Below, one piece after another: positions 1 through 64,000 of a stretch of DNA of 64,000 nt. How positions within the stretch are numbered: the stretch's first letter is position 1; every line of letters starts with the position of its first letter. The notes below the pieces were generated by a model that saw only the letters and a program-made list of their open reading frames with translations, was not told the DNA's origin and ran no database searches. A program made the position numbers and the translations under genes. This DNA is from Deltaproteobacteria bacterium. Lineage in GTDB: Bacteria > Desulfobacterota > DSM-4660 > Desulfatiglandales > Desulfatiglandaceae. The DNA lies in NCBI GenBank assembly GCA_029933075.1, contig JAOZOW010000002.1:50039-114038 (forward strand). Direction: 5' to 3'.

Positions 1-1350
1 GAATATGTGGTTCACGTCATTGACCTCTTCAAGGTGCAGGATCGTGGAGCAGATTCTGTCTTTTTCCTGATCTGAGAGTTCATTCCCAATGAGTTTCCCG
101 AACTTCTCGATCAGTTCTTTTTCGGAAAAGGGATTTTCCGGATCCCCTTTGGAATGCTCGCTATATCCCTGGGATGTAGTTCCATCCACTAATTCTATCT
201 CCACCTTGGAGGGCCATTTGAGGGGATACTGGCTTGTGAGTTCTGGGTCGGAGTGGAGGGAGACGAGCCCCATTAGCCTTCTTATATCCGGGTCACGGAG
301 TTTATCCTCGGAAAAATCATCCAGATCCACATGCCCGTGACAGATGGCCGTTGCAACACAGAAGGGGAGGTTGAATTTGGCAAGGTACGGGGTGCTTGCC
401 TCCACATCCTCGAGAAGATCAAGCGCCTCCCGATATAAATTGACGGTTATGTATTTTATGGCCGCAACGGGTGCCTGTAGGGGTTTCCAGGCCTTCAGAG
501 TCGCTTCGATGGCCGAATGGGTATGTCCACAGGATGCATAGTATTTCAAGGAGTTACCTGATGAATGAAAAACCCTGCCCAGGCCTTTTGTGAGAACTCC
601 GGGGTCGTGATCGGTGGATGTTGCCCTGAGGAAGCCCTTTTCCCCCTCAAAAATGTGAGTGGAGCCGGTAAAGCCTTTCCGGGCCAAAAGCGCGGCCAGC
701 AACCCGTTCATGGCGGACTTTCCCGGGTGAAGCTGTTTGCTCATGGCGCCGTCCGTCAAAAATTCCCATAGCCCTGAACTCTGGGTCCCGGCAGAGCCCA
801 GGGCCCATACGAACTGAGCCGGTTCCAGGTCCAGGACTTTTGATGCTCCGGCCGCTGCCCCGAAGGTACCGCAGGTAGCCGTGGTATGCCAGAACCTGTA
901 ATGGCTCTTGCCTGCAGCCAAGGCGGCCCTTATCCCGATCTCATACCCTGCAAAGATGCCAAGGATGAGCTGGCGACCCGAAACATGCTCCTTTTCTCCT
1001 GCAGCAAGGACAGCGGGAAGGATAGGGGCCGCGGGATGAAAGATGGAGGGCTTGTGAAGGTCGTCCATCTCCATCACATGGGACGCGGCACCATTGACCA
1101 GGGCCGCCACCAAAGTCAGATGCCTGCTTTTGCCCGGGAGAATAGTGGCTTCCAGAGCCCCTTTCATCTCTTGAGCAAAGGCGAGCATGATCTGTGTGGG
1201 CCTCTGGTTAAGACCGGCGAAGGAAGAGGCCACCCAGTCGAGAAAGAAGGTCTTGAGCTGGTAGACAAGGTCCTGGGGGAGATCCTCGTAACGAAGGGGG
1301 CAGAAAAAGCGGGCAAGTTCCTCCGAGATGGACGAAGAGGAAGGAGACAT
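1..1350 (-). CDS. MmgE/PrpD family protein (3' end outside window)
   Basis: The reading frame is open from an ATG at 1350 to the left edge without a stop, so about 450 residues are visible and the C-terminus is missing. The translation has the helical-domain pattern of the MmgE/PrpD family (2-methylcitrate dehydratase, cis-aconitate decarboxylase and relatives): an early DWVASSFAG stretch, GAASHVMEMDDLH, HPAAPILPA, and FWHTTATCGTFGAAA. Family members dehydrate or decarboxylate tricarboxylic or related acids; the substrate cannot be read from the sequence. It starts 4 bases after the ferredoxin stop and is the last visible gene of the run with the CoA ligase and CitE-like lyase, which suggests a role in the same organic-acid pathway. 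Cis-aconitate decarboxylase and 2-methylcitrate dehydratase are both open possibilities. Family is secure, activity is not. Confidence 0.85.
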   Translation of the reverse strand, partial: MSPSSSSISEELARFFCPLRYEDLPQDLVYQLKTFFLDWVASSFAGLNQRPTQIMLAFAQEMKGALEATILPGKSRHLTLVAALVNGAASHVMEMDDLHKPSIFHPAAPILPAVLAAGEKEHVSGRQLILGIFAGYEIGIRAALAAGKSHYRFWHTTATCGTFGAAAGASKVLDLEPAQFVWALGSAGTQSSGLWEFLTDGAMSKQLHPGKSAMNGLLAALLARKGFTGSTHIFEGEKGFLRATSTDHDPGVLTKGLGRVFHSSGNSLKYYASCGHTHSAIEATLKAWKPLQAPVAAIKYITVNLYREALDLLEDVEASTPYLAKFNLPFCVATAICHGHVDLDDFSEDKLRDPDIRRLMGLVSLHSDPELTSQYPLKWPSKVEIELVDGTTSQGYSEHSKGDPENPFSEKELIEKFGKLIGNELSDQEKDRICSTILHLEEVNDVNHIF

Positions 1351-1354
1351 GGGC

Positions 1355-1576
1355 TTACTCCTCGTACAACTTGTGGATGGTGATTGCATTCGTTTCACAT
1401 TCTGCCAGACAGAGATCGCACAGGGTGCATTCATCCTCGTTTTCATCCAGCGCGTGCGGACAATCGGCCCCTCGGGGCGCAAAAATATTTACTGGACAGA
1501 CCTGGATGCACTTTCCGCATTCTTTTGCGCCCAGACACCTTTCAGGATCAATGTTCACCCGGATGAATTCGCCCAT
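1355..1576 (-). CDS. Small 2[4Fe-4S] ferredoxin
   Basis: A 73-residue protein with two [4Fe-4S] cysteine sets. The first (from residue 14) is C-x5-C-x2-C-x3-CP, with one more spacer residue or two than the classical clostridial motif; the second, CTLCDLCLAEC, is C-x2-C-x2-C-x3-C. It should be a cytoplasmic one-electron carrier. The ATG at 1576 is preceded by a GGAG six bases upstream. It sits between the HpcH/HpaI lyase (10 bases upstream) and the MmgE/PrpD gene (4 bases downstream), so it is almost certainly co-transcribed with them. None of the neighbouring enzymes visibly needs a ferredoxin, which suggests a redox step encoded beyond the left edge or elsewhere. Confidence 0.88.
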   Translation of the reverse strand: MGEFIRVNIDPERCLGAKECGKCIQVCPVNIFAPRGADCPHALDENEDECTLCDLCLAECETNAITIHKLYEE

Positions 1577-1586
1577 GATATCTCCA

Positions 1587-2477
1587 TCATTTCTTTTCTT
1601 TTATGGCAGAGGCCAGAGCCATGACCTCCCTGGCCCTTTTTACCACCGGATAGTCGATAAACTTACCATCCAGCTGGATTGCCCCGAGACCTGCTGACTC
1701 CGCCTCTTCAAAGGCCCTGACTATCTTTTCGGCCCTTGCCGTTTCTTCCGGGCTTGGGGAAAAAATGCGGTTGCAGGGGTCTACCTGCGCGGGGTGAATG
1801 GTCATCTTGCCCTGAAAGCCTAAATCTTTTGCCCGCCTGGCATCCGCGACCAGGGCCTCGGTATCCTTGATATCGATCATAAAGGGGGTGTCAATGGGAG
1901 GTGCAAGACCTGCGGCCCTGCAGGCCAGGCATATCCTGGACCGGGCATAGAAGAGCTCATTGCCCTCACTGGTCATCTCCAGCCCCATGTCAAGGGTATA
2001 GTCGGCGGCACCAAACATCACCGTATAGGTTCTCGGAGGCGATGTCTTTACCGAGACAATATCATAGACATGTTGAACCCCTATTGCCGATTCGATCAGG
2101 GGAAACAGGAGAACGGCACCCTCTCCGATCTTTTTTTTCTCTTCCTCTCTGCACAGGAGCTCATGTATTTCAATGATGTGGCCTGCCTTTTCCACCTTGG
2201 GCAGCACAATCCCGCTGAGGCCGCGGACAACCACCTGTTCGAGGTCGCCCCCAAGAAAAGGAGAGCCAAGGGGATTAACCCTAACGAGTATGGTCCGGTC
2301 CGGGTGTGACTCTATCTTTTCCCGTACATCAGATCGACAGGCCTCTTTTTGGGAAGAGGGTACCGCATCTTCCAGGTCGATGATGATGGCGTCGGCCTCT
2401 GTATTTAAGGCCTTTTCTATGCGATCCTTCCTGTTACCAGGGACGAAGAGGGCCGTTCTTATCAACACCGTTTGCAT
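1587..2477 (-). CDS. HpcH/HpaI aldolase / CitE-like acyl-CoA lyase
   Basis: A 296-residue protein of the CitE-like branch of the HpcH/HpaI family: TIM-barrel lyases that cleave citryl-CoA, malyl-CoA, beta-methylmalyl-CoA or citramalyl-CoA in a Mg-dependent retro-Claisen reaction. Visible features are the N-terminal LFVPGNRKDRIEKAL motif, the acidic IIDLEDAVP motif, the conserved VRVNP strand, LPKVEKAG, the ESAIGV metal-binding strand and MFGAADYTLDMG. Length is typical for stand-alone lyases. It follows a SucCD-like CoA ligase by 12 bases, so the natural reading is that the ligase makes a hydroxyacyl-CoA (directly or via a hydratase) and this enzyme cleaves it to acetyl-CoA plus an oxoacid. 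Citramalyl-CoA, citryl-CoA and malyl-CoA cannot be distinguished here. Confidence 0.88.
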   Translation of the reverse strand: MQTVLIRTALFVPGNRKDRIEKALNTEADAIIIDLEDAVPSSQKEACRSDVREKIESHPDRTILVRVNPLGSPFLGGDLEQVVVRGLSGIVLPKVEKAGHIIEIHELLCREEEKKKIGEGAVLLFPLIESAIGVQHVYDIVSVKTSPPRTYTVMFGAADYTLDMGLEMTSEGNELFYARSRICLACRAAGLAPPIDTPFMIDIKDTEALVADARRAKDLGFQGKMTIHPAQVDPCNRIFSPSPEETARAEKIVRAFEEAESAGLGAIQLDGKFIDYPVVKRAREVMALASAIKEKK

Positions 2478-2489
2478 TGTGAATGCCTT

Positions 2490-3383
2490 TCAGAGCACCC
2501 CTTTCAGGATGGAGACAATGTCACCCAGTTCCTCTGCCACATGGATTCCCGCGGCCTTGAACTTCGCGACCTTGCCCGCTGCAGATCCCTTTTCCCCTTC
2601 CACAATGGTTGCGGCATGCCCGAATCTCACCCCTGGCATCTCATCGACAAAACGACCCGCAACGAATGCCACAATTGGTGTCCTTATTCCCTCGGACAGG
2701 ACCAGTTCGCAAAGCTGCTCTTCGATGACACCGCCCGGCTCGCAGAAAAGGACGATGGCCCTCGTCTCGGGATCCCTTTCAAAAAGGGGCACGAGGTCGA
2801 GGAAGTTGGAACCAACCACGGGATCGCCTCCCACGCTTATACAGGTACTTTGTCCTATGCCGTGGGCCGTCAACAGGTTTGCGATCTCCGTGGTCATGCC
2901 CCCGCTCCGGGACGCAATGGCCACAGGACCGGGCATGTAGGCCTCCTTCACATTCTCCACCGGCCCGCCCGCCATGCCGATTTTCACTGTGTGGGGGTTG
3001 ATCATCCCGAGGGTGTTCGGGCCGATAACCACGGCTCCTTTAGAACGGGCCACTTCCAGAATCTCAACGGTATCCTTGCGGGGAACCCGTTCAGCCACAA
3101 TAACCACCAATCTGATCCCGTTAAAGAGGGCCTCCAACGCAGCCCCCTTGACCATTGCCGGCGGGACCGAGATCACGCTGGCCTCAGGTCCATGTTTCTT
3201 TACCGCCTGGAAAACGGTGTCGTATACCGGGACCCCGTGTACATCCTGCCCCCCCTTGCCCGGGGTAACCCCTGCGACCACCTGGGATCCATATTCGATC
3301 ATGTCCTTGGTAAAACTGACCGCCTCCCTGCCGGTAATTCCTTGGACCATGATCCTCGTATTTTGATCTGCCAGTATAGCCAT
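2490..3383 (-). CDS. Succinyl-CoA ligase-like, alpha subunit
   Basis: A 297-residue protein matching the alpha subunit of succinyl-CoA synthetase-type ligases: the CoA-binding Rossmann start MAILADQNTRIMVQGITGREA, the GVTPGKGGQ loop, PNTLGMINP, ASRSGGMT and the phosphohistidine loop GVRFGHAA, whose His would carry the phosphate. The family usually has GHAGAI at that loop; here it is GHAATIV. I chose the ATG at 3383, which has GAGG just upstream and gives the standard family N-terminus. A GTG at 3416 overlapping the beta-subunit stop is possible. Beta and alpha genes are adjacent in the usual order. The company of a CitE-like lyase rather than TCA-cycle genes suggests an organic-acid ligase (malate, itaconate or citrate thiokinase) rather than housekeeping SucCD; this is inference. 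Confidence 0.88.
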   Translation of the reverse strand: MAILADQNTRIMVQGITGREAVSFTKDMIEYGSQVVAGVTPGKGGQDVHGVPVYDTVFQAVKKHGPEASVISVPPAMVKGAALEALFNGIRLVVIVAERVPRKDTVEILEVARSKGAVVIGPNTLGMINPHTVKIGMAGGPVENVKEAYMPGPVAIASRSGGMTTEIANLLTAHGIGQSTCISVGGDPVVGSNFLDLVPLFERDPETRAIVLFCEPGGVIEEQLCELVLSEGIRTPIVAFVAGRFVDEMPGVRFGHAATIVEGEKGSAAGKVAKFKAAGIHVAEELGDIVSILKGVL

Positions 3384-3412
3384 GTCGGCCTCACAAATGG
3401 TCCTGCTCCAAC

Positions 3413-4618
3413 TCACTTACGATTCGGGTGGGAGCCTCCAAGCTTTTCCACGGCCCTCCTTGCCGCCTCATCAATTGAGACGGTCCTGTCGCAGTACTCC
3501 ACTCCGTATCTGGAAAGTATCTTGAACCCTTCCTTTTCCCATGCGCCCGGAACCCTGAAAACGGCCACCGTCTCCGAGGGCCTCCTGCCTGTCTCCAAGA
3601 TGCCCTTGATAACGCCTCTGGCCATCAGGTCCACGCGGGTATTGCTGACCACGTTCATAATGACGGCAATCTTTTCCACCCCCGGTTTTGACAGGATGTG
3701 CTTGGTAAGCTCCTTTGTCTTCAGTACGGAAGGGTTTCCGCCTATTTCACAGTAATTGGCAGGTCGGCCTCCATATCTCTTGACCGCATCAAAGGCTGTC
3801 AGTGAGGCTCCGCCCCCTCCAATAATAAGTCCCAGGTTCCCGTCAAATTCAATAAGCCTGCCTGCCACCCCTCTCTGATCCAGGCCGTCAATTTCAGCAG
3901 CTTTTTCCTCAAAGCTGCTTTTTTCGCGACCTCCCTCTGTGCGATCCGGATCCCTGCTTTTTCTCTGAATGTCCGTATGTCTGTAAAGCGCGTCGTCATC
4001 TATCTCCAGACGGCAGTCCAGGGCCATAACTGTTCCCTTTCTGGTCTGTGCCACCGGATTGATCTCTGCTACGGTAGCGTCGTTTTCCAAAAAGATGGAT
4101 GCGAGAAGGGCAAGAATATTTGACAGTGCAACAAGTCTCTTTCCGCCGACACCGGCAAGGGAAATAATCTCTCTTGCCTCATATTCCAGCAGACCATGTC
4201 TCACTGAAAAGTGCCTTTTGTGGACGCTCTCCGGCCTTTCCTGCGCAAGCTTCTCAATATCTATGCCCCCCTGGGGAGAAAAGATTGCAACCGGCGACTT
4301 GGCCACGGTGTCATATATTATCCCCATATAGAATTCCTCGAGCACATCAATCCTTTCTTCCACCAGGATTTTATTCACCCGGTAGCCCCGCACGGTCCCG
4401 GAAAGCATTTGTGCGGTCTTGTACTGGAATTCTTCATTATTGAGGGCAATAACAACGCCTCCGGCCTTCTGGCGCGCACCTGCAGGCACCTGGGCCTTTA
4501 GGACACAGGGGACAGGGAAGGGGGGGGCCTTCTCGATTGCAGAGATAACCCTCCCGAAGGGCGTAGGAATTCCCTTTTCCTTCAGGATTTCCTTTGATTC
4601 GTACTCTAAAAGCCTCAT
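3413..4618 (-). CDS. Succinyl-CoA ligase-like, beta subunit
   Basis: A 401-residue ATP-grasp protein corresponding to the beta subunit of ADP/GDP-forming acyl-CoA ligases. It opens with MRLLEYESKEILKEKGIPTP, the typical SucC start, contains VLKAQVPAGARQKAGGV (nucleotide-binding), AEINPVAQT, and the C-terminal GGGASLTAFDAVKRYGG and EIGGNP segments that form the CoA-ligase domain. The ATG at 4618 is preferred to a TTG at 4678 because it restores the family N-terminus and has a GAGA upstream. The stop lies about 30 bases before the alpha-subunit ATG. Length agrees with the family (about 390 residues). The sequence is somewhat divergent around residues 225-250 (a charged linker with REKSSFEEK), consistent with a paralogue rather than the core TCA-cycle enzyme. 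Confidence 0.87.
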   Translation of the reverse strand: MRLLEYESKEILKEKGIPTPFGRVISAIEKAPPFPVPCVLKAQVPAGARQKAGGVVIALNNEEFQYKTAQMLSGTVRGYRVNKILVEERIDVLEEFYMGIIYDTVAKSPVAIFSPQGGIDIEKLAQERPESVHKRHFSVRHGLLEYEAREIISLAGVGGKRLVALSNILALLASIFLENDATVAEINPVAQTRKGTVMALDCRLEIDDDALYRHTDIQRKSRDPDRTEGGREKSSFEEKAAEIDGLDQRGVAGRLIEFDGNLGLIIGGGGASLTAFDAVKRYGGRPANYCEIGGNPSVLKTKELTKHILSKPGVEKIAVIMNVVSNTRVDLMARGVIKGILETGRRPSETVAVFRVPGAWEKEGFKILSRYGVEYCDRTVSIDEAARRAVEKLGGSHPNRK

Positions 4619-4731
4619 GCTGGTCTCTTTGTCGGCAATACTATTGTCGACAATATTTTCAAATTCCTTTCCTGTCAACAGATTTTTTCAGGGGCCTCTG
4701 GAGAAGGTGGAATGGGCTTGAAAAGAGAATC

Positions 4732-5931
4732 TCAGCGGGAGATGGGCTTTCTGCCCGGAAGCACATACCTTGACGATGCGATTTCTCTGGGCCATACGGT
4801 TTCAGGCCGACCGTTCAGCCACTCGGCAATAACGGCCGGAAGCCTGTTCTGTCCGCTCTTTTTCCCGTAAGATACGAATCTTATGGGACCGTACACGGAT
4901 TCAATGTCCGCCTCCCTGAGGGCCGCTTTGATCTGATCCCTATCAAGGCCCTCCGCTCTCTGAAGCACGTCTTGAACGAGCTGCATTGCTGAATAAGCCT
5001 GGGCCCCGTGGTATCCGGGAAGCTCGCCATATCTATGGAGGAATCTTTCGTTGAAATCCTTTACACCTGGGTACGGGATCGAAGGAACCCAAAGGCTTGT
5101 GAAAAACAGTCCCTCGGAGGCGTCCTTGGCCTTTTCAAAGAACTCGGGACTCCCGATGCCCGCTTCCACTCCAACAAAGAGCTTCGGATTCAGGCCCATC
5201 TCCTTGGCCTCCCGGACAAAAAGAGCGGCATCGTCCCCGCGGGAGATGAAATATACAAGATCGGGATTTCTCGCCTTCATTTTACTGATCAAGGGCCTGA
5301 AGCTCAGGGCAGGAGGAGCGTAAAAGTCCTTTCTCAGGAGCCTGAGTCTCAGTCGTTTGCGGACCCTGAAAAAGTTTTTCATCTTGTAACGCCCGAAGGG
5401 CGTGTCTTCACACAGGATTGCCACACTCCTCACATGGACGACTTCGGAGAGGAATGTAATAAGCGATCTATAATGTTCCGAAGAAGGGGGGCAGATTCTG
5501 AAGACATATTCCCGATTCTGCTCCGTGATTTCATCTGCAGATGCAGTGGTTATTACGAAAGGCACCTTAAGATTCTCCGCCTCTGCTGCGGCAGCAAGAG
5601 CCGCATCGCTGGAGCACCCTCCTGCAATGAGGAGAACTCCTTCCTGCTCGGCCAGTTCCTGTACGGCCTTTCGGCTTGCTTCCGCCTTACCCTGGGTATC
5701 CCTGATACTGAACTCTATCCTGTTGCCGCCAACACCACCTCCCTCATTGATTTCCTCTCCGGCCATCAAAAATCCTTCCAGTTCGAGTTCTCCGGCTCGG
5801 GCCAGCTTTCCTGTAATCGGCAGGAGGAGGCCGATTTTCACTTCCCCGGCAAAGCCAGGGGAAGAGAATGAGATTATTGCTCCCAAGAGAAAGAAAAGAA
5901 GGGTCTTTGCGAATTTACTGGTGGTTTTCAC
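4732..5931 (-). CDS. ABC transporter substrate-binding protein (LivJ/LIV-BP type)
   Basis: A 399-residue periplasmic binding protein of the branched-chain amino acid/amide type (type I fold, Leu/Ile/Val-binding family). A Sec signal peptide (KTTSKFAKTLLFFLLGAII, then SPGFAG) precedes the mature start EVKIGLLLPITGK, the typical first strand and loop of the family. The GTG at 5931 has AAAGG nine bases upstream; an upstream GTG at 5964 would add residues before the signal peptide and is poorly spaced from its AAGG. No permease or ATPase gene lies next to it, so it must work with an ABC importer encoded elsewhere. As first gene of the run leading to the CoA ligase and lyase it could deliver their substrate, or act as a sensor. 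Ligand unknown; related proteins bind amino acids, urea, aromatic acids and other small organics. Confidence 0.87.
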   Translation of the reverse strand: MKTTSKFAKTLLFFLLGAIISFSSPGFAGEVKIGLLLPITGKLARAGELELEGFLMAGEEINEGGGVGGNRIEFSIRDTQGKAEASRKAVQELAEQEGVLLIAGGCSSDAALAAAAEAENLKVPFVITTASADEITEQNREYVFRICPPSSEHYRSLITFLSEVVHVRSVAILCEDTPFGRYKMKNFFRVRKRLRLRLLRKDFYAPPALSFRPLISKMKARNPDLVYFISRGDDAALFVREAKEMGLNPKLFVGVEAGIGSPEFFEKAKDASEGLFFTSLWVPSIPYPGVKDFNERFLHRYGELPGYHGAQAYSAMQLVQDVLQRAEGLDRDQIKAALREADIESVYGPIRFVSYGKKSGQNRLPAVIAEWLNGRPETVWPREIASSRYVLPGRKPISR

Positions 5932-6260
5932 AAGGACATGCCTTTCATGAAAAAGCGGAAACACACCTTAGCCTAATACCCGCTCCTTGTCCAAAAGGCA
6001 ATGCCTTTCATCAATATCCCTTTGACACTCGTGATGCGGGGCCTATTTACACCGTGGCTGTTCGGTGGTAATTAAACTTCGAAGATCACGGAATATCCAG
6101 GGGAGCCGTTCTGAAATTGGTCCCGGGGCCCGCGGAAAGCCGGGGTCGGGGGGGCGTTGTGGGAGAAACTGTGTAGGGAAGGGCGCACAGAGGGATCATA
6201 AAGGGAAGGCTATCTGGAGCCCATTAGGTTATAGTGCATGGCCTGACAGAAGGGGAAGGG
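5932..6260. other. Intergenic region between divergent operons
   Basis: About 330 bases with no credible gene, separating the minus-strand binding-protein operon from the plus-strand ParB-like gene, so it should hold both promoters. On the plus strand a perfect TTGACA lies at 6022-6027, with only a weak TATTTA 16 bases later (6044-6049). A short palindrome, AAAGGC-AAT-GCCTTT, lies near 5994-6008. The 72-codon open frame at 6065-6283 has no start context or recognisable composition and is not called. Confidence 0.5.
6022..6049 (+). promoter_or_regulatory. Possible sigma70-type promoter for the ParB-like/SPL pair
   Basis: TTGACA at 6022-6027, a 16-base spacer, then TATTTA. The -35 box is perfect but the -10 box matches TATAAT in only three positions, and the distance to the ATG at 6261 is over 200 bases. 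It is reported because it is the best candidate in the gap. Confidence 0.25.
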
Positions 6261-7250
6261 ATGAAAACCAGAAAGATTTTTGAAATCCCGGTTAGATGGG
6301 TGGCATTGGCGGATTTCCAGGATGAACCTGGGATCTACGGGATGAGTTTTGGATTTGATCCGCAACCCATTGCCCGCTCCATAGAGGCGGTTGGCTTGAT
6401 CAATGCCCCATTGGTAGAGAGAGACAGCAGGGGCAGGGTGGAGATCGTCTCCGGATACCGGAGGATCATGGCCTTGAAACGACTCGGGTGGAAAAAGGTC
6501 CCTTGCAAAGACATCTCAGGTGCCGCAGCGAGTCAACTCGATCTCTTCCTGGTCGGTCTCCACGAAAATCTCTCCACCAGGCCGTTCAATACCGTGGAAA
6601 AGGCAATGGTTCTCTCGCGTTTGAGTACCTGGATGCCCGAAGATGAAATTATCGAGCTTTACATGCCGCTCCTCGGTCTCCCGCGCCACAGGCCCACCTT
6701 CCAGATCTACACCGCTCTTGAGAGGGGACTTGACACCCGAGCAAAGCTTTCTCTCGCTGGAGGACGGCTCTCTCTGAAGGCGGCCGGAATGCTGCTGGAC
6801 ACTGACGAAAAATCGAGAAAAGCCCTGATCGAATGGATAATAAATTTGAATCTTAACTTTAATCAACAGTTGCAATTTATTGATATGATATTGGATTTAT
6901 CCTATAATAATAAATGTCCAATCCCGGCAGTCCTTGAAGATGATCCCTTTAAAAGCTTCATTTCTGACAGACCCTTGAACCTGCCTCAACGGGCAAAAGC
7001 CCTCATGAGGGAGATCAGAAAGCTCTGCTTTCCGAGGCTGGCCGCCGCTGAAAGATCATTCAAAGGAACCCTTTCAAGGTTGAATCTTCCTGACGGAGTG
7101 GCGCTCCAGGCCCCCGCCTATTTTGAGGCCCCTGATTATCTACTACAGGTCCGGTTCAAAAAGGGGAGGGAGCTGAGGGAGAAATTACGTGCCCTCTCAG
7201 AGATGACGGAAATGGATCAACTTGGGGATCCATGGGAGGAAACAGATTGA
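6261..7250 (+). CDS. ParB/Srx-fold nuclease-like or CTPase-like protein
   Basis: A 329-residue protein with an N-terminal ParB-type domain. Residues about 35-75 carry VEIVSGYRRIMALKRLG, corresponding to the ParB box with the GERR-type motif (here SGYRR), and residues about 95-120 carry LHENLSTRPFNTVEKA, matching the second ParB box (ENL-x-R, then an acidic helix). The C-terminal 200 residues are not a recognisable ParB dimer domain and look helical. The ATG at 6261 with AGAAGGGG upstream is chosen over one 9 codons earlier. It overlaps the following radical SAM gene by one base (TGATG), so the two are translationally coupled. No ParA is present, so chromosome partition is unlikely to be the job. 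A role as DNA-binding partner of the SPL-like enzyme is inference. An AT-rich stretch runs through codons near 6836-6925. Confidence 0.75.
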   Translation: MKTRKIFEIPVRWVALADFQDEPGIYGMSFGFDPQPIARSIEAVGLINAPLVERDSRGRVEIVSGYRRIMALKRLGWKKVPCKDISGAAASQLDLFLVGLHENLSTRPFNTVEKAMVLSRLSTWMPEDEIIELYMPLLGLPRHRPTFQIYTALERGLDTRAKLSLAGGRLSLKAAGMLLDTDEKSRKALIEWIINLNLNFNQQLQFIDMILDLSYNNKCPIPAVLEDDPFKSFISDRPLNLPQRAKALMREIRKLCFPRLAAAERSFKGTLSRLNLPDGVALQAPAYFEAPDYLLQVRFKKGRELREKLRALSEMTEMDQLGDPWEETD

Positions 7251-8368
7251 TGGCGGAATACGGGGTCAGAAAATTCCTTATTGACAAGCGCGCCAGGGGC
7301 TCACCCGAGACTCAAGAAATTCTCGATAGACTCGGCGGCACCGCTTTGGAGGAAACGGCCAAGAGGGCCGCAGCACCCGGCAGCCGAGAAGGGAATGTCT
7401 CCCGAACCGCAATGGGGAAAGATTTCCTGCACCTGCTTCCGTATCGCGGGGCGTTTTTGAAGCCATGCCCAGGGACCCGTAGATATATCTGCTGTGGATA
7501 TCAGATATTGAACATAGGCACTGGGTGCCCCCTTGATTGCAGTTATTGTATTCTGCAGGCCTATTTCAAGGATCAGCCGGGCCTGAGGGTATTCGTGAAT
7601 CTGAAAGAGGGGATCGAAGGGGTTATGAATGTCATTGATTCAGCCCCCCGGCGGATCTTCCGAGTAGGCACGGGAGAGTTCACCGATAGTCTGGCCCTGG
7701 ATCCGGTTACCCGGTGGAGCGACCTGATTATCCCAAAGTTTTCCACGAGAAAAAACAGCGTACTGGAACTAAAGACCAAGACCACGCAGATCGATGGTCC
7801 ATTAAGGTCCAGATACAGGGAGCGTATCATCATCTCATGGTCGCTGAACAGTCCCTCCATTGCATCCGGAGAGGAGCGAAAGGCGGCGGGTCTCAGGAAA
7901 AGGCTTGAGGCGGCGGCGCGCTGTCAGTCGGAAGGCTTTGTCCTGGGGTTTCATTTTGACCCACTTTTCCATTATCCGGGGTGGAGAGAGGACTACCTGA
8001 GGAGCGTTGAGATGTTGGACAGATATATCGACCCGGCTGGAATCATATGGATCAGCCTGGGGGCGTTCAGGTTCATGCCGGAACTCAAGCCCATCATCAG
8101 GAAACGTCACCCTGCAAGCAGGGTATTGGATGGGGAATTTGTGCCAGGGCTTGACGGAAAGCTCCGATATTTCAAGCCGATCCGCATAGAGCTCTACGGG
8201 TATATGAATGAAATCCTCGAAAAGTGGTCTCAGGACCTGGGGCTCTATCTCTGCATGGAATCGGATGAAGTGTGGCGGAAAGGCATGGGCTGGTCCCCGG
8301 GGGACAACGCAGGCCTGGGCCGGTACCTGGATCAGCGGGTAATAAAAGTTTTTGGTGGCATTCCTTAG
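7250..8368 (+). CDS. SPL-family (spore photoproduct lyase-like) radical SAM protein
   Basis: A 372-residue radical SAM protein of the SPL/DNA-repair-photolyase group (COG1533-like). The cluster motif is GTGCPLDCSYCILQAYF, i.e. C-x3-C-x2-C with the SPL-type CxYC-LQ context, near residue 90. The start ATG at 7250 overlaps the ParB-like stop and has a strong GGAGG nine bases upstream. True spore photoproduct lyase repairs a thymine dimer using SAM, but this organism shows no sporulation gene here, so substrate and even DNA repair are open. The strict coupling to a ParB-like protein suggests that the partner directs the radical enzyme to DNA or another nucleic acid. Downstream is a 130-base gap before a NifU-like scaffold gene, which might help assemble its cluster. 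Confidence 0.85.
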   Translation: MAEYGVRKFLIDKRARGSPETQEILDRLGGTALEETAKRAAAPGSREGNVSRTAMGKDFLHLLPYRGAFLKPCPGTRRYICCGYQILNIGTGCPLDCSYCILQAYFKDQPGLRVFVNLKEGIEGVMNVIDSAPRRIFRVGTGEFTDSLALDPVTRWSDLIIPKFSTRKNSVLELKTKTTQIDGPLRSRYRERIIISWSLNSPSIASGEERKAAGLRKRLEAAARCQSEGFVLGFHFDPLFHYPGWREDYLRSVEMLDRYIDPAGIIWISLGAFRFMPELKPIIRKRHPASRVLDGEFVPGLDGKLRYFKPIRIELYGYMNEILEKWSQDLGLYLCMESDEVWRKGMGWSPGDNAGLGRYLDQRVIKVFGGIP

Positions 8369-8498
8369 GTATATGTGGTAGTCAAAGAATCCCTGATCGT
8401 ATAAACCCGGATACTTTTCCCGGGCGTATATTAAACTCAGGGTCTATATGTGAATTTCGCCCGAAAGTGGACCCTATCAACCAAGCGAGGAGGTAATC

Positions 8499-8726
8499 AT
8501 GGATTTGAAGGAAAGAGTGGAGGACACCCTCAACAAGATCAGGCCCTCTCTCATGGCGGACGGGGGAGATGTCCAGCTTGTGGATGTGGATGAGAACGGC
8601 GTTGTCAAGGTCATGCTGAAGGGGGCCTGCGCCGGTTGCGCCATGTCGCAAATGACTCTTAAAATGGGGATAGAAAAAATATTGAAGCAAAATATCCCGG
8701 AAGTGAGCAGTGTGGAATCGGTATAA
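8499..8726 (+). CDS. NifU C-terminal-domain iron-sulfur scaffold (Nfu-type)
   Basis: A 75-residue protein consisting of only the NifU C-terminal (Nfu) domain. Visible features are the N-terminal helix, MADGGDVQLVDV and the cluster-binding CAGCAMSQ (C-x2-C) loop. Such proteins hold and deliver [4Fe-4S] clusters to apo-enzymes. The ATG has a strong AGGAGG six bases upstream. Length is as expected for the stand-alone form. It lies between the SPL-like radical SAM gene and the hydroxyacyl-CoA dehydrogenase, with about 110-130 bases on each side, so it may have its own promoter. Confidence 0.93.
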   Translation: MDLKERVEDTLNKIRPSLMADGGDVQLVDVDENGVVKVMLKGACAGCAMSQMTLKMGIEKILKQNIPEVSSVESV

Positions 8727-8837
8727 GTTCTTAGGATTCCGTTGAAATGCGGCGGTATTCTCGGGAAGGAGCAAACTGTTACTGCCGTTTTCGCATAATT
8801 CAATGATTAAAATAATCAAAGGAGGGTTAAGGTAACG

Positions 8838-9698
8838 ATGGAGATCAAAACTATTGGTGTGGTGGGCGCCGGGACAATGGGAAACGGAATCGCCCAGGTC
8901 GCGGCACAGATAGGCTGTCAAGTGGTGATGCGGGACATTGAAGATGCCTTTGTCGAGCGAGGCATGAAAAGCATCGACAAATTCCTTTCAAGGAGTGTGG
9001 AGAAAGGCAAGCTCCAGGCGGATGAAAAGGAGGCAATCGTCGGTAGAATTACCGGTACTACGGACATGTCCCGGTTGAAAGATGTGGATTTCGTAATCGA
9101 GGCCGTTATTGAGGATCTGGAGCTCAAGAAAAGCGTGTTCAAGGAGCTGGATGAATTGTGTCGTCCGGAAGTGATCCTTGCCTCAAACACCTCTTCCATG
9201 TCACTGACTGAAATAGCCGCTGCAACAAATCGCCCTGACAAAGTAGTGGGCATGCATTTTTTCAATCCGGTCCCCCTGATGAGATTGGTTGAAGTGATTC
9301 GCGGCTTCTCCACCAGCGATGATACGGTCGCCGTTACCACGGAGCTGGCAAAAAAAATGGGCAAAATCACGGTTGAGGTCAAAAAAGACTCTCCCGGGTT
9401 TATTGTGAACCGGATCATGATTCCCCACATGATAGAGGCCATAAAGATCGTTGAGGAAGGGATCGCGAGCATTGAAGATGTGGACACGGCCGTCAAAAAC
9501 GGCCTCAATTATCCCATGGGTCCCTTTGAGTTAATGGATCTCACCGGGATCGATATCTGCTATTACGTGGCGGAGTATTTTTATAAAGAGCTTAACAAGG
9601 AATCCAAGTGGGTCTCTCCCAACCTCCTGAAAACCATGATTCGCGCCGGAAAGCTGGGGAGAAAGACCGGGGCAGGGTGGTACGATTACAGCAAGTAG
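8838..9698 (+). CDS. hbd: 3-hydroxybutyryl-CoA dehydrogenase
   Basis: A 286-residue NAD(P)-dependent 3-hydroxyacyl-CoA dehydrogenase. The Rossmann motif GAGTMGNGIAQ is at residue 9, the catalytic region reads GMHFFNPVPLM (His) with the preceding ASNTSSMS, the C-terminal helical domain contains PGFIVNRI, and NYPMGPFEL and GRKTGAGWYDY close the protein. Length and motifs match short-chain (butyryl-level) Hbd enzymes. The reaction is (S)-3-hydroxybutyryl-CoA plus NAD to acetoacetyl-CoA plus NADH. This step is missing from the acyl-CoA oxidation cluster at 39677-49566, so the two loci probably serve one pathway. The gene is followed 20 bases later by a strong terminator. Confidence 0.94.
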   Translation: MEIKTIGVVGAGTMGNGIAQVAAQIGCQVVMRDIEDAFVERGMKSIDKFLSRSVEKGKLQADEKEAIVGRITGTTDMSRLKDVDFVIEAVIEDLELKKSVFKELDELCRPEVILASNTSSMSLTEIAAATNRPDKVVGMHFFNPVPLMRLVEVIRGFSTSDDTVAVTTELAKKMGKITVEVKKDSPGFIVNRIMIPHMIEAIKIVEEGIASIEDVDTAVKNGLNYPMGPFELMDLTGIDICYYVAEYFYKELNKESKWVSPNLLKTMIRAGKLGRKTGAGWYDYSK

Positions 9699-9717
9699 TA
9701 ATAAGGTGACCAAAAAA

Positions 9718-9753
9718 GAAGTCAGCCCTCAGTTGGGGGCTGGCTTCTTTTTT
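9718..9753. terminator. Bidirectional intrinsic terminator
   Basis: The inverted repeat GAAGTCAGCCC / GGGCTGGCTTC has a short loop and only one G-T pair. It is flanked by six A before and six T after, so it ends transcription on both strands: hbd on plus, and the small bS22-like gene on minus. Confidence 0.92.
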
Positions 9754-9778
9754 GGCTCTTCAGAGCTTATGGAGGTTG

Positions 9779-9868
9779 CTACTTGTTCTTGTGTCTCATT
9801 CTCTTCCTCAGCTTCCGGTATTTATGTTTCCTGATCTTTTTCCGGCGTTTCTTCACAACACTGCTCAT
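9779..9868 (-). CDS. AURKAIP1/COX24-domain protein, bS22-like ribosomal protein (29 aa)
   Basis: A 29-residue, extremely basic protein: MSSVVKKRRKKIRKHKYRK, then a short Leu/Arg/Lys tail ending in a TAG at 9779-9781. It is below most gene-calling thresholds. Three things make it credible: a perfect AAGGAGG nine bases before the ATG, a candidate promoter with a perfect TTGACA at 9923-9928, and a strong terminator just downstream. The composition matches the AURKAIP1/COX24 family, whose members include the mitochondrial ribosomal protein mS38 and the mycobacterial small-subunit protein bS22. The expected role is as an rRNA-binding small-subunit protein near the decoding region. The assignment rests on pattern memory of the family, without alignment. 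Confidence 0.85.
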   Translation of the reverse strand: MSSVVKKRRKKIRKHKYRKLRKRMRHKNK

Positions 9869-9898
9869 TCAATTAAACCTCCTTGGAAATGCGCCAAT

Positions 9899-9928
9899 TT
9901 ACTACTACTTTCCGACCTTAAATGTCAA
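9899..9928 (-). promoter_or_regulatory. Candidate promoter of the bS22-like gene
   Basis: On the minus strand there is TTGACA (9923-9928), an 18-base spacer, then TAGTAA. The -35 box is perfect and the -10 box weak. It ends about 30 bases before the Shine-Dalgarno of the 29-codon gene, and the region is locally AT-rich. Confidence 0.45.
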
Positions 9929-9975
9929 CAAGTAATTTTTTGATAATTAAGTTGACATAATATATATTATCAGAC

Positions 9976-10863
9976 CTAATGGCTTCCGCCTGCCTCCGCC
10001 TCTTTCCGCTTCCCTTTGAATCTATAGAGCCTCTCATCCGCCTTTGCCACAAGTTCCTCGGGCTCCGTCATCCCGTTTACGAAGCTGGCAAACCCGGCGC
10101 TGGCGGTTATGCCGCACTCGTTTTCAATGGCCCTCTCGATGCGTTTCCCTATCCCTCGGCCTATCTCCATATCCGCATCAATAAGTATAATGGCGAACTC
10201 ATCTCCCCCGTACCTGTATCCGGAATCCACACCGTCACGTATGCTGGAAAGGATTATCTTTCCGATCTTCCTCAAGAGCTCATCCCCAGCAACGTGCCCG
10301 TGGGTATCATTGAATTCCTTGAAATTGTCGAGGTCCAGTAAAATGAGGGCGAGCGGATGATTCTGTCGCTCAGCGCGCCTCATCTCCTCCTTGAGGCGCG
10401 CATAGAACTGTCGCTGGTTATAGAGGCCGGTAAGGGCGTCAGTGATGGAGAGTCTACTCAGCTCCTCCTTGACGTTTCTTTCAATGATGGCCCTTTTCAG
10501 TTTGGCCTCAAGTTCTTCAATATTGAAAGGCTTGTTCACAAAGTCAGTGGCCCCGGCGTTTATGACATCGATATACCTGTATTTTTTGGTGTAACCTGTC
10601 ATGGCAATACTGCAAAGCTCCGGGTATTCGTTCTTGACCCGGGCGATCAATTCAAGCCCATCCATTTTCGGCATATTGATGTCGGTGAGAAGAAAGGTAT
10701 ACTTATCATTTTTGAGCAGCTCCAGGGCCTCCTCCGCGCTGCCTGCCCCCCGGGCCCTGAAGCCTAAGGTCTGGAGCATCCGGACCACGGGCTCCCTTAC
10801 ACTTTCCTCATCGTCCACCACAAGGACATTTTCATTGCTATACTGACAATCTTGGTTTGCCAT
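9976..10863 (-). CDS. Response regulator with GGDEF diguanylate cyclase output
   Basis: A 295-residue protein. Residues about 13-125 form a receiver domain: acidic pocket VDDEE, phospho-acceptor Asp in LLTDINMPKMDG, the switch Thr in AMTGYT and the invariant Lys in FVNKPF. Residues about 140-285 form a GGDEF domain with the intact active site YRYGGDEF and the DLDNFKEFND metal/GTP segment, so it should make cyclic di-GMP from GTP when phosphorylated. The usual inhibitory RxxD five residues before GGDEF is not present (DGVD occupies the place), so product inhibition may be absent. No histidine kinase is adjacent. It follows miaB by about 40 bases and may be read through from that operon. Confidence 0.93.
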   Translation of the reverse strand: MANQDCQYSNENVLVVDDEESVREPVVRMLQTLGFRARGAGSAEEALELLKNDKYTFLLTDINMPKMDGLELIARVKNEYPELCSIAMTGYTKKYRYIDVINAGATDFVNKPFNIEELEAKLKRAIIERNVKEELSRLSITDALTGLYNQRQFYARLKEEMRRAERQNHPLALILLDLDNFKEFNDTHGHVAGDELLRKIGKIILSSIRDGVDSGYRYGGDEFAIILIDADMEIGRGIGKRIERAIENECGITASAGFASFVNGMTEPEELVAKADERLYRFKGKRKEAEAGGSH

Positions 10864-10903
10864 GCCTCAAAACACTTATCTGTGAAACGCTTATATGCTG
10901 TCC

Positions 10904-12232
10904 CTATTCCGCCATAAGACACTCGCCCCGGAGGGAGTTCAACAGCCCATCTTTAATTTTTACTTTAATTAAACCACCTATAGGGTTATATTTGCAAGTA
11001 AAATTAACTATTTTATTTGTATCGGTCCGCCCCGTATACTGGGAACCCCGCCTGCTCACGCCCTCCACGAGGACCATAACCTTCTTGCCTTCCAGGTTCC
11101 GGTTTTTCTGCAAGGTGATGCTTCTCTGGATGGACTGGAGGGTGGCGAGACGCCTCGACTTTTCCTTCTCCTCCACCTTTGGCTGCATCTTTTCCGCTAA
11201 TGTACCCCGTCTGTCGGAATATTTGAAGGAGAAAAGTGCATCAAATTCGACCTTTTTGATCAAATCAAGGGTCATTTCAAAGTCGTATTCGGTTTCGCCC
11301 GGAAATCCTACCATTACATCGCTACTGATGGCAATATCCGGCCTTACCTCCCTTAAGCTCGAAATCAACTCCAGGTATCTCTCTCTGGTATATCCTCTCC
11401 TCATCCTTCTTAGGACCGAATTGGATCCCGCCTGGAAAGGCAAATGAATGTGAGGGCAGAGAGCTTCTATTTGGTCGAAGCAGGAAATGAGGTCTTTTGA
11501 GAGGTCTTTGGGATGGGAAGTGGTAAAACGCAATCTCCAGAGCTCCTTGATGCGTCCTACCTCACGCAGGAGCATAGGGAAATCCCATACTTCCCCTCCC
11601 TCTCCCTTCCACATATAGGAATTCACATTCTGTCCGAGGAGCGTGATGTCCCTGACGCCCTCCGAGACCAGCAATTCGGCTTCGGCAATGATTGAACGGG
11701 GTGGCTTGGAGACCTCCCTGCCCCTCACAAAAGGAACGATGCAATAACTGCAAAAATTGTCGCACCCTTCCATTATGGAGATATAACCGGTGAACCTTCC
11801 AGTGAAATAACCCCTGCATGGCTCAGGAATGGGTGGCGATTCATCGAGATTGATTGCAACGACTTTTTTACCCCTTTCCTCAATCTCGGCCAGGCAGTCA
11901 CGGACCCTGCCCACCTCGCGAGGCCCCATGACCAGGTCCAGTTCCGGGAATCTTTCAATGAGGCCCGAACCGCCTTGTTGTGCCACACACCCCACTAAGC
12001 CGAGGATGAGTCCCGGCTTCCTCTTTTTGATATCAATCATCCGCCCCAGAAGGCTCAGGGCCTTCTGCTCCGGCTTTGCCCTTACGCTACAGGTATTGAT
12101 CAAGATCAGATCCGCATCCCCGGGCTCTTTCACCGGCAAAAATCCATCGTTGATAAGGGATTGGGCCAGAAGATCGGAATCGTATTCATTCATCTGGCAT
12201 CCCATGGTGACTATATGAAATTTCTTGGCCAA
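10904..12232 (-). CDS. miaB: tRNA-2-methylthio-N6-dimethylallyladenosine synthase
   Basis: A 442-residue methylthiotransferase. The N-terminal UPF0004 domain starts FHIVTMGCQMNEYDSD and supplies three cysteines for the auxiliary cluster; the radical SAM motif is GCDNFCSYCIVP (C-x3-C-x2-C); the TRAM domain closes the protein. It adds a methylthio group to i6A37 in tRNAs that read UNN codons. The GCQMNEYDSD start and overall length match MiaB rather than RimO or MtaB. It is preceded by the DUF4911 gene (40 bases) and NAD kinase in a minus-strand run. The last 20 codons are AT-rich compared with the rest of the gene, but the reading frame and TRAM pattern are intact. Confidence 0.96.
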   Translation of the reverse strand: MAKKFHIVTMGCQMNEYDSDLLAQSLINDGFLPVKEPGDADLILINTCSVRAKPEQKALSLLGRMIDIKKRKPGLILGLVGCVAQQGGSGLIERFPELDLVMGPREVGRVRDCLAEIEERGKKVVAINLDESPPIPEPCRGYFTGRFTGYISIMEGCDNFCSYCIVPFVRGREVSKPPRSIIAEAELLVSEGVRDITLLGQNVNSYMWKGEGGEVWDFPMLLREVGRIKELWRLRFTTSHPKDLSKDLISCFDQIEALCPHIHLPFQAGSNSVLRRMRRGYTRERYLELISSLREVRPDIAISSDVMVGFPGETEYDFEMTLDLIKKVEFDALFSFKYSDRRGTLAEKMQPKVEEKEKSRRLATLQSIQRSITLQKNRNLEGKKVMVLVEGVSRRGSQYTGRTDTNKIVNFTCKYNPIGGLIKVKIKDGLLNSLRGECLMAE

Positions 12233-12272
12233 TAAAAGACACCCTTTGTAGTTCCTGAAGAATAAATTTTCC

Positions 12273-12488
12273 CTACAACTCCTCTATGGTAAGCCCCTCT
12301 TTCTTTCTCAGGGAATCCAGCAGCTTTGATATCAGCGCCTCGCATCCGGGGGCGATCTGTATCTCTATACACGCTTGCTGTGGATCAATGGTCCGCACTA
12401 CAGCCATCCCATCGTAAGATTCGATGGTATATCTGAGATAGTTGATCTCTTTTCGCTCCACCCTGAAACGACGTTTAATTGTCTCCAT
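12273..12488 (-). CDS. DUF4911 domain protein
   Basis: A 71-residue protein resembling the DUF4911 family, small proteins common in deltaproteobacteria and often placed between NAD kinase and tRNA-modification genes. The visible core is YLRYTIESYDGMAVVRT followed by a C-terminal helix. It overlaps the 3' end of the NAD kinase gene by 14 bases and precedes miaB, so it belongs to the same transcript. No catalytic motif, cysteine pair or membrane segment that would suggest a reaction can be seen. Function unknown. Confidence 0.8.
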   Translation of the reverse strand: METIKRRFRVERKEINYLRYTIESYDGMAVVRTIDPQQACIEIQIAPGCEALISKLLDSLRKKEGLTIEEL

Positions 12489-13362
12489 GCTTGTTTTGGG
12501 TAACGCCGCCCCACATCAGCTTGGTCCGGAGCACCCTGAAATAGCTGTGGTCCGGGGGCCTCAGAAGCCTGATTTTTTCATCAGACTTGTAGAGAAAGAC
12601 CCTATCCCCGTAATGAAGAGCGAATCCAACCTGCCCGTCGAAGGTCAAAATCACGGGTTCTTCGCTTTCCTTTCGCATGTTCAACTGAATCCTGGCGGTG
12701 TCCGGAATGATGATGGGCCGATTCGACAAGGTAAAAGGGCAGATGGGCGTGAGAATAAAGGCTTCCATTGTGGGATAAAGTATGGGTCCGCCTGCGGAGA
12801 GATTATATGCGGTCGAACCGGTAGGGGTGGAGATGATCAGACCATCAGCTCTGAAGGTGGTCAGGAATTCGTCATTAATGCTTACATCCAAATCAATTAT
12901 TCTCGCAAGGGTCCCTTTGTTTATCACCACGTCATTGAGAACCTGAAAACGACAGACCTCCTCCCCTTCCCTCAGCACCTGGGCCTCTATCATTACGAGG
13001 CTCTCCACCTCGAGGCCATCCTCGATCATCATCTCTATGGCCGGATAAAGACGGTCTAAAGGGATACCTGTGAGGAATCCCAGACCGCCCAGATTTACCC
13101 CCAAGATGGGCACACCATATCGGCCGATCCTGCGGGCGGCTCCCAGCAGTGTCCCATCCCCCCCCAGGACAACCAGCCAGTCGACGGTCTTAGGGATGAT
13201 CGGAGATTCTTCGCAGCACCCGTTGAGAGACTCCTTTTGTTCCATCTCCTCTGTGAATACTTCAATCCCTTTCTCCCTGAGCCAGAGCTCAAGCCTTTCC
13301 GCCTCCTTCCGGGCCGGTACATGGCGGTGTTTGTAAATAATCCCAACGGTGGCGTTTGACAT
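12475..13362 (-). CDS. nadK: NAD kinase
   Basis: A 295-residue ATP-NAD kinase making NADP. The signature VVLGGDGTLLGAAR is near residue 65, followed by GVNLGGLGFLT, the DGLIISTPTGSTAYNLSAGGP block and PICPFTLSNRP, all in family order. It starts with MSNATVGIIYK, the usual first beta strand. It overlaps the DUF4911 gene by 14 bases and lies 16 bases downstream of the adenine deaminase gene. Confidence 0.96.
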   Translation of the reverse strand: MSNATVGIIYKHRHVPARKEAERLELWLREKGIEVFTEEMEQKESLNGCCEESPIIPKTVDWLVVLGGDGTLLGAARRIGRYGVPILGVNLGGLGFLTGIPLDRLYPAIEMMIEDGLEVESLVMIEAQVLREGEEVCRFQVLNDVVINKGTLARIIDLDVSINDEFLTTFRADGLIISTPTGSTAYNLSAGGPILYPTMEAFILTPICPFTLSNRPIIIPDTARIQLNMRKESEEPVILTFDGQVGFALHYGDRVFLYKSDEKIRLLRPPDHSYFRVLRTKLMWGGVTQNKHGDN

Positions 13363-13378
13363 GAAAACAGGCCTCCTG

Positions 13379-15112
13379 TTAGCTCCCGGAAAAGATGGGG
13401 ACCAGTGTGAACCGGTTCACATCCACCAGACCCCTGTCCGTCAGCTTCAGTTCCGGAATCACGGGCAATGCAAGAAAAGAAAGTGCCATGAAAGGCTCAT
13501 TAATGGCACAGCCAAGTTCATTGGCAGCGGACTTTTTTGTGGCCTCCAACTGGCGGACAAGGATATCCGGAGGCTCCCTGGACATCAATCCTGCAATTTG
13601 AAGGGGGGTGGTTGCCAGTGCCTTGTCTCCGATCACTACTGCCAGCCCGCCTCCCATGAGCCGCACCTCTTCCACGGCCCTGAAGATTTCTTGATCGCTT
13701 ACCCCAACCGCGATGACATTGTGGGAGTCATGGGCCACGGAAGAAGCCAATGCCCCTCGTTTAAGTCCGAATCCCCTTACCAATCCCAGACCGCAACGGC
13801 CGCTGGCGTGGTGTCTCTCCACAACGGCCAACTTTAATATATCGCATTGGACCTGGGATGTCACATTTCCATGATCAGAGGGTACCTTTTCCACACAGGC
13901 CTTTGTAATAATCTGTCCCGGAATGAGTTCGATAATCCTGGCCTTGCCACCCCCGTGGGGTATTCGAAAGTCCTCCGGGCTCATCGGCGCCATATTCAAA
14001 GGCCTGGAAGAGGCATAGCGCAAATCCTTCGCCGGCCGGGGAAGATCGACCAATTGCCCGTCTTCCACCACAAGGCGCCCATCTTTGTATACCGATACCA
14101 CCTGGAAATCTTTGAGATCTTCCACAACTGTAAGGTCCGCCCGATAACCTGGTGCAACAGCACCCCTGTCATTGAGGCCGTAATGTTCTGCCGGGTTGAT
14201 GCTCACCTGTCGTATGGCCGAGATGGGGTCAAGCCCCAGTGCCACCGATTTCCGGAGGAGAAAGTCCAGATGGCCATGCCTCGCGATATCCTCGGCATGG
14301 AGGTCATCGGACACAAAGCAGGTACGGCGGCGCCCTCCTTGCATCACAAGGGGAAGGAGGTCTTCGAGGTTCTTTGCGCTGCTCCCCTCACGGATCATCA
14401 CCATCATGCCGCACTTGAGCTTTTCAAGGGCTTCTTCCAGCCTCGTGGCCTCATGGTCCGAACGAATACCTGCCGATACGTATGCCTGGAGCTCCCGGCC
14501 CCTGAGGGAGGGGCAGTGCCCGTCTATAGCCTTCCCTCTGAAAAGGAGTATCTTTTCGAGTACCTCATCTTCCGTCTCAAGGACCCCGGGGAAATTCATC
14601 ATCTCCGCCAGGCCCAGCACCCTGGGATGCTCCAGGAGCTCCTGCAACTCCCTTGGACCGATCTTCCCCCCAGCCGTTTCCAGGTTGGTGGCTGGAACGC
14701 AGGATGGCGCCATCACGAATACATCAAAGGGGATCCCCTCGCTCTGTTCCAGCATGAACCGCACCCCCTCCAGACCCATCACATTGGCAATCTCGTGGGG
14801 ATCGGCAACAATGGTCGTAGTGCCATGGACCAGGAGCGCTCCGGCAAGCATTGGAGGCGCAAGCATGCTGCTCTCCATATGGATATGGGCATCCATTAGG
14901 CCCGGCAGGATCCATTTCCCCCGGAGATCGACCTCCCTTCTCCCCCGGTATCCGGCGCCAACGCCCACTATATGGCCCTCATGGATCGCAACATCATCCT
15001 GCTCGATCCTGCCTGTAAACAGATCAACCACCATGCCCCCTTTCAGGACCAGATCGGGCAGTATCTTCCCTCTTGCAGCGAGAATCCTCTGTTTCAGTCT
15101 TTCTTTTTCCAT
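13379..15112 (-). CDS. ade: Adenine deaminase
   Basis: A 577-residue metal-dependent amidohydrolase converting adenine to hypoxanthine and ammonia. Visible features: DLVLKGGMVVDLFTG, the metal-binding MDAHIHMESSML, HGTTTIVADPHEIANV, the DGHCPSL strand and, near the C-terminus, HDSHNVIAVGVSD. Together these mark bacterial AdeC rather than other amidohydrolases. I chose the ATG at 15112 (MEKERLKQ); an in-frame GTG at 15187 would add 25 residues with no family counterpart. The nearby purine nucleoside phosphorylase and MTA/SAH deaminase suggest that this genome region holds much of the purine salvage route. Confidence 0.94.
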   Translation of the reverse strand: MEKERLKQRILAARGKILPDLVLKGGMVVDLFTGRIEQDDVAIHEGHIVGVGAGYRGRREVDLRGKWILPGLMDAHIHMESSMLAPPMLAGALLVHGTTTIVADPHEIANVMGLEGVRFMLEQSEGIPFDVFVMAPSCVPATNLETAGGKIGPRELQELLEHPRVLGLAEMMNFPGVLETEDEVLEKILLFRGKAIDGHCPSLRGRELQAYVSAGIRSDHEATRLEEALEKLKCGMMVMIREGSSAKNLEDLLPLVMQGGRRRTCFVSDDLHAEDIARHGHLDFLLRKSVALGLDPISAIRQVSINPAEHYGLNDRGAVAPGYRADLTVVEDLKDFQVVSVYKDGRLVVEDGQLVDLPRPAKDLRYASSRPLNMAPMSPEDFRIPHGGGKARIIELIPGQIITKACVEKVPSDHGNVTSQVQCDILKLAVVERHHASGRCGLGLVRGFGLKRGALASSVAHDSHNVIAVGVSDQEIFRAVEEVRLMGGGLAVVIGDKALATTPLQIAGLMSREPPDILVRQLEATKKSAANELGCAINEPFMALSFLALPVIPELKLTDRGLVDVNRFTLVPIFSGS

Positions 15113-15213
15113 TGCAGGATTTTGACGCTCAGTCTTGTCGGACCTCAAAGGACACGCTATAGAGTGCGTGGGACGGGAAACTCCCACGGGCGATCATGTT
15201 TGGTTTCCGGATC

Positions 15214-15816
15214 TCACTTGGAATTCATGTCGATTACATACCACTGCTCAGTAATGTCCGATGTGGTATCAACAAGAAGATGAAGGATTCTGAGCTCCGG
15301 ATAGCTCGCCTTAAGGTCGTCGAGGTCAACCGGTTCGAACTTTTTCACATTATTCATATAGGCCTGCTCTGTAAGGGCATTGGATTCATAGTTTTCCTTT
15401 GTTCTCTCAGAAATCCTACGCAAAGACACTTCCTTGGGGCACTGAGTCTGCTGGATGACAAGGGGCATGCCGTGTGCAGCCGCCACGCTCGCCGCCCGCC
15501 TCCTCAAGGCCTGTGTCACGAAAGTGGCATCAAGGACGACCCCCTTCCCCCTGCCTGCCAGTTCGTGGGCGAGCCTGAACATCTCATCATATACGAGGGT
15601 CCTTTTGTTCATGTTCGATGCCACCTTTTCATCGAAGATGTCCTCATCTTTCAGCACCTCCAGTCGAATCATATCGGTTCGCAGGATAGTGTATCCCTTG
15701 AGAGGTGCGATCACCTCCGTGGTCTCTGTCTTGTAGGAGGCTGGAAGCCCGCACGCAATGAGAATCGCCTTTGGGTCCAGCTCCTTCTTCATGAAATCCA
15801 TAAAGCGCTCTTTCAT
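15214..15816 (-). CDS. P-loop ATPase/kinase (COG0645-like half of a split phosphotransferase)
   Basis: A 200-residue protein with a P-loop kinase fold: IACGLPASYKTETT is a degenerate Walker A (GxPxSxKTE rather than GxxGxGKS/T), VVLDATF is a Walker B-like strand, and a Lys/Arg-rich lid follows (SLRRISERTK). In many bacteria this domain is the C-terminal half of a bifunctional protein whose N-terminal half is an aminoglycoside-phosphotransferase-like kinase; here the second half is the next gene upstream (15850-16857), 33 bases away. The ATG at 15816 has GGGGAGG nine bases upstream. The small molecule or protein phosphorylated is unknown. The altered P-loop leaves activity in doubt. Confidence 0.8.
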   Translation of the reverse strand: MKERFMDFMKKELDPKAILIACGLPASYKTETTEVIAPLKGYTILRTDMIRLEVLKDEDIFDEKVASNMNKRTLVYDEMFRLAHELAGRGKGVVLDATFVTQALRRRAASVAAAHGMPLVIQQTQCPKEVSLRRISERTKENYESNALTEQAYMNNVKKFEPVDLDDLKASYPELRILHLLVDTTSDITEQWYVIDMNSK

Positions 15817-15849
15817 GATACCGAACCTCCCCTACAAACCCTTCGCTCC

Positions 15850-16857
15850 TTATGCTTCCGCCGTGTAGGCATAGGCGAGCTGGAAATATTTTCTGGCCCT
15901 CTCCAGGGCCTGATCTCTTTCTGCGACCGAGATCCCCTCATCGTCCATCTGGAAGCTGTTCACCTTACCCCTGACGAATGCCCTGTAGACCTTGTAGAAG
16001 GTAAGAAGGGGATCCAATTCTTTTTCGCCGGCCATCTCCTCGTATGCTTCCCACAGGACTTTGGCATGATCATATCCCCCATGATATTCAAGATCCATCA
16101 GAAGGAAGGCTATATCCGCCACGGTGTCGCCGTAACGAAAGCGGTCATTGAATTCAATACAGTCGATGATGGACAGCTGCTCGGTGAAGCACACATGTTC
16201 CATGTGCAGATCGCCATGGCAATCCCTGATCTTGCCCTGGGAGATACGTTCCCGGAAAAGCGCGCCCATTTCACGGTAAAATTGATCGGTCCACCTCCTG
16301 ATAGCAACAAACCGGTCTCTGGGAATACTGATGTCACAGTAACGCTCCACCTGTTCGAAATTCTCATCGGTATTGACCCTGAATCGCTCGGGTTTCCCAT
16401 AGCTTTCTATCTCATGGGTCCTCAGGGCATTGAGGTGAAACCTGGCCAGCACTTCAGCCGTCCGTCTCAGATGGGAGCGGGTCAACCCTCCCTTCACGAA
16501 TATGGTCTTCATCAGCTTGTCTTCAGGGATCCTCTTCATCTTGACTGCATATTCGACGGTCTCACCCGGCCCTCCCCCGAGGTAAAAGCGTCCGCCATCA
16601 AAGGTAACGGGCAGCACGTCAAGATAGATGCCCTTGGAGAGTCGCCTGTTCAGTTTGAGTTCCTGATAACAATAATACCGCCTTTTCTCCAGTGTTGAAA
16701 AGTCAAGAAAACCGAAATTGACCGGCTTCTTGATCTTATACACAAATGCATCTGCCACAAAAACAATGGATATGTGAGTTTGAACGACGGAAACCTTTTC
16801 CGTTGTGTCGGGAAGTGCGGCAGGGTCAGACAAGGCTTCGATCATGGAGGTCATCAT
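15850..16857 (-). CDS. Aminoglycoside-phosphotransferase-fold kinase (COG2187-like)
   Basis: A 335-residue protein with the APH/choline-kinase fold: an N-lobe ATP-binding stretch ending in VYKIKKPVNFGFLDFST, the catalytic loop CHGDLHMEHV (HGDxH, the Brenner-type motif) near residue 220, then IDCIEFNDRF with the metal-binding Asp. It matches the N-terminal half of the widespread bifunctional APH/P-loop proteins. It starts 8 bases after the PHP phosphoesterase gene and ends 33 bases before the P-loop half. Natural substrates of this family are unknown; antibiotic resistance should not be assumed. Confidence 0.85.
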   Translation of the reverse strand: MMTSMIEALSDPAALPDTTEKVSVVQTHISIVFVADAFVYKIKKPVNFGFLDFSTLEKRRYYCYQELKLNRRLSKGIYLDVLPVTFDGGRFYLGGGPGETVEYAVKMKRIPEDKLMKTIFVKGGLTRSHLRRTAEVLARFHLNALRTHEIESYGKPERFRVNTDENFEQVERYCDISIPRDRFVAIRRWTDQFYREMGALFRERISQGKIRDCHGDLHMEHVCFTEQLSIIDCIEFNDRFRYGDTVADIAFLLMDLEYHGGYDHAKVLWEAYEEMAGEKELDPLLTFYKVYRAFVRGKVNSFQMDDEGISVAERDQALERARKYFQLAYAYTAEA

Positions 16858-16865
16858 GTCTGATC

Positions 16866-17753
16866 TCAGGCTTCCATATGGAACTGACCGGCCACATAAG
16901 CCGGCACAGCCACCGTTCCAATGATGATGGGCTGCTGGTGACAGTCGGAGCCTCCGGTGACCATCAGGCCTTCCTGCCGTGCAAAGGAGAGGTACGAATC
17001 GACAGTCTGTTGATCATGGGTGGAATGCCAGCACTCAATGCCGTCCAGATAGGGAAGCATTTTTTCTTTGATGATGGCCTGTTGTTCTTTGATAGAAGGA
17101 GTCAGCGTCACAAGGGAGGTGCCGCTGGGGCAGTTGGGGTGGGCAAGGACCAGCTTGCCCCCCGCCCCCCGGATAAGCTCCGATGCCTCCCTTAAGGAGA
17201 GGGGCATTTTGGGCACATTGCAGCGTACCAGGTACTTGTCGAAGGCTTCCTGCTTGCTCGACACGATTCCCTTTTCCATCATGTAGTTTGCGATATGAGG
17301 TCTGCCTAAGGCCCCTTCGGCTGCCGACTGTATGGCTTCCAGATCTTTCTGGGTCCAGAAGGGGAGTCCCTTTTTTTCAAACTCCTCGTTGAGTTTCTGA
17401 AGTATCTTTTCGGCCCTCAACCTTCGATACTCCCTCAATTCTTCCAGCTTTCGGGATAGCGCTGAATTATGGATATCGTAAGCATAGCCCAGAAGATCCA
17501 AAGATACAGGCTTGCCCTCCCGGTACTCTGGATGTGAGAAGGAGATGTTCAACTCCACGCCTGTCAGGTAATTCATTCCGTATCGCCCCGCCAGGGAGAT
17601 TGCCGCCTCCTGGCACGCGATTGAATCGTGGTCGGTGATGGAGATGAGGGTAATGCCCCGCCTGTGCGCCTCTTCGAATATCTCGGACAGGCCCATTTTC
17701 CCATCGGAGCACTCCCTACAGTGGATGTGGAGATCAATCTTGGCCACCGGCAA
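16866..17753 (-). CDS. PHP-domain metal-dependent phosphoesterase
   Basis: A 295-residue protein with the four PHP metal-binding motifs in order: KIDLHIHCRECSDG, ITDHDS, the VLAHPNCP strand near residue 200, and TGGSDCH near the C-terminus. Such stand-alone PHP proteins hydrolyse 3',5'-nucleoside bisphosphates, short oligonucleotides or sugar phosphates with two or three metals. No polymerase domain is present. The start appears to be a TTG at 17753 with AGAGG just upstream, or a GTG two codons later; both lie inside the 3' end of the iorB gene, so translation is coupled. Its link to the indolepyruvate oxidoreductase genes is positional only. Confidence 0.88.
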   Translation of the reverse strand: MPVAKIDLHIHCRECSDGKMGLSEIFEEAHRRGITLISITDHDSIACQEAAISLAGRYGMNYLTGVELNISFSHPEYREGKPVSLDLLGYAYDIHNSALSRKLEELREYRRLRAEKILQKLNEEFEKKGLPFWTQKDLEAIQSAAEGALGRPHIANYMMEKGIVSSKQEAFDKYLVRCNVPKMPLSLREASELIRGAGGKLVLAHPNCPSGTSLVTLTPSIKEQQAIIKEKMLPYLDGIECWHSTHDQQTVDSYLSFARQEGLMVTGGSDCHQQPIIIGTVAVPAYVAGQFHMEA

Positions 17754-18360
17754 TGAGACCTCTGCCCACCTCCAGGGCCTGGTAGTTGGGTTTTAGTTTT
17801 CCCTCCGGAAAGATATCGGATAGGACCCCCTTGATATCCTCAACACTGATGGGGAAACCCTCAAGGCAACAGAGGGCTCCCAGCATGATCATATTGAGCA
17901 TGATAGGACCCCCCAGATCAACGGCCCTGGAGGTGGCATCAACCCAGTAGAGGTCCCCCCCCGATGTTGAAATCACTTCCCGGAGCCATGGAGGATCCGG
18001 GTACTCGACATCCCCGGCTATCACATTGAGGGGATAAATGGGTCTGTTGTTGACTATAAAAACCGTATCTTCATTCCCAAATTCCTCGAGGATTCTGAGT
18101 GTCTCCAGGGGTTCAAGGCCGACAATGACATGGGCCATGTTGGGGGGGATGATCGGTCCGTAGTTCTTCTCCCTTGAAAAACGGACATGACTGGACACAG
18201 GGCCGCCACGCTGGGACAACCCGAATGTCTCCCCGATTGTCACCTTCAGCCCCCTGTTGACCCCGGCTCTGCCAAGGATCTGGGATGCCAGCACATTGCC
18301 CTGCCCTCCCACACCATTGATGATCAGGTTGATAGGCTCTGTAGCTTTGAAATCAATCAT
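17734..18360 (-). CDS. iorB: Indolepyruvate:ferredoxin oxidoreductase, beta subunit
   Basis: A 208-residue gamma-domain protein of the 2-oxoacid:acceptor oxidoreductase superfamily, with NLIINGVGGQGNVLASQILG at the N-terminus and FGLSQRGGPVSSHVRF, both diagnostic of IorB. The ATG at 18360 overlaps the iorA stop (ATGA) and has GGAGG seven bases upstream; upstream in-frame starts lie deep in iorA. With IorA it oxidatively decarboxylates aryl pyruvates (from Trp, Phe, Tyr) to aryl acetyl-CoA and reduces ferredoxin, and it can also run in reverse for biosynthesis. Confidence 0.95.
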   Translation of the reverse strand: MIDFKATEPINLIINGVGGQGNVLASQILGRAGVNRGLKVTIGETFGLSQRGGPVSSHVRFSREKNYGPIIPPNMAHVIVGLEPLETLRILEEFGNEDTVFIVNNRPIYPLNVIAGDVEYPDPPWLREVISTSGGDLYWVDATSRAVDLGGPIMLNMIMLGALCCLEGFPISVEDIKGVLSDIFPEGKLKPNYQALEVGRGLIAGGQD

Positions 18361-20255
18361 GCCTTCTCCTCCCTTTTGATCGCCCCCTGCGGACAGATAT
18401 CCGCACATATGCCGCATCCCACACAGATCACCTCATCCACGCGTGCCTTGCCCGCCGCCTTGTCCCAGATCAGACCGGGGCACCTGAAGACCCTTGTACA
18501 ATATCTGCCGCAGCCGCAAGCTTCTCCGAGGCACTCCTCTTGGTCCACTCTCATCCTGTAAGGAAAGCCCCCTTCCCTGCCCTGTACAAGTGCGCACTTT
18601 CGTTTGAGCACCAAGACCCTCGGACCTCCCTTTTGCATGAGATCGTACAGGGTCATTGCAGTGCCTTTCATGTCATACGGATCGGCCACCTGCACCTCCA
18701 CGCCCAAGGACTTGCATAACTTTTCCACATCCACGGGTTCGGTAGCGTCCCCCATGGCGGTCCTGTCGGTCCCAGGATGTGGCTGGAACCCTGTCATGGC
18801 GGTGGCGCTGTTATCCAGTATCAGTAGCAGGATATCCGCCTTGTTGAACTTGGCGTTTACAAGTGCGGGAAGGGCTGCGTGGAAAAAGGTGGAATCGCCG
18901 CACACGGTTACAACCGGCTGGTCAAAACCGAACTGCTCCAGCTTTCCATACCCGCACGCAAGCCCCAGCCCGGAGCCCATAGCATGGACCGATTTTACCT
19001 GGTTGAACCCCGTGGGCCAGATGGCCATGGTATAGCAGCCGATGTCGCCGGAGACGAATCCGTCCCTGTTGTCCCAGGCCAATGCCGTCTTGATGGCATA
19101 GTAAGAACCGCGGTGGGGACACCCCGGGCAGAAGCCGAATTCTCTGGGCGGGACCGTGCCTTTGATCATCTCCGATACCCTGTTCCTGTAATCGTTCTTC
19201 TCCCATGGGATATCGAAGGTGCGTCCAAGGACGTGAAGGAGTACCCCGGGTGAAAGCTCGCCCGTATCCGGAATGTGACCGGACGCCTTTCCGAGAAATT
19301 CCTTTACTCCAATCTCTCCGCCCAAGTCCGCGGCCAGGGCCTTGACACTATTTTCCACAAAGGGATCCACATCCTCCGCAAACAGGATGCGATCGCACAT
19401 TTTCAGGTACTCTGTGACAAGCTTCCTGGGAAGAGGCCAGGTGGTTCCAAGCTTTAAAAGCCCCACCCTCTCCCGGAGCCCCAACAGTTCAATGGACTCC
19501 ATGGAATAGTTCCAGGCGCACCCGGTTGCGATTACCAGAAGGTCAGGCTGGGCCGGGCCGTCATAACGGTTGAAGGGGGAACTTTCGAACAACGCCTCTG
19601 CCCGCCTCAACTTCTCATGTCTTTTCTGGTGCTTAAGGACGGTGGGGAAAGTGTGGAACGGTTTGGCCGGATCAAAATAGGGCCTTGTCTTTGTCACCGG
19701 GATGTCCCCGATTCTAACGTCAGCTCGTGTATGAGAAAGCCTTGAGACGCTCCTCAGCATTACAATATTCCTGATGGTCTCCGATAGTTCGAATGCCCAG
19801 CGTGTCATCTCGAGCGCTTCCTGAGGCGTTGAAGGCTCAAGGAGCGGAATGTCCGAGATCTGTGAGAATACCCTGGCATCTTCTTCATTGGTGCTTGAAA
19901 TGCTGGAAGGATCGTCGCATGTAACGAGCACCAATCCGCCTTTGGTGCCGGACAGGCTCAGGTTCGTAAGAAAATCCGATACCACGTTAACCCCGTTCTG
20001 TTTCATGCTGGAAAGGGCCCTGCACCCGGCAAACGAGGCTGCCGCCGCCGCCTCCAATGCGACCTTTTCGTTGCTGGACCACTCCACATACAGGGGTAGA
20101 TCGTGTGCGGCTTCCGCAAGGGTTTCAATAATCTCCGAGGATGGGTTGCCTGGATAACCCGCACAAAACAGCACTCCCCCTTCAAGGGCTCCCCGGGCAA
20201 TTGCCTGGTTTCCCTGGAGCAGCATGCTCTCGTTCCCTGATCTCTGGCTGATCAT
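18357..20255 (-). CDS. iorA: Indolepyruvate:ferredoxin oxidoreductase, alpha subunit
   Basis: A 632-residue thiamine-diphosphate enzyme. The N-terminal pyrimidine-binding half carries LLQGNQAIARGALEGG and CAGYPGNPSSEI; the TPP-binding half has FCPGCPHRGSYY, SGDIGCYTM, VCGDSTFFHAALPAL and LDNSATAMTGFQPHPG. Two C-terminal cysteine-rich clusters follow, the last being VGCGICADICPQGA. All match IorA. The ATG at 20255 overlaps the stop of the upstream FrhB-like gene and has GGGGGAG five bases ahead. The first C-terminal cluster (CLGEACGCGRYCTRVFRCPG) is unusually Cys-rich. With iorB and the FrhB-like gene it forms a three-gene coupled unit. Confidence 0.96.
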   Translation of the reverse strand: MISQRSGNESMLLQGNQAIARGALEGGVLFCAGYPGNPSSEIIETLAEAAHDLPLYVEWSSNEKVALEAAAAASFAGCRALSSMKQNGVNVVSDFLTNLSLSGTKGGLVLVTCDDPSSISSTNEEDARVFSQISDIPLLEPSTPQEALEMTRWAFELSETIRNIVMLRSVSRLSHTRADVRIGDIPVTKTRPYFDPAKPFHTFPTVLKHQKRHEKLRRAEALFESSPFNRYDGPAQPDLLVIATGCAWNYSMESIELLGLRERVGLLKLGTTWPLPRKLVTEYLKMCDRILFAEDVDPFVENSVKALAADLGGEIGVKEFLGKASGHIPDTGELSPGVLLHVLGRTFDIPWEKNDYRNRVSEMIKGTVPPREFGFCPGCPHRGSYYAIKTALAWDNRDGFVSGDIGCYTMAIWPTGFNQVKSVHAMGSGLGLACGYGKLEQFGFDQPVVTVCGDSTFFHAALPALVNAKFNKADILLLILDNSATAMTGFQPHPGTDRTAMGDATEPVDVEKLCKSLGVEVQVADPYDMKGTAMTLYDLMQKGGPRVLVLKRKCALVQGREGGFPYRMRVDQEECLGEACGCGRYCTRVFRCPGLIWDKAAGKARVDEVICVGCGICADICPQGAIKREEKA

Positions 20256-21307
20256 TTTTCTCCCCCACTTCCGCTTGCACCGAGCTCCACCTGTTTCGCT
20301 CTTTGTCGTTTGTTGTGGCTGGCCTCTTTGAGGTGCTCAAAGTTCTCTTCAGGAAGCGGGCCTGTCTCCAGTTTGCCCGCCTTCACCGCCTCCTCAATGA
20401 GCTCTTCTCCTGTCTCGGTTCGGATTATCACGGTATTCCATCCCTCACGGCCCTCAACAGTGCCCACGGAAAGGTCCGCCCATATTGCCGTCATGTCCTG
20501 GCACAATGTGCAGCCCTTCTGAATCAGGGGCCTGACTTCAGACAGGGGGAAGTCCACCCAGCCTTTTTCTGTCCTGACCATGAATTTATCGGCAGGCGGC
20601 GGCGGGATATCGTATTTTAAAACAGCCCCGCCCACGCCCGCTTCTCTCAGGAAAGCCTTTAGCTTCCGGTAATCAAGGGCCCATGTACAGAAAAGGCCCA
20701 CCTTCAAGGAGACGCGGGCCGAACGCTCTTCTCCATCCGGCTTCATTCGCTCCATGCGGGCCAGGGCCTCCATCTGGCAGGGAAGGCCCACTACCCCTAT
20801 CTTATCCTCTCCCTGGCTGATGGCCCGGTTCAGCACCGAGAGGCTTGCCGATCCCGAGTATCTGGAGCCCGCGCAATCAAGAACTTCCTCCCTGTTTCTG
20901 GCCATGACGCCTCCGGGTGAGAGACGGTCACCGGCATCCGTCAACACGGCAGAGCGGATATCTCCCTTTTCAAAGGCCTCCATAAGGATGGCTGATACAG
21001 TGCCGCCGTACTGGGCCCTATTCCTGATCTCTTCGTCGATAGCCCGGGCAACCAGTACGTGCCGGTACGGGCCGATAGGCTCTTTTTCAGGAATAGGATG
21101 TAGCGAGGTTCCCTCATACTCCGCCCTCGGGCATAGTTGCAGGCATCTTAATGTGTCGGCCTGGCACTTATCCATGACGACTACCTTGCCGTCAAAGTAA
21201 TTGAAATAAGGGCACAGCCCTACACAGGCCCCGCATTTTACGCAAAAACCGCCACTGATGACCTTTTCGACCAAAACGCTTTGGCCCTGAATATTGTCTG
21301 TTTCCAT
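20252..21307 (-). CDS. FrhB/HdrA-associated-type coenzyme F420 hydrogenase beta-like iron-sulfur protein
   Basis: A 351-residue protein of the FrhB/FdhB/FpoF family: an N-terminal ferredoxin module (FCVKCGACVGLCPYF), a second cysteine group (CQADTLRCLQLCP), the conserved AQYGGTVSAILMEAF (FrhB N-domain), GLPCQMEAL and the C-terminal KGCTLCQDMTAIWADLSVG segment. Members bind flavin and [4Fe-4S] clusters and pass electrons between ferredoxin, F420 or other carriers. The METDNIQGQ start at 21307 is chosen; the frame is open 90 codons further but the added part has no family features. Stop and iorA start overlap (ATGA), so a complex or electron hand-off with IorAB is likely by inference. Whether this organism has F420 cannot be told. 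Confidence 0.87.
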   Translation of the reverse strand: METDNIQGQSVLVEKVISGGFCVKCGACVGLCPYFNYFDGKVVVMDKCQADTLRCLQLCPRAEYEGTSLHPIPEKEPIGPYRHVLVARAIDEEIRNRAQYGGTVSAILMEAFEKGDIRSAVLTDAGDRLSPGGVMARNREEVLDCAGSRYSGSASLSVLNRAISQGEDKIGVVGLPCQMEALARMERMKPDGEERSARVSLKVGLFCTWALDYRKLKAFLREAGVGGAVLKYDIPPPPADKFMVRTEKGWVDFPLSEVRPLIQKGCTLCQDMTAIWADLSVGTVEGREGWNTVIIRTETGEELIEEAVKAGKLETGPLPEENFEHLKEASHNKRQRAKQVELGASGSGGEK

Positions 21308-21528
21308 AACGTAGACAACCTCATTTCGGTTTTGGAGTGGTTTTATCCCAGCCCCCTGATCCAGGTCAAGGGCAAAAGAGCCATACACTTTGACCCTGTT
21401 GGCAGATGGAAAAGCCCTCCTGCAGACCGGCGAGTTCCGGCCAGACACAAGATGCCAGCAGGGCCGGGAGGGGACGGTGATTTCCGGGTACTTGGTTTTT
21501 GGGCTGATGAGGGATAATCTCCAGGAGA

Positions 21529-21555
21529 TTGACATTTCAACATGACTGGCATAAT
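21529..21555 (+). promoter_or_regulatory. Candidate promoter for the PNP operon
   Basis: TTGACA at 21529-21534 and CATAAT at 21550-21555, separated by 15 bases, with a TGG just before the -10. The boxes are good but the spacer is short. It sits 45 bases before the ATG of the phosphorylase gene, in the 293-base gap between divergent operons. Confidence 0.45.
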
Positions 21556-21600
21556 TGGATAGAATACACAATTGCACACTCTGGAGAGGAGCAATCCCCC

Positions 21601-22416
21601 ATGTTTGATAAGATCAGCGAGACCGCGGAATTTCTTGCCTCCCGGTATGATGGGACGCCCGAAATCGGAATGATCACCGGGACCGGCCTGGGATCTCTTA
21701 CCGGGAAAATGACGGTCAATTGTCGGTTCCCCTACAGTGAAATCCCTAATTTTCCCGTGTCCACTGCGGCGGGGCATCGGGGCACACTGGTATTCGGGGA
21801 GCTTTCCGGGCGACGCATCATTGCCATGGAGGGGCGCTTTCACGGTTATGAGGGGTACTCTCCCCAGGAAATCACGTTCCCGGTGAGGGTAATGGCCATG
21901 CTGGGGATCAAATATCTCTTTATATCCAGTGCAACCGGCGGCTTGAATCCGCAATTTGAAAAGGGCGACCTGATGATTGTCACGGATCATATCAACCTTA
22001 CGGGCGCCAATCCGCTCGTGGGCCCTAATCTGGATGATTTGGGACCGCGCTTCCCTGACATGGTCCATGGATATGACCGCAATCTGATATCCCTTGCGCG
22101 CAACAAGGCCCTGGCCTCTGGCATAGCCATCAGGCAGGGCGTATATGTGGGGGTGCTGGGTCCCAGCCTGGAGACCCCGGCTGAGACGCGTTTTCTGCGG
22201 ACGATCGGAGGGGATGCCGTGGGAATGTCCACTGTCCATGAGGTGATTGCAGGGATTCACAGCGGGTTGAAAATCCTGGTGATCGTGGTCATCACAAACA
22301 TGAACCTGCCCGACTGCATGGAAGGTACAACAGAACAGGAGGTCATAGCCGTGGCACAAAAGGCAAGCCCCATGCTGGCTGGGCTGTGGGAAAAAATTAT
22401 TGCCCAACTGCCTTAA
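21601..22416 (+). CDS. Purine nucleoside phosphorylase (PNP-I, inosine/guanosine type)
   Basis: A 271-residue trimeric-type purine nucleoside phosphorylase, cleaving (deoxy)inosine or guanosine with phosphate to base and ribose-1-phosphate. Motifs in order: the phosphate loop MITGTGLGSL, TAAGHRGTLVFG, MEGRFHGYEGYS, SATGGLNP, GPSLETPAE, GMSTVHEV and the base-recognition Asn in ITNMN. That last Asn favours 6-oxopurines over MTA phosphorylase. ATG at 21601 with GAGGAG upstream; an earlier in-frame start adds 24 unmatched residues. Leads a plus-strand run with the MTA/SAH deaminase, which converts adenosine-type nucleosides to the inosine type this enzyme can use. Confidence 0.92.
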   Translation: MFDKISETAEFLASRYDGTPEIGMITGTGLGSLTGKMTVNCRFPYSEIPNFPVSTAAGHRGTLVFGELSGRRIIAMEGRFHGYEGYSPQEITFPVRVMAMLGIKYLFISSATGGLNPQFEKGDLMIVTDHINLTGANPLVGPNLDDLGPRFPDMVHGYDRNLISLARNKALASGIAIRQGVYVGVLGPSLETPAETRFLRTIGGDAVGMSTVHEVIAGIHSGLKILVIVVITNMNLPDCMEGTTEQEVIAVAQKASPMLAGLWEKIIAQLP

Positions 22417-22456
22417 TATTCTCCAACAATAATAATGGAGATCATTGGGTCCGAAT

Positions 22457-23797
22457 ATGGGGGATATGGATATTATCATCAAAAACGGCACGGTCTTGAC
22501 CATGGACGGTGAAGATTCGGTCCATAACGATGGTGTGGTGGGGGTGAAGGGTGACACCATAGCCCATGTGGGCAGTAATGATCAGTCCCCCCTGAGGGCC
22601 GAGACCATCATCGACGCCAATGGCGGGCTGATACTTCCCGGCCTCGTCAATGCCCACACCCATGCAGCCATGACCCTGTTCAGGGGGCTTGCCGACGATA
22701 TCCCGCTCATGGAATGGCTCGAGAACTATATCTTTCCCGTGGAGAGCAGAATGGATGGGCACTTTGTACGTACCGGCACCCTCCTGGCCTGTGCGGAGAT
22801 GATCCTGTCGGGCACCACCACTTTCTGCGACATGTATCTGTTCGAGGAACACGCGGCCATGGCGGCCCATGAGGCCGGGATGAGATGCCTGGTGGGAGAA
22901 GTCCTTTACGACTTCCCTTCCCCCAACTACGGCAAAATGGAAAACGGCCTCAAGTATTCCGAGTCATTAATAAAAAGATGGCGGGATGACCCGTTGGTCT
23001 CAGTGGCGGTAGAGCCCCACTCCCTTTTCACCTGCAGCCCCGATCTGCTTTGCGTGGCAGACGCCCTGGCCCGGGACTACGGCGTTCCGCTGGTCATCCA
23101 TGTGGCGGAGACCGCTGCGGAAGTCTCCCTGGTGAAGGAAAAATATGGCAACACTCCCGTGCGCCACCTTGAGTCTTTAGGGCTGCTCGGTCCTCACCTT
23201 ATTGCAGATCACTGTGTGCATATCGAACCCTCCGACATCAAAACGCTGAGCAATCACGGGGTAAAGGTGGTTCACAACCCCGAGAGCAATATGAAGCTGG
23301 CATCCGGCATTGCACCGGTCCCCCAGATGCTCGCCGAGGGTTTGACGGTAGGCCTGGGTACCGATGGATGCGCCTCCAACAACAATCTGGATCTATTTGC
23401 AGAGATGGACATGGCCGCAAAGCTCCATAAGGTCCATGCCATGGACCCAACGGCGATCGACGCACTGACAGTTCTCAGGATGGCCACTGTATGGGGGGCA
23501 AGGGCCCTGGGAATGGACCGCCTTATCGGCTCCTTGGAGGTAGGGAAAAAGGCGGACATTATCGTTGTGGATATTGACAAACCTCATCTTACGCCCATTT
23601 ACAATCCTTTTTCCCACCTTGTCTATGCGGCTAAGGGAAATGATGTGACTCACGTCATTATCAATGGCCGACTGGTCATGGAAGAGCGAAAGCTCCTTAC
23701 CTTGGACCTGGAAGAGATCACCGCAGCCGCCAAAGACAAAGCCGAGCAGGTCAAGAGGTGGGTTTTGCCTTCAAAGGCAGGCACTGAGTCCGGATGA
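22457..23797 (+). CDS. mtaD: 5'-methylthioadenosine/S-adenosylhomocysteine deaminase-type amidohydrolase
   Basis: A 446-residue metal-dependent hydrolase of the TrzN/MtaD group. It has DIIIKNGTVLTMDG, the metal-binding GLVNAHTHAAMTLFRGLADD (HxH), SGTTTFCDMY, the VIHVAETAAEV (His) strand, DHCVHIEPSD, VVHNPESNMKLASG and the catalytic Asp in GLGTDGCASNNNLD. The reaction is deamination of 5'-methylthioadenosine, S-adenosylhomocysteine or adenosine to the inosine analogue. Start uncertain within 7 codons (TTG 22445, ATG 22457, ATG 22466). Its stop overlaps the next ATG (ATGA). Adjacent to the phosphorylase, it should form a recycling route for SAM-derived nucleosides, useful in a cell with many radical SAM and methyl-transfer enzymes. 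Confidence 0.92.
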   Translation: MGDMDIIIKNGTVLTMDGEDSVHNDGVVGVKGDTIAHVGSNDQSPLRAETIIDANGGLILPGLVNAHTHAAMTLFRGLADDIPLMEWLENYIFPVESRMDGHFVRTGTLLACAEMILSGTTTFCDMYLFEEHAAMAAHEAGMRCLVGEVLYDFPSPNYGKMENGLKYSESLIKRWRDDPLVSVAVEPHSLFTCSPDLLCVADALARDYGVPLVIHVAETAAEVSLVKEKYGNTPVRHLESLGLLGPHLIADHCVHIEPSDIKTLSNHGVKVVHNPESNMKLASGIAPVPQMLAEGLTVGLGTDGCASNNNLDLFAEMDMAAKLHKVHAMDPTAIDALTVLRMATVWGARALGMDRLIGSLEVGKKADIIVVDIDKPHLTPIYNPFSHLVYAAKGNDVTHVIINGRLVMEERKLLTLDLEEITAAAKDKAEQVKRWVLPSKAGTESG

Positions 23798-24579
23798 ACG
23801 GATGTTCGAAATTTATTGCCCTGGGGAGCAGGCTGAAAGGCATCCCGGAAGTAATGACCCTCGGTGTGAAACCCAACTTCCTGGACTACTCCCCAACGGA
23901 GAGAGAATTGATCACGGGGTCCCCTATCATACTCTTTCCCACGCTTAACTATGCCCAGTTCCTTAGCACCTTGGGGAAAAAGATATTTCCCAGCCTCGAA
24001 ACATACCTCTATGCAGATGAGAAAATAAAACAGACCACTCTTTTTTACATGCTTGGAATTCCCCATCCGCGCACCCGCATCTATTACCCGCTTCATCATC
24101 ATCAGATCCTGAGAGACTTTTCCTTTCCTTTTGTTGCCAAGCTGGCAAGGGACTCCGCCCGGGGTAGGGGTGTTTTCCTGATCCAAGATGTTGCAGACCT
24201 CGAGAGGTATCTAAGGCTTACCAAAACCGCCTATATCCAGGAATACCTGCCCCACGACCGGGATCTTCGGGTGATCCTGATCAATTATCAACCCGCCCTG
24301 GCCTACTGGCGGGTGAGGTCGCCTGGCAGCTTTAAGACCAACATATCCCAGGGAGGCAGGGTCAGCTTCAATGCAATCTCCCCGGAAGGAATTAGGCTGG
24401 CTCAGGCAACTGCAAAAAAATGCAGGTTCAATGACGTTGGACTGGACCTCATCTACAGCGGTGGAAAGTGGTATGTGATCGAAGCCAACATGAAATACGG
24501 GCGAAAGGCCCTCAAAATGAAGGGCCTCGACCTGAAGGAGATCATGAGACAAAAACTTATCACTGGTGCGCTTTTCTAA
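23794..24579 (+). CDS. RimK-like ATP-grasp protein
   Basis: A 261-residue ATP-grasp ligase of the RimK/glutathione-synthase type. Visible: an N-terminal IILFPTLNYAQFLSTLGKKIFPS region, YADEKIKQTTLFYMLGIPHPRT (the usual pre-ATP-grasp helix), FVAKLARDSARGRGVF (ATP-binding lysine and glycine loop), IQEYLPHDRDLRVILI and the C-terminal metal-binding VGLDLIYSGGKWYVIEANMKYG. These enzymes join an amine to a carboxylate through an acyl phosphate, often adding amino acids to a peptide or cofactor. The substrate is unknown. It is translationally coupled to mtaD and followed 31 bases later by a penicillin-binding protein gene, so a cell-wall or protein-tail substrate is conceivable but unproven. Confidence 0.82.
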   Translation: MNGCSKFIALGSRLKGIPEVMTLGVKPNFLDYSPTERELITGSPIILFPTLNYAQFLSTLGKKIFPSLETYLYADEKIKQTTLFYMLGIPHPRTRIYYPLHHHQILRDFSFPFVAKLARDSARGRGVFLIQDVADLERYLRLTKTAYIQEYLPHDRDLRVILINYQPALAYWRVRSPGSFKTNISQGGRVSFNAISPEGIRLAQATAKKCRFNDVGLDLIYSGGKWYVIEANMKYGRKALKMKGLDLKEIMRQKLITGALF

Positions 24580-24610
24580 TTGTCCCCCTACATACTCAAA
24601 AAGATCTGAA

Positions 24611-27600
24611 ATGAACAGACGACGCAGGGCCTATATCTTTGTTGCGATCCCCCTCTTTCTGCTTGTGCTCCTCACCTCGTACCTCGGTTACCTATACCAC
24701 AGTGTCACAAAAGACGCCGCAACCAGGATTCAGCGGGGGGCCATTGACCGTATTATAGCATCCGAAAGCCCTGTCTACTATGAGGACCGGATCACCCCCA
24801 TCGGTGTCTTTTTCGAAAAAACCCACCGTAAATACATACGGTATGAACAAATACCCAAGGTTTTCATCAAGGCCCTGGTGGCTGCGGAGGACCGGAATTT
24901 TTTCCGCCACAGGGGGTTTGATATAAAGGCCATTCTGAGGGCATTGATAGCCAATATAAAGGCCGGAAAGGTGGTCCAGGGCGGCAGTACGCTCACGCAG
25001 CAGACGGCCAAGAATATTTTCAGGCGCGAGAAGAGATCCTACAGGACCAAACTCAAGGAACTGATCCAGGCGATTCTTTTCGAAAGGAAGTATTCCAAGG
25101 AAGAGATACTCGAGATGTACGCCAACCAGTTCTTTGTAACCGGTTATGGTAAGGGCCTGGAGATAGCCTCCCGGTACTATTTCGGCAAGGAGGCTAAAGA
25201 TCTGGACCTGGTGGAGGCCGCGTTTATTGCCGGCTCTGTCAAAGGGCCTGTTCGCTACAATCCGTTTCTCAAGAAAACCGAGGCGGAAAAGCGGGAGGCC
25301 ATGCTCCTGGCCAAGCTCAGGAAGGACTATGTCCTTTCGAACATGCTCAAACTGAACTTTATTACGAAGGCTCAATACTTGGCGGCAAGGAAACGGCAGG
25401 TCCCCTTTAAAGAGGGGCGGATAACTTACCGGCTCAATGTGGTCCTGGATTATGTCCGCGAACAGCTCCAGTCAGAATACTTCAGCAGGATCCTTAGTGA
25501 TCAGGGGGTGGAAAACATCGCCACTTCAGGCATTTCCATCTATACCTCTGTCAACAAGGAGATCCAGGAAGCAGCCCTCAAGAGCCTCCGCACCCACCTG
25601 CCCTCCATGGATGTCCAGCTAAACGGGTACCGTATGGGGCAAAAAGGGGAACCTCATATCGATATGCTCCCCAGAGCTCCGAATCCGGGGGCGCCTGATA
25701 TGCCATTTCTCGCCGAAATAACCCAGATCAAAGCGGCACAAGGAGACAGCCACTTGGTGGTGTCTTGGGGTCGGGGGGGAGGCATTATCGACTGTGATGG
25801 GCTCAAACCCATGGCAGAGGCCTGGCTGAAATGGAAGCTGGGCAGGTGGGTAAAATTCAGCAAGAAACATCTGCCCTTGTTCCTCAAGTGTTTCAGGGTG
25901 GGAGATATGGTTCCAGTTCAGTTGATGAACCCCGGACACGGCGGGGAAAAGGGTAAGTTTACGCTTACCAGGATACCTGATCTCGAAGGCGGGATAGTCG
26001 TGTTCCACAAGGGCATGGTAAAGGCCATGGCAGGGGGTTTTTTCAACCGCTTCTTCAACCGGGCCGTGGACGCCAAGAGACAATTGGGCTCCATATTCAA
26101 ACCCATCCTTTATACCGCGGCCCTGCAGCTAAAATGGAACACGCTTGACCCCCTTTTGAACAGGAGGAACCTGTTTCGTTTTGAAAACACCTTCTATCTC
26201 CCCAGCCCTGACCACCCTCCCGCCAGCGAGAAGGTTTCAATGGCCTGGGCGGGCGTCAAGTCGGAAAACCTGGCCACCGTATGGTTGCTGTATCACCTGA
26301 CGGACAACCTCAACCTAAGCGAATTTCGGCGGGTTGCCGATATTGTGGGACTGGCCAGAAAGCGTGGAGAACCCTACCTCACATACAAGCAAAGGATCAG
26401 GGATCGATACGGCGTGGTGGTCAATCGGGAGGCCATGCTTGAAGCCGCGTTTGAAGAGGCAAAAAAAGAGATCGAGCCCGACCTCATATTCCAGGGCCGG
26501 GAGGAGATGCTGGAAGCACTCAGGCTCATGCGCTTTTCCTTGAAAAGCAGGGGAAGGTCCGATGTGGAAAAAGGGCTGTTAAGATACAGCTATCAGCGGC
26601 TCCGGCGATTGAGCCGCAATGAAAAAAGGCAGGCCCAGGCAATAAATCGTCTCTTAGAGCTCTACAAGGAACTGAAGGCGAACCGGACCGGGTACAGGCT
26701 CTCCGGGGCGCTCCTGAACTACTACCGGAGCGTGAAAAACCATGAAGAGCCCCAAATAGTCTATTCGGAAGACCCCGTTTCTGCCGGGATCGGCCCGCTG
26801 CTCCCCCTTTCGCCCGAATGGCTGCTTGAAAAAGGCGTAATGCTCGGTACCGGGAACGTGTGGATTGACGGCATCGTTACGGTGGATGTGCTCGATGGGA
26901 TCCAGGGGGCCCTTAAAAAGATATACAGGCAAATGCTGGCCCGGCGTCGGTACGATCCCGAAGTGCTTTACAGAATCAGGGATTTCAGGACCCTTGTGAA
27001 CCTCTCCTACGTGGTATATCTTTCCAGGCGGATAGGGATCAGCACGAAGCTTGATCCGGTCCTCTCCTTCCCATTGGGACCAAATGCCATCAGCATCCTG
27101 GAGGCCGCGCTTGCATATCAAACCATCCTGACGGGCCGGATATACCCGCTTTCACCGGAGGTCGAACTGACCCATGCCCCTATCATAACAAAGATCGTGG
27201 ACAGGGAGGGAGAGATCCTCTACAAGTATACCCCCAGGCCGAAAAAGGTCCTGTCGGACAGGGTTTCCCTGATGATTTCCGAAATCCTGAAGAAAGTCAT
27301 GGAAATGGGCACGGGCAAACGGGCCAGGGATGCGGTAAGGGTAAGCATCGGCGAGGGAGAAGAAAAAGCGGTGGTTTCCATTCCCACCTTTGGAAAGACC
27401 GGGACTGCCAACAGATTCACCAATTCAAGCTTTGTAGGCCTCATCCCGACCCCAAACACGGAGACAGGCCGCCTTGAGATCGGCACAGGTTACGTGATTG
27501 CCAGCTATGTGGGCTATGACGACAATCGGCCCATGAAAGGGCCCCATACGGTCATTTATGGAGCGTCCGGCGCCCTACCCCTCTGGATCGATACCGCAAA

Positions 27601-27865
27601 CGCCGCAGTAAATCGGGAGGCCTACAAGAAAAACTTGCAACTTGTGGACATAGCATTCAATAAGGATGATAATAGGTTCCCGATGGTTGCGAAAGAGATG
27701 GTGCCGGTGCAGATCTCCCCGGTTACGGGTCTTCCCGAAGGGGTACCGGGCCGTATGCCGGGGGGCCAAAAGGAACACCCCACCATAATTGCAGACGTAG
27801 AGATACGAGGTGACATGATCGAGCTTCGAAGGCATTTCGAGCCACTGGGAGATTCGGCTCCATGA
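24611..27865 (+). CDS. Large class A penicillin-binding protein (glycosyltransferase/transpeptidase)
   Basis: A 1084-residue bifunctional peptidoglycan synthase. One N-terminal membrane helix (IFVAIPLFLLVLLTSYLGYL) is followed by the GT51 domain: KALVAAEDRNFFRHRGF with the catalytic Glu, GGSTLTQQTAKN, ERKYSKEEILEMYANQ. The transpeptidase has the nucleophile motif SIFK in RQLGSIFKP (about residue 494), SEN (about 551) and KTGT (about 927). The spacing between the last two is about 376 residues, against about 124 in the PBP1A at 51214-53562. The extra 250 residues (about 565-800) are charged and helical. The ATG at 24611 (MNRRRRAY) is chosen over a frame opening inside the ATP-grasp gene. The stop overlaps the next ATG. 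The architecture is unusual and its partner is probably the downstream lipoprotein. Confidence 0.92.
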   Translation: MNRRRRAYIFVAIPLFLLVLLTSYLGYLYHSVTKDAATRIQRGAIDRIIASESPVYYEDRITPIGVFFEKTHRKYIRYEQIPKVFIKALVAAEDRNFFRHRGFDIKAILRALIANIKAGKVVQGGSTLTQQTAKNIFRREKRSYRTKLKELIQAILFERKYSKEEILEMYANQFFVTGYGKGLEIASRYYFGKEAKDLDLVEAAFIAGSVKGPVRYNPFLKKTEAEKREAMLLAKLRKDYVLSNMLKLNFITKAQYLAARKRQVPFKEGRITYRLNVVLDYVREQLQSEYFSRILSDQGVENIATSGISIYTSVNKEIQEAALKSLRTHLPSMDVQLNGYRMGQKGEPHIDMLPRAPNPGAPDMPFLAEITQIKAAQGDSHLVVSWGRGGGIIDCDGLKPMAEAWLKWKLGRWVKFSKKHLPLFLKCFRVGDMVPVQLMNPGHGGEKGKFTLTRIPDLEGGIVVFHKGMVKAMAGGFFNRFFNRAVDAKRQLGSIFKPILYTAALQLKWNTLDPLLNRRNLFRFENTFYLPSPDHPPASEKVSMAWAGVKSENLATVWLLYHLTDNLNLSEFRRVADIVGLARKRGEPYLTYKQRIRDRYGVVVNREAMLEAAFEEAKKEIEPDLIFQGREEMLEALRLMRFSLKSRGRSDVEKGLLRYSYQRLRRLSRNEKRQAQAINRLLELYKELKANRTGYRLSGALLNYYRSVKNHEEPQIVYSEDPVSAGIGPLLPLSPEWLLEKGVMLGTGNVWIDGIVTVDVLDGIQGALKKIYRQMLARRRYDPEVLYRIRDFRTLVNLSYVVYLSRRIGISTKLDPVLSFPLGPNAISILEAALAYQTILTGRIYPLSPEVELTHAPIITKIVDREGEILYKYTPRPKKVLSDRVSLMISEILKKVMEMGTGKRARDAVRVSIGEGEEKAVVSIPTFGKTGTANRFTNSSFVGLIPTPNTETGRLEIGTGYVIASYVGYDDNRPMKGPHTVIYGASGALPLWIDTANAAVNREAYKKNLQLVDIAFNKDDNRFPMVAKEMVPVQISPVTGLPEGVPGRMPGGQKEHPTIIADVEIRGDMIELRRHFEPLGDSAP

Positions 27866-29241
27866 ACATGAAGAAGGCAGTAGTATTGTTGTTAACCAGC
27901 TTGCTTCTTGTGGCGGCCCAGGCATGCAGTACCTATGTGGCCAGAACAGAGCCGGTATCCCCTCCACCATCCCGGATGGCCCCGAAGCCCTGTCCGCCCC
28001 TTGAACTCATAGATGCGAGGATATTGTTTCTGGAAGAGGCCCTGAGGGGGCAAAGGCTTTCGGGCAAAGACAGGGAGATGGCCCTCAATCTCCTTGATGC
28101 CTACCGAACCCTCAGGCGAGCCTGCTCTCCTGGGGCCACTGAGGGGGACCGCCAGGTGTCGCTTCATGCCCTGTTCCAGGTTCTCGTGCTCCTGGATGAA
28201 GAGTATTTCAAGAGGATCCGCTCGGGCATGGAGGGACATGCCCTTTCCGTGCGGCTTTTTCAGGAAAAGAGCAATGAAATCTTAGAGGATTACATCGCAG
28301 GAGATTACAAGGAGGTGATCCGTCACGGTACCGAATTGAAAAAGAGCTTCGGTCCGGAGGCCTTGGCCCGCGAGGTCGGCCTGGTATTTGCCCTTTCCCT
28401 TGCCAGAGAGGGCAAGCTGAAAGAGGCCCTGGAGATGGGAGAACGAATCGCGCGGGATATGGATTCTGAACCGGATCTGTTGTATCTGAAGGCCAAGATC
28501 GTGGAGTGGCAATTAGCCCTCGATCAAAGGGAAAAGGCCGTTTACCAATATGAAAAGCTGACCGATGATCTGGATGAAAGAGAGGGTCTGGCCCGCCAAC
28601 TTCAGGAAAAGATCAGGGCCAGGGGAAAACCCGATATTGTTGTGGAAGATATCGACAGTGAAAGCCCAAGATATACCTCCATACAAGCACTCCTTGAAGA
28701 AGTCGACACTCTGGTTAAGAGAAAAGCGTTCGGGAAGGCCAAGCTCCTGCTCGTGCGACATCGCACGGTGCTAAAGAAACCCCATGAAAGAGAGGTGATC
28801 GACCGGACCCTGAAAGAGGTGGATCTGGCGCAGGAGCAGTATGAAAGGGAAAAACTTTCGGTGGATTCCGGTGGCGGTAGTGTGAGGCTGAGTTCGGTGA
28901 GGGAATTGATCGACCAGGAGAAATACGAAGAGGCCATACACGAGCTGGAAACGCTTGAGCGATCAGGCCTTAGGAGCTCCGCGGAAGAGAACCTCAAAAA
29001 AGAGGCCATAGAAAAATTCATCAACTCCGAGAGAAACCGTGCGGCCAAGCTGTTTCTTGCCGCCCAGAGGACACAGGACCCCGCTCAAAAGAAAAAATAT
29101 CTCCTTTCATCGCGGAACATACTTAAATCAATAGTTGATAAATATCCATTATCTCCTTTAATTGACAGGATAAATTCACATATAAACCAGATAGACAAAG
29201 CCCTTGGGCGTATGGGGGAAACCCCCGGCGTTTCACCTTGA
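27862..29241 (+). CDS. Predicted outer-membrane or periplasmic lipoprotein with helical repeats
   Basis: A 459-residue protein with a lipoprotein signal: KKAVVLLLTSLLLVAAQAC, where the Cys at residue 22 follows AQA. The mature part begins with a Pro-rich linker and then consists of amphipathic helices with TPR/SEL-like spacing (GDYKEVIRHGTELKKSFG, EGKLKEALEMGERIA, EKYEEAIHELETLERSG). No enzymatic motif. It overlaps the stop of the large PBP gene by four bases (ATGA), which suggests that it is a partner or activator of that synthase in the periplasm, by analogy with LpoA/LpoB. That analogy is positional; there is no sequence match to LpoA that I can see. The last 30 codons are locally AT-rich. 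Confidence 0.8.
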   Translation: MNMKKAVVLLLTSLLLVAAQACSTYVARTEPVSPPPSRMAPKPCPPLELIDARILFLEEALRGQRLSGKDREMALNLLDAYRTLRRACSPGATEGDRQVSLHALFQVLVLLDEEYFKRIRSGMEGHALSVRLFQEKSNEILEDYIAGDYKEVIRHGTELKKSFGPEALAREVGLVFALSLAREGKLKEALEMGERIARDMDSEPDLLYLKAKIVEWQLALDQREKAVYQYEKLTDDLDEREGLARQLQEKIRARGKPDIVVEDIDSESPRYTSIQALLEEVDTLVKRKAFGKAKLLLVRHRTVLKKPHEREVIDRTLKEVDLAQEQYEREKLSVDSGGGSVRLSSVRELIDQEKYEEAIHELETLERSGLRSSAEENLKKEAIEKFINSERNRAAKLFLAAQRTQDPAQKKKYLLSSRNILKSIVDKYPLSPLIDRINSHINQIDKALGRMGETPGVSP

Positions 29242-29339
29242 GGGAACGTCTCAAAAGCGGCCGATAAAAGGCATATTTTTCCGCACCGAAATATCCAGAT
29301 GAGGGTAAGCGGGAGTAAGGAAGGTTGGAAGGGGGAGTC

Positions 29340-30284
29340 GTGAAGCCCAGTACGGACAGGACGACCTCTGCTGTTATCCATGCCGAGGTTGTCGGGCTGG
29401 GGCAGGCATGCGTGGATTATTTGGGTACCCTCCCTTCATTCCCCAAAGAGGACGGCAAGGTGGAATTAAAAGATCTCCAGATGTTGTGCGGAGGACCTGC
29501 TTCCACGGCCCTTGTCACTCTGTCCAGGCTGGGTATCCGTACCTCTTTTCTGGGCTCTATCTCAGACGATCCTGCGGGGCAAAAAATTCTCGCAAACCTC
29601 AAGGAAGAGGCCGTGGATACCTCGCTGCTGAAGATCACTCCCGGCTACACATCACAATTCGCCTTTATCGCCATCACTGAAGGTACCGGCAGGAGAACCA
29701 TCTTCTGGCACCGCGGGAGCGTACCATGCCTGTCAAAAGAGGACGTGGACCTCGTCAGCTTCCGGAGGGCCTCCATCCTCCATGTGGACGGGTTGATGAT
29801 TGAGGCGGCCGTTGAAGCGGCCATCCAGGCGCGGGAACTGGGTATGACCGTGGTGATGGACGCAGGGACTATGAGAGAGGGGAGCAAAGATCTTGTTTCC
29901 CTGGTGGATGTGCTTATCGCGTCAGAGACATTTGCTTCTCCCTTATTAGGCCCTGATGAGACGGCTGAAAAGGCGCTCCCTGCCCTCCGGGAACTGGGAC
30001 CCCGGGATGTAGTTATCACCCTGGGTGGCAAGGGGAGCGTCGGAATCAATGATCAGGGGTTTTTCAGACAGCGGGCCTTCCCGGTCCGTGCCGTAGATAC
30101 TACCGGTGCAGGGGATGTATACCATGGGGGTTATATCTACGGGCTGCTTCAGGGCTGGGACATGCCAAGATGTATGGCATTCGCCTCTGCAGTTGCAGCG
30201 CTTAAGTGCCGGAGGATCGGAGCACAGGCCGGGATCCCGGATCTCCATACCGTTAGGGAATTCCTGGCGATAAACCGGGTATGA
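29340..30284 (+). CDS. PfkB-family carbohydrate kinase
   Basis: A 314-residue ribokinase-like sugar kinase. It shows VVGLGQACVDYLG at the N-terminus, the substrate-binding CGGPASTALVTLSRLG, ILHVDG, and the C-terminal signature VDTTGAGDVYHGGYIYGLL in which the Asp is the catalytic base and GAGD the anion hole. It phosphorylates a sugar or nucleoside using ATP. The GTG at 29340 has GGAAGG about seven bases ahead and is preferred to a TTG at 29325. The next gene, 63 bases on, is a sodium:solute symporter, so uptake followed by phosphorylation of the same sugar or nucleoside is plausible. The substrate cannot be told. Confidence 0.9.
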   Translation: MKPSTDRTTSAVIHAEVVGLGQACVDYLGTLPSFPKEDGKVELKDLQMLCGGPASTALVTLSRLGIRTSFLGSISDDPAGQKILANLKEEAVDTSLLKITPGYTSQFAFIAITEGTGRRTIFWHRGSVPCLSKEDVDLVSFRRASILHVDGLMIEAAVEAAIQARELGMTVVMDAGTMREGSKDLVSLVDVLIASETFASPLLGPDETAEKALPALRELGPRDVVITLGGKGSVGINDQGFFRQRAFPVRAVDTTGAGDVYHGGYIYGLLQGWDMPRCMAFASAVAALKCRRIGAQAGIPDLHTVREFLAINRV

Positions 30285-30347
30285 GCGCACTAACTCCCCT
30301 TTCAGTCACACGCTCTCACCCGCAAGACAAAAGGCTGAGATCACACC

Positions 30348-31952
30348 ATGAACCTCCTTGACTGGCTGATCCTGGGCGTTTATGTCCTCACCATCATCTA
30401 TATGGGCTTTTTTGTGGGGCGGTCCCAGCGCTCCCAAGAGGACTACTACCTCGCAGGCCGCGGAATGCCTTCCTGGCAAGTGGCACTGTCCGTAGTGGCC
30501 ACGCAGGTGAGCGCCATAAGCCTGATCGGGGCCCCGGCGTTTATCGCCCTGAAACCGGGGGGTGGCCTGATCTGGCTCCAATATGAATTCGCCATCCCCC
30601 TTGCCATGATGCTGATTATGCTAATTGTGGTGCCCGTCTACCACAGGACCGGTGTGATCAGCATATATGAATACCTGGAAAGGAGATTCGGTCCGGCTAC
30701 CCGCACCATCCTGAGCCTGGTCTTTATGGCCAGCCGGGGCCTGGCGGCCGGCGTCGCCCTGTTGGCCACATCCATTGTGACCAGCGTTTGCCTTGATCTC
30801 CCTCTTTTCCCTACGGTCCTGCTGATCGGTATTGTTTCTATCGTTTACACCACCCTTGGGGGGATACGAGCGGACATATATTCCGACATCCTCCAGCTGG
30901 TAATCCTCTGGTCAGGTGCGCTGATCTGTCTCTCGGTGCTGGTCAACCTTGTGGGCGATGTCTCCCCGGCAGGAGGCACCCCTCTCCCAACAGAGCGCTA
31001 TGAGGTGTTCAGGATGCAGGGATCGGGCCTGGGCGATGGTGAGACTTTTGGATTCTGGCCCATGCTGGTGGGCGGCTTCTTTCTATATCTTTCTTATTAC
31101 GGCTGTGATCAGAGTGAGACCCAGAGACTTCTGACGGCAAAGGGCACAAAGGAGGCGCAAAAAGCCCTTTTTTACAATGGCCTGCTGCGGTTCCCTTTGG
31201 TGATTACTTACTGCAGTCTCGGGATCTTTCTGATTCCTTTCCTACAGGCCCATCCCTCTTTTCTGGACAGGCTGGAAGGGCGGTCTCCAGACTTCCTCCT
31301 TCCCCACTTCCTGCTCGAATACATGCCTCACGGACTCCTGGGATTGCTGATCGCAGGGATATTTGCAGCCTCCATGTCCAGCCTGGACAGCACCCTGAAC
31401 TCGTTGAGTGCGGTAACCTGGCGGGACTTTATTCAAAAATACTCAAAGCGCTTCAGGGAAATCCCCCGGGGTAAAGAGGTGTGGATTTCCAAACTCCTCA
31501 CCGTGCTGTGGGGAGTGCTCTGCACCGCTTTCGCCCTCGGAATGATAGGAGGCCCTGAGACCGTATTGGTCCTGGTCAATAAAATCGGCTCGGCCTTTTA
31601 CGGGCCGATACTGGCTACATTTTGGCTGGGCATACTCACGAGGAGGGTAACTCAGGGTGGCGCCATCACGGGGCTGGCCTGCGGCGTGGGGACCAATATC
31701 GTTATCTGGCAGGTTTTTGGCAGCGCGGTTTCCTGGCTATGGTGGAACCCCATCGGGTTTCTTGTTTCCTTCTCGGTAGCATACGCTACCAGCTTTCTGC
31801 TGAAGAGCAAAAGGCCGGCCCCTCCCGGGCAGATTCTGCGGGAAACCGGGAGGGCCGGCCTTTCTCATGTCTATTACTTGGGTCTGATCGGAGTGTTTGG
31901 TAGTATCCTCCTTGTCTGCTGGCTCATCGAGCGTTCCCTTCTCACCCCTTGA
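30348..31952 (+). CDS. Sodium:solute symporter (SSS family)
   Basis: A 534-residue inner-membrane transporter with about 13-14 hydrophobic helices. Family marks: the first helix LLDWLILGVYVLTIIYMGFFVGR then SQEDYYLAGRGMPSW, SVVATQVSAISLIGAPA (sodium-site helix), RRFGPATRTILSLVF, and GLLIAGIFAASMSSLDSTLNSLSAV (the second sodium-site helix). Such carriers import sugars, vitamins, nucleobases or organic acids with sodium. A hairpin resembling a terminator lies within codons about 488-505, in the cytoplasmic loop before the last helix. The preceding PfkB kinase gene suggests a phosphorylatable cargo. Confidence 0.92.
   Translation: MNLLDWLILGVYVLTIIYMGFFVGRSQRSQEDYYLAGRGMPSWQVALSVVATQVSAISLIGAPAFIALKPGGGLIWLQYEFAIPLAMMLIMLIVVPVYHRTGVISIYEYLERRFGPATRTILSLVFMASRGLAAGVALLATSIVTSVCLDLPLFPTVLLIGIVSIVYTTLGGIRADIYSDILQLVILWSGALICLSVLVNLVGDVSPAGGTPLPTERYEVFRMQGSGLGDGETFGFWPMLVGGFFLYLSYYGCDQSETQRLLTAKGTKEAQKALFYNGLLRFPLVITYCSLGIFLIPFLQAHPSFLDRLEGRSPDFLLPHFLLEYMPHGLLGLLIAGIFAASMSSLDSTLNSLSAVTWRDFIQKYSKRFREIPRGKEVWISKLLTVLWGVLCTAFALGMIGGPETVLVLVNKIGSAFYGPILATFWLGILTRRVTQGGAITGLACGVGTNIVIWQVFGSAVSWLWWNPIGFLVSFSVAYATSFLLKSKRPAPPGQILRETGRAGLSHVYYLGLIGVFGSILLVCWLIERSLLTP
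31810..31863 (+). repeat. GC-rich inverted repeat inside the symporter coding region
   Basis: The left arm AAAGGCCGGCCCCTCCCGG (31810-31828) and the right arm CCGGGAGGGCCGGCCTTT (31846-31863) are complementary except for one bulged base, with a 17-base loop. The right arm ends in TTT followed by C, so the structure resembles a weak intrinsic terminator, yet the reading frame runs through it for 30 more codons including a membrane helix. Confidence 0.75.
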
Positions 31953-31963
31953 TTACGGATTGA

Positions 31964-32455
31964 TCAATATGCCTCTTCATAACCGAGGTCTTCCTCGGTC
32001 ACCTTGCCCTTAAACAAGTCATACGTCCAGATCTGATAGGCCAACACTATCGGCACAAAAATGAGTGCAACAACGAGCATTATTTTCAAGGTCAGGGGGC
32101 TGGAAAAGGCGTTGTGGGCTGTGAGGCTGTACTTGGGAAAGCACTCCTCCCGGCAATCCGTAAGGATTCAAAAGCGTGAAAAACGTGCCCTGGAAAACAC
32201 CTGCTTGGTCTATAGGGATGCCCCTGAAGATATTGGCAAATGCGGCACCCAGGAGGATCGCAGGGAGCACGCTTCCCACAAACATGCAGGAATCCCAGAG
32301 TCTCCGCCATCGAGGGTCGTCCGCCTTGCTCCGGAACTCAAAAGACACGCCCCTGATAATCAGGCCGAAGAGTATAAGCATCAGGGCCGAATAAAACTTT
32401 TGTGTCAAGTATTTTTTCAGGCCTGTGGAGCAGCGCGGCCATGCCACGGAAGGTT
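31964..32455 (-). pseudogene. cydB: cydB remnant (cytochrome bd oxidase subunit II)
   Basis: Two blocks of CydB survive on the minus strand. Block one (about 32410 down to 32155) encodes FYSALMLILFGLIIRGVSFEF, RSKADDPRWRRLWD, LLGAAFANIFRGIPID and GTFFTLLNPYGL, corresponding to roughly residues 75-165 of a normal subunit. Block two (about 32145 down to 31964), in a different frame, encodes the true C-terminus: SPLTLKIMLVVALIFVPIVL, AYQIWTYDLFKGKV, and a TGA at 31964-31966. Between them about 180 residues are missing and the frame changes. The N-terminal 70 residues are also gone, and no cydA lies upstream, where a DksA-like gene starts instead. A non-functional relic of a bd oxidase operon. 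Confidence 0.88.
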
Positions 32456-32458
32456 CCG

Positions 32459-33046
32459 CTACTGCTTGCCCCGGTGCTCCTCTAACTCTGATTCATCCAC
32501 ATCCAAAAAGAGATCCTGCCCCCCGTCTCCGTTCAGCACAAGTTGTCCGTGATCGATCGTCTCCTCCTCACCCACCCAGCTCATTTCCTCTTTTACCGCC
32601 TGATTGGGATAGGGGCTTTCGTCAAGTGGCCTGCCAGATCGCAGTTTTTCCATCTCCCTCTGGCAGGAGACGCACAGGGTTGCATCGGGCATAACCATGA
32701 GTCGCTGCTCGGGGATGCTTTCCCCGCACTCTTCGCACCTCCCGAAATCGTCACTCTCCATGACCCGGCGGATGAGAAGGTCAATTTTTTTGAGTTCCTC
32801 GCTTTTCCTCTCCAGGAGGCTGTAATGAGTCTGGGCGGATATCTCCCTCTCAGCATGATTGAATTCATCCGCGACATCTTCCTGTGAAATCAGGCGACCC
32901 TCTCCCTTCTGCCTCTCTACAAGGCGCATGACCGCCCTTTCCACCTCTTCTTTTCTCGCCATCAGATTTTTGAGCAGCCTGGAGCGGGAAACCGAACGGC
33001 TGCTTCGCTTGCGGGAGCCTGTTCCTTTTTTCATCTTCTTCATCAT
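32459..33046 (-). CDS. TraR/DksA-family C4 zinc-finger protein
   Basis: A 195-residue protein. A basic N-terminus (KKMKKGTGSRKRSSRS) leads into a long coiled-coil region, then the DksA-type zinc finger CEECGESIPEQRL...CVSC (C-x2-C, about 17 residues, C-x2-C), then a 55-residue acidic tail ending ESELEEHRGKQ. DksA-type proteins bind the RNA polymerase secondary channel and modulate initiation with ppGpp; the acidic tail and basic head are not in canonical DksA, so this paralogue may differ in role. Start is uncertain: ATG at 33046, or a TTG at 33076. A second, compact DksA lies at 56822-57187. Its stop is 4 bases before the cydB relic. Confidence 0.85.
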   Translation of the reverse strand: MMKKMKKGTGSRKRSSRSVSRSRLLKNLMARKEEVERAVMRLVERQKGEGRLISQEDVADEFNHAEREISAQTHYSLLERKSEELKKIDLLIRRVMESDDFGRCEECGESIPEQRLMVMPDATLCVSCQREMEKLRSGRPLDESPYPNQAVKEEMSWVGEEETIDHGQLVLNGDGGQDLFLDVDESELEEHRGKQ

Positions 33047-33153
33047 TCGTACAATTCTGGCATAACTACCATTCAAAAAAGGTATTCTCAGTGATCCACC
33101 TCAGCCGTGTTTGCTCCGGGAACTTCCTGCCTCACACGCCCCGAAGCGGATGA

Positions 33154-33181
33154 ATGTTAATCAATTTTTTTCCTATGTCAA
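33154..33181 (-). promoter_or_regulatory. Candidate promoter for the DksA/TraR-like gene
   Basis: Minus strand: TTGACA (33176-33181), a 16-base A/T-rich spacer, TAACAT (33154-33159). The -35 box is perfect and the -10 box matches four of six. It lies about 110 bases before the ATG at 33046. Confidence 0.4.
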
Positions 33182-33225
33182 TAGCAAGGAGGGTAAAATT
33201 TGATATCTACCGAATCATTATCGTC

Positions 33226-33990
33226 TCAGTCCACAAGTATGCGGAGGAGTTCCTTTACATGGGCAAGGCACTTCCGGATCTCTACCGGGCGCAGCTCCAA
33301 GGTGATGGTCCTTCGGTATCCGATTTTTTTTAACTTCATGAAGATTTCTGGAAAATCAATCACGCCCTCCCCTACGGGCAGGTGTAAATCGTGTTCGGGT
33401 GAGTTTCCTCCCCTGTTGTCATGGAGATGTACGTGCTTGATTCTTCCAGGGAACCGTTCCATGAGGTCGAAGCTGGTATTTTTCTCGCTGAGCAGTTGGG
33501 CATGCCCTAAATCGAGCGTGAGGCCCAGCCCTCCTACGGCTTCGAAAACACCCGCATAATCCACGGCATTCTCGCTCAAGTTTTCCAGGCAGACGGTGAT
33601 GCCCGCATGTTTAGCGCGTTCCGTTACCCGTTTGAGAAATCCGATCTTATAGTCAATGACCTCCCGTTTTACAAATCGTGGATCCAGCCAGAGATGAATG
33701 GTGAGGAGTTTCATATCCAATCCCGGCATGATTTTTAAGGTGTCCATCACTTTTGGGAGGTAAACCCTTTCGAGCCCCTCCATGTCATTGGGATCACCTT
33801 CGCGGGGGCCATGGCACAGGTAATAGATGCCGAGGGCCTTCTTTAATGCAAGAAACCGCTCTTTGTTGAGTGAGAATCTGTTGCGGTCCGCAATAGGGAC
33901 CTCTGCAAACTGAAGCCCCAGCTTTTTAAGTGCAATAACATCCTCGGGGCTCCGAGCCGTGCCACCCAGTTGAATCTTCTTCTGGTTCAT
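33226..33990 (-). CDS. Sugar-phosphate isomerase/epimerase-type TIM barrel (AP endonuclease 2 superfamily)
   Basis: A 254-residue protein with the xylose-isomerase-like TIM-barrel pattern: GLQFAEVPIADR at strand two, IYYLCHGPREGD, LLTIHLWLD (metal His), VCLENLSENA (metal Glu), LTLDLGHAQLL (Asp/His), HVHLHDNRGGNSPEHDLHLPVGEG (His pair) and a final TLELRP (Glu). These are the metal ligands of the family. Members isomerise or epimerise sugars, cleave inositol derivatives or act as endonuclease IV; the HDNRGG...HLPVGEG region favours a sugar-type isomerase. The ATG at 33990 gives a normal start; a longer frame begins inside the upstream aminopeptidase gene. It is 16 bases downstream of that gene, so co-transcribed. 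Confidence 0.87.
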   Translation of the reverse strand: MNQKKIQLGGTARSPEDVIALKKLGLQFAEVPIADRNRFSLNKERFLALKKALGIYYLCHGPREGDPNDMEGLERVYLPKVMDTLKIMPGLDMKLLTIHLWLDPRFVKREVIDYKIGFLKRVTERAKHAGITVCLENLSENAVDYAGVFEAVGGLGLTLDLGHAQLLSEKNTSFDLMERFPGRIKHVHLHDNRGGNSPEHDLHLPVGEGVIDFPEIFMKLKKIGYRRTITLELRPVEIRKCLAHVKELLRILVD

Positions 33991-34006
33991 ACACGCCCCG
34001 GCTCCA

Positions 34007-35206
34007 TCAGTATTTAAACACGCCATCTTCGTAAATCACCTTCTTCCCGCCATTTTCCATATAAGCGGTCACCCTCTTTTTCCCGGTGTTGACCAGGTCC
34101 CAGTGAAGGGCTGAATCATTGAAGCCCAGCTTCCGCTTCATAGCCTCAGTGAGCCTTGCCGGATCACCGTCATAGCTGTCGGTGTAAGAGGCGCCAACTG
34201 CAAGGTGACAGTTCCCGTATCGCCCTCCGAAGTTTTCGTCATAGAGGGTATTGGCCATGAATCGGTTTATCCTTGAAAACCTCCTGTCTGTCAGAGAGAA
34301 CTCCCCTACACGGGAGGCCCCCCTGTCCATGGAAAGCTGCTCTATGACGAACTTTCTCCCCTTTTTCGCACCTATTTTGACGGCAGAGCCCTTCTCGAAG
34401 GTCAATCGGACACCCTCCACATAATTTCCGCTCCTGAAACAGGGTTGATCTGCATAATAGGTCCCTTGAGTCCCCCGCCAATCGGGTGAAAGAAAGATTT
34501 CGAAGCTGGGTATATTGTGTCCCGATATCCCGATCCATTTTCGTCTGGCGCCTGGCGTTATTTTTAGATCGATCGTATCGGACTCAATGTGAAGGTATTT
34601 CACTTTCATGCGGTTCAACCATCTCTTAATGGTCATTGCATCCCCGTAGATTTTCTGCCATGCCGCTACAGGATCTGCTTTGTCAAGGTAGCAGGCCCTT
34701 ACCACCTGGTTTCGATATTCCTGCAGCGAAAGCCCGGAGCGGTTGGCAAGTTCCTCAGTAGGGAAAATACAGAGGGTCCAGCCGTATACCCCCTTTTCCT
34801 CCCTATTTCGGGCAATATCGCGAAGGTGCTTCCTGGCCACCAGGGCCTTGCCGATTTTTTTCGGGTCGATGTCACTCAGGTGCGTCAATGATTGCGGTGC
34901 GTTTATGAAAACGCTGCCATGGATGCCCCTATAAAGTACACTCTCCCATGGTCCTACGAACTCAAGCTGATGGCCGGCAGCCTTTTTATAAAAATTATGC
35001 TCCATGACAGGGGTCAGGCCTGCACGCATCACAGGATTGATGCCCATGTCCAGCGCTCTTTCATGGACCGCTTCCGCCAGTCCCACGGCAGGGAGATCAA
35101 ATCTTAACAGCAGGACCTCGCCCCTCCTGAACTTTCCTTTCCTGGCCTTTTTCAAGGCCCATATGAGCACATCTGCGTATTTTTCCAGCTGTCTCTTGGT
35201 AAACAT
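34007..35206 (-). CDS. M29-family metalloaminopeptidase (AmpS/AmpT-like)
   Basis: A 399-residue protein matching thermophilic-type M29 aminopeptidases, which remove N-terminal residues using two metal ions. The start MFTKRQLEKYADVLIWALKK is the classic family start, with AGGAGG six bases upstream of the ATG at 35206. Downstream are HIESDTIDLKI, ISGHNIPSFEIFLSPDWRGTQG (metal Glu), NCHLAVGASY and the conserved ALHWDLVN (His/Asp ligands). Length is normal for the family. The reading frame stays open another 142 codons upstream but that part is composition noise over the RNA methyltransferase partner gene. Confidence 0.93.
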   Translation of the reverse strand: MFTKRQLEKYADVLIWALKKARKGKFRRGEVLLLRFDLPAVGLAEAVHERALDMGINPVMRAGLTPVMEHNFYKKAAGHQLEFVGPWESVLYRGIHGSVFINAPQSLTHLSDIDPKKIGKALVARKHLRDIARNREEKGVYGWTLCIFPTEELANRSGLSLQEYRNQVVRACYLDKADPVAAWQKIYGDAMTIKRWLNRMKVKYLHIESDTIDLKITPGARRKWIGISGHNIPSFEIFLSPDWRGTQGTYYADQPCFRSGNYVEGVRLTFEKGSAVKIGAKKGRKFVIEQLSMDRGASRVGEFSLTDRRFSRINRFMANTLYDENFGGRYGNCHLAVGASYTDSYDGDPARLTEAMKRKLGFNDSALHWDLVNTGKKRVTAYMENGGKKVIYEDGVFKY

Positions 35207-35232
35207 GACCAACCTCCTATGCTTGTAAAGAG

Positions 35233-35739
35233 CTAATCTGTTATCCTGCCCGGATGGGTATCGGAAGGGACCGTGCCGGGTGATTCTGTCTCCAGCATAA
35301 GTTTCTTGATTTCTTTCCTGGGGATCTGCGAGCGGAGACTGCCTTTGTTTACAAAACCGAGGCCGAGGATCTGACCCTGTTCCAGTTCGAGGATTACATA
35401 ACCTTTTTCCATGTCGTCTGGGACATGAAGATCCCTGCCGGAGTGGAGCTTCAGCAATGCATCTTTGGTAATCCTGAACCTTGATTTGGTGGCAGCATGC
35501 CCGAAAATCTGTATGAGGTGCGTTGTAGGCTTTACAAAAGAACCCACCTGCCGGAAGGCCTTTAACCCTACCTTGGTTACCTTTAGCCTGGCAACCGGTA
35601 CACCTTCGGGGAAGCTCCTGACCATGGACCAACTCTTGCTCCTCCTGAGCAACAGATACTCGTCAAATAAAGACTCCGGAATACCGAAACGTTGCTCAAG
35701 GAAGCTCAGGAGGCGATGTCGTTCCTCAAAGCCTGACAA
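35233..35739 (-). CDS. PUA-like RNA-binding partner of the NOP2-type methyltransferase
   Basis: About 168 residues if it starts at the TTG near 35739; the frame itself is open to 35856, where it is antisense-free but overlaps the methyltransferase. The C-terminal part, GYVILELEQGQILGLGFVNKG then SLRSQIPRKEIKK, resembles the PUA/RsmF C-terminal region that binds substrate RNA (COG3270-like). In many bacteria this domain is fused to the methyltransferase. Here the frames differ and the upstream stop (35726-35728) lies inside this gene's first codons. Either a natural two-gene form with coupled translation or a single frameshift separates them. It has no catalytic motif of its own. Confidence 0.68.
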   Translation of the reverse strand: MSGFEERHRLLSFLEQRFGIPESLFDEYLLLRRSKSWSMVRSFPEGVPVARLKVTKVGLKAFRQVGSFVKPTTHLIQIFGHAATKSRFRITKDALLKLHSGRDLHVPDDMEKGYVILELEQGQILGLGFVNKGSLRSQIPRKEIKKLMLETESPGTVPSDTHPGRITD

Positions 35740-36628
35740 TCCTGGCCATGAAGAATCCCACCGAGTTGGTGTGGTGGGGGTAGAACCGGGCCGCCTTTTC
35801 GAGCTCTCTGTCATATTTGGAGTCTCTCCACTGTAGTATTCCAGGTTCATGGTCAATCCCCAGATCTATGGGGAGCAACTTCGCATCCCGGTGGTTCAGC
35901 AGGAAATCAACCACCCCTTCGTTCTCCTCTGGATTGTAAGTGCACGTGGCATAGAGCATTTCCCCCTTTTCTTTGAGCAAGTCAAACCCTCTAAGTACAA
36001 TTTTTTTCTGGAGCCGGGGCAGGGCCTCCTTGCGGGGGGTCTCCCTGTATCGATACCCGTCGCTCAGTTTCCTGAACCGCCCCTCTCCCGAACATGGCAC
36101 ATCGGCAAGGATAAAGTCGAAACGTTGATGCATGGGAAACTGCTGAGCTTGGTATCCGGTGATTACGGCATTCATCACACCGAGCCTCTCAAGGGTATTG
36201 CCAAGGGGAATCTGCCTGCTTGGGTAAAGTTCATTGGCCACAATGAGGCCGGAGCCGTTCATCAACTGCGACATATGCGAGGTTTTCCCTCCAGGCGATG
36301 CGCACATGTCCAGCACGTAGGCCCCTTCACCCGGAGACAGGGCCTTGCTTGCCAGACAGGATGTAAAGGCCTGAGGATGAATATAGCCCAACGCATATTC
36401 CAGGAGATTCCCGGGGGAGTCCAGATTCCATGCATGATACAGGGTATCATCTCCCTCCATGCTTTTTCCCAACTGAATGCCCTTATCCTCCAGCAATGGC
36501 AGTAAATTTTGCGGGGATATTTTTAAGCGATTTATCCGGAAGTGGACAGGGAGCGGGCCAAGGAGAGCCTCCCGAAACAGGGGGAACTCCGGAATGAACT
36601 CGGAGTACTTTTCGAAAACGTGGGGCAT
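35726..36628 (-). CDS. RsmB/NOP2-family RNA (cytosine-C5) methyltransferase
   Basis: A 300-residue SAM-dependent methyltransferase of the RsmB/RsmF/NSUN family. Visible motifs: VLDMCASPGGKTSHMSQLM (SAM binding, motif I), IVANELYPSR, FDFILADVPCSGEGRFRK (motif IV with the PC catalytic cysteine) and MLYATCTYNPEENE (motif VI with the second catalytic cysteine in TCT). Both cysteines needed for m5C chemistry are present. It lacks the C-terminal RNA-binding extension of RsmF, which appears in the next gene. Whether the target is 16S rRNA, 23S rRNA or tRNA cannot be told. No clear Shine-Dalgarno precedes the ATG at 36628. Confidence 0.92.
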   Translation of the reverse strand: MPHVFEKYSEFIPEFPLFREALLGPLPVHFRINRLKISPQNLLPLLEDKGIQLGKSMEGDDTLYHAWNLDSPGNLLEYALGYIHPQAFTSCLASKALSPGEGAYVLDMCASPGGKTSHMSQLMNGSGLIVANELYPSRQIPLGNTLERLGVMNAVITGYQAQQFPMHQRFDFILADVPCSGEGRFRKLSDGYRYRETPRKEALPRLQKKIVLRGFDLLKEKGEMLYATCTYNPEENEGVVDFLLNHRDAKLLPIDLGIDHEPGILQWRDSKYDRELEKAARFYPHHTNSVGFFMARIVRL

Positions 36629-36710
36629 GGGCGCGGGCAGGCCTGTTTGGGAAATGCTGATGATGAAAGCTGGGTAGTTGGGGGCCGCAGGTTAGGGTCA
36701 TGGAATACAA

Positions 36711-36750
36711 GCAAAACCGATCCCCCGCACCCGAAGGCCGGGGGATCGGT
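36711..36750 (-). terminator. Intrinsic terminator of the sulfur-transfer operon
   Basis: On the minus strand ACCGATCCCCC pairs exactly with GGGGGATCGGT across a 13-base loop, followed by TTTTGCTTG. It begins four bases after the stop of the last DsrH-like gene and separates it from the RNA methyltransferase gene. Confidence 0.88.
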
Positions 36751-36753
36751 CAT

Positions 36754-36930
36754 TTACCACCACGAGACCACCTTGTCGTGATCAAATATCAGGTCTATAA
36801 GTTTTTCGTAGTCTGCCCCGGCATCATCATACAGAGGATAAACGGTTGTCTCCTCTCCCTCTGACATAAGGTCCATCAGCGTCTTCGTATTCTCATCTGG
36901 CTCGCTTTTGAGTATGTGCAGTACTTTCAT
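36754..36930 (-). CDS. DsrH/TusB-like small protein (58 aa)
   Basis: A 58-residue protein starting MKVLHILKSEPDENTKTLM, which fits the first strand and helix of DsrH/TusB, and ending HDKVVSWW, reminiscent of the aromatic C-terminus of that family. Normal TusB is about 95 residues, so this is a compact version or a distant relative. It is the last gene of a run of three DsrE-superfamily proteins after TusA and YedE. The ATG at 36930 is inside the TTG-initiated longer frame; the upstream neighbour's stop is 3 bases before it. Expected role: a structural subunit of a sulfur-relay complex. Family assignment is moderate. Confidence 0.72.
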   Translation of the reverse strand: MKVLHILKSEPDENTKTLMDLMSEGEETTVYPLYDDAGADYEKLIDLIFDHDKVVSWW

Positions 36931-36932
36931 CG

Positions 36933-37232
36933 TCAATTCCCAAACGGAATCACCAAGTCCATCTCTTTTAGTTTTTTCCCGATTTCCTCGAGGCTCATAT
37001 ATTTGAAACCATGCTCCTCCGCGTTCACCTTATTGTTGGAGAAGTACTCGCATTCCATATCCTCGAGCCATTCCAGGTTTTCCCTGTACTCATCGGTCAT
37101 ATCCACTTCCACATCCAGCACAAACATATAAGAGTAAAAGTTCTCCACTGCCAGCCCGAGGGTGGAGCGCGACCCCTCCCACAGGTCTTCCTTTTTCCGT
37201 ATCAGAAACGCAACATGCCTGACGTCTTTCAT
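36933..37232 (-). CDS. DsrF/TusC-like DsrE-superfamily protein (99 aa)
   Basis: A 99-residue protein with the DsrE/TusC-type start [20 protein letters not shown] and the helix [20 protein letters not shown], then an acidic linker ([22 protein letters not shown]) and a short final strand LVIPFGN. It probably forms part of a heteromeric complex with the neighbouring DsrE- and DsrH-like proteins that passes persulfide sulfur. The single Cys (DMECEY) is not in the DsrE active-site position. AGGAGG is 12 bases before the ATG at 37232. The order DsrE-like, this gene, DsrH-like follows the classic E-F-H order. Confidence 0.75.
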
Positions 37233-37248
37233 GGGTTACAGTCTCCTC

Positions 37249-37557
37249 CTAAAAAGCTACATAACGGTCGCATTCCTCGATCATCTCGCCGTTTCTCGCC
37301 TGTGTGGCATAATCTTTTTCCCCTATGCCCGGCACCGGGGGTTTGAGCCCGTGGCTTTCAAAGCCCACATTGCAAAGCGACATCTTGGCAAGACCATTCA
37401 GTTCCTTGAACCGCTCCTCCTGAGTAAGCAAAGTGCCTCTGTGGGTGAAAAAGACGGTCACTTCCAAATCGCCCTTTTTCTTTGCCGCCTGACAGAGCTT
37501 GATAACCTTGTCCAGATGCTTATCGGAACTTACGAGTACTCCCAACGATCTGGCCAT
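37249..37557 (-). CDS. DsrE-family sulfur-relay protein (102 aa)
   Basis: A 102-residue protein with the DsrE fold pattern: MARSLGVLVSSDKHLDKVIKL, then the TVFFTHRGTLL strand-loop, and AKMSLCNVGFESHGL with a cysteine at the position where DsrE carries its persulfide-forming residue. It should accept sulfur from TusA or a rhodanese-like donor. The ATG at 37557 has GGAGG nine bases upstream. It lies between the tusA gene (17 bases upstream) and the TusC-like gene. No dsrAB, dsrC or rhodanese gene is present in the window, so direction of sulfur flow cannot be decided. Confidence 0.8.
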   Translation of the reverse strand: MARSLGVLVSSDKHLDKVIKLCQAAKKKGDLEVTVFFTHRGTLLTQEERFKELNGLAKMSLCNVGFESHGLKPPVPGIGEKDYATQARNGEMIEECDRYVAF

Positions 37558-37574
37558 CTCACAGATCCTCCTTC

Positions 37575-37814
37575 CTACCCCACTTTGATGTAAAACCGGG
37601 TAAATCCCTCGTCATCCTTGGCACCTAAGTACTCGTGTCCCGCCCTCTTGGCAAACGAAGGCATATCGTTTTTGGTCCCGGGATCTGTTCCGAGAACTTC
37701 CAGGACCTGTCCCGATTTCATCTTTCCAATGGCTTTTTTGGTCTTGAGTACAGGCATAGGGCAACTCAGACCCCGGCAGTCTAAAGTTTCGTCCGGTTTA
37801 ATATCATCCACCAT
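37575..37814 (-). CDS. tusA: TusA/SirA-type sulfur-carrier protein
   Basis: A 79-residue sulfurtransferase with the hallmark LDCRGLSCPMPVLKTKKAI: the first Cys of the CPxP motif carries the persulfide. The ATG at 37814 has AAGGAGG directly upstream; a longer open frame extends over the preceding gap but has no family features. TusA delivers sulfur from cysteine desulfurase or sulfur oxidation routes to tRNA thiolation, molybdopterin or DsrE-type complexes. It follows the YedE transporter gene by 127 bases and starts the run of DsrE-superfamily genes. Confidence 0.95.
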   Translation of the reverse strand: MVDDIKPDETLDCRGLSCPMPVLKTKKAIGKMKSGQVLEVLGTDPGTKNDMPSFAKRAGHEYLGAKDDEGFTRFYIKVG

Positions 37815-37941
37815 TTTTCCTCCTCCTTGTTTTTTATCCAGGCCCCCGGGTGTTTGCGCCACCTCATCGGCCCGGGGATGTCCTCCAAAGACCCCAGCTC
37901 GAACGGCTTGTGGAGTGAAGTTCAAACCAAAATCCGCCGCT

Positions 37942-39138
37942 CTACATCTCCACGGTAAATTTATCAGTCTCCTCATTCCATGTGGCGGCCAAGTAATACG
38001 CGGCAAAAATCAAAACGAACAGGATCAGGGTCCACTTGTAACCGAGGTAATCAGGTAGAAAGACCCTTTTTCCCATCAACGCCTTGAGCCCTTGAGAAGA
38101 ATTAATCAATGCCTTGAACAGCGAAGTCGAAAGGGCAAAGCAGGCAACCGCCAAGATAAGCTTGACCTGCCCTTCCCCTGCCCTCCATACCGATCCGCTG
38201 CCGCAGCCGCCGGCCAGCACCATTCCGAAGCCGAATACCATTCCCCCCACCAGGCTCCCGAACCAGAATGTCTGGGTGACATAAACCGATTCTGCTCTCA
38301 GACCGGTCCATTTGAGGGCCGCAAAACCAAGGATGCTTATCACAATGCTTATGGCTATTGCCCTTGCTACCTCCCCTTCACCGGTCATGAAGGGATCGCG
38401 GAACCCCCGCACGAAGCAGAACCGGGTCCTTTGGATGATCACACCGAAAGCAATTCCGCAAAGGAGCAGTCCCCCTACCCGAGTATAGGCCTGAGACGCG
38501 TATGCCCAGGCGCACACAAGAGCGCCTAAAAACACCCCGGCCCCCGCAATCGGTTCCACGCTCAGCCAGTCGAAACCTTTTTCCTTCCCGCCCGAAGGAG
38601 GCTGTCCGCCCTGTCCCGTGGGCAGGTGTTCCAACTCCCAGTAAAGGTACCGCAATCCCACATAAGCGCCCACCAGCAGGCCGATCATCATGGCGATGCC
38701 GCCCATACTGAGCGCGCTTACCGCCGTATAGAATCCACCCACATTGCAGCCTCCCGCCATAGCCGCCCCCACCCCCATAAAGATACCGCCCACGATGCCT
38801 TTTATAAGCTCCAGAGGGGGGGCTATACGGATGGAAAACTGTTTAGACATGAGGGCCGAGCCGAAAGCGCCCCACAGAAGGCCCAAGGTCAGGATTGAAT
38901 TGGTAGAGATGAGGGGGGAGAGTGGTGCCTTTTCGTACACGCCGACGATATTGAAAAACCAGTCCCCCCAGTTTCTCAGCCCACCTGCCACTCCCCAAGG
39001 TCTGGCCCAGGCAAAGGTGATTACGCTCATGATGCCGATCAACAGGCCGCCGAGCCATATGGGCCAGTTTTCATAGAAAACCTGTCGGTAACCGCGTCTC
39101 AATAGATCATACAACACGCTTTCATTCTGCTCGTTCAT
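37942..39138 (-). CDS. YeeE/YedE-family sulfur-compound transporter
   Basis: A 398-residue membrane protein with about 9-10 helices in two internally related halves. Each half has the family mark: GVGAAMAGGCNVGGF and GFGMVLAGGCGSGSVWRAGEGQ, with the conserved GGC cysteine, and the second half also has IIQRTRFCFVRGFRDPF. Members import thiosulfate or related sulfur compounds by passing them along membrane cysteines, often with a TusA-type protein encoded beside them, as here. The linker near residue 190 (GQPPSGGKEKG) separates the halves. The ATG at 39138 lies 20 bases after the TPR gene. Confidence 0.92.
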   Translation of the reverse strand: MNEQNESVLYDLLRRGYRQVFYENWPIWLGGLLIGIMSVITFAWARPWGVAGGLRNWGDWFFNIVGVYEKAPLSPLISTNSILTLGLLWGAFGSALMSKQFSIRIAPPLELIKGIVGGIFMGVGAAMAGGCNVGGFYTAVSALSMGGIAMMIGLLVGAYVGLRYLYWELEHLPTGQGGQPPSGGKEKGFDWLSVEPIAGAGVFLGALVCAWAYASQAYTRVGGLLLCGIAFGVIIQRTRFCFVRGFRDPFMTGEGEVARAIAISIVISILGFAALKWTGLRAESVYVTQTFWFGSLVGGMVFGFGMVLAGGCGSGSVWRAGEGQVKLILAVACFALSTSLFKALINSSQGLKALMGKRVFLPDYLGYKWTLILFVLIFAAYYLAATWNEETDKFTVEM

Positions 39139-39158
39139 GGTCAGCCCTTTCCGTCGCT

Positions 39159-39590
39159 TTAACAGCCTTCATCTTCAATTATCTTGAAGCCTGACCCTTT
39201 CTGGGCCGGCGCTGGTGCGGAAAGGGGGGGCGGTGTGGAGGGCGCAGGGGCGACTGTGCCCTGCTCCCGCTTTGAGACTCCCGGCGCCACCAAGTCCGAT
39301 TCCTGCTCCACCCTTTCGGCAAGCCCGAAGATGATCGAAAGATCATAGTATCTCCACGCCACCGCTGAGCCAGGATCGGCCTGAACGGCCTTTCGGAAAT
39401 ACTCTTTGGCATCAAGGTACCTGCCCCTCTGGTAGGCCTGTTTGCCAAACCGAAGCATCTTTGCACAAAGGGCCTTATCTGGAATTAATCGTTTCGGCTG
39501 CTCCGCCCTTGCCATTTCCGGACCAAGCAGAAGGAGCATGACAGCGCATAATACGATTGCAAGAAGGAAACAGGATGTCCTTTGACTCAT
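39159..39590 (-). CDS. Secreted TPR protein (143 aa)
   Basis: A 143-residue protein with a Sec signal peptide (FLLAIVLCAVMLLLLGPEMARA, cleavage probably after ARA) and one to two TPR units: LRFGKQAYQRGRYLDAKEYF and RKAVQADPGSAVAWRYYDL. The C-terminal 40 residues are Pro/Ala-rich and end EDEGC. No enzyme motif. ATG at 39590 with AGGAG nine bases upstream. As first gene of the sulfur-transport run it is probably co-expressed with YedE and may sit in the periplasm beside it; partner unknown. Confidence 0.75.
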   Translation of the reverse strand: MSQRTSCFLLAIVLCAVMLLLLGPEMARAEQPKRLIPDKALCAKMLRFGKQAYQRGRYLDAKEYFRKAVQADPGSAVAWRYYDLSIIFGLAERVEQESDLVAPGVSKREQGTVAPAPSTPPPLSAPAPAQKGSGFKIIEDEGC

Positions 39591-39676
39591 AACCGACTCC
39601 TCAGAAAAAAGAATTTTTTGCCTTGTCTAACAAAAGCAACAGGGCCTGATCAAGCCGTGAAAGCACAAACCTTATA

Positions 39677-40819
39677 CTACTTACCGATCACATGATTGGC
39701 TATCACCTTTCTCTGGATTTCCGAAGTGCCCTCATAGATGGTGAGAACCCGGGCATCCCGATAATATCTCTCCACCGGGAATTCCTTGATATAACCGTAC
39801 CCTCCATGGATCTGCAACGCCTGATATGCAATCCTGTTGGCCATTTCAGAGGCAAAGAGTTTTGCCATGGAAGCAGCGCCTGTGAAATCCTCGCCTCGAT
39901 CTCGCATTGCTGCCGCGTTGAATGTCAACAGCCTGGCAGCCTCAATCTGAGTGGCCATATCGGCAATCATCCACCGGATTCCCTGAAACTGGGATATGGG
40001 CTTGTTGAACTGTACCCTTTCTTTTGCATAGCTCACCGCAGCATCAAGGCAGGCCTGGGCCAATCCCACTGACTGTGAGGCAATTCCGATTCTACCCCCA
40101 TCAAGGGAAGCCATGGCAATCATGAACCCATCACCCTCCTGGCCGAGCAGGTTCTCGGCAGGAACGCGGCAGTCTTCGAAAATCAACTCCGCCGTATCGG
40201 AGCTCCGGAGGCCCATCTTGTCTTCTTCTTTCCCCACATGGAAACCGGCCATGCCTTTTTCCACGATGAACGCGCTGATGCCGCGGTGCTTTTTGTCCCT
40301 GTCAGTGTAAGCCGTCGCCACCGTGAGATCGGAATTCTTTCCCGACGTGATAAACAGCTTTGTGCCGTTAATCACATAAGTGTCACCCTCCCTGACCGCT
40401 CTAGTCCTCTGGCTGGCAGGGTCTGAACCGGCACCCGGCTCTGTGAGGGCAAAAGAGCCGATTTTCTCTCCTGCAGCCAGAGGCTTCAGGAACATCTCCT
40501 TTTGAAGATCCGACCCGAAGAGGTAAATGGGGCCGCACGCCACCGAGTTGTGTACGGACATGATCACCGCTGTTGAAGCGCAGGCATAGGCAATCTCCTG
40601 CAAGGCAGCCGAGTAACTAACCGTATCCGCCCCGGCTCCGTTGTATTCCGGCGGCACGTTCATGCCCATAAGGCCCAGCTCTCCCATTTGTCTCAAAATG
40701 TCCCTTGGAAACTCCTTGGTTCGGTCCCTCTCCGAGGCGGTCGGCATGACAACTTCCCTTGCAAAGTCCCGAACCATTGTCTGTATCATGCGCTGCTCTT
40801 CGGTCAGCTGATAAGCCAT
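39677..40819 (-). CDS. Acyl-CoA dehydrogenase
   Basis: A 380-residue FAD enzyme of the short/branched-chain acyl-CoA dehydrogenase group. Family marks: MAYQLTEEQRMIQTMVRDFA, the FAD segment ALTEPGAGSDPASQRT, ITSGKNSDL, GQEGDGFMIAM, and the catalytic Glu in LTIYEGTSEIQRKVIANHVIGK at the C-terminus, the position used by short-chain and isobutyryl-type enzymes. Oxidises an acyl-CoA to the 2-enoyl-CoA and passes electrons to electron-transfer flavoprotein. ATG with CAGGAGAAG just upstream. It closes the mutase/beta-oxidation run, 30 bases after the HTH-cupin regulator gene. Butyryl-CoA and isobutyryl-CoA are the likeliest substrates. Confidence 0.93.
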   Translation of the reverse strand: MAYQLTEEQRMIQTMVRDFAREVVMPTASERDRTKEFPRDILRQMGELGLMGMNVPPEYNGAGADTVSYSAALQEIAYACASTAVIMSVHNSVACGPIYLFGSDLQKEMFLKPLAAGEKIGSFALTEPGAGSDPASQRTRAVREGDTYVINGTKLFITSGKNSDLTVATAYTDRDKKHRGISAFIVEKGMAGFHVGKEEDKMGLRSSDTAELIFEDCRVPAENLLGQEGDGFMIAMASLDGGRIGIASQSVGLAQACLDAAVSYAKERVQFNKPISQFQGIRWMIADMATQIEAARLLTFNAAAMRDRGEDFTGAASMAKLFASEMANRIAYQALQIHGGYGYIKEFPVERYYRDARVLTIYEGTSEIQRKVIANHVIGK

Positions 40820-40849
40820 GACTTCTCCTGTTTGTGCAATTGAGCCATA

Positions 40850-41398
40850 TTATGGCGTATAAAGGACCACCAGGAGTTCGGCCCTCTCAGAACTGAGGTT
40901 TCTCAGTTTGTGTACGATGGAAGAGTTAAAGTGGATACAGTCTCCCGGGCCGAGCACATTCCTGTTCTCGCCCACCACCACTTCCACCTTCCCTTTCAAC
41001 ACATATTGGAATTCCTCTCCCAAGTGCTGGTAGCTAACACCTTTGTGATGTGATTTGGGATCTATGAAAACTTTGAACGCCTTCAAATGTTTATGTCTGG
41101 CCTCAGGCGTCAGGGTTTCGTAAGTATAGGCCTCGGTCCTTTTCTGGTAATCGTCCCTTGATTTCTTTGCAGCTCGCTTTTTTTCCTCCTGCAAAAGGAT
41201 GCTTGAGTCTATTTCAAGGGCTCTCGAGAGCTGAAGAAGCACGGAGACCGGAGGCGTCACCTCACCCTTTTCCACCTGGGAAATGTACTTGGTGCTCAAG
41301 CCGGTCTCATTAGCCACATGCTTGAGGGTGAGCTTCCGCTCCCTTCTCAGCTTTAATAATCGCTTACCTATGGGTTGCGTTCTCTTCCGAGCAGGCAT
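40850..41398 (-). CDS. HTH (XRE)-cupin transcription regulator
   Basis: A 182-residue regulator. Residues 10-65 form an XRE-type helix-turn-helix (IGKRLLKLRRERKLTLKHVA, then ETGLSTKYISQVEKGEVTPP). Residues 110-182 form a cupin (SYQHLGEEFQYVLKGKVEVV, then LGPGDCIHFNSSIVHKL), the arrangement of the MmsR/SutR-like one-component regulators that bind a small ligand or metal in the barrel. The ATG at 41398 overlaps the preceding membrane-protein gene by 35 bases. It probably controls the surrounding acyl-CoA genes; the ligand could be an acyl-CoA, but the sequence does not say. Confidence 0.9.
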   Translation of the reverse strand: MPARKRTQPIGKRLLKLRRERKLTLKHVANETGLSTKYISQVEKGEVTPPVSVLLQLSRALEIDSSILLQEEKKRAAKKSRDDYQKRTEAYTYETLTPEARHKHLKAFKVFIDPKSHHKGVSYQHLGEEFQYVLKGKVEVVVGENRNVLGPGDCIHFNSSIVHKLRNLSSERAELLVVLYTP

Positions 41399-41657
41399 GA
41401 GTTTCCCCCCTATTTTCTTTTCTCAATGAAGTGATCATTCCATACACAAAACCCACAAGAAGCACGAGGCTGATCAGGATAATCAGATTTGAAGAAAAAA
41501 AGGTCATAACAAAGGAAAAGGGGTCTTTCAGGCTATAAGCGGCTATCAGTACATGTATCCCGAAAAAGAGAAAGAAAAAGGCGCACAACGCGAAAAACAC
41601 CTGGCGCACCCACCATAAAGTTCCCACCATGCCCTTCTTCTCATCCATCCCGTCCAC
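41364..41657 (-). CDS. Small two-helix membrane protein (97 aa)
   Basis: A 97-residue protein with two hydrophobic helices, VRQVFFALCAFFFLFFGIHVL (about residues 17-40) and SNLIILISLVLLVGFVYGMI (about 55-74), and a hydrophilic C-terminus. No family recognised and no functional motif. Codon composition and coupling to the XRE-cupin gene (35-base overlap) support it as a real gene. The position between MeaB and the regulator suggests a minor role in the same cluster, but nothing more can be said. Confidence 0.6.
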   Translation of the reverse strand: MDGMDEKKGMVGTLWWVRQVFFALCAFFFLFFGIHVLIAAYSLKDPFSFVMTFFSSNLIILISLVLLVGFVYGMITSLRKENRGETHACSEENATHR

Positions 41658-41706
41658 TCTCTTCGGGAACCGCGGTTGGCCTGTGGCACAGGGGCATAAG
41701 CACTTA

Positions 41707-42666
41707 CTATAAATCCAGCTTGGGAATTACGAGGTCGTCGCAGGCCGTGTACGGATCAAGCTTCCCTTCCACGATGGACTCCACTGCCCTGTCGAACTCG
41801 CCGGTCAGAATAAGCCTGTTTACCACCTCCTCGTAAAGGCGGCTTTTTACCATTTCCACCAACTCATCCCTCACCTTCTCCTTTTTCCTCCTCACATGCA
41901 ACCCGCCCGTGGACTCGATCAGGTGCTTCCCATGCTTTTCAATTTCCTCAAGCAGCTCCTTTACCCCTTTGTCAAAGACCGCCTGTGTCTTCAATATGGG
42001 TGGTTTCCAGCTCCCCTCCTCATACTTTTTGTGATCCATGTCAATCATGAGACGTAGATCGCTCAAGGTCTTGTCAGTACCTTCCCTGTCCGCCTTGTTT
42101 ATCACGAAGATATCGGCTACCTCAAGGATCCCGGCCTTTATGGCCTGGATGTCGTCCCCCATTCCCGGAATAACCACCACCACTGTAGTGTGGGCGCTCT
42201 TTACAACATCCACCTCGTCCTGGCCCACTCCCACCGTCTCCACGAGGATGTAGTCCTTGCCCATGGCATCCAGCACATCGATGGCACTGCGGGTTGACTG
42301 GGTCAGTCCCCCGAAATGCCCGCGGGTCGCAAGGGAGCGTATGAAAACTCCTTGGTCCATGCTGTGGCGCTGCATCCGGACCCTGTCACCCAGAATGGCC
42401 CCCCCGCTGAAAGGACTTGTGGGGTCCACTGCCAGAACTCCCACTGTCTTGTCACGTTTTCTCAAATGGGTCACCATCTGGTCCACCAGGGTGCTTTTCC
42501 CCACGCCCGGTGCCCCGGTGATTCCTATTACGTAAGCATTTCCCGTGTGGGGATACAAAGCCTTGAGGATCTCCCGCACCTCTGGCACGCCATCGTCTAT
42601 ATCCCGGATGAGTCTGGCCACAGTCCTCACATCACCCGCAACCACCTTTTCTACGACTTCATTCAT
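41707..42666 (-). CDS. meaB: MeaB/ArgK-type GTPase chaperone of a B12-dependent acyl-CoA mutase
   Basis: A 319-residue G3E-family GTPase. Motifs: the P-loop GAPGVGKSTLVDQM, switch region VLAVDPTSPFSGGAILGDRVRM, ETVGVGQDEVD (Walker B-like), and NKAD for guanine recognition, followed by the C-terminal dimerisation arm. MeaB proteins gate loading of adenosylcobalamin into the mutase, remove inactive cob(II)alamin and protect the enzyme during catalysis. The gene lies 13 bases after the B12-binding subunit, matching that role. Because the mutase here has isobutyryl-type specificity residues, this is likely the chaperone of that enzyme rather than of a methylmalonyl-CoA mutase. Confidence 0.95.
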   Translation of the reverse strand: MNEVVEKVVAGDVRTVARLIRDIDDGVPEVREILKALYPHTGNAYVIGITGAPGVGKSTLVDQMVTHLRKRDKTVGVLAVDPTSPFSGGAILGDRVRMQRHSMDQGVFIRSLATRGHFGGLTQSTRSAIDVLDAMGKDYILVETVGVGQDEVDVVKSAHTTVVVVIPGMGDDIQAIKAGILEVADIFVINKADREGTDKTLSDLRLMIDMDHKKYEEGSWKPPILKTQAVFDKGVKELLEEIEKHGKHLIESTGGLHVRRKKEKVRDELVEMVKSRLYEEVVNRLILTGEFDRAVESIVEGKLDPYTACDDLVIPKLDL

Positions 42667-42679
42667 GATGTTCCCGGTC

Positions 42680-43084
42680 TCACCTCGGCTTCACATTCTG
42701 TTCCACCCATTCTACTATGACACCCAGCGGAGTGCCCGGAGTGAATATCTCCTTTACGCCCGCCTCTTTGAGCATGGGAATATCTTCCTCGGGAATAATC
42801 CCCCCGCCGCATACCACGATATCCTCAGCCCCTTTCTCACGAAGGAGCTCCACCGTCCTGATAAAGAGGTACTTATGAGCGCCAGCCAAGCTGGAAAGCC
42901 CGATCATATCCACATCCTCCTGAATAGCCGCTTCCACGATCTCTTCCGGAGTCTGATGGAGTCCGGTGTAAACCACCTCAAACCCGGCATCCCTGTAAGC
43001 CCTCGCAATTATCCTTGCACCCCTGTCGTGCCCGTCCAGGCCGGGTTTAGCCACCATGATTCGGATTCTTCTCCCCTGTGCCAT
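42680..43084 (-). CDS. B12-binding small subunit of acyl-CoA mutase (IcmB-like)
   Basis: A 134-residue cobalamin-binding protein. It contains the lower-ligand motif DGHDRG (D-x-H-x2-G), the SSLAGAH strand and GGGIIPEED, all positions that clasp the nucleotide tail and base of adenosylcobalamin. This is the separate small subunit of two-subunit mutases; isobutyryl-CoA mutase of Streptomyces also has a small subunit of about this size. It lies between the large subunit (about 106 bases upstream) and meaB (13 bases downstream). ATG with GGGGAG six bases ahead. Confidence 0.93.
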
Positions 43085-43190
43085 GACTCCCCTTGGTCAC
43101 ATCTGTTTGTTGCTTGTTCGTTCTGCTCGGTTTGAAACCCGCACGTTCTCCAGATTTTCAGCTTTCACCAATTAAGGCGGAACCCCCTTT

Positions 43191-44876
43191 TTAATAGATC
43201 CCGGGATCCCTGTACTCCCCGAACACCTTTCTGTAGACGTCGCACGTCTCCTGCAGGGTGGCATAGTTTTTCACCGCATCGATAAGGGGCTCCATCACGT
43301 TCCGATCCTCAACACAGGCCTCCGTGAGCCTCTCAAGGCATTCCTGCACCTTTTTGTTGTCACGCTCGCTTTTCACTCTGTTGGTTTTTTCAATCTGTAG
43401 CCTTTCGAGCTCCTCATCAATCTCGAGTATTTCAACGGGAGTTTCCTCATCGGTCACGTATTTGTTGACCCCCACCACGGTCCTCTGCTTCTCATCGATT
43501 CTCTTCTGGTAGTGATAGGCGGCATCCGCGATTTCCTGCTGGGGGTAATTTTTTTCAATTGCCGAAAGCATCCCGCCCATCTCATCGATTTTATTAATGA
43601 TCTCCCATGCTTCCTCTTCCATCTGGTTGGTGAGCGCCTCCACGAAATAGGACCCGCCAAGGGGATCGATAGTGTTGGCCACTCCAGATTCCTCAGCGAT
43701 TATTTGCTGGGTCCTGAGTGCTATGGTAGCGGCTTCCTCGGTCGGCAGGGCAAGGACCTCGTCCAGAGAATTCGTATGGAGGGATTGGGCGCCTCCCAGG
43801 ACGGCCGCCAGGGCCTCCAGGGCGGTCCTTACCACATTGTTATAGGGCTGCTGGGCCGTAAGGGAACACCCGGCGGTCTGGGTATGAAACCTCAACCACC
43901 AGGACCTGGGGTTCTTCGCCTTGAATCGGTCCTTCATTATCTTGGCCCACATCCTCCTTGCAGCCCGGAATTTTGCGATCTCCTCGAAGAAATCCAGGTG
44001 GGAGTTGAAAAAGAAAGAAAAGCGGGGGGCAAAATCGTCCACGTCAAGTCCCCGCTCAACAGCGGCCTCGGCGTATGCAATGCCGTCTGCCAGTGTGAAC
44101 GCCAACTCCTGCACCGCGGTAGAGCCCGCCTCCCTGATATGATATCCACTGATGCTGATCGTATTCCACTTGGGGACCTCCTTTGTCCCGAACTCCACCG
44201 TGTCGGTTATGATCCTGACGCTCGGCTCAGGAGGACACATAAAGGTCTTCTGTGCAATAAATTCCTTGAGCATATCGTTCTGAATGGTTCCCCCCAGGAC
44301 CTTCCGGGGGATCCCCCGTTTTTCCGCCATGGCAATGTACATGGCCCAGAGGACAGATGCGGGCGGGTTTATTGTCATGGAGGTTGTGATTCTGTCGATG
44401 GGCAGCCCGTCGAACAGGTCCTCCATGTCTTTCAGGGTATCGATGGCGACCCCGCACTTTCCGCACTCGCCCCTGGATCTGGGAGAATCCGAATCATACC
44501 CCATCAGGGTAGGCATATCAAAGGCCGTGGAAAGGCCTGTCTGCCCCTCTTTGACCAAGAGGTGGAAACGCTTATTGGTATCCTTTGCGGTACCGAGACC
44601 GGCAAACATCCTCATGGTCCACAGGCGGCCCCTGTACATGGATGGCTGGACTCCGCGGGTAAAAGGAAACTGCCCCGGGAAGCCGATGTCCCTCTCAAAG
44701 TCCAGATCCGCCACATCAGCCGGGGTGTAAATCCTTTCGATCTCACGGTCGGAAACCGTTGAAAACCTTTCAAGGCGTTCGGGTGCGGAAGCAAAGATTT
44801 TCTCCAGCTCTTTTTCCCACTTCTTACGCCCTTTCTCGATTTCTTCAAAGACCTTTCGGTCAAAGACCTGAGACAT
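43191..44876 (-). CDS. Coenzyme-B12-dependent acyl-CoA mutase large subunit, isobutyryl-CoA mutase type
   Basis: A 561-residue TIM-barrel subunit (residues from the ATG at 44876, preceded by AGGGGGTG). Family marks: [91 protein letters not shown] and SLHTNSLDE. The two residues that set substrate choice are readable by alignment: methylmalonyl-CoA mutase uses Tyr (RQYAG) and, 118 residues later, Arg; here they are Phe91 (RMFAG) and Gln209 (EFIAQK), the pair found in isobutyryl-CoA mutase. So it probably interconverts isobutyryl-CoA and butyryl-CoA and is not a methylmalonyl-CoA mutase. The GTG at 44885 is an alternative start. It heads mutase genes inside a beta-oxidation run. Confidence 0.9.
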
Positions 44877-44978
44877 ATTCAACACCCCCTTCTATGGCTT
44901 GAACAAACTGTGTAGTACACGGCCGCCTCCTGTCGTACCCTTCCCGGTCGGAGCACTGTGTACGCCCATCTCTACCCT

Positions 44979-46127
44979 CTATTTCCCTCTTAGCAGGCTC
45001 CTTGCGATTACCAGGCGCATGATCTCGTTGGTGCCCTCGTAAATTTGGCATATCTTTGCGTCCCGCATGTGGCGCTCCATGGGGTATTCCCTGCAATACC
45101 CATATCCGCCCAGGATCTGGACCCCCTCCACGGCGGCACGCATGGTGACATCAGATGCGTACATCTTGGCCATGGCCGCAGCTTTCTCGTAAGGTTTTCC
45201 ATTGTCCTCGAGCCAAGCCGCCCTGAGGGTTAGGAGTTCTGCCGCATCCAGCTCCGTGGCCATATCGGCAAGTTTCCACTGAATGGCCTGGAAGGAGCTG
45301 ATAGATTTGCCGAACTGTTCCCGGGTCTTGGAATATTCAAGGGCCTCGTCGAGCACGGCCCTGCCAATGCCAACAGCCTGCGAAGCGATGCCGATCCTCC
45401 CCCCATCCAGGGTGGTCAGCATCTGTTTGAACCCCTCCCCTTCCTTTCCGAGGAGCGCATCGGCGGGGACCTTTGCATCCTCAAAAATCAGCTCGGCCGT
45501 GCCTGATGCAAGGATACCCATTTTGTCCTCCACGCGGCCCACTTTGAACCCGGGGGTGTTGTCCAGATCCAGCACAAAAGAACTGATGCCCTTGTATCCT
45601 TTTCCTTTCTCGGTCACGGCTGCAATAACTGCATAAGAAGCCACATTGCCGCTGGTGATGAATTTTTTCTCACCGTTGATGACCCACCCGTCACCATCCT
45701 TAACGGCCGTTGTGCGAAGGGCAGCGGGGTCCGATCCTGCTCCGGCCTCGGTCAAACCATAGCAACCGATCTTTTCGCCCGATGCGCATGGCACGAGATA
45801 CTTTTTTTTCTGCTCCTCATTACCGTAAGCCATCACCGGAAAGCAATAGAGGGAATTGTTCACGGACATGATGGCGCCCGTTCCGGCACAGGCCTTCGAT
45901 ACCTCTATAAGGGCAAGGACGTAGCTCACGCAATCCATGCCTCCCCCTCCATATTCTTCGGGGACGGCAATACCCATCATCTTCAGCTCTCCCAGCTGCT
46001 TGACAATATCCGCCGGGTGCTCGTGCTTCTCATCCAGCTCCGCGGCCCTCGGTTTTATTTCGGTTTCCGAAAATCTGCGGGCCATATCCCGGACCATCTG
46101 TTGTTCTTCTGTCAATTGAAAATCCAT
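44979..46127 (-). CDS. Acyl-CoA dehydrogenase (short-chain type)
   Basis: A 382-residue acyl-CoA dehydrogenase: MDFQLTEEQQMVRDMARRFSE, GLTEAGAGSDPAALRT (FAD/substrate), KKFITSGNVA, GKEGEGFKQM, and the catalytic Glu in CQIYEGTNEIMRLVIARSL. It is related to butyryl-CoA dehydrogenases. It and the enzyme at 39677-40819 differ enough to suggest two substrates, for example butyryl-CoA and a branched acyl-CoA. It starts 3 bases before the enoyl-CoA hydratase stop on the same strand, so both belong to one transcript. Confidence 0.94.
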   Translation of the reverse strand: MDFQLTEEQQMVRDMARRFSETEIKPRAAELDEKHEHPADIVKQLGELKMMGIAVPEEYGGGGMDCVSYVLALIEVSKACAGTGAIMSVNNSLYCFPVMAYGNEEQKKKYLVPCASGEKIGCYGLTEAGAGSDPAALRTTAVKDGDGWVINGEKKFITSGNVASYAVIAAVTEKGKGYKGISSFVLDLDNTPGFKVGRVEDKMGILASGTAELIFEDAKVPADALLGKEGEGFKQMLTTLDGGRIGIASQAVGIGRAVLDEALEYSKTREQFGKSISSFQAIQWKLADMATELDAAELLTLRAAWLEDNGKPYEKAAAMAKMYASDVTMRAAVEGVQILGGYGYCREYPMERHMRDAKICQIYEGTNEIMRLVIARSLLRGK

Positions 46128-46130
46128 TTT

Positions 46131-46919
46131 TTAACTAAGCTCCCCTTTGAATTCTGGTTTCCGTTTTTCAAGGAATGCGGTCATACCCTCCCTGCCATCA
46201 GGGCTTGCCATGCACAACCCGAACTGATCAGACTCCATGGCGCAGGCCGAACGCAGATCCATATTGAATCCCCGGTCAATGCATCGTTTGACCGCCATAA
46301 CCGAGAACCTGCCCTTCGATGCGATAAGTCTGGCCGTTTTCATGGTTTCTTCCCACAGCTTGTCGGCCGGAAACACCCTGTTCACCAGTCCGATCTCTTT
46401 GGCCTCCTGGGCGCTGATGATCACCCCCGTCATGCAGAGTTCCTTGGCCATGCCTTTCCCCACAAGCCTGGGGAGACGCTGGGTGCCGCCGAACCCCGGA
46501 ATGATCCCGAGATTGATTTCCGGCTGGCCGAATTTTGCATTCTCAGAGGCGTAGATAAAATCGCAGGCCATGGCGATCTCTGTGCCTCCGCCCAGTGCAA
46601 ACCCGTTTACGCAGGCTATAAAAGGGACCGGCAGGGCTTCCATCCTGAATCCCACCTCGTGGAGCGCCAATGAGAAGTCTCGGAGCTGCAAAGGGTCGAG
46701 CTTCACCATCTGCGCAATATCAGCGCCGGCCACAAAGGCCTTGTCCCCTTCACCGGTCAGCACCACCACCCTGATCGCAGGATTCGCCTCCACCTCATCA
46801 AGTACTCCTTGAAGCTCTTTGACCACGTCTGTGTTGATGGCATTCAGGGCTTTAGGTCGATTGAACTTGATGACCGCCACCTCGCCATCTATCTGGAAGA
46901 TGATGTTTTCATATGCCAT
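46131..46919 (-). CDS. Enoyl-CoA hydratase (crotonase)
   Basis: A 262-residue crotonase-fold protein, hydrating crotonyl-CoA (or short 2-enoyl-CoA) to (S)-3-hydroxyacyl-CoA. The CoA-binding and oxyanion-hole pattern reads AFVAGADIAQM and GFALGGGTEIAMACDF with the first catalytic Glu, then FGQPEINLGIIPGFGGTQRLPR with the second Glu in the PE motif. Length and both acids are those of true hydratases rather than of isomerases. It lies between the thiolase (61 bases upstream) and the acyl-CoA dehydrogenase (3 bases downstream). Confidence 0.94.
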   Translation of the reverse strand: MAYENIIFQIDGEVAVIKFNRPKALNAINTDVVKELQGVLDEVEANPAIRVVVLTGEGDKAFVAGADIAQMVKLDPLQLRDFSLALHEVGFRMEALPVPFIACVNGFALGGGTEIAMACDFIYASENAKFGQPEINLGIIPGFGGTQRLPRLVGKGMAKELCMTGVIISAQEAKEIGLVNRVFPADKLWEETMKTARLIASKGRFSVMAVKRCIDRGFNMDLRSACAMESDQFGLCMASPDGREGMTAFLEKRKPEFKGELS

Positions 46920-46980
46920 TTTTTGCCCCCTTTACACTCGATGCTTTAAAATATCATTATTCCTGCCCTTCAGGAAACCA

Positions 46981-48264
46981 TTAAATACCCTCCAGCACGG
47001 TGGCCATGCCCTGTCCGCCCCCGATGCAGAGGCTGGCCAGGCCCAGGCTGTGCCCGTTTCTCAACATCTCTCCCATGAGGGTCACGATGATGCGGGCCCC
47101 TGTACAGCCAATGGGATGGCCAATGGATATCCCGCTTCCCAGCACATTGGTCTTGTCAATGTCACATTCCAGCTCCCGTATGCAAGCAATGGCCTGGGCG
47201 GCAAAGGCCTCGTTCAGCTCTATGGCTCCGAAATCATTGATTGTAAGCTTTTCTTTTTCCAGTATCTTCCTCACGGCCGGGATCGGCCCAAGCCCCATGT
47301 AGGCTGGATCTGTTCCCGCAGAGGAGTAAGCGCGGATCTTCACCAGGGGTTTCAGGCCCAGCTCTTTGGCCTTTGAATCGGACATGAGAAGGAGGGCAGC
47401 CGCCGCATCATTGATGCCCGAAGCGTTCCCTGCGGTGACCGTGCCATCCTTCTTGAAGGCGGGCCTGAGCTTGGACATTTTTTCGACGCTCGTCTCCATG
47501 GGCCTCTCGTCCGTATCGAAGACAACGGGCTCCCCTTTGCGCTGGGGGATCACCACCGGTGCGATCTCCTCCTTGAATATTCCCGCGGCAATGGCCGCCC
47601 TTGCGCGCTGGTGGCTCAACGCCCCTAACTCATCCTGCTCCTGTCTTGAAATACTGTATTTCTCGGCTATGTTCTCCGCCGTTATACCCATGTGGTACCC
47701 GTAGAAAATCTCGAACAGACCATCAAAAACCATCAGATCCACCAGGTCGGCATTGTTCATTCGGGCTCCCCACCGGGCTGCAGGCAAGGCATAGGGTATC
47801 ATGCTCATGTTTTCCATACCCCCTGCCAGGACAACCTCCGCCTCCCCCGAGCGGATTGCCTGGGTGGCAAGTGCCACGGCCTTCATGCCGGATGCGCAGA
47901 CCTTGTTGACAGTAAACCCCGGCGTTTCTTTGGAGATACCCGCCCTTATCATGGCCTGCCGGGTCACGTTCTGACCCTGGCCTGCCCCCACCACGTTGCC
48001 CATAATCACCTCGTCTATCTGGATGGGCTGAAAGCTGCTGTCGTAATCATACGCCTTTTGTTCCAGCTCTACCATACCTACACCCTTGAGGCTGTCAGGT
48101 TCGAACCGGGTCAGGGCGTCGGTGGCCACCGGCCTCAGATTCACACTCTTCAAGGTTTCTTTCAATACCAGAGCACCAAGTTCAACCACGGGGGTTGATT
48201 TCAGGGAGCCCCCGAACGCCCCCACCGCAGTCCTTTTACCTGAAACAATCACCACATCTGTCAT
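46981..48264 (-). CDS. Thiolase with an internal insertion (acetyl-CoA acetyltransferase-like)
   Basis: A 427-residue thiolase: nucleophilic Cys in NKVCASGMKAVALA, GGMENMSMIPY, NEAFAAQAIA, the catalytic His in GSGISIGHPIGCTGARI, and the second Cys in CIGGGQGMA. All active-site residues are present. Compared with its neighbour of 396 residues it carries about 33 extra residues near positions 43-75 (TDALTRFEPDSLKGVGMVEL and following), between helix one and the DEVIMGNV strand, a place where the family is usually compact. AAAGGAGATGGAG precedes the ATG. Role: cleave acetoacetyl-CoA or a longer 3-ketoacyl-CoA with CoA. Confidence 0.92.
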   Translation of the reverse strand: MTDVVIVSGKRTAVGAFGGSLKSTPVVELGALVLKETLKSVNLRPVATDALTRFEPDSLKGVGMVELEQKAYDYDSSFQPIQIDEVIMGNVVGAGQGQNVTRQAMIRAGISKETPGFTVNKVCASGMKAVALATQAIRSGEAEVVLAGGMENMSMIPYALPAARWGARMNNADLVDLMVFDGLFEIFYGYHMGITAENIAEKYSISRQEQDELGALSHQRARAAIAAGIFKEEIAPVVIPQRKGEPVVFDTDERPMETSVEKMSKLRPAFKKDGTVTAGNASGINDAAAALLLMSDSKAKELGLKPLVKIRAYSSAGTDPAYMGLGPIPAVRKILEKEKLTINDFGAIELNEAFAAQAIACIRELECDIDKTNVLGSGISIGHPIGCTGARIIVTLMGEMLRNGHSLGLASLCIGGGQGMATVLEGI

Positions 48265-48375
48265 GACTCCATCTCCTTTTGTCTGTATTGATAAATCTCG
48301 TTATTTTATTCTCACCATCTTCGCCCATAAGATCTTCCCCCCTCGGGTCAATGGACCTCCCGGCGGAATGCTCTA

Positions 48376-49566
48376 TCATGCTTCGTTATAGAGGACCAGC
48401 GTCACCGCCTCTCCGCCACCGAGACAGAGGGTTGCCTGCCCCACCCCTACCCCGCGATCTTTCATCACGTATATGAGGGTAGTCAGCACCCGAGCGCCGC
48501 TCGCCCCGATGGGGTGCCCCAGGGCCACCGCTCCTCCATGTAAATTCACCTTTTCAGGATCGATCCCCAGCTCCCGGTTCACGGCCACGGAAGAAGAGCT
48601 GAACGCCTCGTTGATCTCATGAACTTCTATGTCTTCCACCTTCAGCCCATCCTTGGCCAGGACTTTGGGAATGGAATATATGGGGGCCATCAGCACGTAT
48701 TTCATATCAATACCTGCCGAGCCCTGGGCGCCGACACGGACCAGTGCTCTGCATCCCAGGGCATCGGCCTTTTCTCTGGACATGACCACAAGTGCTGCGG
48801 CCCCGTCACTGATCTTGGAGGCATTGCCCGCCGTAACGATTCCATCCTTTTTGAACGCAGGTCTCAGCCTTGCCAAACCCTCCAAGGTCGTTTTCGGCTT
48901 TCTCAGGGGGATCTCGTCCGTGTCAAAGATGATCGGGTCCCCTTTTCTCCGAGGAACCTCCACTGGAACGATTTCTTCCCTGAATTTCCCTCCCTCTATG
49001 GCCTTCCATGCCTTCTCATAGGAATTCATGGCAAATTCGTCCACGTCCTGACGGGTTACCCCGTATTTTTCCGCCACAAGCTCCGCGCTCATTCCCATAT
49101 GAAAATCGTTTACATGGTCCCAGAGCCCATCATGGACCATCCCGTCCACAAGCATGTCATTGTTCATTCGATAACCGGTGCGGGCCTTTTTCAGCATGTA
49201 GGGACAGAGGTTCATGTTCTCCAGGCCCCCTGCTACGATCACATCGGCGTCCTTACACTGGATGGCCTGAGCCGCAAGCATCACGGCCTTCAGTCCCGAA
49301 CCGCAGACCTTGTTAACCGTTACGGCCCCTACGTCCCACGGCAGGCCGGCCTTTACCATGGCCTGCCTGGCGGGGCTCTGGCCCAGTCCATGGGGGAGCA
49401 CGTTTCCCATGATCACCTCATCCACATCCTCCTTGCCGATCCCGGCCCTTTTAATGGCTTCGTTGATCACAAGGGCCCCAAGGTCGGTGGCCGAAATGGT
49501 GCTGAGCGAACCGGCGAAATCACCAATAGCTGTCCTGCATGCGCTTACGATCACGACTTCTCTCAT
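48376..49566 (-). CDS. Thiolase (acetyl-CoA C-acetyltransferase)
   Basis: A 396-residue biosynthetic-size thiolase with NKVCGSGLKAVMLAAQ (nucleophilic Cys), GGLENMNLCPYM, NEAFSSSSVAV, GGAVALGHPIGASGARV (His) and CLGGGEAVTL (second Cys). First gene of the acyl-CoA oxidation run, with a candidate promoter 45-75 bases upstream. Cleaves acetoacetyl-CoA to two acetyl-CoA during butyrate oxidation; the presence of two thiolases suggests that one may act on a longer or branched 3-ketoacyl-CoA. Confidence 0.93.
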   Translation of the reverse strand: MREVVIVSACRTAIGDFAGSLSTISATDLGALVINEAIKRAGIGKEDVDEVIMGNVLPHGLGQSPARQAMVKAGLPWDVGAVTVNKVCGSGLKAVMLAAQAIQCKDADVIVAGGLENMNLCPYMLKKARTGYRMNNDMLVDGMVHDGLWDHVNDFHMGMSAELVAEKYGVTRQDVDEFAMNSYEKAWKAIEGGKFREEIVPVEVPRRKGDPIIFDTDEIPLRKPKTTLEGLARLRPAFKKDGIVTAGNASKISDGAAALVVMSREKADALGCRALVRVGAQGSAGIDMKYVLMAPIYSIPKVLAKDGLKVEDIEVHEINEAFSSSSVAVNRELGIDPEKVNLHGGAVALGHPIGASGARVLTTLIYVMKDRGVGVGQATLCLGGGEAVTLVLYNEA

Positions 49567-49608
49567 GGATTTCCCCTTTCCTATTGATCTTATCCGAAAA
49601 ACAACGCT

Positions 49609-49639
49609 TATATAGCACAGGCACTACTTTCCAAGTCAA
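49609..49639 (-). promoter_or_regulatory. Candidate promoter of the acyl-CoA oxidation/mutase operon
   Basis: Minus strand: TTGACT (49634-49639), 19-base spacer, TATATA (49609-49614), with TGTGC just before the -10 (a possible extended element). It points at the first thiolase gene, about 43 bases before its ATG. Confidence 0.5.
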
Positions 49640-49751
49640 GTGCAACGTAGCGTCCCGTGAACACTGGCCATAGTCGTAAAAGCCAAGACGCAAAACTATC
49701 AGCCCAAGGGATGTAAATCAATAGAAAAAACCACCTTTAAGGGCGTCCCTG

Positions 49752-49780
49752 TTGACACCGGAGGCCCAATCGCTTATTTT
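49752..49780 (+). promoter_or_regulatory. Candidate promoter of the aminotransferase gene
   Basis: TTGACA at 49752-49757, a 17-base spacer and TATTTT at 49775-49780. The -35 is perfect and the -10 matches four of six. It is 90 bases before the ATG at 49870. Confidence 0.5.
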
Positions 49781-49811
49781 GCCGAATCACAGGGCGACAG
49801 CGATACGGTGA

Positions 49812-49835
49812 GGCAAACCCGTGGAGGCGTTTGCC
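49812..49835 (+). repeat. Inverted repeat in the aminotransferase leader
   Basis: GGCAAAC at 49812-49818 and its exact complement GTTTGCC at 49829-49835, 10-base loop. It lies between the candidate promoter and the start codon. Could be an operator or an RNA hairpin; function unknown. Confidence 0.5.
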
Positions 49836-49869
49836 GAGAAATTTCCGAGAAAACGAGAGGAGCAACGCC

Positions 49870-51180
49870 ATGAATCCCATCGCAGAAGAGCTCAACGAGA
49901 TCATAAGGGGGTCCAATATCCACATCTATGAAATGCTCTCCGATGTGGGGAAGAATCTCTTTTTTCCCAGGGGGATTCTTTCCCAGAGCGCCGAAGCCAA
50001 GGAGAAAGCACATAGATTCAACGCCACCATAGGCATGGCCACTGAAAAGGGAGACACCATGCACCTCCCTTCGGTAATGGCCATGCTCAGGGGAATCGCG
50101 CCTAAAGAGGCTCTCACGTATGCGCCCTCTTTCGGGATCCCGCCGTTGCGTCAGGCATGGAAAGAGGCCCTCATCCAGAAAAATCCCTCCCTGAAGGGCA
50201 AAGAAATCAGCCTCCCCGTGGTGAGCCAGGCCATCACCCATGGACTCAGCGTAATTTCAGACATGTGGGTGGATCCCGGCGATCCGATCATCCTACCGGA
50301 CAAGATGTGGGGGAACTACAATATGATTTTTGCCGTTCGGAGAGGAGCCCGGATCGTCAACTACGTCCTTTTCGATGGCAATGGAAAATTCAACATCAAT
50401 TCTTTCGAGTCATGCATTAAAAATGAGGCGCAACATGGTAAAAAAATTATCATTATCCTGAACTTTCCTAATAATCCAACCGGGTATACCGTCACACCCG
50501 AAGAGGGAGATAGGATCGTTGACATCCTCACAGACATAGCCGGATCGGGCACCAATGTGCTGGCGGTGACTGACGATGCCTATTTCGGTCTCTTTTATGA
50601 AAAGGACATCCTCACCGAATCCATATTCGCCAGGATCGCGGGCCGCCATCCCCGCCTCATGGCCGTGAAACTGGACGGTGCCACAAAGGAGAATTATGTC
50701 TGGGGCCTCCGGGTAGGGTTCATTACATACGGGGCGGCCCTGGAGGGGGATTCCCCGAAGGCCTACGATGCCCTTGAAAGAAAAACAGCAGGCGCTGTGA
50801 GGGGATCTATCTCCAATGCCTCCCACCTGAGTCAGCAGATCGTGCTCAAATCGCTGCACTCCGAGTCCTTCCCCGCCGAGAAAGAGGACAAATACAGGAT
50901 CATGCTGGAAAGGGCCCGGGAGGTAAAGAAGGTGCTTGCCGATCCCAAATACAAGGGCGCCTTTGAAGCTTATCCGTTTAATTCGGGATACTTCATGTGC
51001 CTGAGGCTAAAAACCGTGGAAGCTGAGCCCTTAAGGGTGCACCTGCTCGACAAATACGGGGTGGGCCTCATCTCGTTGGGGAAGAGCGATCTTCGCGTGG
51101 CGTTCTCATGCCTGGAGAAAGAAGACGTTAGGGAACTTTTCGATACCGTGCTCCGGGGCGTAAGAGATCTGGAGCAATAG
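49870..51180 (+). CDS. Class I/II PLP-dependent aminotransferase
   Basis: A 436-residue fold-type I aminotransferase. It shows SFGIPPLRQAWKEAL, the VSQAITHGLSVI segment, NFPNNPTGYTV (PLP/substrate Asn), VTDDAYFGLFY (Asp/Tyr to the ring), and VKLDGATKENYVWGLRVGF, where the Lys before Glu-Asn is the Schiff-base residue. C-terminal Arg in DLRVAF would bind the substrate carboxylate. Transfers an amino group between an amino acid and a 2-oxoacid; substrate not clear (aromatic and aspartate types are possible). The ATG at 49870 with GAGGAG about eight bases ahead is preferred over an earlier in-frame start. A single-gene transcript facing away from the acyl-CoA operon. Confidence 0.9.
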   Translation: MNPIAEELNEIIRGSNIHIYEMLSDVGKNLFFPRGILSQSAEAKEKAHRFNATIGMATEKGDTMHLPSVMAMLRGIAPKEALTYAPSFGIPPLRQAWKEALIQKNPSLKGKEISLPVVSQAITHGLSVISDMWVDPGDPIILPDKMWGNYNMIFAVRRGARIVNYVLFDGNGKFNINSFESCIKNEAQHGKKIIIILNFPNNPTGYTVTPEEGDRIVDILTDIAGSGTNVLAVTDDAYFGLFYEKDILTESIFARIAGRHPRLMAVKLDGATKENYVWGLRVGFITYGAALEGDSPKAYDALERKTAGAVRGSISNASHLSQQIVLKSLHSESFPAEKEDKYRIMLERAREVKKVLADPKYKGAFEAYPFNSGYFMCLRLKTVEAEPLRVHLLDKYGVGLISLGKSDLRVAFSCLEKEDVRELFDTVLRGVRDLEQ

Positions 51181-51187
51181 GATTTCT

Positions 51188-51204
51188 GCCTCCGGCCTGG
51201 AGGC
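51188..51204. repeat. Short stem-loop between convergent genes
   Basis: GCCTCC and GGAGGC with a 5-base loop, between the aminotransferase and PBP1A stops. There is no T-run on either side, so it is at best a weak end signal. Confidence 0.3.
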
Positions 51205-51213
51205 TGAGATGCG

Positions 51214-53562
51214 CTACTTCTCGTCCATGTCCATTTGCAAGAACTGGCCCGACTTGGCTACTCCGGGCTCCGGGGAATATTCTTTCGGCTCTGTGCCTCT
51301 CTTGAAGGCCTGGAACACTGTCCTCTTTGAGTAGGGATTGGCCAAGAGACCGTTTTCCGCATCTATTTTTGCGAACACAATACCCTCCGGCACAGGGAAA
51401 TCGGTTACAGGCTTCCCTCTCATCATCTCCGACATGAAGTAAAGCCAGATGGGGCTGGCCGCCCTGGAGCCTGTTTCTCCCCTGCCCATGGCGTGCCGAT
51501 CGTCATACCCTACCCATACCCCCGTGACCAGCCCCGGGGTATATCCTATGAACCACGCATCCCACAAATTGTTCGTGGTTCCGGTTTTCCCGGCAACAGG
51601 CCGCTTCAACGCCCTGACCCTCCAGCCGGTCCCCTCCCGGACCACTGCCTTGAGAAGGTCCGTCATGACATAGGCGGTCTCCTTGGATATGACCTCCACC
51701 GTCCGGGGCTGGTTCTCCTCGATCACCTGCCCGCTCCTGTCCTCCACACGTTTTACAAATATAGGCTCAGGCAACATGCCCCCGCTGGCAAATACTGAGT
51801 AAGCCCTGACCAGCTCCATGAGCGATACACCCGAAGAGCCCAGCGCAAGAGAGAGGTCCGGGCTCAACTCGGACCTGACACCAAGCCTCCGGGCATACTG
51901 TATGGCATAGTCGACCCCTATCTTCCTGAGTATCTTCACGGTGATGACATTTCGAGACTTGGCCAGCGCGGTCCTGAAAAGCGTTGGCCCGAAAAACCTG
52001 CCCTTGTAATTTCTTGGCTTCCAGACTTGCTCTTCCAGATTTTGGCCCGATACATAGGGGGCATCCATGATGACTTGGGCCGGGCTCATACCCCAGTCCA
52101 GAGCCGCGGCGTAAATAATCGGTTTAAAAGCTGATCCGGGCTGCCTCCTTGCCTGGATCGCCCTGTTGAACTGACTTTCGGAAAAACCGCGGCCGCCCAC
52201 CATGGCCTTTACTTCACCTGTCTGAGGCACCATACAAAGCAGGGCCCCCTGAATCTCGGGGGTCTGTTCCAGAGACACATTCCATTTGTAGGGCTCATCG
52301 GCTTGCCCAATTATCTTAGCAAGGATAACATCCCTTTTCTTCAGCGCTTCGGAGGGCCTTTTCAGCTTTGCCGCGTAATAGGGGACATCCGGGTTCGGCT
52401 TTCTGGCCCATTTCATCTCTGAAAAGGGCAACAATGCTAACTCGGGGCCGATCCGGACGATGACCTCTCCCTTCTCGTCACTTACCTCCTCCACAAGTGC
52501 CTCTACAATGGAACCCGTTTCAGGGGGCTCGGAGGAAAATTTCTCGGATGCTTCGGAGAGGAAATCCGGGATCTGTTCCGGCTGGAGATGCCTGAGTGGC
52601 CCCCGGTACCCTTCCCTTTTGTCCAGTTCGACCAGTCCCTTTTTCAGCGCCATCCTGGCTGCCTGCTGTGCCTTGAGATCAAGGGTGGTGTAAACCTTCA
52701 AACCTCCGCGGTACAGGAGGTCCCGTCCGTACTTCGCCTCGAGATAACGGCGGACATGCTCCGTGAAGTAGGGGGCTTTCTGGAACATGTTTTCCTGAGC
52801 CCGCCGGATATTGAGAGGGGTTTTCAGGGCATGGACAAGCTGAGCCCGGGTAATATAGCCTTCCCGTTCCATCCTCTCTAAGACATATTTCTGTCTCGCC
52901 TTTGCCCTGTCAAAATGCGTCACAGGAGAATACCGGGCGGGGGCCTGCGGCAACCCGGCCAGAAGGGCCGATTCCGCAAGGGACAGATCCCTGGCCGACT
53001 TGTTGAAATAGATCCTTGCCGCCGCCTCCACACCGTAGGCTCCGTGACCAAGATATATCTCGTTGAGATAGAGAAAAAGGATGCGGTCCTTGGTGAAGTT
53101 CTTTTCAAGCTGGATTGATAGGAGTGCCTCCCGGACTTTCCTCCGGTATGTTCTCCTCGTGTTCCTGAGAAGCAGGGCCCGGGTCACCTGCTGAGTAATG
53201 GTGCTGCCCCCCTGTTCTATCTTTCCGGCGGCGATGTTTTTTATGAGCGCGCGAAAGATACTCTTGATATCCACACCCTCATGCTCGTAGAACCTGGAGT
53301 CCTCGGCAGCAATAAATGCCTGGGTAAGGTGCCTGGGAAGGCCCTTCATCGGGACCACGATTCGACGCTCATCCCAGAACCTGCCGATCACCTCCCCCTC
53401 ATTGCTGTAAACCTCGGTGATGATAGGGGGACGATACTCCCTTACCGAGTCGATAAGGGGCAGGTTGCTCGACCACACATATGCCAGATAGCCCGCGGTG
53501 GAGGCGGCAAGGAGGAATGCCACCGCTAAAAGCGCAACGGCGAACCTCAGAAAGCGTTTCAT
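51214..53562 (-). CDS. mrcA: Penicillin-binding protein 1A
   Basis: A 782-residue bifunctional class A PBP. One N-terminal membrane helix (FAVALLAVAFLLAASTAGYLAY), then the glycosyltransferase (AFIAAEDSRFYEHEGVDIKS, GGSTITQQVTRALLL) and the transpeptidase (RQPGSAFKP with the Ser-Lys pair, about residue 477; KSRN about 536; GKTGTTNNLWD about 660). Lengths and spacing are those of standard PBP1A, giving an internal reference for the unusual PBP at 24611-27865. It overlaps the stop of the ComM-type gene by four bases. Confidence 0.95.
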   Translation of the reverse strand: MKRFLRFAVALLAVAFLLAASTAGYLAYVWSSNLPLIDSVREYRPPIITEVYSNEGEVIGRFWDERRIVVPMKGLPRHLTQAFIAAEDSRFYEHEGVDIKSIFRALIKNIAAGKIEQGGSTITQQVTRALLLRNTRRTYRRKVREALLSIQLEKNFTKDRILFLYLNEIYLGHGAYGVEAAARIYFNKSARDLSLAESALLAGLPQAPARYSPVTHFDRAKARQKYVLERMEREGYITRAQLVHALKTPLNIRRAQENMFQKAPYFTEHVRRYLEAKYGRDLLYRGGLKVYTTLDLKAQQAARMALKKGLVELDKREGYRGPLRHLQPEQIPDFLSEASEKFSSEPPETGSIVEALVEEVSDEKGEVIVRIGPELALLPFSEMKWARKPNPDVPYYAAKLKRPSEALKKRDVILAKIIGQADEPYKWNVSLEQTPEIQGALLCMVPQTGEVKAMVGGRGFSESQFNRAIQARRQPGSAFKPIIYAAALDWGMSPAQVIMDAPYVSGQNLEEQVWKPRNYKGRFFGPTLFRTALAKSRNVITVKILRKIGVDYAIQYARRLGVRSELSPDLSLALGSSGVSLMELVRAYSVFASGGMLPEPIFVKRVEDRSGQVIEENQPRTVEVISKETAYVMTDLLKAVVREGTGWRVRALKRPVAGKTGTTNNLWDAWFIGYTPGLVTGVWVGYDDRHAMGRGETGSRAASPIWLYFMSEMMRGKPVTDFPVPEGIVFAKIDAENGLLANPYSKRTVFQAFKRGTEPKEYSPEPGVAKSGQFLQMDMDEK

Positions 53563-55088
53563 TGCGTAATCCCCCGGTCCAGCATTCTATATTGAATGGC
53601 CTCAGCCACATGAGAAGTATTGATATCCGGAACCCCCTCCAGATCCGCGATGGTCCTTGCTATTTTAAGGATTCGGGCATGGGCCCTTGCGCTCAGGCCG
53701 AATTTTTCCATGGCCTTTTCCAGCAGCGCACCGGAATCGCCGTCGATCTTGCAAAATTTCTTGATCTGCCGGCTGTTCATTCCGGCGTTGTTGTGAATTC
53801 CCAGCCCCCGGAAGCGTTCCCGCTGGATTTCCCCTGCCTCAAGCACCCTCCTGAGAATCTCACTTGAAGATTCCCCGGGCGCTATTTCGGACAGGTCCCT
53901 GTAGGGGACCGCAGGAACCTCCAGATGCATGTCTATTCGATCCATAAGGGGCCCGGAAATTTTGGACCGATAGCGATGAATCTGCACAGATGTACAGCGG
54001 CACTCCCGTTTGGGATCGCCGAGGAACCCGCATGGGCAGGGATTCATGGCCGCCACTAACATGAAATTTGCGGGATAGGTCACGGTGGAATTGGCCCGGG
54101 AAATGGTGACCCGACCGTCCTCCATTGGCTGGCGGAGCACCTCCAGTACGTTCTTTCGGAACTCCGGCAGCTCATCCAGGAACAGAACGCCGTTATGAGC
54201 GAGGCTGACCTGGCCCGGCTTGGGATTCTGCCCACCCCCTATGAGCCCGGCATCGGAAATGGTATGGTGAGGGGCCTGGAAAGGACGGACGTTGATGAGC
54301 CCGCAGCCCTGGGGCATAAGCCCCATTACGCTGTATACTTTAGAAGTCTCGAGGGATTCCTCAAAGCTCAGCTGGGGGAGAATGGTGGGCAGGCGTCTGG
54401 CCAGCATGGTCTTTCCGGACCCCGGCGGGCCGATCATGATCACGTTGTGGCCCCCTGCCGCTGCAATCTCAAGGGCCCTTTTTGCGTTCTCCTGACCCTG
54501 TACGTCCTTAAAGTCGAAATCATAGGCGGGTTTTTTAAAGAGTTCATTGATTTGCACCCTGTATGGACTTATCTTTGACATACCGGTGAGCGTACTGACC
54601 ACCTGGGAGAGGGATCGGGCGGGGTAAATATCGATCTCCTCCACCACGGCCGCCTCGGGGGCGTTTTCGGCAGGCAGGAATATGCCCTCAAAGCCCTGTT
54701 CCTTGGCCGCGATTGCCATGGGGAGGACCCCGCTTACGGGCCTGATCAGGCCGTCAAGGGCCAGTTCCCCCAGAAAGAGATAGGGGTGATATGAGGACCT
54801 GTCCATCAAACCGGTGGCCCCAAGGATCCCCAGTGCCATGGGGAGATCGAAGGCAGAACCTTCTTTTTTGATGTCGGCGGGTGCCAGATTGACCGTGATC
54901 CGATCCGAGGGAAAGTGGTAGCCCGAATTCTTGATGGCGGCTTTGACCCGCTCCTTGCTCTCGCGCACGGCCCCTTCGGGCAGACCCACGGTGGAGAACG
55001 CGGGCAGGCCCTGTGCAATATCCACTTCCACTTCGACAATATAGGCATCTATGCCGATAACTGCGCTGCTGAATATCTTGGCCAGCAT
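53559..55088 (-). CDS. YifB/ComM-family Mg-chelatase-like AAA+ ATPase
   Basis: A 509-residue protein. The N-terminal 190 residues resemble a Lon-protease-type substrate domain (GLPAFSTVGLPEGAVRES, RITVNLAPADIKKEGSAFDLP). Then comes the AAA+ module: IGPPGSGKTMLARRLPTILP (Walker A), GVLFLDELPEF (Walker B), and the C-terminal Mg-chelatase-like domain ending in NTSHVAEAIQYR. ComM-type ATPases act in branch migration during natural transformation or recombination; transformation competence is not implied by this gene alone. It precedes PBP1A with an ATGA overlap. Confidence 0.93.
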   Translation of the reverse strand: MLAKIFSSAVIGIDAYIVEVEVDIAQGLPAFSTVGLPEGAVRESKERVKAAIKNSGYHFPSDRITVNLAPADIKKEGSAFDLPMALGILGATGLMDRSSYHPYLFLGELALDGLIRPVSGVLPMAIAAKEQGFEGIFLPAENAPEAAVVEEIDIYPARSLSQVVSTLTGMSKISPYRVQINELFKKPAYDFDFKDVQGQENAKRALEIAAAGGHNVIMIGPPGSGKTMLARRLPTILPQLSFEESLETSKVYSVMGLMPQGCGLINVRPFQAPHHTISDAGLIGGGQNPKPGQVSLAHNGVLFLDELPEFRKNVLEVLRQPMEDGRVTISRANSTVTYPANFMLVAAMNPCPCGFLGDPKRECRCTSVQIHRYRSKISGPLMDRIDMHLEVPAVPYRDLSEIAPGESSSEILRRVLEAGEIQRERFRGLGIHNNAGMNSRQIKKFCKIDGDSGALLEKAMEKFGLSARAHARILKIARTIADLEGVPDINTSHVAEAIQYRMLDRGITQ

Positions 55089-55145
55089 GGGTGGTCACCC
55101 CTTGGAGGGTCAGGGTTGGTTCGGTGCGGTTCCTTTACTTTGGAC

Positions 55146-55174
55146 TTTACATCTAACATATAAGATCATATCAT
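55146..55174 (+). promoter_or_regulatory. Candidate promoter of the rpoZ-dnaJ operon
   Basis: TTTACA at 55146-55151, 17-base spacer, TATCAT at 55169-55174; both boxes match the consensus in five of six positions. It points at rpoZ, with a leader of about 80 bases. Confidence 0.65.
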
Positions 55175-55265
55175 GCAAAGTTTAATGTTTCGCAAACATT
55201 GCTCAATCCTTTAGTTCCCTCCGGGGTCCTGGAGGAAACAAAAAAATGACGACCAGGAGTTCTCG

Positions 55266-56695
<1,430 letters not shown>

Positions 56696-56821
56696 TCTCT
56701 GATTCTGGACCCCGCAAAGTACCCTCGGGATATGAGCCATTTATGACTTTACTTTGCCCATAAATAGTGATAAAGAACGGCGTCTGCTGGGCAGAGCATA
56801 CACGGATGGGTATGGGTGGAT

Positions 56822-57187
56822 ATGTTGAGTGAAAAGAAGAAAAAGATGTTCAGAAAGCTCCTGATGGAAAGGCTGGATGACCTGCTCAAGGAAGCCAACA
56901 GGACGGTTAGCGGCATGACGGATCAGGGGGGAAATTTTCCTGACCCCACAGACAGGGCAACCCTGGAATCGGACCGTAATTTCACCCTGAGGATCAGGGA
57001 CAGAGAGAGGAAGCTCATTGCAAAAATCAACGAAGCTTTGGACAGGCTCGATGACGGCACCTTCGGTATCTGCGAGGAATGTGGAGAAGAAATCTCCGAG
57101 GCAAGACTGAAAGCACGTCCTGTGACGACCCTTTGCATTGATTGCAAAAAAAAGCAGGAGAACCTGGAAAAAGTCAAAGGATTGTAA
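56822..57187 (+). CDS. dksA: DksA-type RNA polymerase-binding zinc-finger protein
   Basis: A 121-residue protein close to the usual DksA size: a coiled-coil N-terminus (MLSEKKKKMFRKLLMERLDD) and the C4 zinc finger CEECGEEISEARL...TLCIDC (C-x2-C, 17, C-x2-C). The coiled-coil tip carries acidic residues that enter the polymerase secondary channel (DPTDRATLESDRN). Modulates initiation together with ppGpp. The start is the ATG at 56822 (a GTG two codons earlier is less likely). Has its own terminator just downstream. The longer relative at 32459-33046 is a paralogue. Confidence 0.9.
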   Translation: MLSEKKKKMFRKLLMERLDDLLKEANRTVSGMTDQGGNFPDPTDRATLESDRNFTLRIRDRERKLIAKINEALDRLDDGTFGICEECGEEISEARLKARPVTTLCIDCKKKQENLEKVKGL

Positions 57188-57223
57188 CAGAACCAGAAAT
57201 GGCAAAACCAGATCGATTGGACA

Positions 57224-57256
57224 GCCGAGCCGGCGCATATGGTGCTCGGCTTTTTT
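57224..57256 (+). terminator. Intrinsic terminator after dksA
   Basis: GCCGAGC at 57224-57230 pairs with GCTCGGC at 57244-57250, followed by TTTTTT. It shows that the open frame starting at 57239 inside it is not the true start of the next gene. Confidence 0.9.
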
Positions 57257-57340
57257 GTTTTTTCTGCCTCGCTTTGCTCCCGGGTGAAGGCGCAGGGGAG
57301 CCGGGGTAGAATCCATTATACAGAGAAACTTCAAAGTGAT

Positions 57341-60064
57341 ATGATTCATGGCATGCCGGAGAAAGCGAAAAGCACAACAAGGGTGAAGAGGGGGAATCGA
57401 TCCAGGCAGGCCTTCAAAGAGGTCATAACCACGCATATCAATGCCGATTTCGACGCCCTGGCCTCCATGATTGCCGCCAAGAAGCTCTATCCGGATGCCG
57501 CCCTGGTATTCTCCGGCTCCCAGGAAAAGAATCTCCGGGACTTTTTCTTGCATTCCGCCTCATATATTTTCGATTTTACGAAGCTGAAACAGATAGACGT
57601 GGAGGAGATCGAAAGGCTTATCCTGGTAGATACCAGACAGAGGGACAGGATCGGGAAATTTTCCGCCCTGATCGACAGAAAGGATGTGGAGATCCACATC
57701 TTTGATCACCACCCCGCCTCCAAAGAGGATATCCGGGGTCACATGGAGGTGGTCAGACCTGCGGGATCTACCACTACCATTTTAACGGAAATTATTAGGG
57801 AAAAAGGCATCAGCATATCTCCTGACGAAGCCACCATCATGTGTCTCGGGATTCATGAGGACACCGGATCTTTTACCTTCAATTCCACCACCCCCGAAGA
57901 TTACCGTGCAGCTGCCTGGCTTGCCGAGCAGGGGGCCAGCCACAATCTCATTGCCGATCTGCTTACAAGAGAGCTGACCGCTGAGCAGGTCTGGCTTCTC
58001 AACGATATCACCCAGTCGGCCACCACCAGGGTAATCAACGGGGTGGAACTGGTGGTCACCAAGGTGATAAGGGACGAATATGTGGGCGATTTTGCGGTGC
58101 TTGTCCACAAATTCATGGAGATGGAAAACCTGAACGTGGTCTTTGCCCTGGCCCAGATGGAGAACCGGATCTATTTGGTAGCCCGGAGCAGGAGTGAAGA
58201 AGTGAATGTGGGCGAGATCGCAGTGGCCCTGGGAGGGGGCGGTCATCCCCATGCTGCTTCGGCTACCATCAAAAACAAAACCCTCAATCAGGTGGAGAGG
58301 TCGCTGCTGGCTCTTTTGAGGAAGCGTATCAATCCGCTGCGCAAGGCGCGTGACATGATGTCTTCCCCGGTGATCCAGATCTCCCCGGAGGAAACCATCA
58401 AAAAGGCGGCCAACTTGATGACCAGGTACAATATCAATGTGCTCCTTGTCATGGACGATGGGATGCTGAAGGGATACATCACGCGGCAGGTAGTGGAAAA
58501 AGCGGTCTTTTTCGGCCTCGGGCATGTCAAGGTAAACGACTATATGAACATCGAGTTTTCAACCGTCCACCCCAATACCCCCTTAAAGGAAGTCCAGGAT
58601 CTCATCATAAAAAGAAAGCTCAGGATCCTGCCGGTGGTGGATAAGAACAAAGTGATGGGCGTTATCACCCGAACCGATCTCCTCAACATCCTGGTGGGCG
58701 AGCCCCTGGTCCCGGAGTCCCTGTACGATGCAAAACCCGGAGCCCGGGTGATGAGGAAAAAGAATGTCAAGACCCTCCTCAAGGAACGCCTCCCGAGAAA
58801 GATCATAAAGCTGCTGAAAGACTTCGGCCGTACGGCGGACATGCTGGGATACAACGTCTACCTGGTGGGCGGGCTGGTGCGCGATGTTTTCCTGAAACGG
58901 GAAAACCTGGATGTGGATATCGTGGTTGAGGGCGATGGCATAAAGTTCGCCCATGAATTCGCAGAGCATTACGGAGGCCGGGTGAGGAGCCACAGGAAGT
59001 TCCGAACGGCCGTATTGATCCTTCCGGACGGGTTTAAAGTGGATGTGGCCACTGCCCGCATGGAATATTACGAATCCCCTGGCGCCCCCCCCATCGTCAG
59101 GACAAGTTCCCTGAAACTGGACCTGTTCCGACGGGATTTTACCATAAACACCCTTGCCATAAAGCTCAACCAGCGGCACTACGGCACCCTGATCGACTAT
59201 TTCGGTGCATTGAACGACCTCAAGGAAAAAGTTATCCGGGTCCTTCATAACCTGAGCTTCGTGGAAGATCCCACCCGTGTCTTCAGGGCCATCCGGTTCG
59301 AGCAGCGTTTCGGTTTCAGGATAGGTAAGCTCACCCTTTCCCTGATGAAAAACGCGGTTCGGATCAATTGCTTCAAGGATGTGAGCACCCGCAGACTTTT
59401 CCAAGAGCTGAACCTGATACTCAGAGAAGAAGACCCCATAAGGGCCATTGAAAGAATGAACGAGTTCGATCTGCTCCAGTACATCTCTCCTGAAATCAGG
59501 CTCACGCCGGAGCTTCAGGGGCTCCTGGAAGAAATCAAGAAGGTGGTTGCATGGTACAGCCTCCTGTTTCTCGAGGAGCCCTTTGAACCCTGGAAGGTTT
59601 ACTGGCATGGGCTTACCGCCTTTATCGATTTAAAGACCCTTAAAACGCTCGGAGAGAGGGTGGGAAAAGAAGATATTGATGCGAGACAGATGATCTCTCA
59701 GCGTGAGAGGGCGGCAATGCTCCTGGAGAGTCTCAACAGATTTGACGGAGACAACTATCAGCTCTATACATTGCTCAATCCCTATGATACTGAAACACTG
59801 CTCTATTACCTGGCCAAGGCAAGGGCTCAGAAAGTAAGGCGGCTGATTTCCGGCTACTTTACGAGACTCAAGGGGACAAGGGTGGAACTCAAAGGAAAAG
59901 ACCTCATGGACATGGGTTTCAAGCCCGGCCTAATCTTCAAGGACATCTTTGAAGAATTGTTGAAGGCCCGACTGAATAATCTGGTGAAAACCAGGGAAGA
60001 TGAGAAGAAGTTTGTGGAGGAGACTTTCGGGGAAACGGGTCCCGCTGCCCGCGCGGCACACTGA
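57341..60064 (+). CDS. DHH phosphoesterase-CBS-CCA/A-adding nucleotidyltransferase fusion
   Basis: A 907-residue three-part protein. Residues about 28-300: a DHH/DHHA1 phosphoesterase (THINADFDALASM, DTRQRDR, IFDHHPAS, GIHEDTGSF, then GGGGHPHAAS), the fold of RecJ and NrnA. About 335-450: two CBS domains (ARDMMSSPVIQISPEETI, MGVITRTDLLNIL), which bind adenine nucleotides. About 500-907: a class II tRNA nucleotidyltransferase/poly(A)-polymerase head (VGGLVRDVFL, then NLDVDIVVEG) with helical body. It probably joins 3'-end trimming or hydrolysis with A (or CCA) addition under nucleotide control. Such fusions occur in some deltaproteobacteria and related groups. Start ATG 57341 chosen; upstream starts lie in the dksA terminator. 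Confidence 0.92.
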   Translation: MIHGMPEKAKSTTRVKRGNRSRQAFKEVITTHINADFDALASMIAAKKLYPDAALVFSGSQEKNLRDFFLHSASYIFDFTKLKQIDVEEIERLILVDTRQRDRIGKFSALIDRKDVEIHIFDHHPASKEDIRGHMEVVRPAGSTTTILTEIIREKGISISPDEATIMCLGIHEDTGSFTFNSTTPEDYRAAAWLAEQGASHNLIADLLTRELTAEQVWLLNDITQSATTRVINGVELVVTKVIRDEYVGDFAVLVHKFMEMENLNVVFALAQMENRIYLVARSRSEEVNVGEIAVALGGGGHPHAASATIKNKTLNQVERSLLALLRKRINPLRKARDMMSSPVIQISPEETIKKAANLMTRYNINVLLVMDDGMLKGYITRQVVEKAVFFGLGHVKVNDYMNIEFSTVHPNTPLKEVQDLIIKRKLRILPVVDKNKVMGVITRTDLLNILVGEPLVPESLYDAKPGARVMRKKNVKTLLKERLPRKIIKLLKDFGRTADMLGYNVYLVGGLVRDVFLKRENLDVDIVVEGDGIKFAHEFAEHYGGRVRSHRKFRTAVLILPDGFKVDVATARMEYYESPGAPPIVRTSSLKLDLFRRDFTINTLAIKLNQRHYGTLIDYFGALNDLKEKVIRVLHNLSFVEDPTRVFRAIRFEQRFGFRIGKLTLSLMKNAVRINCFKDVSTRRLFQELNLILREEDPIRAIERMNEFDLLQYISPEIRLTPELQGLLEEIKKVVAWYSLLFLEEPFEPWKVYWHGLTAFIDLKTLKTLGERVGKEDIDARQMISQRERAAMLLESLNRFDGDNYQLYTLLNPYDTETLLYYLAKARAQKVRRLISGYFTRLKGTRVELKGKDLMDMGFKPGLIFKDIFEELLKARLNNLVKTREDEKKFVEETFGETGPAARAAH

Positions 60065-60105
60065 TCAATTTCCCCGATCACATTCGGAAAGGACGATTTG
60101 GCACC

Positions 60106-61089
60106 ATGGAGAAACGGAGGATCGTCAGTGGGATGAGACCCACAGGGCGGATTCATTTCGGACACCTGCACGGCGCCCTGCTCAACTGGAAAGAGTTGCA
60201 GGACGATTACCGGTGTTTCTATTTTATCGCTGACTGGCATGCACTGACCAGCGAATATGCCAGGCCCGATATTATCCGGCAGAGCACTTACGACATCATT
60301 ATCGACTGGATCTCGGTGGGGCTCGATCCGGAACGATGCACCTTTTTTGTCCAGTCCGAGATCAAGGAGCATGCGGAATTACACCTCCTGCTTTCAATGA
60401 TCACCCCCCTGCCCTGGCTGGAGCGAAACCCCACCTACAAGGAACAGCTCAAAGAGCTGACCCAAAGGGACGTCTATACTTACGGATTCCTGGGATATCC
60501 GGTGCTTCAGGCGGCGGACATACTGATGTACAAGGCAAATGGAGTGCCGGTTGGAGAGGACCAGGCGCCCCACGTGGAGCTCACAAGAGAAATCGCCCGC
60601 AGGTTCAACAATCTCTATGGCAAGGTATTCCCCGAGCCGGACACGCTATTGACCCCCACGGCCAAAATCCTCGGCACTGACAGACGTAAAATGAGCAAGA
60701 GTTACAACAACGCCATCTTTCTCACGGACGGTGACGAAGAGGTTGACCGGAAGGTTATGCAGATGATAACGGATCCCCAGCGGAAGACCAAAAAGGATCC
60801 GGGGGACCCTGCGATCTGCAATGTCTTTTCATTCCATGAGATTTACACCGATGCTCACACCGTCTCCGGTATCGACCGACAATGTCGTTCAGCTGAAATC
60901 GGCTGCGTGGAATGCAAGAGAATCATGGCCCGCAGCCTGAAGACAGCCCTTGAACCCGTAAGGGCAAAACGGGGCGAGCTTGAAGCCGATATGAAGAGGG
61001 TCAGGGAAATAGTGGAGCAAGGAAATGAAAGGGCCCGGGCCATCGCCAGGAATACCATGGAAGAAGTGCGAGCCGCCATAAAAATATGA
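60106..61089 (+). CDS. trpS: Tryptophanyl-tRNA synthetase
   Basis: A 327-residue class I aminoacyl-tRNA synthetase. HIGH-type motif HFGHLHGALL near residue 17, ADWHALTSEYA, QAADILMYKANGVPVGEDQAPH (tryptophan binding) and KMSKSYNN. Length is normal for TrpS. It also carries a cysteine group in SAEIGCVECKR with another Cys nearby in QCRS, as in the iron-sulfur-containing TrpS branch, though a full four-Cys motif is not certain. It starts 41 bases after the fusion gene. Confidence 0.95.
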   Translation: MEKRRIVSGMRPTGRIHFGHLHGALLNWKELQDDYRCFYFIADWHALTSEYARPDIIRQSTYDIIIDWISVGLDPERCTFFVQSEIKEHAELHLLLSMITPLPWLERNPTYKEQLKELTQRDVYTYGFLGYPVLQAADILMYKANGVPVGEDQAPHVELTREIARRFNNLYGKVFPEPDTLLTPTAKILGTDRRKMSKSYNNAIFLTDGDEEVDRKVMQMITDPQRKTKKDPGDPAICNVFSFHEIYTDAHTVSGIDRQCRSAEIGCVECKRIMARSLKTALEPVRAKRGELEADMKRVREIVEQGNERARAIARNTMEEVRAAIKI

Positions 61090-61252
61090 TAGAAATCCTG
61101 TCTGTCCAAGAAGGCCCCTGTCCTGATATGGAGGTGTTCCTGTCGGTGTAGGCGGGGAAAGAAGCATATTTAACCGCTGCTGTTTTCAAGTGGATATTTA
61201 TGAAATGCTGCGGGCCGCAGCACATTCCTGAGCGGAAAAGGTGAACAACCAG

Positions 61253-62032
61253 ATGATGGACAGGGAGCAACCATCCCGGGAAAAAAGGGAAGCTTACGAG
61301 GTCAAGCTGGAGATTTTCGAAGGGCCGCTGGACCTCCTGCTGCACCTCATTTATAAGAACGAGGTGGATATCTTTGATATTCCCATCTCCACCATAACCG
61401 ACCAGTACCTGGAATACCTGGACATGATGAAGGCCCTGAACATCAACGTGGCAGCCGATTTCCTCGTGATGGCCTCGACATTGATTCATATCAAATCCAG
61501 GATGCTTCTTCCAGGGCTTGCGGGGGATGATGAAGAGGAGGATCCCAGGATGGAGATCACGAGGCCCCTTCTCGAATATCTGCGCCTCAAAGAGGTGGCC
61601 CAGGAACTTGCCGAGAGGCAGGTTCTCGACCGGGATGTGTTTGCTCGGAAGATGGCGGCCGACCTCAGGGAACAGCTCAAAGACCGTGAGCCTCAATTGG
61701 ATGTCAACCTCTTTCAGTTGATCGATGCCTTCAAGCGACTGGTGGATCAGCGCCTTCCCGGCGTGAAGCTCAAACTGGAACTCGAGAAGTGGTCGGTTAA
61801 AGACAGGATTCAGGCGATCACCGCCCTTCTCAAGGAAAAGGGCGTCATGTTTTTTCGTGAGATTTTCGATGAAGACAGGAGCATCACCGAGCTCATTGTC
61901 ACCTTTCTGGCTTTACTGGAACTGGTCCATATGGGTTTGGTCAAGGTCTTTCAGCCTTCAGAAGAAAGCGACATCCGCCTAACCCCATCTTTTGAGGAAA
62001 ACGGAGCGAGCGGAGATGCCCAGATCCCTTAA
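61253..62032 (+). CDS. scpA: Segregation and condensation protein A
   Basis: A 259-residue kleisin: YEVKLEIFEGPLDLLLHLIYKNEVDI is the family N-terminus that binds SMC, FLVMASTLIHIKSRMLLP follows, and the C-terminal winged-helix has VTFLALLELVHMGLVKVFQ. Together with ScpB and SMC it organises the chromosome. A GTG at 61241 and ATGs at 61253 and 61256 are all possible; AAGGTGA lies about eight bases before 61253. Overlaps scpB by 17 bases. Confidence 0.95.
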   Translation: MMDREQPSREKREAYEVKLEIFEGPLDLLLHLIYKNEVDIFDIPISTITDQYLEYLDMMKALNINVAADFLVMASTLIHIKSRMLLPGLAGDDEEEDPRMEITRPLLEYLRLKEVAQELAERQVLDRDVFARKMAADLREQLKDREPQLDVNLFQLIDAFKRLVDQRLPGVKLKLELEKWSVKDRIQAITALLKEKGVMFFREIFDEDRSITELIVTFLALLELVHMGLVKVFQPSEESDIRLTPSFEENGASGDAQIP

Positions 62033-62663
62033 GCTGATTATAGAAGCTTTCCTGTTTGCCTCTGAGAGGCCAATAAGCGCACATGAGATCCATGGCTGGC
62101 TGCCCGAAGAAAGTCTCTCCAATATCAGGCAGGCCCTGGAAGAGCTCCGGGTCGAGTTCGATGAGATGGAAAGGAGCTTCGCCCTCAAGGAGGTGGCCCA
62201 GGGTTACCAGTTCAGGACACGGGCCGAGTATTCATCGTATATCCTCACGATGCTCAATACCTCACCTACCCGGCTGTCCCGGGCGGCCATGGAGACCCTT
62301 GCGATCATCGCCTACAAACAACCCATCCTCCGCCACGAAATAGAGCTGTTGCGAGGGGTCGACAGCGGCGGCATCCTGCGGACGCTCCTGGAAAAGGGAT
62401 TGATCAGGATCATGGGTCGCAAGAATCTTCCCGGAAGGCCTCTGATCTATGGAACCACGAAGAAATTCCTTGAAGTATTTGATCTCAAGGACCTCGATTC
62501 CCTCCCAAAGCTGAAAGAGATCAGGGATCTTGGAGCTACTGATGAAGAAGATACGAAGCCGGTCCCTGAAAAACCGCAGCAGACGGAAACGCCAGGGGGT
62601 GAACCGGCAGAAGAAGAATCAAAGCAGGATGTTCCTGAACCCGGAGCGCCCCCGGAGGCTTAA
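62016..62663 (+). CDS. scpB: Segregation and condensation protein B
   Basis: A 215-residue protein with two winged-helix domains: LKLIIEAFLFASERPISAHE (start), LSRAAMETLAIIAYKQPI (the most conserved ScpB segment) and a strand/helix ending GRPLIYGTTKKFLEVF. The last 45 residues are low-complexity (Pro/Glu/Lys-rich). It binds ScpA in the SMC complex. Overlaps scpA and the next gene, so the three are translationally coupled. Confidence 0.94.
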   Translation: MPRSLKLIIEAFLFASERPISAHEIHGWLPEESLSNIRQALEELRVEFDEMERSFALKEVAQGYQFRTRAEYSSYILTMLNTSPTRLSRAAMETLAIIAYKQPILRHEIELLRGVDSGGILRTLLEKGLIRIMGRKNLPGRPLIYGTTKKFLEVFDLKDLDSLPKLKEIRDLGATDEEDTKPVPEKPQQTETPGGEPAEEESKQDVPEPGAPPEA

Positions 62664-63372
62664 CCAGATCCTCTCCCTGGCCGGGCTGACTTCCAGGCGC
62701 AAAGCGGATGAATGGATCAAATCCGGACGGGTTGTGATTAACGGCCGGACGGTCACGGAACCCGGCACCCGGGCTGTATGGGGCGTCGACCTCATTGAGG
62801 TGGATGGCACGGCGATCCCGGGACCCTCCGAAAGACTTTATCTGATGCTCAACAAGCCCTTCGGGTATGTATGCTCTCTCAGCGATCCCCAGGGAAGACC
62901 CCTTGTAACCGACCTGGTAAGGGAGCTTGGGGAGCGTGTCTACCCGGTAGGCCGTCTCGATTTCGATACAATGGGATTGCTCCTGCTTACCAACGACGGC
63001 CAGTGGGCCCACAGGCTCACCCACCCCAGGTACAGGGTCCCCAGAACATACAAGGTCACGGTCGGGGGGCGAATAAGTGATTCCGCCGTAGATCTTCTCC
63101 AAAAGGGTGTCATGCTTGAGGACCGTCGGATGTATCGAGCCGGAGTGGGGCTGATCCACAGGGGAGAAAAACAGAGCCTTATCCGGATGACCATCACTCA
63201 GGGCAAATCCCGCCAGGTGAGGCGTATGCTGGAGGCAACGGGGTACCGTGTAGTGCATCTTATCCGCACCCATTTCGGCAATCTGGCCCTGGGGGACCTT
63301 AAGGTGGGCGAGTATAGGCACCTTGAAAGGGAGGAGGTGAAATCCCTGGGAAAACTGGTGGGGCTGGGATAA
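62542..63372 (+). CDS. RluB-type 23S rRNA pseudouridine synthase
   Basis: A 276-residue RsuA/RluB-family enzyme. A basic N-terminus is followed by an S4 domain (RRLNQILSLAGLTSRRKADEW), the MLNKPFGYVCS strand, the catalytic Asp in VGRLDFDTMGLLLLTNDG, and a C-terminal RQVRRMLEATGYRV. Converts a specific uridine of 23S rRNA to pseudouridine (RluB acts at 2605 in E. coli numbering). Start uncertain: ATG 62542 has GGAG upstream and overlaps scpB by 122 bases; ATG 62629 would begin directly at the S4 domain. The basic segment before the S4 domain is common in RluB and supports the longer form. Confidence 0.88.
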   Translation: MKKIRSRSLKNRSRRKRQGVNRQKKNQSRMFLNPERPRRLNQILSLAGLTSRRKADEWIKSGRVVINGRTVTEPGTRAVWGVDLIEVDGTAIPGPSERLYLMLNKPFGYVCSLSDPQGRPLVTDLVRELGERVYPVGRLDFDTMGLLLLTNDGQWAHRLTHPRYRVPRTYKVTVGGRISDSAVDLLQKGVMLEDRRMYRAGVGLIHRGEKQSLIRMTITQGKSRQVRRMLEATGYRVVHLIRTHFGNLALGDLKVGEYRHLEREEVKSLGKLVGLG

Positions 63373-63437
63373 TTTTCTGTTTACAGGCCACAATTTATTT
63401 GGTAATCACATTTTTCAGCCACTGAGCGGTTGACAAA

Positions 63438-63512
63438 GGGCGGTTAACTCAGCGGGAGAGTGCCATCCTCACACGGTGGAAGTCGCGAGTTCAAATCTCG
63501 CACCGCCCACCA
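63438..63512 (+). tRNA. tRNA-Val (anticodon CAC)
   Basis: A complete 75-base tRNA with encoded CCA. Acceptor GGGCGGT pairs with ACCGCCC (7/7); the D arm is ACTC/GAGT; the anticodon stem CCATC/GGTGG encloses the loop CTCACAC, giving anticodon CAC (reads GTG, valine); the T arm is GCGAG/CTCGC with the loop TTCAAAT; discriminator A then CCA. Confidence 0.95.
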
Positions 63513-63524
63513 TTGAATCTTGAG

Positions 63525-63557
63525 AGGACTCCGGGTAGTACCGGGGTCCTTTTTTTG
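63525..63557 (+). terminator. Intrinsic terminator after tRNA-Val
   Basis: AGGACTCCGG pairs with CCGGGGTCCT (one G-T pair) around the loop GTAGTA, then seven T. It ends the tRNA transcript and probably also read-through from the rRNA pseudouridine synthase gene. Confidence 0.92.
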
Positions 63558-63672
63558 TCTCGCATCACAGGCCGCATACCTCGACTGTTTTCAAGAGATG
63601 ATATGGACATGCCGGTCGAAATATAATATTGTCCCAGCTCAACAGAAACGGATGATAGAGGTGGAGGCTGTT

Positions 63673-64000
63673 ATGGACCGACCCGGAGTAGTGCTGCTTC
63701 CTGTCACCATGGACACGAAGAGCGCAGAGGCCATTTATGTGCGGGACTGCCTGAAAGAGGCGGGGGTTGAATGCCTCATAATGGATACGGGCATAAGAGG
63801 ACAGAGCCCCGTCCCCGTGAGCATAACAAGGGATGATGTGGCGCGGGCGGGGGGGAGAAGCCTCGCCGAAATCCAGGCCATGAGGCACGAGGGGAAGGCC
63901 CTGAACGCTATGATCGAAGGGGCAGTCAAATGTGCTATGGATCTCTACCGGAAGGGATCACTCCTCGGTATCCTCGGGATGGGCGGCTCCATGGGGACTA
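63673..64000 (+). CDS. UPF0261 (Tm-1-like ATP-binding) protein, 3' end outside window
   Basis: The first 109 codons of a gene cut by the right edge. GVVLLPVTMDTKSAEAIYVRD, GVECLIMDTGIRG and the Gly-rich end LLGILGMGGSMGT match the start of the Tm-1-like/UPF0261 family, whose plant member (tomato Tm-1) binds ATP. These bacterial proteins often sit near TIM-barrel and transport genes; function is unknown. The ATG at 63673 has GGTGGAGG just upstream; an in-frame ATG at 63652 is an alternative. Confidence 0.82.
   Translation, partial: MDRPGVVLLPVTMDTKSAEAIYVRDCLKEAGVECLIMDTGIRGQSPVPVSITRDDVARAGGRSLAEIQAMRHEGKALNAMIEGAVKCAMDLYRKGSLLGILGMGGSMGT

Follow-up and report, generated by a model that had tools for sequence, protein, structure and literature searches.

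The window, a 64,000-nucleotide stretch of DNA from an uncultured member of the Desulfobacterota, carries on its minus strand a genuine tiny gene whose preservation is far beyond chance. The open reading frame (9868→9779) runs from an ATG to a TAG codon and translates as MSSVVKKRRKKIRKHKYRKLRKRMRHKNK. With high confidence it can be assigned as a bS22 gene, the product of which is predicted to be a ribosomal protein of the 30S pocket. bS22 proteins had previously been reported from Actinobacteria, Bacteroidota, and Borrelia, and the gene described here adds a further member. What is new is its location: in this order, bS22 follows a 28-bp dif-like site that is conserved and usually present in a single copy, and this linkage is the only unexpected element at the locus. 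The coordinates of all features are collected in Table 1.

Table 1. Features of the bS22 locus, in window coordinates
Feature	Position	Strand	Remarks
3-Hydroxyacyl-CoA dehydrogenase	8838..9698	+	Convergent downstream neighbor; conserved synteny
Intrinsic terminator hairpin	9707..9756		Common to bS22 (−) and the convergent dehydrogenase gene (+)
bS22 gene	9779..9868	−	29 aa plus TAG stop; product MSSVVKKRRKKIRKHKYRKLRKRMRHKNK
Shine-Dalgarno sequence AAGGAGG	9878..9884	−	9 nt upstream of ATG
TTGACA, −35-like box	9923..9928	−	About 60 nt upstream of ATG
dif-like XerCD site, 28 bp	9950..9977	−	AGGTCTGATAA TATATA TTATGTCAACT
Response regulator with GGDEF domain	9976..10863	−	First upstream neighbor; conserved synteny
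MiaB-type radical-SAM tRNA methylthiotransferase	10904..12232	−	Second upstream neighbor; UPF0004, Radical_SAM, TRAM

A preliminary description of this DNA had given the interval 9779–9868 without naming a strand. The coordinates hold for the minus-strand frame; the plus-strand reading of the same interval is noise and contains no gene. The perfect AAGGAGG ahead of the start codon was found again (9884→9878), as were the 29 codons, of which lysine and arginine account for 17, where about half had been noted. The product resembles bS22 of Mycobacterium, Cutibacterium, Flavobacterium, and Borrelia (NF047430; PDB 5o61, 8crx) in its size (about 29–33 amino acids in the family), in consisting of more than half basic residues, and in being encoded by one copy, with a single match in its own genome (G000).

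Clear homologues (E ≤ 2 × 10−5), one copy each, were found in 49 of 61 genomes, comprising 60 relatives and the window's own, and they share 76%–100% identity with the window protein across all 29 residues. A match in G024 and a second match in G005 (E of about 0.9, within long frames) were spurious and were dropped. In the 30 oriented loci, every gene begins with ATG, all but one encode 29 amino acids (the exception has 30), and a strong Shine-Dalgarno sequence (GGAGG, AGGAG, or AAGGAG) precedes 29 of the genes. Over the 29 codons, a pair of loci differs on average by about 13.1 synonymous and 3.2 nonsynonymous changes; the third codon position differs at 14.4 of 29 sites, compared with 3.5 for the first and 2.3 for the second. 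Relative to the window gene, dN is 0.03–0.12, and dS is undefined, as expected at saturation. The gene is thus conserved, under purifying selection, and equipped with its own translation signals. It is this retention of frame, length, start codon, and Shine-Dalgarno sequence across dozens of species, together with mostly synonymous change, that places the open reading frame far beyond chance. Loss of the frame or the Shine-Dalgarno sequence in related genomes had been named beforehand as evidence that would count against the gene, and both are kept. No bS22 match was obtained in G009, G012, G022, G031, G044, G051, and G052, and only the spurious one in G024, which reflects either true absence or an assembly gap. 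In G013, G023, G026, and G039, the orthologous GGDEF gene and dif are present and the contig stops 4–144 bp past dif; these four apparent absences are due to contigs too short to take in the expected complete bS22 gene.

The preliminary description had proposed a bS22/mS38-like ribosomal protein and an HMM search with PF08213 as the check, the lack of a match being held against it. Residues 1–27 align to positions 1–27 of the 33 in the Pfam profile (COX24_C) with 33 bits, where the gathering score is 23 bits, so that the product is a member of the AURKAIP1/COX24 domain family, and matches in the PDB to both bS22 and mS38 further support the proposal. These are to a DUF1713-annotated chain (9j1m; E = 4.5 × 10−4), plant mitoribosomal mS38 (6xyw chain BB; E = 0.0024; 17 of 25 aligned residues identical), Cutibacterium acnes bS22 (E = 0.016; 16 of 27), and mycobacterial bS22 (E = 0.08; 15 of 29), the E values being modest and the query 29 residues of low complexity. 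The sole NCBIfam match, nearly full length, is to the bS22 equivalog NF047430, with a score of 28.9 bits that lies below the cutoff of 34 bits. A close relative scores 33.7 bits and homologues from other groups 33.7–56 bits. The cutoff narrowly shuts out the window protein, the close relative, and a Manganitrophus sequence (28.9–33.7 bits). It looks tight for the clade of the window bS22, which could plausibly explain how such genes might escape naming.

These alignments show that nearly all of the product is homologous to bS22 and to the C-terminal domain of mitochondrial mS38. It has the N-terminal M-G/S-S-V-x-K-K-R-R-K motif in common with actinobacterial bS22 but differs from the known proteins in its C-terminal tail, RMRHKNK, and its gene differs in adjoining miaB, a GGDEF gene, and dif. 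Identity over the aligned stretch is 52% with mycobacterial and 59% with C. acnes bS22; plant mS38 exceeds both with 68% over the C-terminal 25 residues. With mS38 (AURKAIP1/COX24, PF08213) it shares the C-terminal basic stretch, SVKKKRKKKMNKHKYRKLRK in plants. mS38 is longer, imported, and carries an N-terminal extension, whereas the bacterial protein corresponds to the C-terminal domain alone. According to published structures, eL41/aL41 of eukaryotic and archaeal ribosomes occupies an equivalent small-subunit pocket (PMC10618245, PMC10085706), although with a shorter, unbent helix (PMC10618245), and the likeness is possibly convergent (PMC6582356).

Two other explanations of the open reading frame were considered. 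It is very short and adjoins functional DNA elements (dif, promoter, and terminator), and might be taken for a Lys/Arg-rich frame arising by chance in a regulatory intergenic region. The codon comparison refutes this in practice, as the frame, start codon, Shine-Dalgarno sequence, stop position, and amino acids are kept while third positions are free; the match to a curated protein family argues in the same direction, and a chance frame can be regarded as next to impossible. Alternatively, a genuine PF08213 member might act mainly off the ribosome, as a cationic antimicrobial or a general RNA/DNA-binding peptide. The very basic composition of the window peptide is compatible with such activity, and synthetic C. 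acnes bS22 suppresses both bacterial growth and translation in cell-free systems (PMC10085706), but the growth effect of an added cationic helical peptide counts as nonspecific evidence. Genes for export or immunity are missing from the neighborhood, which encodes MiaB, a GGDEF regulator, and a dehydrogenase, and all 29 residues belong to the mature domain, leaving no signal peptide. The strong purifying selection acting on the motif and the single copy in each genome suit a structural ribosomal protein, and a role mainly off the ribosome is very unlikely.

As a ribosomal protein, the product can be compared with bS22 in known structures. In C. acnes and Borrelia, bS22 forms a basic helix deep in the pocket of 16S h27/h44/h45, near the decoding center, and touches 23S H67 or H68 in an added intersubunit contact (PMC10085706, PMC10618245). 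It has been seen in ribosomes of Cutibacterium acnes, Flavobacterium johnsoniae, and Borrelia burgdorferi (PMC10085706, PMC10618245), so that bS22 is not restricted to mycobacteria, which qualifies the earlier statement that few such proteins have been seen in ribosome structures outside them. The gene in Borrelia was unannotated, the protein being found from its density alone (PMC10618245). In yeast, mS38 stabilizes h44; without it, mitoribosome assembly is disturbed, as is initiation on some mRNAs (PMC6582356). The window protein is a typical bS22, and by analogy with these structures a seat in the h27/h44/h45 pocket is expected for it. The peptide would form a bent Arg/Lys-rich helix buried in this 30S pocket, may stiffen h44 near the decoding center, and could reach H67/H68 of 23S rRNA as an extra intersubunit bridge. 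bS21 is present in the window's genome; it is likewise present in Borrelia (PMC10618245) and missing in Mycobacterium smegmatis (PMC6133939).

Candidate transcription signals had also been proposed for the gene. The perfect TTGACA (9928→9923) is present, and the −10 sequence in the window genome, TAGTAA, is poor; a consensus promoter scan made no call for bS22 at the locus. In 54 of 58 loci, TTGACN occurs in the interval from dif to the ATG, mostly 57–67 nt upstream of the latter, which makes it probable that bS22 is transcribed from its own TTGACA promoter. The proposed promoter is plausible, though weak in this genome. A consensus "promoter" on the plus strand (9940–9968) overlaps the dif-like palindrome, is directed away from bS22, and was rejected. 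Transcription would start at the TTGACA promoter, possibly supplemented by read-through from miaB-GGDEF, and would end at the bidirectional terminator. The latter is borne out by folding: the stretch 9758→9705 has a predicted energy of −29.4 kcal/mol, compared with −11.8 ± 2.6 for shuffled sequences (z = −6.7), and a downstream hairpin recurs in almost all bS22 homologues. An Rfam search of the locus gave no RNA element above gathering scores; a subthreshold Thr_leader match on the palindromic dif region (31.9 bits versus 55) is due to chance.

Most related loci keep the order NadK, MiaB, GGDEF, dif, and bS22, followed by the convergent dehydrogenase and a NifU-like protein. The dif-like site (9977→9950; AGGTCTGATAATATATATTATGTCAACT) lies between the GGDEF stop codon, which its upstream end overlaps by 2 nt, and bS22. 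It closely resembles the published dif sites of B. subtilis (ACTTCCTAGAATATATATTATGTAAACT; PMC3025954) and Geobacter (ACGTCCCATAAGATATATTATGTAAAGT; PMC2731167), and has two 11-bp arms flanking 6 central bp. Of the 61 genomes, 46 contain the 22-bp core once and 2 contain it twice, and a reversed control of the 22-mer pattern matched none of them. In 29 of the 30 oriented loci, 77–208 bp separate the end of the site from the bS22 ATG. In G032, assembled as a single contig, GC skew samples stay positive as far as 3.84 Mb and are negative from 3.92 Mb onward. The site falls between these points, at 3.8927 Mb, and the skew switches the other way near 1.4 Mb; this places the dif-like site of the genome at the replication terminus. 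Its 28-bp length, arm structure, low copy number, and coincidence with a skew switch are those of a dif/XerCD site, with recombination putative. Because the site is single copy in nearly all carriers and lies at the skew switch in G032, the window probably spans the replication terminus. In the 119-kb contig that contains the window, GC skew is too noisy to locate the terminus on its own: the cumulative maximum falls at 27 kb and not at dif, which lies at 60 kb. As a separate observation, contigs G013:C261, G023:C55, G026:C110, and G039:C277 break 4–144 bp after dif, perhaps by chance, perhaps because elements integrated at dif disrupted the assembly.

The simplest account of the linkage between dif and bS22 is that it is probably an old inherited neighborhood kept at the terminus. 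A functional connection, by which the dosage or expression of bS22 is tied to replication termination, XerCD/FtsK activity, or slow-growth states, seems unlikely; it would build on a gene for a ribosomal protein being replicated last, with its promoter between dif and the start codon.

Across the window's phylum, PF08213 was found in 87 of 297 sampled genomes. The family is present in 38 of 61 genomes from the phylum of Candidatus Manganitrophus and in 15 of 58 from that of a Myxococcales MAG; among 14 control genomes, it was found in Corynebacterium glutamicum only. A degenerate DNA pattern for the H-K-Y subtype matched 114 stretches in a species-level genome collection, with labels that include Desulfobacterales/Deltaproteobacteria, Acidimicrobiia, Nitrospirae, Sumerlaeota (BRC1), Chloroflexi, and Myxococcales, a few of which may stem from mis-binning. 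The same pattern had zero matches in 2.9 million viral contigs, so nothing points to carriage of this subtype by phages.

These results widen the known range of bS22, so far represented by ribosome structures from a few lineages, to much of the Desulfobacterota. The family is common yet patchy elsewhere, as in the phyla of Candidatus Manganitrophus and Myxococcales, which indicates that an E. coli-like inventory of 30S proteins is incomplete for many bacteria. The closeness to plant mS38 means that a bacterial origin of this mitochondrial ribosomal protein can be put to the test, and the dif-like site provides a marker of the replication terminus for these uncultured genomes.
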